13,754 nucleotides of DNA from Methanoregulaceae archaeon (GTDB lineage: Archaea; Halobacteriota; Methanomicrobia; Methanomicrobiales; Methanospirillaceae): the NCBI GenBank assembly GCA_019695435.1, contig JACTVF010000029.1, positions 1 through 13,754 of the forward strand. The letters are read 5' to 3'. The position numbers were made by a program, and so were the translations under genes. The notes beneath the pieces were generated by a model. It ran no database searches. It was not told the origin of the DNA and was given only the letters and a program-made list of their open reading frames with translations. Position 1 is the first letter of the stretch. Each line of letters starts with the position of its first letter. Shown here piece by piece: positions 1 through 13,754 of this stretch.

Positions 1-50
1 CTATCGCAAGGGGGGATGCCCGAGCGGCGGGGGCGGAGCCCCCGAGAGCG
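1..50. repeat. GC-rich dispersed repeat, copy 1 (may continue left of the window)
   Basis: The first 50 bases match 8213-8265 in the same orientation at about 46 positions, with a few small indels. Shared blocks are CTATCGCAA, TGCCC, GCGGCGGGGGCGG, AGCCCCC and AGAGCG. The core GGGGGC (29-34), loop GGA, GCCCCC (38-43) can form a strong hairpin. No open reading frame accounts for the conservation. It looks like a dispersed non-coding repeat of this genome (REP-like). Whether it is mobile or regulatory cannot be told from two copies. Confidence 0.7.
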
Positions 51-153
51 GATTCCTCATGTTTTTGAATCTTTTAACTTCAATTGATTGAGTATTGGAT
101 TTTCCCATTATCTTTTTTGGGGCTGATGTTTTACAATTACCTAAAACTATTCT

Positions 154-193
154 AAAAAAATCAAAAACCGGGAGTCCGGAACGATTATTCCGG
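154..193 (-). terminator. Terminator behind the peroxiredoxin gene
   Basis: On the minus strand, just past the peroxiredoxin stop, CCGGAA (176-181) and TTCCGG (188-193) form a 6-bp stem with a 6-base loop. Further downstream on that strand are runs of five T (163-167) and seven T (154-160). Archaeal termination relies mainly on T-tracts, so the T runs are the stronger part of the evidence. Confidence 0.55.
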
Positions 194-198
194 CCCGT

Positions 199-843
199 TC
201 ATACGCTCTTGAAACAGAGGTACCAGTCCTTGCACTCGTACCCTTCGCTCAAGCGCTTCTCCATCTCGGCTGCAGTCTTTGGCGGCGCCACGACCACCTT
301 GTCGCCCGGCTGCCAGTTTGCAGGTGTTGATACTTTGTACTTGTCGGTCGTCTGGAGCGCTTTTACCATCCGGATAATCTCGGGCATAAACCGCCCGTTC
401 GACTGCGGGTAGTAGATCATCGCCCGCATGATCCCCTTGTCATCGATGAAGAACACGCTCCTCACCGCCGCAGTCGAATTCATAGCCGGGTGGATCATGC
501 CGTACTTCTTTGCCACTTTCATATTCAGGTCGGCAATGACCGGGAACGGGATGGTGACACCCATCTTCTCCTTGATGTTACGAATCCAGGCAAGATGTGC
601 CGATACGCTGTCAACAGATAGCCCTACCAGTTTCACGTTGAGCGCGGCAAGTTCATCGTGAATCGCGGCAAACGCCATGAATTCCGTTGTACAGACCGGG
701 GTGAAATCGGCGGGATGTGAAAACAGCACCACCCATTTCCCCTTCAGATCCGAGAGTTTGATCGGGCCCTGCGTGGTATCAGCTTCAAAGTCCGGTGCAG
801 GTTCTCCCAGCGCCGGAAAAGTCGAACAGGTCTCTTCCGTCAT
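199..843 (-). CDS. Peroxiredoxin, Prx6-type (archaeal thioredoxin peroxidase)
   Basis: A 214-residue peroxiredoxin that reduces hydrogen peroxide and organic hydroperoxides in the cytoplasm. The N-terminal AhpC/TSA thioredoxin fold holds the peroxidatic motif PVCTTEF, with Cys51 as the attacking cysteine. The length, the extended C-terminal domain and the tail motif CKDWYLC (Cys204, Cys210) match the archaeal Prx6 group typified by the Aeropyrum pernix enzyme, where C-terminal cysteines take part in resolving the sulfenic acid. The ATG at 843 is the natural start for this family. It is the last gene of a minus-strand group, 13 bases after the CMD-fold gene, and is followed by a hairpin and T-tract. 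The electron donor is not encoded in the operon. The glutaredoxin-TrxR fusion at 5478 is a candidate by inference only. Identification is very secure. Confidence 0.95.
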   Translation of the reverse strand: MTEETCSTFPALGEPAPDFEADTTQGPIKLSDLKGKWVVLFSHPADFTPVCTTEFMAFAAIHDELAALNVKLVGLSVDSVSAHLAWIRNIKEKMGVTIPFPVIADLNMKVAKKYGMIHPAMNSTAAVRSVFFIDDKGIMRAMIYYPQSNGRFMPEIIRMVKALQTTDKYKVSTPANWQPGDKVVVAPPKTAAEMEKRLSEGYECKDWYLCFKSV

Positions 844-856
844 ATCCGAACCATCA

Positions 857-1249
857 TTACTTCTTCATGATCTCATCGAGCTGGGCTTTGCCATAGACAT
901 AGGCCGGCATGCCCGAGAGCAGGAACGTGACCCGGAGCGCCTCTTCCACCTCGGCCTTGGTGACCCCGAGGTTTGCCGCGCCGGCAATCTGGGCACGGAC
1001 GGCGTGCTGGTCGCGGAGCGCCGCCGCAATGGCAATCGCGATCAGCTTCTTGGTTTTTCTGCTGAGTCTGCAATCGTCCCAGATGTGGTCCTCCATCTTG
1101 ATAACAAGGTCGTACATCCCGGGATCGTTTACCGTCAGTTCCTTGAAGAACTTGGGAACTTTCCCGATCTTCTTCTCCAGGCCCTTGAGTTCTTTTGCGG
1201 TTCCCTTCCTTACCACAGGTTTCTTTGTTACAGGTTTCTTTACCACCAT
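857..1249 (-). CDS. Carboxymuconolactone decarboxylase-fold protein lacking the CxxC pair
   Basis: An all-helical protein of about 130 residues that reads as a member of the CMD/AhpD-like family. The helix of the segment KTKKLIAIAIAAALRDQHAV and the following AGAANLGVTKAEVEEAL match the family core. AhpD-type members carry a redox CxxC followed by His at this point. Aligned by eye, those positions are Asp, Ala and Gln here (RDQHAVRAQ), so the usual peroxidase-reductase chemistry is unlikely. The N-terminus is Lys-rich with repeated KKPV-like words. I place the start at the ATG at 1249, which has GGAG 11 bases upstream. A GTG at 1255 in the same frame is the alternative and would overlap the previous stop by 4 bases. 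It sits between desulforedoxin and peroxiredoxin genes, so a role in oxidative stress is inferred from context only. Confidence 0.8.
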   Translation of the reverse strand: MVVKKPVTKKPVVRKGTAKELKGLEKKIGKVPKFFKELTVNDPGMYDLVIKMEDHIWDDCRLSRKTKKLIAIAIAAALRDQHAVRAQIAGAANLGVTKAEVEEALRVTFLLSGMPAYVYGKAQLDEIMKK

Positions 1250-1251
1250 AC

Positions 1252-1380
1252 TCACTCACTCTCCAGTTTCATGGGCTCCCCACAGCAGATCAGCTCCCCG
1301 CCGCCGGCTTCTTTCACAATCACAACATTCCCGCAGATCTCGCATTTGAAGACCTGCCCTTCTGCGGATACATTTACCAT
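1252..1380 (-). CDS. Stand-alone desulforedoxin-type iron domain (42 aa)
   Basis: A 42-residue protein with the pattern FKCEICGN...ELICCGEPM, meaning CxxC followed about 15 residues later by CC. This is the Fe(SCys)4 site of desulforedoxin and of the N-terminal domain of desulfoferrodoxin. The C-terminal superoxide-reductase domain of desulfoferrodoxin is absent, so the product is expected to be a small electron carrier and not a complete superoxide reductase. The ATG at 1380 is preferred: it begins right before the domain, with a G-rich stretch (GGGGGA) about 11-12 bases upstream. The frame opens further up to 1467 (GTG), but that extension has no family match. The stop abuts the start of the CMD-fold gene, suggesting co-translation. 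The gene is easy to miss because of its size. Confidence 0.85.
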
Positions 1381-1486
1381 ACTGAACTTCGTCCCCCGTT
1401 GAACGTGTTGATCCACATACACATGCCCCCCGAAAATCCTCTGACAGGCATCTCGGGCATTCACCACTGGCAGTACCGTTGCCGGA

Positions 1487-1497
1487 AAAATAAGAAA
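1487..1497 (-). terminator. T-rich tract after the zinc-ribbon gene
   Basis: Directly after the stop at 1498, the minus strand reads TTTCTTATTTTT, an archaeal-style T-tract. It could stop part of the transcription between the zinc-ribbon gene and the three downstream genes. I see no clear TATA box in the following 100 bases, so partial read-through is the likelier arrangement. Confidence 0.3.
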
Positions 1498-1737
1498 TTA
1501 CTGGAAACTCTTGCCGCGTCTGGGCGGGTTCTTCGCATCTTCAGGAGTCTTGATATCCGGCCGGATGTGGGTCATCGGGAAACACTGGTACTCCTCGCAG
1601 GAGCAGGCCGGGCACTTACGGAGATCCTGCTCGCTCTTGTCGAGCGTGAACTCCTTGCCGCAGTCTATACATACGTATTTTCCCGGCCCAACTTTCTGGC
1701 CTGCCGTATACGTTTTTTGTTCGGTCAGATTTATCAC
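1498..1737 (-). CDS. Small zinc-ribbon / rubredoxin-like protein
   Basis: A 79-residue soluble protein with two metal-binding knuckles: GKYVCIDCGKEF (CxxC near residues 23-26) and LRKCPACSCEEY (CxxCxC near residues 42-47). The layout, a G-x-Y/F-x-C-x-x-CG strand followed by CPxC, is that of small zinc-ribbon proteins. A rubredoxin-like iron site is possible, but the spacing and missing aromatic core make zinc more likely. The C-terminal 30 residues are polar and probably unstructured. The start is GTG at 1737, with a TATA-like box 24-32 bases upstream, so the transcript is nearly leaderless. It leads the minus-strand oxidative-stress group, with a 117-base gap before the desulforedoxin gene. 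Its function is unknown; a redox or regulatory partner role is inferred from its neighbours. Confidence 0.75.
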   Translation of the reverse strand: MINLTEQKTYTAGQKVGPGKYVCIDCGKEFTLDKSEQDLRKCPACSCEEYQCFPMTHIRPDIKTPEDAKNPPRRGKSFQ

Positions 1738-1760
1738 CAGACTTCACTTTTATGTCAAAG

Positions 1761-1769
1761 ATATATATC
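1761..1769 (-). promoter_or_regulatory. TATA box for the zinc-ribbon/oxidative-stress gene group
   Basis: On the minus strand GATATATAT lies 24-32 bases upstream of the GTG at 1737, the spacing expected of an archaeal TATA box with transcription starting at or a few bases before the start codon. Confidence 0.55.
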
Positions 1770-1832
1770 AGTTGTGTTCGTACATCCGCATCCGTGGTCA
1801 GCGGACTTTTCTTTCAACTTTTCGTCGTATGC

Positions 1833-1843
1833 AAAACTATATT
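1833..1843 (+). promoter_or_regulatory. TATA box for the flavoprotein gene
   Basis: AAAACTATATT is centred about 30 bases before the ATG at 1868. Together with the box at 1761-1769 it makes a compact divergent promoter region between two redox genes. Confidence 0.5.
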
Positions 1844-1867
1844 GGTTTTTTCCCCCCTAATGCTGGT

Positions 1868-2485
1868 ATGGTAAAAAAGGTCATCGGCCTCTTAGGCAGT
1901 CCCCTCCCTGAAGGCAACACTGCACAGTTACTGGCACGGGCGTTGCAGGGTGCCAGGGATGCCGGCTGCGCAGTGGAGCTCATCCCGGTGACCAGCCTGG
2001 ATTTTCAGGGCTGCCAGGAGAAGTTTTTCTGCCAGGATCATGAGACCTGCATCCTTGACGATGACATGCAGCAAATCTACCCAAAATTTGTGGATATGGA
2101 CAGCCTGATCCTGGCCACCCCGGTGATGACGATGGGAATTCCCGGGACCTTCAAATCGTTTATAGACCGGTTTCAGGTTTTTTTTATGGCCAAGTATCAC
2201 CGGAAACAGCCCCTGGTCTCCCCGAAGAAAAAGGCGGGGCGCAACGGCCTCTTCATCTGCATCTCCGGGATGGATATCCCGGAAGTGTTTGTCGGCGTAA
2301 AACTGACGGTCAGGGCCTTCTTTGATATTATTGACTGCCAGTACCGGGATGAGCTCCTGATAAACGATATGGACCGGATCAAGGATATCAGGACACGGCC
2401 GGATCTTCTCGATGCAGCGTATAAAAAGGGATTTGCCGTGGGGGCATCGCTCGTCGCATCCGGTCAGTCCCCGGAGAAATCCTGA
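1868..2485 (+). CDS. Flavodoxin-like NAD(P)H/FMN reductase, iron-sulfur flavoprotein family
   Basis: A 205-residue cytoplasmic protein. It starts with the flavodoxin-fold phosphate loop (VIGLLGSPLPEGNTAQLL, binding FMN phosphate) and continues with the segment LILATPVMTMGIPGTFKSFIDR, typical of NADPH-dependent FMN reductases and iron-sulfur flavoproteins (Isf). Isf proteins carry a compact cysteine motif (CxxCxxC and a fourth Cys) just before an acidic DDM segment. Here the corresponding stretch is GCQEKFFCQDHETCILDDDM, with only three Cys spaced five residues apart, so the [4Fe-4S] cluster may be altered or absent. The ATG at 1868 fits both the fold boundary and the TATA spacing. The frame is open upstream to 1511, but that part is antisense to the zinc-ribbon gene. 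Divergently transcribed from the oxidative-stress group, it probably transfers electrons in the same context. Confidence 0.85.
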   Translation: MVKKVIGLLGSPLPEGNTAQLLARALQGARDAGCAVELIPVTSLDFQGCQEKFFCQDHETCILDDDMQQIYPKFVDMDSLILATPVMTMGIPGTFKSFIDRFQVFFMAKYHRKQPLVSPKKKAGRNGLFICISGMDIPEVFVGVKLTVRAFFDIIDCQYRDELLINDMDRIKDIRTRPDLLDAAYKKGFAVGASLVASGQSPEKS

Positions 2486-2497
2486 ACCGGCGCTGCC

Positions 2498-2517
2498 TCT
2501 TCTACCTTTATAGAAGA
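2498..2517. terminator. Hairpin between convergent genes
   Basis: TCTTCTA (2498-2504) and TAGAAGA (2511-2517) form a perfect 7-bp stem with a 6-base loop, 12 bases after the flavoprotein stop and in the gap before the convergent radC gene. There is no strong T-tract after it on either strand, so a terminator role is tentative. Confidence 0.35.
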
Positions 2518-2621
2518 CCTGATGGAATTGCTAAAAAAGATCCTTGTCTCCGAAGATAACGTGATATGGGGTACTTCCGATTCAATCATTTTTCCAGCCT
2601 GCCGGTGTCCCGGCCGACAGA

Positions 2622-3284
2622 TCATACCAGCCCTTTCTCTTTCATACTGGAAAAACCGGTCTTTGTGATGATGATGTGATCGAGCAGCTGGATGCCGAGC
2701 AGGGTTCCCGCCTCCTGAAGCTGCCGGGTGATCGCGATATCCTGGGCGCTTGCTTCTAGCGATCCCGACGGGTGGTTGTGCACGCAGATTACCGATGCTG
2801 CCCGGTCGGTGATTGCTTCGGCAAATACCTCGCGGGGGTGGACGAGACTGTGGTTGAGAATCCCTATTGTAACCACCCGGCTCCGGATCACCTCGCCGGC
2901 TCCGGTAAGACTGATGCAGATAAAATACTCCTGTGGTTTTTCCCGGTAGATACCTACGAGCGTCAGGACATCCTCCGGTTTCTGGATCTTCACCGTACCG
3001 GCCGGTTCGTACCGGCGGCGTCCGAGTTCGAGACAGGCCACGATCTGGGCAGCTTTCGTCGGCCCGATACCCTCCATGGTTAGTATATTATCATACTGGA
3101 TCTCCCGGTTATGGTCGTTGAGCACCGCAGCGATGTCCCGGGCAATCATCCGGACGTCCCGGTTTTTCACACCTCTCCCGATGATGGCCTCGATAAGTTC
3201 CGTGTCGGTGAGTGATGTCACGCCTTTTTTAGCGATCTTTTCCCGCGGGCGGTCAGGCACGGGGACATCTTTCATCTTTTTCAT
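2622..3284 (-). CDS. radC: RadC-family JAB/MPN domain protein
   Basis: A 220-residue protein with the full RadC layout. The N-terminal motif is DRPREKI. A helix-hairpin-helix segment (MEGIGPTKAAQIVACLELGRR) suggests DNA contact. The C-terminal MPN/JAB domain has the metal-binding JAMM signature: Glu in FAEAI, HNHPSG, and the Asp of SAQDIAI. These residues are all intact, so a metal-dependent hydrolase activity is possible. The biological role of RadC is unsettled; older links to recombination repair are doubtful. I start at the ATG at 3284 (MKKMKD), because the family begins shortly before the DRPREK motif and a TATA-like box lies about 26 bases upstream. A longer frame to 3335 has no family support, and the ATG at 3275 is an alternative. 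It is monocistronic and divergent from rubrerythrin. Confidence 0.92.
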   Translation of the reverse strand: MKKMKDVPVPDRPREKIAKKGVTSLTDTELIEAIIGRGVKNRDVRMIARDIAAVLNDHNREIQYDNILTMEGIGPTKAAQIVACLELGRRRYEPAGTVKIQKPEDVLTLVGIYREKPQEYFICISLTGAGEVIRSRVVTIGILNHSLVHPREVFAEAITDRAASVICVHNHPSGSLEASAQDIAITRQLQEAGTLLGIQLLDHIIITKTGFSSMKEKGLV

Positions 3285-3305
3285 GATACAACCCGGGGCC
3301 GGGGC

Positions 3306-3318
3306 AAAAAGATATGCC
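3306..3318 (-). promoter_or_regulatory. TATA-like box for radC
   Basis: The minus strand reads GGCATATCTTTTT, 22-34 bases upstream of the radC ATG. The position fits a leaderless transcript. The sequence is a moderate match to the archaeal TATA consensus. Confidence 0.4.
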
Positions 3319-3335
3319 GGCCGGCACCTGTTCAT

Positions 3336-3347
3336 GCATACGTATGC
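3336..3347. promoter_or_regulatory. 12-bp perfect palindrome, possible operator
   Basis: GCATACGTATGC is a perfect 12-bp palindrome in the 188-base divergent region between radC and rubrerythrin. It could be a dimeric regulator site; no regulator is encoded nearby. Confidence 0.3.
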
Positions 3348-3384
3348 GTGGATTTCCCGAAACTATAACCTCTTTCATATTTAT

Positions 3385-3408
3385 TCCGGCACATGCCGGA
3401 GTCCGGAC
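3385..3408. promoter_or_regulatory. TCCGG inverted-repeat cluster upstream of rubrerythrin
   Basis: TCCGGC (3385-3390), ACAT, GCCGGA (3395-3400) form a perfect inverted repeat, followed at once by the palindrome GTCCGGAC (3401-3408). The cluster ends about 30 bases before the rubrerythrin TATA box, a position suited to an activator or redox-responsive regulator. Confidence 0.35.
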
Positions 3409-3438
3409 AGTTTCATGTATGGTTATGCCCCATGAAGT

Positions 3439-3450
3439 ATCTTTAAGTAA
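3439..3450 (+). promoter_or_regulatory. TATA box for rubrerythrin
   Basis: ATCTTTAAGTAA is centred about 28 bases before the ATG at 3473, consistent with a leaderless or very short-leader mRNA. Confidence 0.45.
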
Positions 3451-3472
3451 AACTCTGACTATACCTTCCCGT

Positions 3473-3976
3473 ATGACAACCCAAGAGAATGCAATGGATG
3501 CATTTGCCGGCGAATCTCAGGCAAACCGGAAGTATCTCGCGTTTTCCGAAAAAGCTGCTGCCGAGGGTTTCAAGAATATTGCAACTCTTTACAAGGCAGC
3601 ATCAGAGGCTGAGGCCATACATGCAAAGAAGCTCTTAAAAGTGCTTGGGGCGATCAACTCAACCGAGAAGAACATAGAAGGAAGCATCGAGGGGGAAACT
3701 CACGAATATACTGCTATGTATCCTGCTTTTGTCAAGGAGGCTGAGACCGAGAAGAAGAGCGACGCGGTGCTTGCGTTTACCCTTGCCATGAAAGCAGAGG
3801 AAGTACATGCAGGCCTGTACAAAAAAGCGCTTGCGGCCCTTAAGGCCGGTCATGATCTCGGCAGGGAGAAGATCTTCCTCTGCCCGGTCTGCGGCAATAT
3901 CGAGATCGGGAAGGTGCCCGACAAATGTCCCATCTGCGGGGTATTCGGGAAACAGTTCCAAGAAATTACCCTTTAA
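3473..3976 (+). CDS. rbr: Rubrerythrin
   Basis: A 167-residue diiron/rubredoxin protein that reduces hydrogen peroxide to water in anaerobes. The N-terminal four-helix ferritin-like domain (about residues 1-130) carries the iron ligands: a Glu near residue 14, EAIH (47-50), Glu in the EGETHEY stretch, and EEVH (109-112). The C-terminal rubredoxin-like domain holds CPVC (137-140) and CPIC (152-155). The length is slightly below that of classical rubrerythrins (about 190 aa). The ATG at 3473 is preferred because the ferritin domain begins there and the TATA box sits 28 bases upstream; the upstream extension has no match. It is monocistronic, and a run of six T (3980-3985) just after the stop is a likely archaeal terminator. 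It belongs functionally with the peroxiredoxin group at 199-1737. Confidence 0.96.
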   Translation: MTTQENAMDAFAGESQANRKYLAFSEKAAAEGFKNIATLYKAASEAEAIHAKKLLKVLGAINSTEKNIEGSIEGETHEYTAMYPAFVKEAETEKKSDAVLAFTLAMKAEEVHAGLYKKALAALKAGHDLGREKIFLCPVCGNIEIGKVPDKCPICGVFGKQFQEITL

Positions 3977-3979
3977 CTC

Positions 3980-3985
3980 TTTTTT
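3980..3985 (+). terminator. T-tract terminator after rubrerythrin
   Basis: Six consecutive T start four bases after the rubrerythrin stop, the usual form of an archaeal transcription stop. Confidence 0.45.
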
Positions 3986-4053
3986 GCAGTACGCATTGCA
4001 AATGCTGCCGCCTCCCGCTCAAGAATCCCTGATCCTGTAGGAAGAAGACGGGA

Positions 4054-5349
4054 TTATGGTCTGTTGCGTCGCTTATGGGCCCAGACAATGACCACCACGA
4101 GCGCAATCAGCGTCGCCCATGATGCAGAGTAGATCGCGATGGTCGGGTATTCGAAGATTACCTTTGGCAGTGACGATACCGGGCTCTCAATCTTGGTGCA
4201 GGTGAATGTCACGCTCACGCTCGCCGGGAACCGGGCCGGGCCGCCAAAGTAGTGTAAAAGTACCGTGGCATTGCCCGACTCGATGATGCCGGTAGCCGGT
4301 GCGTTAAAGGCGACCGGGAAAGCCACCACCCGCGTAAGCCGGGTGTCCTGGTCTTTGAGTTCCACGTACCATTCATCAGCATAGGTCCCGGGATAGGCAT
4401 CCACGGCACCAACTGTCAGCTGCGAGCCGGAAGGCACTGCAACATGCCAGATCCCCTGGTCGCTCTGGTTTGAAAAGGTCAGCCTCTTTATGGCCGTTTC
4501 TCCGACACCCAGTTGGAGAGTGCCCGAGGTAAGAAAAGCAGGTGGGGTGCTGGTAGGAAGTGACAGGATTCCCGTTCCCGGAGCAGCAGTACACTGAAAC
4601 CGGTCATCCATGACCTCGCCATAAGAGAGCGCCCGGCTGTAAATCCTGACCTCGTCGATCCCCCCGGTAAGGTAATGTTGGACATTCTGGTCGGGCGAAT
4701 CTGCCGCCCCTGCATCAGCACCGATCTGGATGGAGTTATTATCGATATAGCGGATTACACCGGTCGCATTTACCTGGTTGCGGAGAATGCCATCGAGATA
4801 GATCGTGGCAGTCTGGCCGTCGTAGGAGCCGGTCACCTGGTGCCATTGCCCGGGTGCAATGTTCTCGTGCGGAATAATCACGGAAACATCTCCGCCGGGA
4901 TTGTCAAGTCCGAGTGTCCACCAGAGATCGTTTCCCTCATCGAACCCGAGCTTGTATCCCCCTCCATTATCATACGTCGAGATCAGCGTCTGGGGTGTCG
5001 TGTCGTTCACATAGAACCAGAGAGAAACCGTGATGGCATCGGAGGGATGGTTTGCAGGAGTATAGGGAATGGATACGTAACTTGCATTTCCATCCAGTAC
5101 CAGCGCTTTCACACATTCGTTATTATCCACACGGAATGCGCCGCCATGGATCGTCCCGGTATTTCCGTGCCCGGATGCGTCAAGAGCCAGATTGCCGCTC
5201 CCTTCGTTGAAATTGAGATAAACCACCGGACCGCTGGAGACAGGAGCCGTACCGGATGCTGCAGCCGCAGTAGGGATACAGAGAAGCATCACAAATACCG
5301 CCCCCCAGACAATTCCCCAGCGGAGGTTACGGCCGGTGTACGTGTGCAT
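4054..5349 (-). CDS. Exported membrane-anchored LamG-domain protein
   Basis: A 431-residue cell-surface protein of unknown ligand. It has an N-terminal signal peptide (hydrophobic about residues 11-30, ending in AAAAS). Residues about 40-255 form a concanavalin A-like LamG/laminin-G_3 domain, recognised by YLNFNEGSG, DASGHGNTG, ITVSLWFYV, GQWHQVTGSYDG and GIDEVRIYSRALS. A beta-rich stalk domain (about 275-400) follows, then a single transmembrane helix near 405-424 and a basic cytoplasmic tail (HKRRNRP). The topology is outside-facing with a C-terminal anchor. Several N-x-S/T sequons (for example in GNASY, NDTTP, NATG, NNSI, NQSD, GNATV) suggest N-glycosylation. The ATG at 5349 has AGGA seven bases upstream once the spacer TAGCACT is counted. 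LamG domains usually bind carbohydrate or protein; adhesion or envelope interaction is inference. No functional link to the neighbouring redox genes is seen. Confidence 0.88.
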   Translation of the reverse strand: MHTYTGRNLRWGIVWGAVFVMLLCIPTAAAASGTAPVSSGPVVYLNFNEGSGNLALDASGHGNTGTIHGGAFRVDNNECVKALVLDGNASYVSIPYTPANHPSDAITVSLWFYVNDTTPQTLISTYDNGGGYKLGFDEGNDLWWTLGLDNPGGDVSVIIPHENIAPGQWHQVTGSYDGQTATIYLDGILRNQVNATGVIRYIDNNSIQIGADAGAADSPDQNVQHYLTGGIDEVRIYSRALSYGEVMDDRFQCTAAPGTGILSLPTSTPPAFLTSGTLQLGVGETAIKRLTFSNQSDQGIWHVAVPSGSQLTVGAVDAYPGTYADEWYVELKDQDTRLTRVVAFPVAFNAPATGIIESGNATVLLHYFGGPARFPASVSVTFTCTKIESPVSSLPKVIFEYPTIAIYSASWATLIALVVVIVWAHKRRNRP

Positions 5350-5445
5350 AGTGCTATCCTGTTCTTTGTATGAAGGGTGTATTAGGGTTCACGGGAAAAG
5401 AAATTTGCGCTTAAGCCGTTGCCCCTCATCAGGCTGCTGCACAAT

Positions 5446-5453
5446 CTTTATAT
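5446..5453 (+). promoter_or_regulatory. TATA box for the Grx-TrxR fusion gene
   Basis: CTTTATAT lies 25-32 bases upstream of the ATG at 5478. It is one of the best TATA matches in the window and predicts a nearly leaderless mRNA. Confidence 0.6.
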
Positions 5454-5477
5454 CCAACAAAAAACCTCTTCGCATTG

Positions 5478-6632
5478 ATGAGCACCGTCACCGTCTATTC
5501 CACCCTACACTGCCCGTACTGCCGGATGGCAAAAGCGTTTCTCGACAAGCATAAGGTACCCTATACCGCCATCGATGTCGGTGCCGACGCTGCCGCGGCG
5601 CAGAAGATGATTGCACTGTCGGGCCAGCGCGGGGTACCGGTCATCATGGTCGATGATGAGGTCATTATCGGGTTTGATTCCCGGCGGTTGAACGAACTGT
5701 TCGGGACACCGGCCGAAAACGAGCTGTACGATGTCCTTATCGTGGGCGCCGGTCCTGCAGGGTTGACCGCGGGCGTGTACTGCGCCCGGAAACTCCTCAA
5801 AACCCTGATGGTATCCGAAAATATCGGCGGCCAGGCGCTCGAATCCTGGGCGATCGAGAACTACATGGGCTACCGGATGATCACCGGTGAAGACCTGATG
5901 AAGAAATTTGAGGAACAGGTGCACACGTTCGATATCCGGCTTGAACTGGTGAAAGTGAACGGGATCCGCCAGGCTGAGGGAGTTTTTGAGGTCACGACCG
6001 CGTCCGGCCTGCTCCTGAAGGCAAAGAGCCTGATCCTGACGCAGGGTAAGCAGCCGAAGATGCTCGGAGTACCCGGAGAGGAAAAGTATCTCGGGCGGGG
6101 ACTTTCGATCTGCGCAACCTGCGATGGTCCGCTCTACAAAGGAAAGAAGGTGGCCGTTGTCGGTGGCGGGAACTCGGCCGTCCAGACCGCGATCGAGATG
6201 AGCGGGATTGCCTCGTCCGTGAGCCTGATCGCAAGGAACATGATCAAGGCGGATCCGGTGTACGTGAAAAAACTCGAAGCGATCAAAAATATCACGGTGC
6301 ACCTTCACTCGCAGATCGCAGGGTTTTCAGGGGACCAGTTCCTTGACCATATCACGATAACAACGGAGGAGGGGCAGCCCGACCAGAGCATCGGCGTCGA
6401 TGGCGTGTTCATCGAGACCGGCTGGACGCCGAACACGGGTTTCCTTGACGGCCTCGTGGCCTTAAACGACTGCGGCGAGATTGTGGTGGACGTGAACGGC
6501 CGCACGAGCCGGCCCGGGGTCTTTGCCGCCGGGGACGTGACCTCGGTCAAGAGCAAGCAGATCATTATTGCCGCCGGGGACGGGGCGAAGGCTGCGCTTG
6601 AGGCGTACGAGTACGTGATGAAGATGGGGTGA
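5478..6632 (+). CDS. Glutaredoxin-thioredoxin reductase fusion
   Basis: A 384-residue two-domain flavoenzyme. Residues 1-80 are a glutaredoxin/NrdH-like domain with the redox pair CPYC (12-15) and the GVPVIMVDD cis-proline segment. Residues 83-384 are a thioredoxin reductase: FAD-binding GAGPAG (90-95), redox pair CATC (212-215), nucleotide-binding GGGNSA (229-234), and the C-terminal FAD motif GVFAAGDV. The fusion could pass electrons from FAD through CATC to CPYC and on to targets such as the nearby peroxiredoxin (inference). The HRRxxxR motif that selects NADPH in bacterial TrxR is replaced by a segment reading IARNMIK, so NADH or a deazaflavin donor must be considered; methanogen F420-dependent TrxRs are known. 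The ATG at 5478 is favoured over an in-frame TTG at 5475. A run of seven T (6634-6640) follows the stop. Confidence 0.93.
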   Translation: MSTVTVYSTLHCPYCRMAKAFLDKHKVPYTAIDVGADAAAAQKMIALSGQRGVPVIMVDDEVIIGFDSRRLNELFGTPAENELYDVLIVGAGPAGLTAGVYCARKLLKTLMVSENIGGQALESWAIENYMGYRMITGEDLMKKFEEQVHTFDIRLELVKVNGIRQAEGVFEVTTASGLLLKAKSLILTQGKQPKMLGVPGEEKYLGRGLSICATCDGPLYKGKKVAVVGGGNSAVQTAIEMSGIASSVSLIARNMIKADPVYVKKLEAIKNITVHLHSQIAGFSGDQFLDHITITTEEGQPDQSIGVDGVFIETGWTPNTGFLDGLVALNDCGEIVVDVNGRTSRPGVFAAGDVTSVKSKQIIIAAGDGAKAALEAYEYVMKMG

Positions 6633-6633
6633 G

Positions 6634-6640
6634 TTTTTTT
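6634..6640 (+). terminator. T-tract terminator after the Grx-TrxR fusion
   Basis: Seven consecutive T begin one base after the TGA stop, a likely archaeal terminator. It argues against co-transcription with the UDG-like gene downstream. Confidence 0.4.
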
Positions 6641-6712
6641 ACCGCAGCCTCTTGTGCGGGCCGTGGTGGGGATATTAGTGAAGGATCTCTCTCTGAAAAC
6701 TTGACAGAACCT

Positions 6713-6720
6713 CTTTTAAG
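6713..6720 (+). promoter_or_regulatory. TATA-like box for the UDG-like gene
   Basis: CTTTTAAG is centred about 26 bases before the ATG at 6743. This matches the spacing used by other genes here and supports that start over the ATG at 6734 or the GTG at 6629. Confidence 0.35.
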
Positions 6721-6742
6721 ATCTTGGGATGCAATGCTGATT

Positions 6743-7366
6743 ATGACGCCATGTGATAGGTGTTCATTGAAGGATTGGCATTATTATCACCCGATATGCA
6801 TGCCCTCACCTAAAAACATTCAAGGGATTCTAATCTCCCGTGATCCTACAACCGATTTTATTGAACCTTACAAACACTACGATCATGATAAAGGGCTTTT
6901 TCAATACAAAGAAGCACCCCCCACATGGCTCTACAACCGTATTTTATCCTTCATGAAGTATGGATCAAATTCTCACGAATCTATATACTTGCGCAATTTT
7001 CTCAATTCAAACTGTTATTGGACTCATTTTCATAAGTGCCCCACGTTAAAGGGAGATAAAGATTTTCATTTTTCGTACAAGCATGGTAAAGAATGTGCAG
7101 GATTCTGGTTTGATTATGAATATTCCACATATAACCTAAACGGAAAAATCCTCATTCTCTTGGGTCAAGATTTGAAAAAATACTATGATGAGAATCCGGA
7201 CAATCAACTTTTCAAAAATAATACGGTTTTTTTCCTTCCACATCCATCAGGAATAAATATGGGTAGTGGCTGGTCATGGAATCCAAATAAACCTGAAGGG
7301 GATGTGTATAAAAAAGAAATAAAGAAAACGATTGAAGAATTAATGTCGCGAGTTCTGATAAGTTAA
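6743..7366 (+). CDS. Divergent uracil-DNA-glycosylase-superfamily protein
   Basis: About 207 residues, visibly AT-richer than its neighbours. The order of motifs is that of iron-sulfur (family 4-like) uracil-DNA glycosylases. CDRCSL (Cys4, Cys7) comes near the N-terminus, then a hydrophobic strand into the active-site segment GILISRDPTTDF, then a Cys in FHKCPTLKG (Cys99) and one in KECAGFW (Cys118), which complete four possible cluster ligands. These are followed by the strand ILILLGQDL and motif II HPSGIN (167-172). The first catalytic segment differs from the usual GEAPG-type sequence, so uracil excision is uncertain and another base or another role is possible. The ATG at 6743 fits the TATA box at 6713; the open frame continues up to a GTG at 6629 that overlaps the previous gene. 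Composition and position beside a repeat tract suggest recent acquisition. Confidence 0.6.
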   Translation: MTPCDRCSLKDWHYYHPICMPSPKNIQGILISRDPTTDFIEPYKHYDHDKGLFQYKEAPPTWLYNRILSFMKYGSNSHESIYLRNFLNSNCYWTHFHKCPTLKGDKDFHFSYKHGKECAGFWFDYEYSTYNLNGKILILLGQDLKKYYDENPDNQLFKNNTVFFLPHPSGINMGSGWSWNPNKPEGDVYKKEIKKTIEELMSRVLIS

Positions 7367-7449
7367 CGGGTGGCACCGCTACACCCATCCTTTGTTGGCG
7401 GGGGGTTCCATAAAAGGTCAAGAATGGGGAAGTATTAGGTTGTTATACA
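7367..7449. other. Short spacer after the UDG-like gene
   Basis: GGGTG (7368-7372) and CACCC (7382-7386) can form a weak 5-bp hairpin directly after the UDG-like stop. No gene is seen; the repetitive tract starts after this. Confidence 0.3.
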
Positions 7450-8045
7450 TTTCGTGCCGGAAATTTTTGCGCTGTACGAGCTTTCGCGCCAAAAAATACC
7501 GGAAGATCGCTGCGAAATCCGAAAAACTCTCCCCTGTTGCAGGTCTCACGACGGAGAGGCAGACTACCTCCGGAAAAATTCCGACCGATCTTCTCCCGCT
7601 CGTACGGTTCAAAAATTTTTCTGGTCAAAAATTTTTGGTTCGAAAGTTGGTACGACCGGATCTTTTTTGCCGCGAAATTTTTTGGGCCGGATTTTTTCCG
7701 GTTGAAAGTTGAAAAATCCAAAAAATTCCAGCGCGAAAGTTGGAAAAAAGCAAACACTATCCGCAGGATCAGCTGGCTCCCGTCGTGAATCCTGCAATAC
7801 AGACCCGGTACTAGGATCAGAAATCCGTAATTTTTTTGGCCATGAAATTTTCCGGGCCGGAAAATTTTTGCCGCGAAAGTTGAAAATCGCAAAAGTTTTT
7901 GGATTGAAATTTCTCCGACCGTATTTTTTCCGGTTGAAAGTTGAAAAATCCAAAAATGTTCCGGCCGAAAGTTCGAACGGCCCGGATTTTTCCGGACAAA
8001 AATCCAAATTGCCGGAAAATTTTGGAAACGTACAAATTCCCATTG
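7450..8045. repeat. AT/CCGG-rich repetitive non-coding tract
   Basis: About 590 bases built from a small vocabulary: A/T runs of 4-7 bases, CCGG, and the word GAAAGTT. GAAAGTT occurs at 7642, 7704, 7735, 7875, 7936 and 7967, with spacings 62, 31, 140, 61, 31. This shows a unit of about 31 bases and an imperfect duplication of the 7620-7740 block, offset by about 232 bases. Positions 7691-7724 and 7923-7956 are an exact 34-base direct repeat. Mini-hairpins CCGGA-loop-TCCGG occur at 7687-7701 and 7982-7995, and an 11-bp inverted repeat with a 1-base spacer at 7845-7867. Long frames are open on both strands at once because the vocabulary lacks stop codons, so I do not call a gene. The function is unknown; phased A-tracts could make the DNA intrinsically bent. 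Confidence 0.75.
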
Positions 8046-8153
8046 AGAGGTAGGCCGGACAACATGCGCACTTGTACAATTTTCCTTATCCTGCCGCCCC
8101 CCTCTTGCGCCACCAGTCCCCCGAGGGGGACGGGGCGCAGTGCGATGCATTCG

Positions 8154-8208
8154 GTATTACCTGAACAAGAAAACCTACCACCGTATCATCTCTGTATACA
8201 GGTAATAC
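8154..8208. repeat. 10-bp inverted repeat with an internal palindrome
   Basis: GTATTACCTG (8154-8163) is the exact reverse complement of CAGGTAATAC (8199-8208), with 35 bases between them. The right arm overlaps a second palindrome, CTGTATACAG (8192-8201). It sits between the repeat tract and the GC-rich repeat. It could fold into a cruciform or stem-loop RNA, or be the remnant of an element end. Confidence 0.5.
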
Positions 8209-8212
8209 GGCA

Positions 8213-8265
8213 CTATCGCAACCGGGGGGGTGCCCACGCGGCGGGGGCGGCAGCCCCCAAGAGCG
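8213..8265. repeat. GC-rich dispersed repeat, copy 2
   Basis: Same orientation as the copy at 1-50, with the same start CTATCGCAA and the same end AGAGCG. The hairpin core GGGGGC (8243-8248), loop GGCA, GCCCCC (8253-8258) is kept while the loop sequence differs. That suggests the stem is what is conserved. Confidence 0.7.
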
Positions 8266-8628
8266 TTCCCCTCCCCCCAAGTTACCATCGATCTCCCACA
8301 ACAAATCAATTTTTCCGACGTAAAATTCAAAAACGCTCATAGCGGCCTCCGGGTGGCCGATCTCTCCCTCAAATGACCTGTAGGTAGTTCCCGAAAACCC
8401 TGCCCACAGAAGCCCGCTATTATGCAGGTTTAAGTGGCCCTTAAATCGAGGCATTTTTAAAAATAAGCGATTAAATCAGGATTTTCTAGGGGCGTGGACA
8501 TCGGTTCCTGTGGAGATGGGATCCGGGGTCCGGAAACGGAAAATCGGAGACCAGATTGGGCCCGGATTTGGAGGGATGAATGTAGGATTGTGGGAGGTGG
8601 TTTAGACTCCGGTTACTGAATAACACCT

Positions 8629-10098
8629 TTACTCGTTCTTCTTTTGCGACTGCCGGTCCTTCTCCCGGTAACCCTCAAGCAAAACCGTCATGATGTTTTT
8701 CACCGGCTTGTCCGAGTGACTCGCGATGTGGAACTCGCAGAACGGGCAGGAGGTGATCACGATGTCGGCCCCGGTCTTTCTGATCTCTTCACGGCGCTTC
8801 TCCCCGAGGGCTGCCGCCTCTTCGGGTACGCCAGACTTCACCCCACCGCCCGACCCGCAGCAGATGGACGGCATCTCGACAAGATCGATCACCCGCCGGA
8901 TCAGTTGCCGGGGTTCTTCTTTAATATCCTGCCCCCGCATCAGGTGGCAGGGATCGTGGTAGGTCGCCTTTATTGGCAGACGTGCGGGAGGTTCGATGCC
9001 GTACTTCGTGAGCAGCTGGTTGATGTCAAGCACCTCAAACGGCGTCACGTAATCGTGCTTGAGGGTCGAACCGCAGCCGGCGCACATCGTCATCACGGTA
9101 TCGATCCCGCGTGATTGGAACGTGTCGATGTTACGCTGCTTGAGCGAATCAACGATTGCCAGCTGGCCGGTCCGTATCAGGGGCGATCCGCAGCAGATCT
9201 GGTCCCGGGGTATGATCACCCGGATGCCGTTTCTTTTGAGGACTTCGATCGCATCGAGTGCTGACTGCTGCTGGCGCATGTTGTACATGCAGCCGACAAA
9301 GAATCCCACGGTTGCCTTGACCGGCCCGACCGGCTCGATCCTTTCACCGACCTGCTCCATGAATGTCGGCGCGGTCCGGGTGACGCTGCGGCCGGTCTCT
9401 TTGATGAGTGCAGCGACTTCCCGGTGCCGGGGAAGCGTGAAGCCCCGCTGGTTTGCGAGCGCCCGGAGTTTCTCGATCGCTTTCCCCGGGATCCTGATCT
9501 TCTTCGGGCAGGCCTTGAAGCAGGCCTGGCAGCTTGTACAGTTAAACAGGCCGTCCCGGATTGCGTCCGGCACCCGGTCGCCGGTATCCCGCGGGTCGAG
9601 TATCAGGCGCATATCCTGCCGCATAGCGGTCGGCCCAAGGAAGCTGGTCACGTCCATGGCCGGGCAGACCGAGACGCAGGCAAGGCACTCGATGCAGTCC
9701 CGGAGCGGTTTTATCTCGTCGATCTCTGCTTTCGTGGGAAGCCGGAGCTCCGGCCCGCACGCCGGTTTCAGCGATGCAATCGCTTCTATTTTCGGGAGAA
9801 GATCCACGATCAGATCCTGTTTGACCGGGAGGTTTAAGGGAGTAATCGTGATGCCGTCTACTGCCTCCTCCATGCAGGCCAGCACCGGTTCTCCATTTAC
9901 CCTCACTGCACAGCTGCCGCACTGCCCGGAGCTGCAGCAGTACCGGTACGCGAGCGTGGGATCGATCTGATCGTGGATCGCGTGCAGGATATGGAGGACC
10001 CGGGCGCCGTCGTTTGCGCTGACCGTGTACGATTGAAGCCGGGGTTCCCGATCCGTTTTCGGGTCAAAGCGTTGGACGTTTACGTGCAGTTCCTTCAT
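8629..10098 (-). CDS. tfrB: CoM/CoB thiol:fumarate reductase, iron-sulfur subunit B
   Basis: A 489-residue cytoplasmic subunit that oxidises CoM-SH plus CoB-SH to the heterodisulfide and feeds electrons to fumarate bound on TfrA. Domains in order: a plant-type [2Fe-2S] ferredoxin (CCSSGQCGSC, residues 54-63, with Cys75); two [4Fe-4S] sites, CIECLACVSVCP (135-146) and CTSCQACFKACP (187-198); and two CCG domains like those of heterodisulfide reductase HdrB (Cys270, CC302-303, CAGC 339-342; then Cys384, CC413-414, CPFC 451-454), the expected thiol/disulfide site. The fusion of an SdhB-like half to an HdrB-like half distinguishes TfrB from ordinary succinate dehydrogenase subunits. Its ATG overlaps the tfrA stop by 4 bases (ATGA), indicating translational coupling. 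All cluster cysteines look intact. Confidence 0.95.
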   Translation of the reverse strand: MKELHVNVQRFDPKTDREPRLQSYTVSANDGARVLHILHAIHDQIDPTLAYRYCCSSGQCGSCAVRVNGEPVLACMEEAVDGITITPLNLPVKQDLIVDLLPKIEAIASLKPACGPELRLPTKAEIDEIKPLRDCIECLACVSVCPAMDVTSFLGPTAMRQDMRLILDPRDTGDRVPDAIRDGLFNCTSCQACFKACPKKIRIPGKAIEKLRALANQRGFTLPRHREVAALIKETGRSVTRTAPTFMEQVGERIEPVGPVKATVGFFVGCMYNMRQQQSALDAIEVLKRNGIRVIIPRDQICCGSPLIRTGQLAIVDSLKQRNIDTFQSRGIDTVMTMCAGCGSTLKHDYVTPFEVLDINQLLTKYGIEPPARLPIKATYHDPCHLMRGQDIKEEPRQLIRRVIDLVEMPSICCGSGGGVKSGVPEEAAALGEKRREEIRKTGADIVITSCPFCEFHIASHSDKPVKNIMTVLLEGYREKDRQSQKKNE

Positions 10099-11723
10099 GC
10101 TGCCACCCTACGTCTCTCGATCCCCTCGCGGTTCTTTGAGATGTACGTGTGGCCGTACGGCGAATGTGCCGCGTCCCATTCCTGTGGAATGTCGACCCGC
10201 ATGTGAGCGCCCCGGGACTCGGGCCGGATCAGCGCCGAGCGGCAGATGAGCGATGCGGTCAGGCACATGTTCTCGACGATGCAGCAGTCCGCAAGGTTCT
10301 TTTGCGATGCGGCCCTGAGCGGCGCTTGCATGAGCCGGTTGATGACCGCAAGCGTGCTCATGAGCCCCGCTTCGTCGCGGAAGATCCCGGCGCCCTTCCA
10401 CATCGCCTGCTGAAGTCCGGTCCGCACAGCCGCCGGGTTATCTGTTCCAGAGAGGAACCGGTCGAGCCGCTCTTCCTGACGGGCGATCTGGGCCGGGTCG
10501 ATCTTTTTTGCCCGTTTTTCTGCCTTCGCGGCAAATTCGCCGGCCCGTTTCCCGAAGACCTGCGTGTCGGCAAGGGCGTTTCCACCCAGCCGGTTTGCGC
10601 CCTGCACGCCACCGGCCGATTCGCCGCAGGCAAAGAGTCCCGAAAGTGTTGTCCTGCACTCGGGCGTTATCTTCAGACCCCCCATGATGTGATGGGCCGT
10701 CGGGGCGACCTCCATGGGCTCGGTCCGGATGTCCACGCCGAACTTGAGGAACTGTTCGAGCATCACCGGCAGCCGGGTCTCGATCTGCTCCTTTGGCAGG
10801 TGGGTCACGTCGAGCCAGACCCCGCCCCTTTCCGTGCCCCTGCAGTTTGCGATCTCGGTCGCGATCGCCCGGGCGACCACGTCCCGGGTCGAGAGTTCCA
10901 TCCGGTCGGGATCGTATTTTTTCATGAACCGTTCGCCGAGCCGGTTCTTCAGGATACCCCCCTCGCCCCGGACCGCCTCGGTGATGAGCCGGCCCCGGGC
11001 GTCGTACGGGTATACGGCACCGGTCGGGTGGAACTGGACCATCTCCATGTCGATAAGTTCTGCTCCCGCCCGGTACCCCATCGCAAACCCGTCGCCGGTC
11101 CCGCTGGATGAATTGGTCGAGATATCGTAGACCCGGGACCCGCCGCCGGTCGCGAGGATGGTGCTGTCTGCTGTGAGGATGACGATTGACCCGTTCTCGT
11201 CGAGAGCAATGGCGCCTGCGACCCGGTTGCCGTCCTTTAGCAGATCGATTACGGTCACTTCCTGAAGTTTAGTGACACCGGAAGAATCGAGCTGCTCGAC
11301 CAGTGTCATCATCATCTCGTGGCCGGTCCGGTCCCCCGCGTAGCAGGTCCGGGGGAACCGCTGGCCCCCGAACGGCCGCTGGGCGACCTCGTTTTTGTCC
11401 GTGAAGTCAAAGACCGCACCCCACCGGATCAGGTCGTCCATGCGCAACGGGGACTCCTGCACGAGGATCCTGACGAGCTCCGGGTCATTGAGGTATGCCC
11501 CCCCTTTGAGCGTATCCTCATAGTGGATCTCGCAGGAGTCCTCTTTTCTCAGCACCGCGTTGTAACCTCCCTCGGCCATGGGGGTGCACCCGCCTTTTCC
11601 CGCGATGGTTTTTGTGACGAGCACTGTGTCGCCATACGGGGCCGCCTCTATCGCCGCCCGTACCCCGGCGCCGCCGCTGCCGATCACAAGCACGTGGCAG
11701 TCCACCACGTCGTCTGCATGCAT
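10095..11723 (-). CDS. tfrA: CoM/CoB thiol:fumarate reductase, flavoprotein subunit A
   Basis: A 542-residue FAD subunit of the SdhA/FrdA family that reduces fumarate to succinate in the cytoplasm; methanogens use this in an incomplete reductive TCA branch for biosynthesis. It shows the dinucleotide-binding GSGGAG (15-20), the substrate/FAD segments HPTG (232-235) and TEAVRGEGG (248-256), the RDVVARAI segment (280-287), HHIMGG (344-349) and NRLGGNAL (377-384). The His that carries covalent FAD in bacterial FrdA/SdhA aligns with Cys46 in GGCTPMAEGG, so FAD is probably non-covalent. L-aspartate oxidase is a relative, but the partner tfrB settles the assignment. The ATG at 11723 has a TATA-like element 28-37 bases upstream, giving a very short leader. 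It is the first gene of a two-gene operon and divergent from aspartate kinase. Confidence 0.95.
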   Translation of the reverse strand: MHADDVVDCHVLVIGSGGAGVRAAIEAAPYGDTVLVTKTIAGKGGCTPMAEGGYNAVLRKEDSCEIHYEDTLKGGAYLNDPELVRILVQESPLRMDDLIRWGAVFDFTDKNEVAQRPFGGQRFPRTCYAGDRTGHEMMMTLVEQLDSSGVTKLQEVTVIDLLKDGNRVAGAIALDENGSIVILTADSTILATGGGSRVYDISTNSSSGTGDGFAMGYRAGAELIDMEMVQFHPTGAVYPYDARGRLITEAVRGEGGILKNRLGERFMKKYDPDRMELSTRDVVARAIATEIANCRGTERGGVWLDVTHLPKEQIETRLPVMLEQFLKFGVDIRTEPMEVAPTAHHIMGGLKITPECRTTLSGLFACGESAGGVQGANRLGGNALADTQVFGKRAGEFAAKAEKRAKKIDPAQIARQEERLDRFLSGTDNPAAVRTGLQQAMWKGAGIFRDEAGLMSTLAVINRLMQAPLRAASQKNLADCCIVENMCLTASLICRSALIRPESRGAHMRVDIPQEWDAAHSPYGHTYISKNREGIERRRVAA

Positions 11724-11746
11724 ATTATAATTCTGTGCGCCGTATA

Positions 11747-11760
11747 GTTAGATAAATAAA
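11747..11760. promoter_or_regulatory. Shared AT-rich promoter core between tfrA and lysC
   Basis: The 60-base gap between the two starts holds a single AT-rich block, AGTTAGATAAATAA. Read on the minus strand (TTTATTTATC) it is 28-37 bases before tfrA. Read on the plus strand it is about 24-37 bases before lysC. Both genes appear to use the same or overlapping TATA elements, so their initiation could compete. GAGTGA at 11771-11776 is a ribosome-binding site for lysC. Confidence 0.5.
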
Positions 11761-11783
11761 TGGTACAGCCAGAGTGAACCGAC

Positions 11784-13181
11784 ATGAGATTTCTGATGAA
11801 GTTTGGCGGGACATCCGTTGCCGATGCGCGGTGTATCGGGCGCGTTGTTGACATCCTCGAAAAACACCACAAGGCCGGCGACGAAATTGCGGTTGTGGTC
11901 TCTGCGCAGCGGGGGGTGACCGACCAGCTCATCGATATCGCAGAAAGACTTCCGCGTGAAAAGGACTGCTCCGGGGTTACACCGCTGATCGCCGCACTCC
12001 GCGAGCGCCACATGAGCACTCTGGAAGGGGCTGCACCGGATTATGCCAAAGAAGTGGGAGTGGTTATCGAAAAAAGGCTCGCGAGTCTCCAGCATATCCT
12101 CTCTGCCATTCACAACCTGCGGGAACTCACGCCCCGGTCAAAGGACTATGTCATCTCGTACGGGGAACGGCTGCTTGCCCCGGTTCTCGGTGCGGCCCTC
12201 AGCCAGCGGGGCATCCCGTCCACCGTGCTTGACGGTTGTGAAGCCGGTATCCTCACCACGTCGCAGCATGGCGAGGCAACCGCCCTCCCTGAAAGCGATG
12301 CACGGATAAAAAAGAAGATCGGGCCGCTCCTCAAAAAAGAGATCCCGGTCATCATGGGATTCATGGGCTGCACAAAAAATGGGATCATCACGACGCTCGG
12401 GCGCAGCGGGTCGGATTACTCTGCCTCCATTGTCGGGGCCGGGATCGATGCGGACGAGATCTGGATCTGGACGGATGTTGACGGTATCATGACCTCGGAT
12501 CCCCGGGTGATTAACGATGCCCGGGTCCTTGTAAGCGTCTCGTACATCGAGGTTATGGAGCTCTCGTACTTCGGCGCAAAGGTCATGCACCCGCGTTCGA
12601 TTGACCCGGCGATGAGAAAGAACATCCTTGTGCGGGTGAAAAACACGTTCAACCCCGGTGCACCCGGCACGATGATTGTCCGGAACGGCCACCGGGACAG
12701 CCGGGTTGTCAAGGCGCTCACTTACATCGACAAGGTCGCATCGATCAACATCAACGGCGCCCAGATGATCGGGAGGCCGGGGGTGGCAAAGGCGATCTTC
12801 TCCGCTCTTGCCGACAGGGAAGTGAACGTGATGATGATCACGCAGGGCTCAAGTGAGGCGAACATCTCGCTCATCGTTGACGAGTCGCACCTCCCGACCG
12901 CGGTGGACTCCCTTGCGTTTCTCGTGAAAGACGGGGTCGTGCGTGAAGTGACGCACAACAAAGATGTCTGTGCTGTTGCCGTGGTCGGGGCCGGTATGGT
13001 CGGAGCTGCAGGCACGGGCGGACGGATCTTTTCCGCGCTTGGCCGTGCCGGTGTGAACGTGATGATGATCTCGCAGGGCTCCTCGGAAGCCAGCATTTCG
13101 TTTGTCATCCGGCAGGAAGACGGCCCGCGTGCAGTCAGGGTGCTGCACGATGAGTTCCATCTCTCGGAGGAATCTGAATGA
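11784..13181 (+). CDS. lysC: Aspartate kinase
   Basis: A 465-residue aspartokinase. It phosphorylates L-aspartate to 4-phospho-aspartate, the first step toward lysine, threonine, methionine and, in archaea, other aspartate-family products. The catalytic domain (about 1-300) begins with KFGGTSVAD (6-14) and includes TTLGRSGSDYSA and WTDVDGIMTSDPR, both family hallmarks. Two C-terminal ACT domains follow, each with a near-identical segment (NVMMITQGSSEANIS and NVMMISQGSSEASIS), implying allosteric control by an end product such as lysine or threonine. The ATG at 11784 has GAGTGA 7 bases upstream. The stop overlaps the purM start by 4 bases, so the two are probably co-translated. Which amino acid inhibits it cannot be read from the sequence. 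Confidence 0.96.
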   Translation: MRFLMKFGGTSVADARCIGRVVDILEKHHKAGDEIAVVVSAQRGVTDQLIDIAERLPREKDCSGVTPLIAALRERHMSTLEGAAPDYAKEVGVVIEKRLASLQHILSAIHNLRELTPRSKDYVISYGERLLAPVLGAALSQRGIPSTVLDGCEAGILTTSQHGEATALPESDARIKKKIGPLLKKEIPVIMGFMGCTKNGIITTLGRSGSDYSASIVGAGIDADEIWIWTDVDGIMTSDPRVINDARVLVSVSYIEVMELSYFGAKVMHPRSIDPAMRKNILVRVKNTFNPGAPGTMIVRNGHRDSRVVKALTYIDKVASININGAQMIGRPGVAKAIFSALADREVNVMMITQGSSEANISLIVDESHLPTAVDSLAFLVKDGVVREVTHNKDVCAVAVVGAGMVGAAGTGGRIFSALGRAGVNVMMISQGSSEASISFVIRQEDGPRAVRVLHDEFHLSEESE

Positions 13182-13754
13182 CAGAGAATGCATACCGCGA
13201 TGCGGGTGTCGATATCGATCTTGAAGCGACCGCGATAAAGGCGCTGATAAGCAACCTGAGTTTCAAACGGAAAGGCAGTTACACGATGCTCGGGAACGTC
13301 GGCCACTTTGCCGGCCTGATCGATTTCGGCCCCAAAGCCCTTGCCCTGACGACCGATGGCGTGGGTACGAAGATGCTGGTCGCCGACAGGCTGCAGGATT
13401 GGAGTACGGTCGGGATCGACTGCATCGCGATGAACGTGAACGATCTCTACGTGATGCACGTGGAGCCGATCGCGTTTGTGGATTACATCGCGACCGACCG
13501 GCTCTCGGTCGAGAAGATGGCGCAGATCGGCCTTGGCCTCAACGAGGGGGCCCGGCTGGCCAACATTGACATCGTTGGCGGGGAGACTGCGTCGCTCAAG
13601 GGTCTGATAAACGGCCTCGACCTTGCCGGGACCTGCCTTGGCCTGCAGGCCAAGGACCGGATCGTTACCGGCGAGAAGATCCAGCCCGGGGATAAAATTG
13701 TTGGCGTCCCGTCCACCGGCATCCACAGCAACGGCCTCTCGCTTGCCCGGAGCG
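13178..13754 (+). CDS. purM: AIR synthase (phosphoribosylformylglycinamidine cyclo-ligase), 5' part
   Basis: The first 192 codons of PurM, cut by the window end; the family is usually about 330-350 residues. The enzyme closes FGAM to aminoimidazole ribotide using ATP in purine synthesis. Visible family marks are YRDAGVDI at residues 6-13, TTDGVGTKM in the N-terminal nucleotide-binding half, CIAMNVNDL, EPIAFVDYIAT, IVGGETASL, and GVPSTGIHSNGLSLAR near the cut. The ATG at 13178 overlaps the lysC stop (ATGA) and has a strong Shine-Dalgarno GGAGGA at 13166-13171. The frame is open to the last base with no defects. The pairing with lysC is an operon by spacing; the two pathways are not directly linked. 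Confidence 0.93.
   Translation, partial: MTENAYRDAGVDIDLEATAIKALISNLSFKRKGSYTMLGNVGHFAGLIDFGPKALALTTDGVGTKMLVADRLQDWSTVGIDCIAMNVNDLYVMHVEPIAFVDYIATDRLSVEKMAQIGLGLNEGARLANIDIVGGETASLKGLINGLDLAGTCLGLQAKDRIVTGEKIQPGDKIVGVPSTGIHSNGLSLARS

Follow-up and report, generated by a model that had tools for sequence, protein, structure and literature searches.

A low-copy dispersed non-coding element of about 550 bases, with two homologous halves, in Methanoregula genomes

The tract and its surroundings

The window, by which we mean the entire analyzed stretch of 13,754 nucleotides, is contig C259 of the 508-contig assembly of a Methanoregulaceae archaeon (genome G000). It carries a glutaredoxin-thioredoxin reductase fusion gene (TrxR), a low-GC open reading frame, the repetitive tract under study and, on the opposite strand, two fumarate-reductase-like genes (Table 1). 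The original prediction considered the tract as a possible vehicle that brought in the neighboring UDG-like reading frame. This idea is not borne out, as in the related genome G032 the TrxR/TfrB locus likewise carries the tract without such an ORF listed; a comparison of window positions 6600-7460 with that locus gave a match over the first 41 bases only.

The intergenic DNA on the other side of the tract contains further repeats. A separate, GC-rich dispersed repeat is far more abundant (it accounts for 50 of the 54 matches that region 8040-8640 has in its own genome), and nested in it is a hairpin-like insert with inverted ends that some copies seem to lack (e.g. G000:C385, where the two parts lie ∼10 bp apart). 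The long intergenic module that follows is conserved at the corresponding locus of G003, G010 and G032 and is also dispersed elsewhere (G000:C192, 85%; C401, 79%).

Table 1. Features of the window around the tract; identity is the mean among four full copies of the element.
Feature	Position	Strand	Identity	Remarks
TrxR, glutaredoxin-thioredoxin reductase fusion	5475-6632	+		
Low-GC ORF between TrxR and tract	6629-7366	+		37.5% GC; UDG match PF03167, E=3.3e-4, below cut-off
Outer left sequence CGTGCCGGAAATTTTTG	7453-7469	+		versions in 4 of 6 A-type copies, absent from C246 and g10; a resembling stretch at the right end
Left arm	7473-7526	+	0.84	conserved; opens with inverted unit GCTTTCGCGCC (consensus AACTTTCGCGCC)
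Spacer 1	7527-7547	.	0.42	free sequence; 22-24 nt in 8 of 11 copies (one anchor misplaced, two copies without anchors)
Core 1 ACGACGGAG	7548-7556	-	0.92	reverse complement of CTCCGTCGT
Spacer 2	7557-7582	.	0.43	free sequence; measured length 28-29 nt in 10 of 11 copies (one without anchors)
Conserved block GACCGATC...GCTCGTACGG	7583-7609	+	0.83	
Array 1, ∼31-bp units	7610-7749	+	0.79	GAAA(G/T)TT at 7642, 7674, 7704, 7735; one unit short of the full G032 copies (32-bp alignment gap)
Spacer 3	7750-7780	.	0.51	32-33 nt in 7 copies with both anchors (4 of 11 without)
Core 2 CGTCGTGAATCC	7781-7792	+	0.95	consensus CGTCGTAAAT
Spacer 4	7793-7821	.	0.59	33-34 columns in the four full copies; 21-45 elsewhere, with a loose end anchor
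Array 2 and right end	7822-8026	+	0.80	GAAA(G/T)TT at 7844, 7875, 7906, 7936, 7967
Offset-232 repeat span (7664-7745 and 7896-7977)	7664-7977	+		belongs to the two-half structure
GC-rich dispersed repeat CGCCCCCCTCTTGCG...CAGCCCCCAAGAGCG	8092-8268			
∼55-bp hairpin-like insert	8154-8208			inverted ends GTATTACCTG / CAGGTAATAC
Long intergenic module	8310-8620			opens with degenerate core motif TTTTTCCGACGTAAAA
Two fumarate-reductase-like genes	8629-11723	-		presumably TfrB and TfrA

The repeat geometry on which the original prediction was based holds exactly. The heptamer GAAAGTT starts at 7642, 7704, 7735, 7875, 7936 and 7967, giving the claimed spacings of 62, 31, 140, 61 and 31; the 34-base identity between 7691-7724 and 7923-7956 ends at these positions on either side, and the claimed offset of 232-233 is seen in the 82-bp blocks at 7664 and 7896, which are 80% identical at an offset of 232. 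These positions and spacings are far above chance: six heptamers compare with a mean of 0.15 and a maximum of 2 in 1000 dinucleotide shuffles of the tract, and the longest exact repeat (34 bases) with a shuffle maximum of 17. Identity autocorrelation (200 shuffles) peaks at lags 31 and 232 (z of 7.5 each), 62 (5.9) and 15 (5.0), the latter being the half-period, with no rise at lag 10. Neighboring GAAA(G/T)TT anchors follow each other at steps of 32, 30 and 31 bp in array 1 and of 31, 31, 30 and 31 bp in array 2. Tandem Repeats Finder reported no 31-bp array in the window, but picked one up next to the core of G032 C87 and of G000 C329, which are sister copies.

Copies of the element, their halves and their loci

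The tract represents a copy of a dispersed, low-copy non-coding element of about 550 bases, present at 11 places in four of 39 Methanoregula genomes (four in G000, four in G032, one in G010 and two in G003). The suggestion of a genome-specific repeat family was thus right in substance, with four places in the genome of origin and further ones in G032, G010 and G003. BLAST searches with the tract against its own genome and relatives, a check of the kind that the original prediction had proposed, returned homologues in G000 (C360, 78% over 295 bp, and C329), in G032 (C246, C193 and C87, which cover almost the entire tract at 70-74%, and C81) and in G010 (C1:203745-204153). A consensus query against the 39 genomes of the genus retrieved the same set with stronger scores, the other matches being 20-80 bp long with E of at least 4e-4. 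Ten genomes were also searched with a model of the 5' half based on sequence alone, which added G003:C63 (E=1.8e-9) and G000:C500 (E=1.1e-5), and a profile applied to the fetched loci also backed both of these together with G003:C56 (E=4e-14 to 4e-9). The same model gave weaker matches in five of the six other genomes (G027, from 1.1e-4; G020, G034, G062 and G033, 0.006-0.03), of which G027 and, in less depth, G020 were examined further.

The pattern of three GAAAKTT at 29-34-bp steps occurs in five of the 232 genomes of the order (nine matches in G000, 13 in G032, three in G003, one in G010 and one stray in G080), and its backward-read control gave three matches. The G080 match and that in G003:C66 were left out of the copy count; the latter (3765-3835) is an almost perfect tandem repeat with a 34-bp period and unrelated sequence that the pattern picked up. 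In the G000:C500 copy (L127, at the contig start near acs1) the array is cut off by a sequence beginning TGTAGTATCCCGAAATCATTTGACAACATCCC, which by eye resembles an inserted mobile element. The four carrier genomes are the nearest relatives by both TfrB (80-87% identity to the window protein vs at most 77% for others) and acyl-CoA synthetase (87-94% vs at most 82%), a kinship that is based on these two proteins rather than on a species tree.

An origin from a virus or plasmid was considered and rejected. One exact 18-mer of the tract matched a single IMG/VR contig, inside an unrelated ORF and with no further similarity, and a second 18-mer had no IMG/VR match. The three-unit pattern was found in at least 120 stretches of viral contigs, no viral locus was among the best 60 rows of the tract-profile search of the fetched loci (rows listed down to E of ∼1e-5), and blastn of one full copy returned nothing among phage or plasmid records.

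A full copy consists of two homologous halves, each combining a short core (CGACGGAG or CGTCGTAAAT) with degenerate ∼31-bp units. Within a half, a GCGAAA...GGAAAAA arm is followed by a spacer, the core, another spacer and about four to six units, part of which are degenerate. The orientation of the cores is opposed, half 1 having ACGACGGAG and half 2 CGTCGTAAAT. The homology is also evident from the 5'-half model, which within one copy hits the 3' half as well (e.g. G032:C193:13887-14102, E=5e-9). The distance from one half start to the other is 252 bp in each of the three full copies of G032 and 221 bp in the window, and the array self-matches are 265-266 bp apart in the G032 copies and 232-233 bp in the window, the shorter offset being due to the one unit that the window copy is missing.

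The element is patchily distributed among orthologous loci. Between TrxR and TfrB it is found in G000 and G032 and is absent from G003 and G010, while the module downstream of ∼8270 is common to all four. Another 18 loci with both genes have gaps of ∼51-133 bp (14 loci) or ∼730-1000 bp (four loci) between aligned ends, and none of them was among the best 60 rows of the tract-profile search. Downstream (3') of the aspartate aminotransferase gene the tract is present in G000 and absent from the three others read (G003, G010 and G034). A 3' remnant of this gene lies in front of the G032 C193 copy; the gene body was not found in the 77%-complete G032 assembly. The acs1-acs2 gap is ∼990 bp with the tract in G003 and ∼320 bp without it in G010, as compared to 380 bp in G009 and 92-169 bp (matched ends) in 17 other species. 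The absence of the element from several orthologous sites means that it is not essential there. A tree of the 5' region grouped copies across genomes (C360 with C193, support 93; C329 with C81, support 100), and several copies therefore probably predate the split of G000 and G032. Gene conversion inside genomes, hinted at by raw identities, was dropped as the tree gave it no support.

Conservation of units, cores and spacers

Among the four full copies the arrays, arms and cores are 79-95% identical and the spacers 42-59% (0.38 for the 3' flank). The mean identity is 0.81 for blocks and 0.51 for spacers, the values expected from base composition alone being 0.26 and 0.25, and no other circular shift of the segment labels (590, or 591 including the unshifted one) equaled the difference. 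The segments were drawn on the same alignment as was first scored, with g10 and C360 outside the four-copy segment scores. Four further pairs, compared using anchors of our own choice, show this contrast in weaker form: blocks vs spacers are 0.80 vs 0.66 in C329-C81 (Fisher P=0.0035) and 0.79 vs 0.60 in C500-G003:C63 (P=0.015), and blocks are likewise more conserved in C360-C193 (P=0.013) and g10-C246 (P=2e-6). Only the first two of these pairs are fully independent, as C193 and C246 helped to draw the segments. There are exceptions: array 2 of C329-C81 reaches just 0.72, near its spacers (0.62-0.71), and core 1 is kept at two of eight positions in g10-C246.

The units are kept one by one, as those of the same index are 0.78 identical among copies (51 comparisons) and those of different index only 0.49 (408 comparisons). 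This also agrees with the prediction that the tract is not a CRISPR array: its units are non-identical within a copy and individually conserved among copies. The better conservation of blocks than of spacers suggests selection rather than decay, which disfavors the decayed element offered as another possibility at the outset, since units and cores outlast the spacers. Overall, the tract very likely represents a real dispersed non-coding element with constrained blocks, and the element probably does something. As a point against, clustered conservation is likewise seen in the neighboring intergenic module.

Two other candidate signatures were tried and abandoned. Length constraint as evidence of function was dropped, as substitutions per indel in the tract are no higher than in the flanking intergenic DNA; the near-constant spacing is no proof of constraint because this flanking DNA is also indel-poor. 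A↔T swapping within runs accounts for 13% of differences in the tract vs 14% in the flank.

A protein-coding gene was rejected based on stops, the absence of a Pfam match and gap lengths, in keeping with the initial reading of the tract as not convincingly coding. Its two long minus-strand frames had no Pfam match at E 0.01, every frame of the stretch tested is stopped in nine of 11 copies (the other two have a stop-free frame), and gaps between full copies include ones of 1, 2 and 32 bases.

Possible meanings of the element

Our confidence in any mechanism is much lower than in the reality of the element. The reading that we tentatively favor is that of a DNA-level array of protein-binding sites, in which the constraint would act on the DNA itself. 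The units and cores would form an ordered array of sites to which one or more DNA-binding proteins would bind, and the bound proteins may assemble a nucleoprotein complex, candidate purposes of which are chromosome organization or segregation, or the moving of the element itself. In favor of this reading are the restriction of the dispersed copies to four related genomes, the two-half architecture, the conservation of blocks over spacers and of each unit individually, folding that is about equal on both strands, the lack of an Rfam match and the behavior of the core motif in the genus (the last three are described below). Intrinsic bending, another of the initial suggestions, is not supported for the window copy, whose curvature was equaled or exceeded by 82% of 100 shuffles; curvature predicted from wedge values exceeded that of shuffles in two of six copies tested (C329 and C81). 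The power of A/T runs at 10-11 bp, of interest for the suggested histone-phased DNA, is raised in five of six copies (P 0.003-0.05; P=0.20 for the window copy).

It is possible, albeit rather less probable, that the element is a non-autonomous mobile element (MITE-like) whose arrays would be putative sites for a transposase supplied in trans. This would account for its presence and absence at orthologous sites (aspartate aminotransferase, TrxR-TfrB, acs1-acs2) and for the left end, which by our reading of the alignment opens with an inverted unit resembling the right end. On the other hand, no target-site duplication was found (the flanks of tract-free sites being too diverged for a base-by-base alignment), the ends are inexact, with C246 and g10 of the six A-type copies starting ∼20 bp further in, and several copies are old, as judged from the cross-genome groupings in the tree. 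The number of places per genome (just one to four) and the lack of a match of one full copy in plasmid or phage records also speak against mobility.

We consider it unlikely that the element is a gene for a large structured non-coding RNA of ∼550 nt with two pseudo-repeated halves, even though free spacers between conserved blocks look like RNA conservation. Folding of single copies beats shuffles on both strands (z of -2.2 to -5.1 on the plus and -1.8 to -3.9 on the minus strand), being more negative on the plus strand in six of six copies, which are related and not independent. Spacer 3 has a mean hairpin z of -2.0 in seven copies, with a clear hairpin in four of the seven that have both anchors, the window copy not among them. 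Doubly compensated pairs are somewhat more common on the plus strand (8 of 55 and 6 of 79) than on the minus strand (5 of 56 and 4 of 70). However, the consensus folding excess over column shuffles is alike on both strands (z of -4.0 and -5.6 on plus, -5.6 and -4.0 on minus, values inflated because column shuffles break A/T runs), and the covariation term (1.38 and 0.56 on plus, -0.25 and 1.06 on minus) stays within ∼1.5 SD of 60 column shuffles, a test of low power with four sequences. Folding about equal on both strands with no favorable covariation term is as for DNA dyads and counts in favor of the binding-site array. In addition, Rfam gave no match at the gathering score in the window or in the other tracts (20 loci yielded three tRNAs only; allowing E up to 1 gave three sub-cut-off matches within 7360-8640, E 0.1-0.6), copies differ by whole units, and no common TATA-like box was apparent by eye upstream of the copies. 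A functionless, decaying compound minisatellite spread by rearrangement, as might be read from the satellite-like combination of 31-bp units with a larger duplication and from the adjacent intergenic DNA rich in other dispersed repeats, is improbable, as the units retain their individual identity and the blocks surpass the spacers in the four further pairs.

The distribution of the core beyond the element also counts in favor of the array of binding sites. Read as CTCCGTCGTARA, the core has 77 matches in 26 of the 39 genomes of the genus vs 18 for the backward pattern (47 vs 14 without the repeat-rich G001, G004 and G011), and is not enriched outside the genus (55 vs 91 in the remaining 193 genomes of the order). 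The contexts of these 77 sites are mostly sequence unlike the tract. A tandem array (period 18-60, within 350 bp) accompanies eight of the 77 vs none of 59 control windows, the latter having been taken from the flanks of two gene loci and containing coding DNA as well. Of the eight, two represent the present element (G032 C87 and G000 C329) and two belong to one element of G062, in which two cores 281 bp apart are set among units of 25 bp (TCAACCAGACCTTGATTGAAAATTTT), close to a tRNA; the unit around the core measures 25-26 bp in G024. In all, arrays of a different kind, with a period of 25-26 or 32 bp, surround this core or one like it in three other species. Evidence for hairpins next to the core is weak (P=0.04 downstream and 0.22 upstream for 75 of the 77 sites, in ∼22 context groups, with a site able to fall in more than one).

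A different element in G027 (C54, with relatives in C46, 80%, and C45, 79% over 109 bp) has a core that holds TTCGACGG and looks by eye like a hairpin loop; the core is flanked on either side by five A/T runs (ten in total) that follow each other at steps of 29-34 bp. The power of A/T runs at 10-11 bp is not raised in the G027, G062 and G024 elements, and the 25-26 bp period of the latter two, which is not a whole number of helical turns, argues against one shared same-face rule. At L338 and L339 (G034:C3 and G011:C234), CCGG-separated A/T runs at ∼29-34 bp adjoin TTCTACGGAGG and a methyltransferase-like reading frame, and are possibly another member of a core-plus-array class. Yet another repeat family, of many copies, occurs at L372-L377 (G004), L389-L397 (G001) and L398-L404 (G011), with a constant part TTCTCCGTCGTAGA often followed by AATTCCGGCACA repeats.

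A speculative and, in our judgment, doubtful generalization would be a genus-specific class of chromosomal arrays with the near-constant core CTCCGTCGTARA, in which the flanking unit and its period (25-26, 31 or 32 bp) would be reinvented per lineage. Such arrays may serve as small centromere- or anchor-like nucleoprotein sites, with a putative protein partner co-evolving with the unit. Archaeal sites for chromosome segregation and long-range organization are poorly known and, to our knowledge, ordered non-coding elements with selected units and free spacers have seldom been described in Archaea. If the class holds genus-wide, a comparison of a few species would offer a natural experiment on the co-evolution of DNA-binding arrays and their proteins. 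Even as a mobile relic, the element would be a repeat family without a description in the literature searched; among the matches listed, titles and beginnings of abstracts mention no such element, subscription papers being mostly outside the search.

Among known kinds of systems, the element shares with MITEs its short, non-coding, dispersed and intergenic nature and its patchiness at orthologous loci, and its ends may likewise be partly inverted, while it differs from them in its very low copy number, its conserved ordered internal array and the absence of a detected target-site duplication. The intergenic, palindromic and multi-locus character of REP/BIME repeats is also found here, albeit in an element of ∼550 bp with a two-half design and few copies. 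With CRISPR arrays it has in common a regular short period, whereas its units are non-identical, each being conserved across copies. Iteron, centromere and partition-site arrays, a likeness of kind rather than of compared sequences, similarly combine ordered, degenerate, regular repeats with a special core, while the element occurs in several chromosomal copies per genome and is not universal in the genus.
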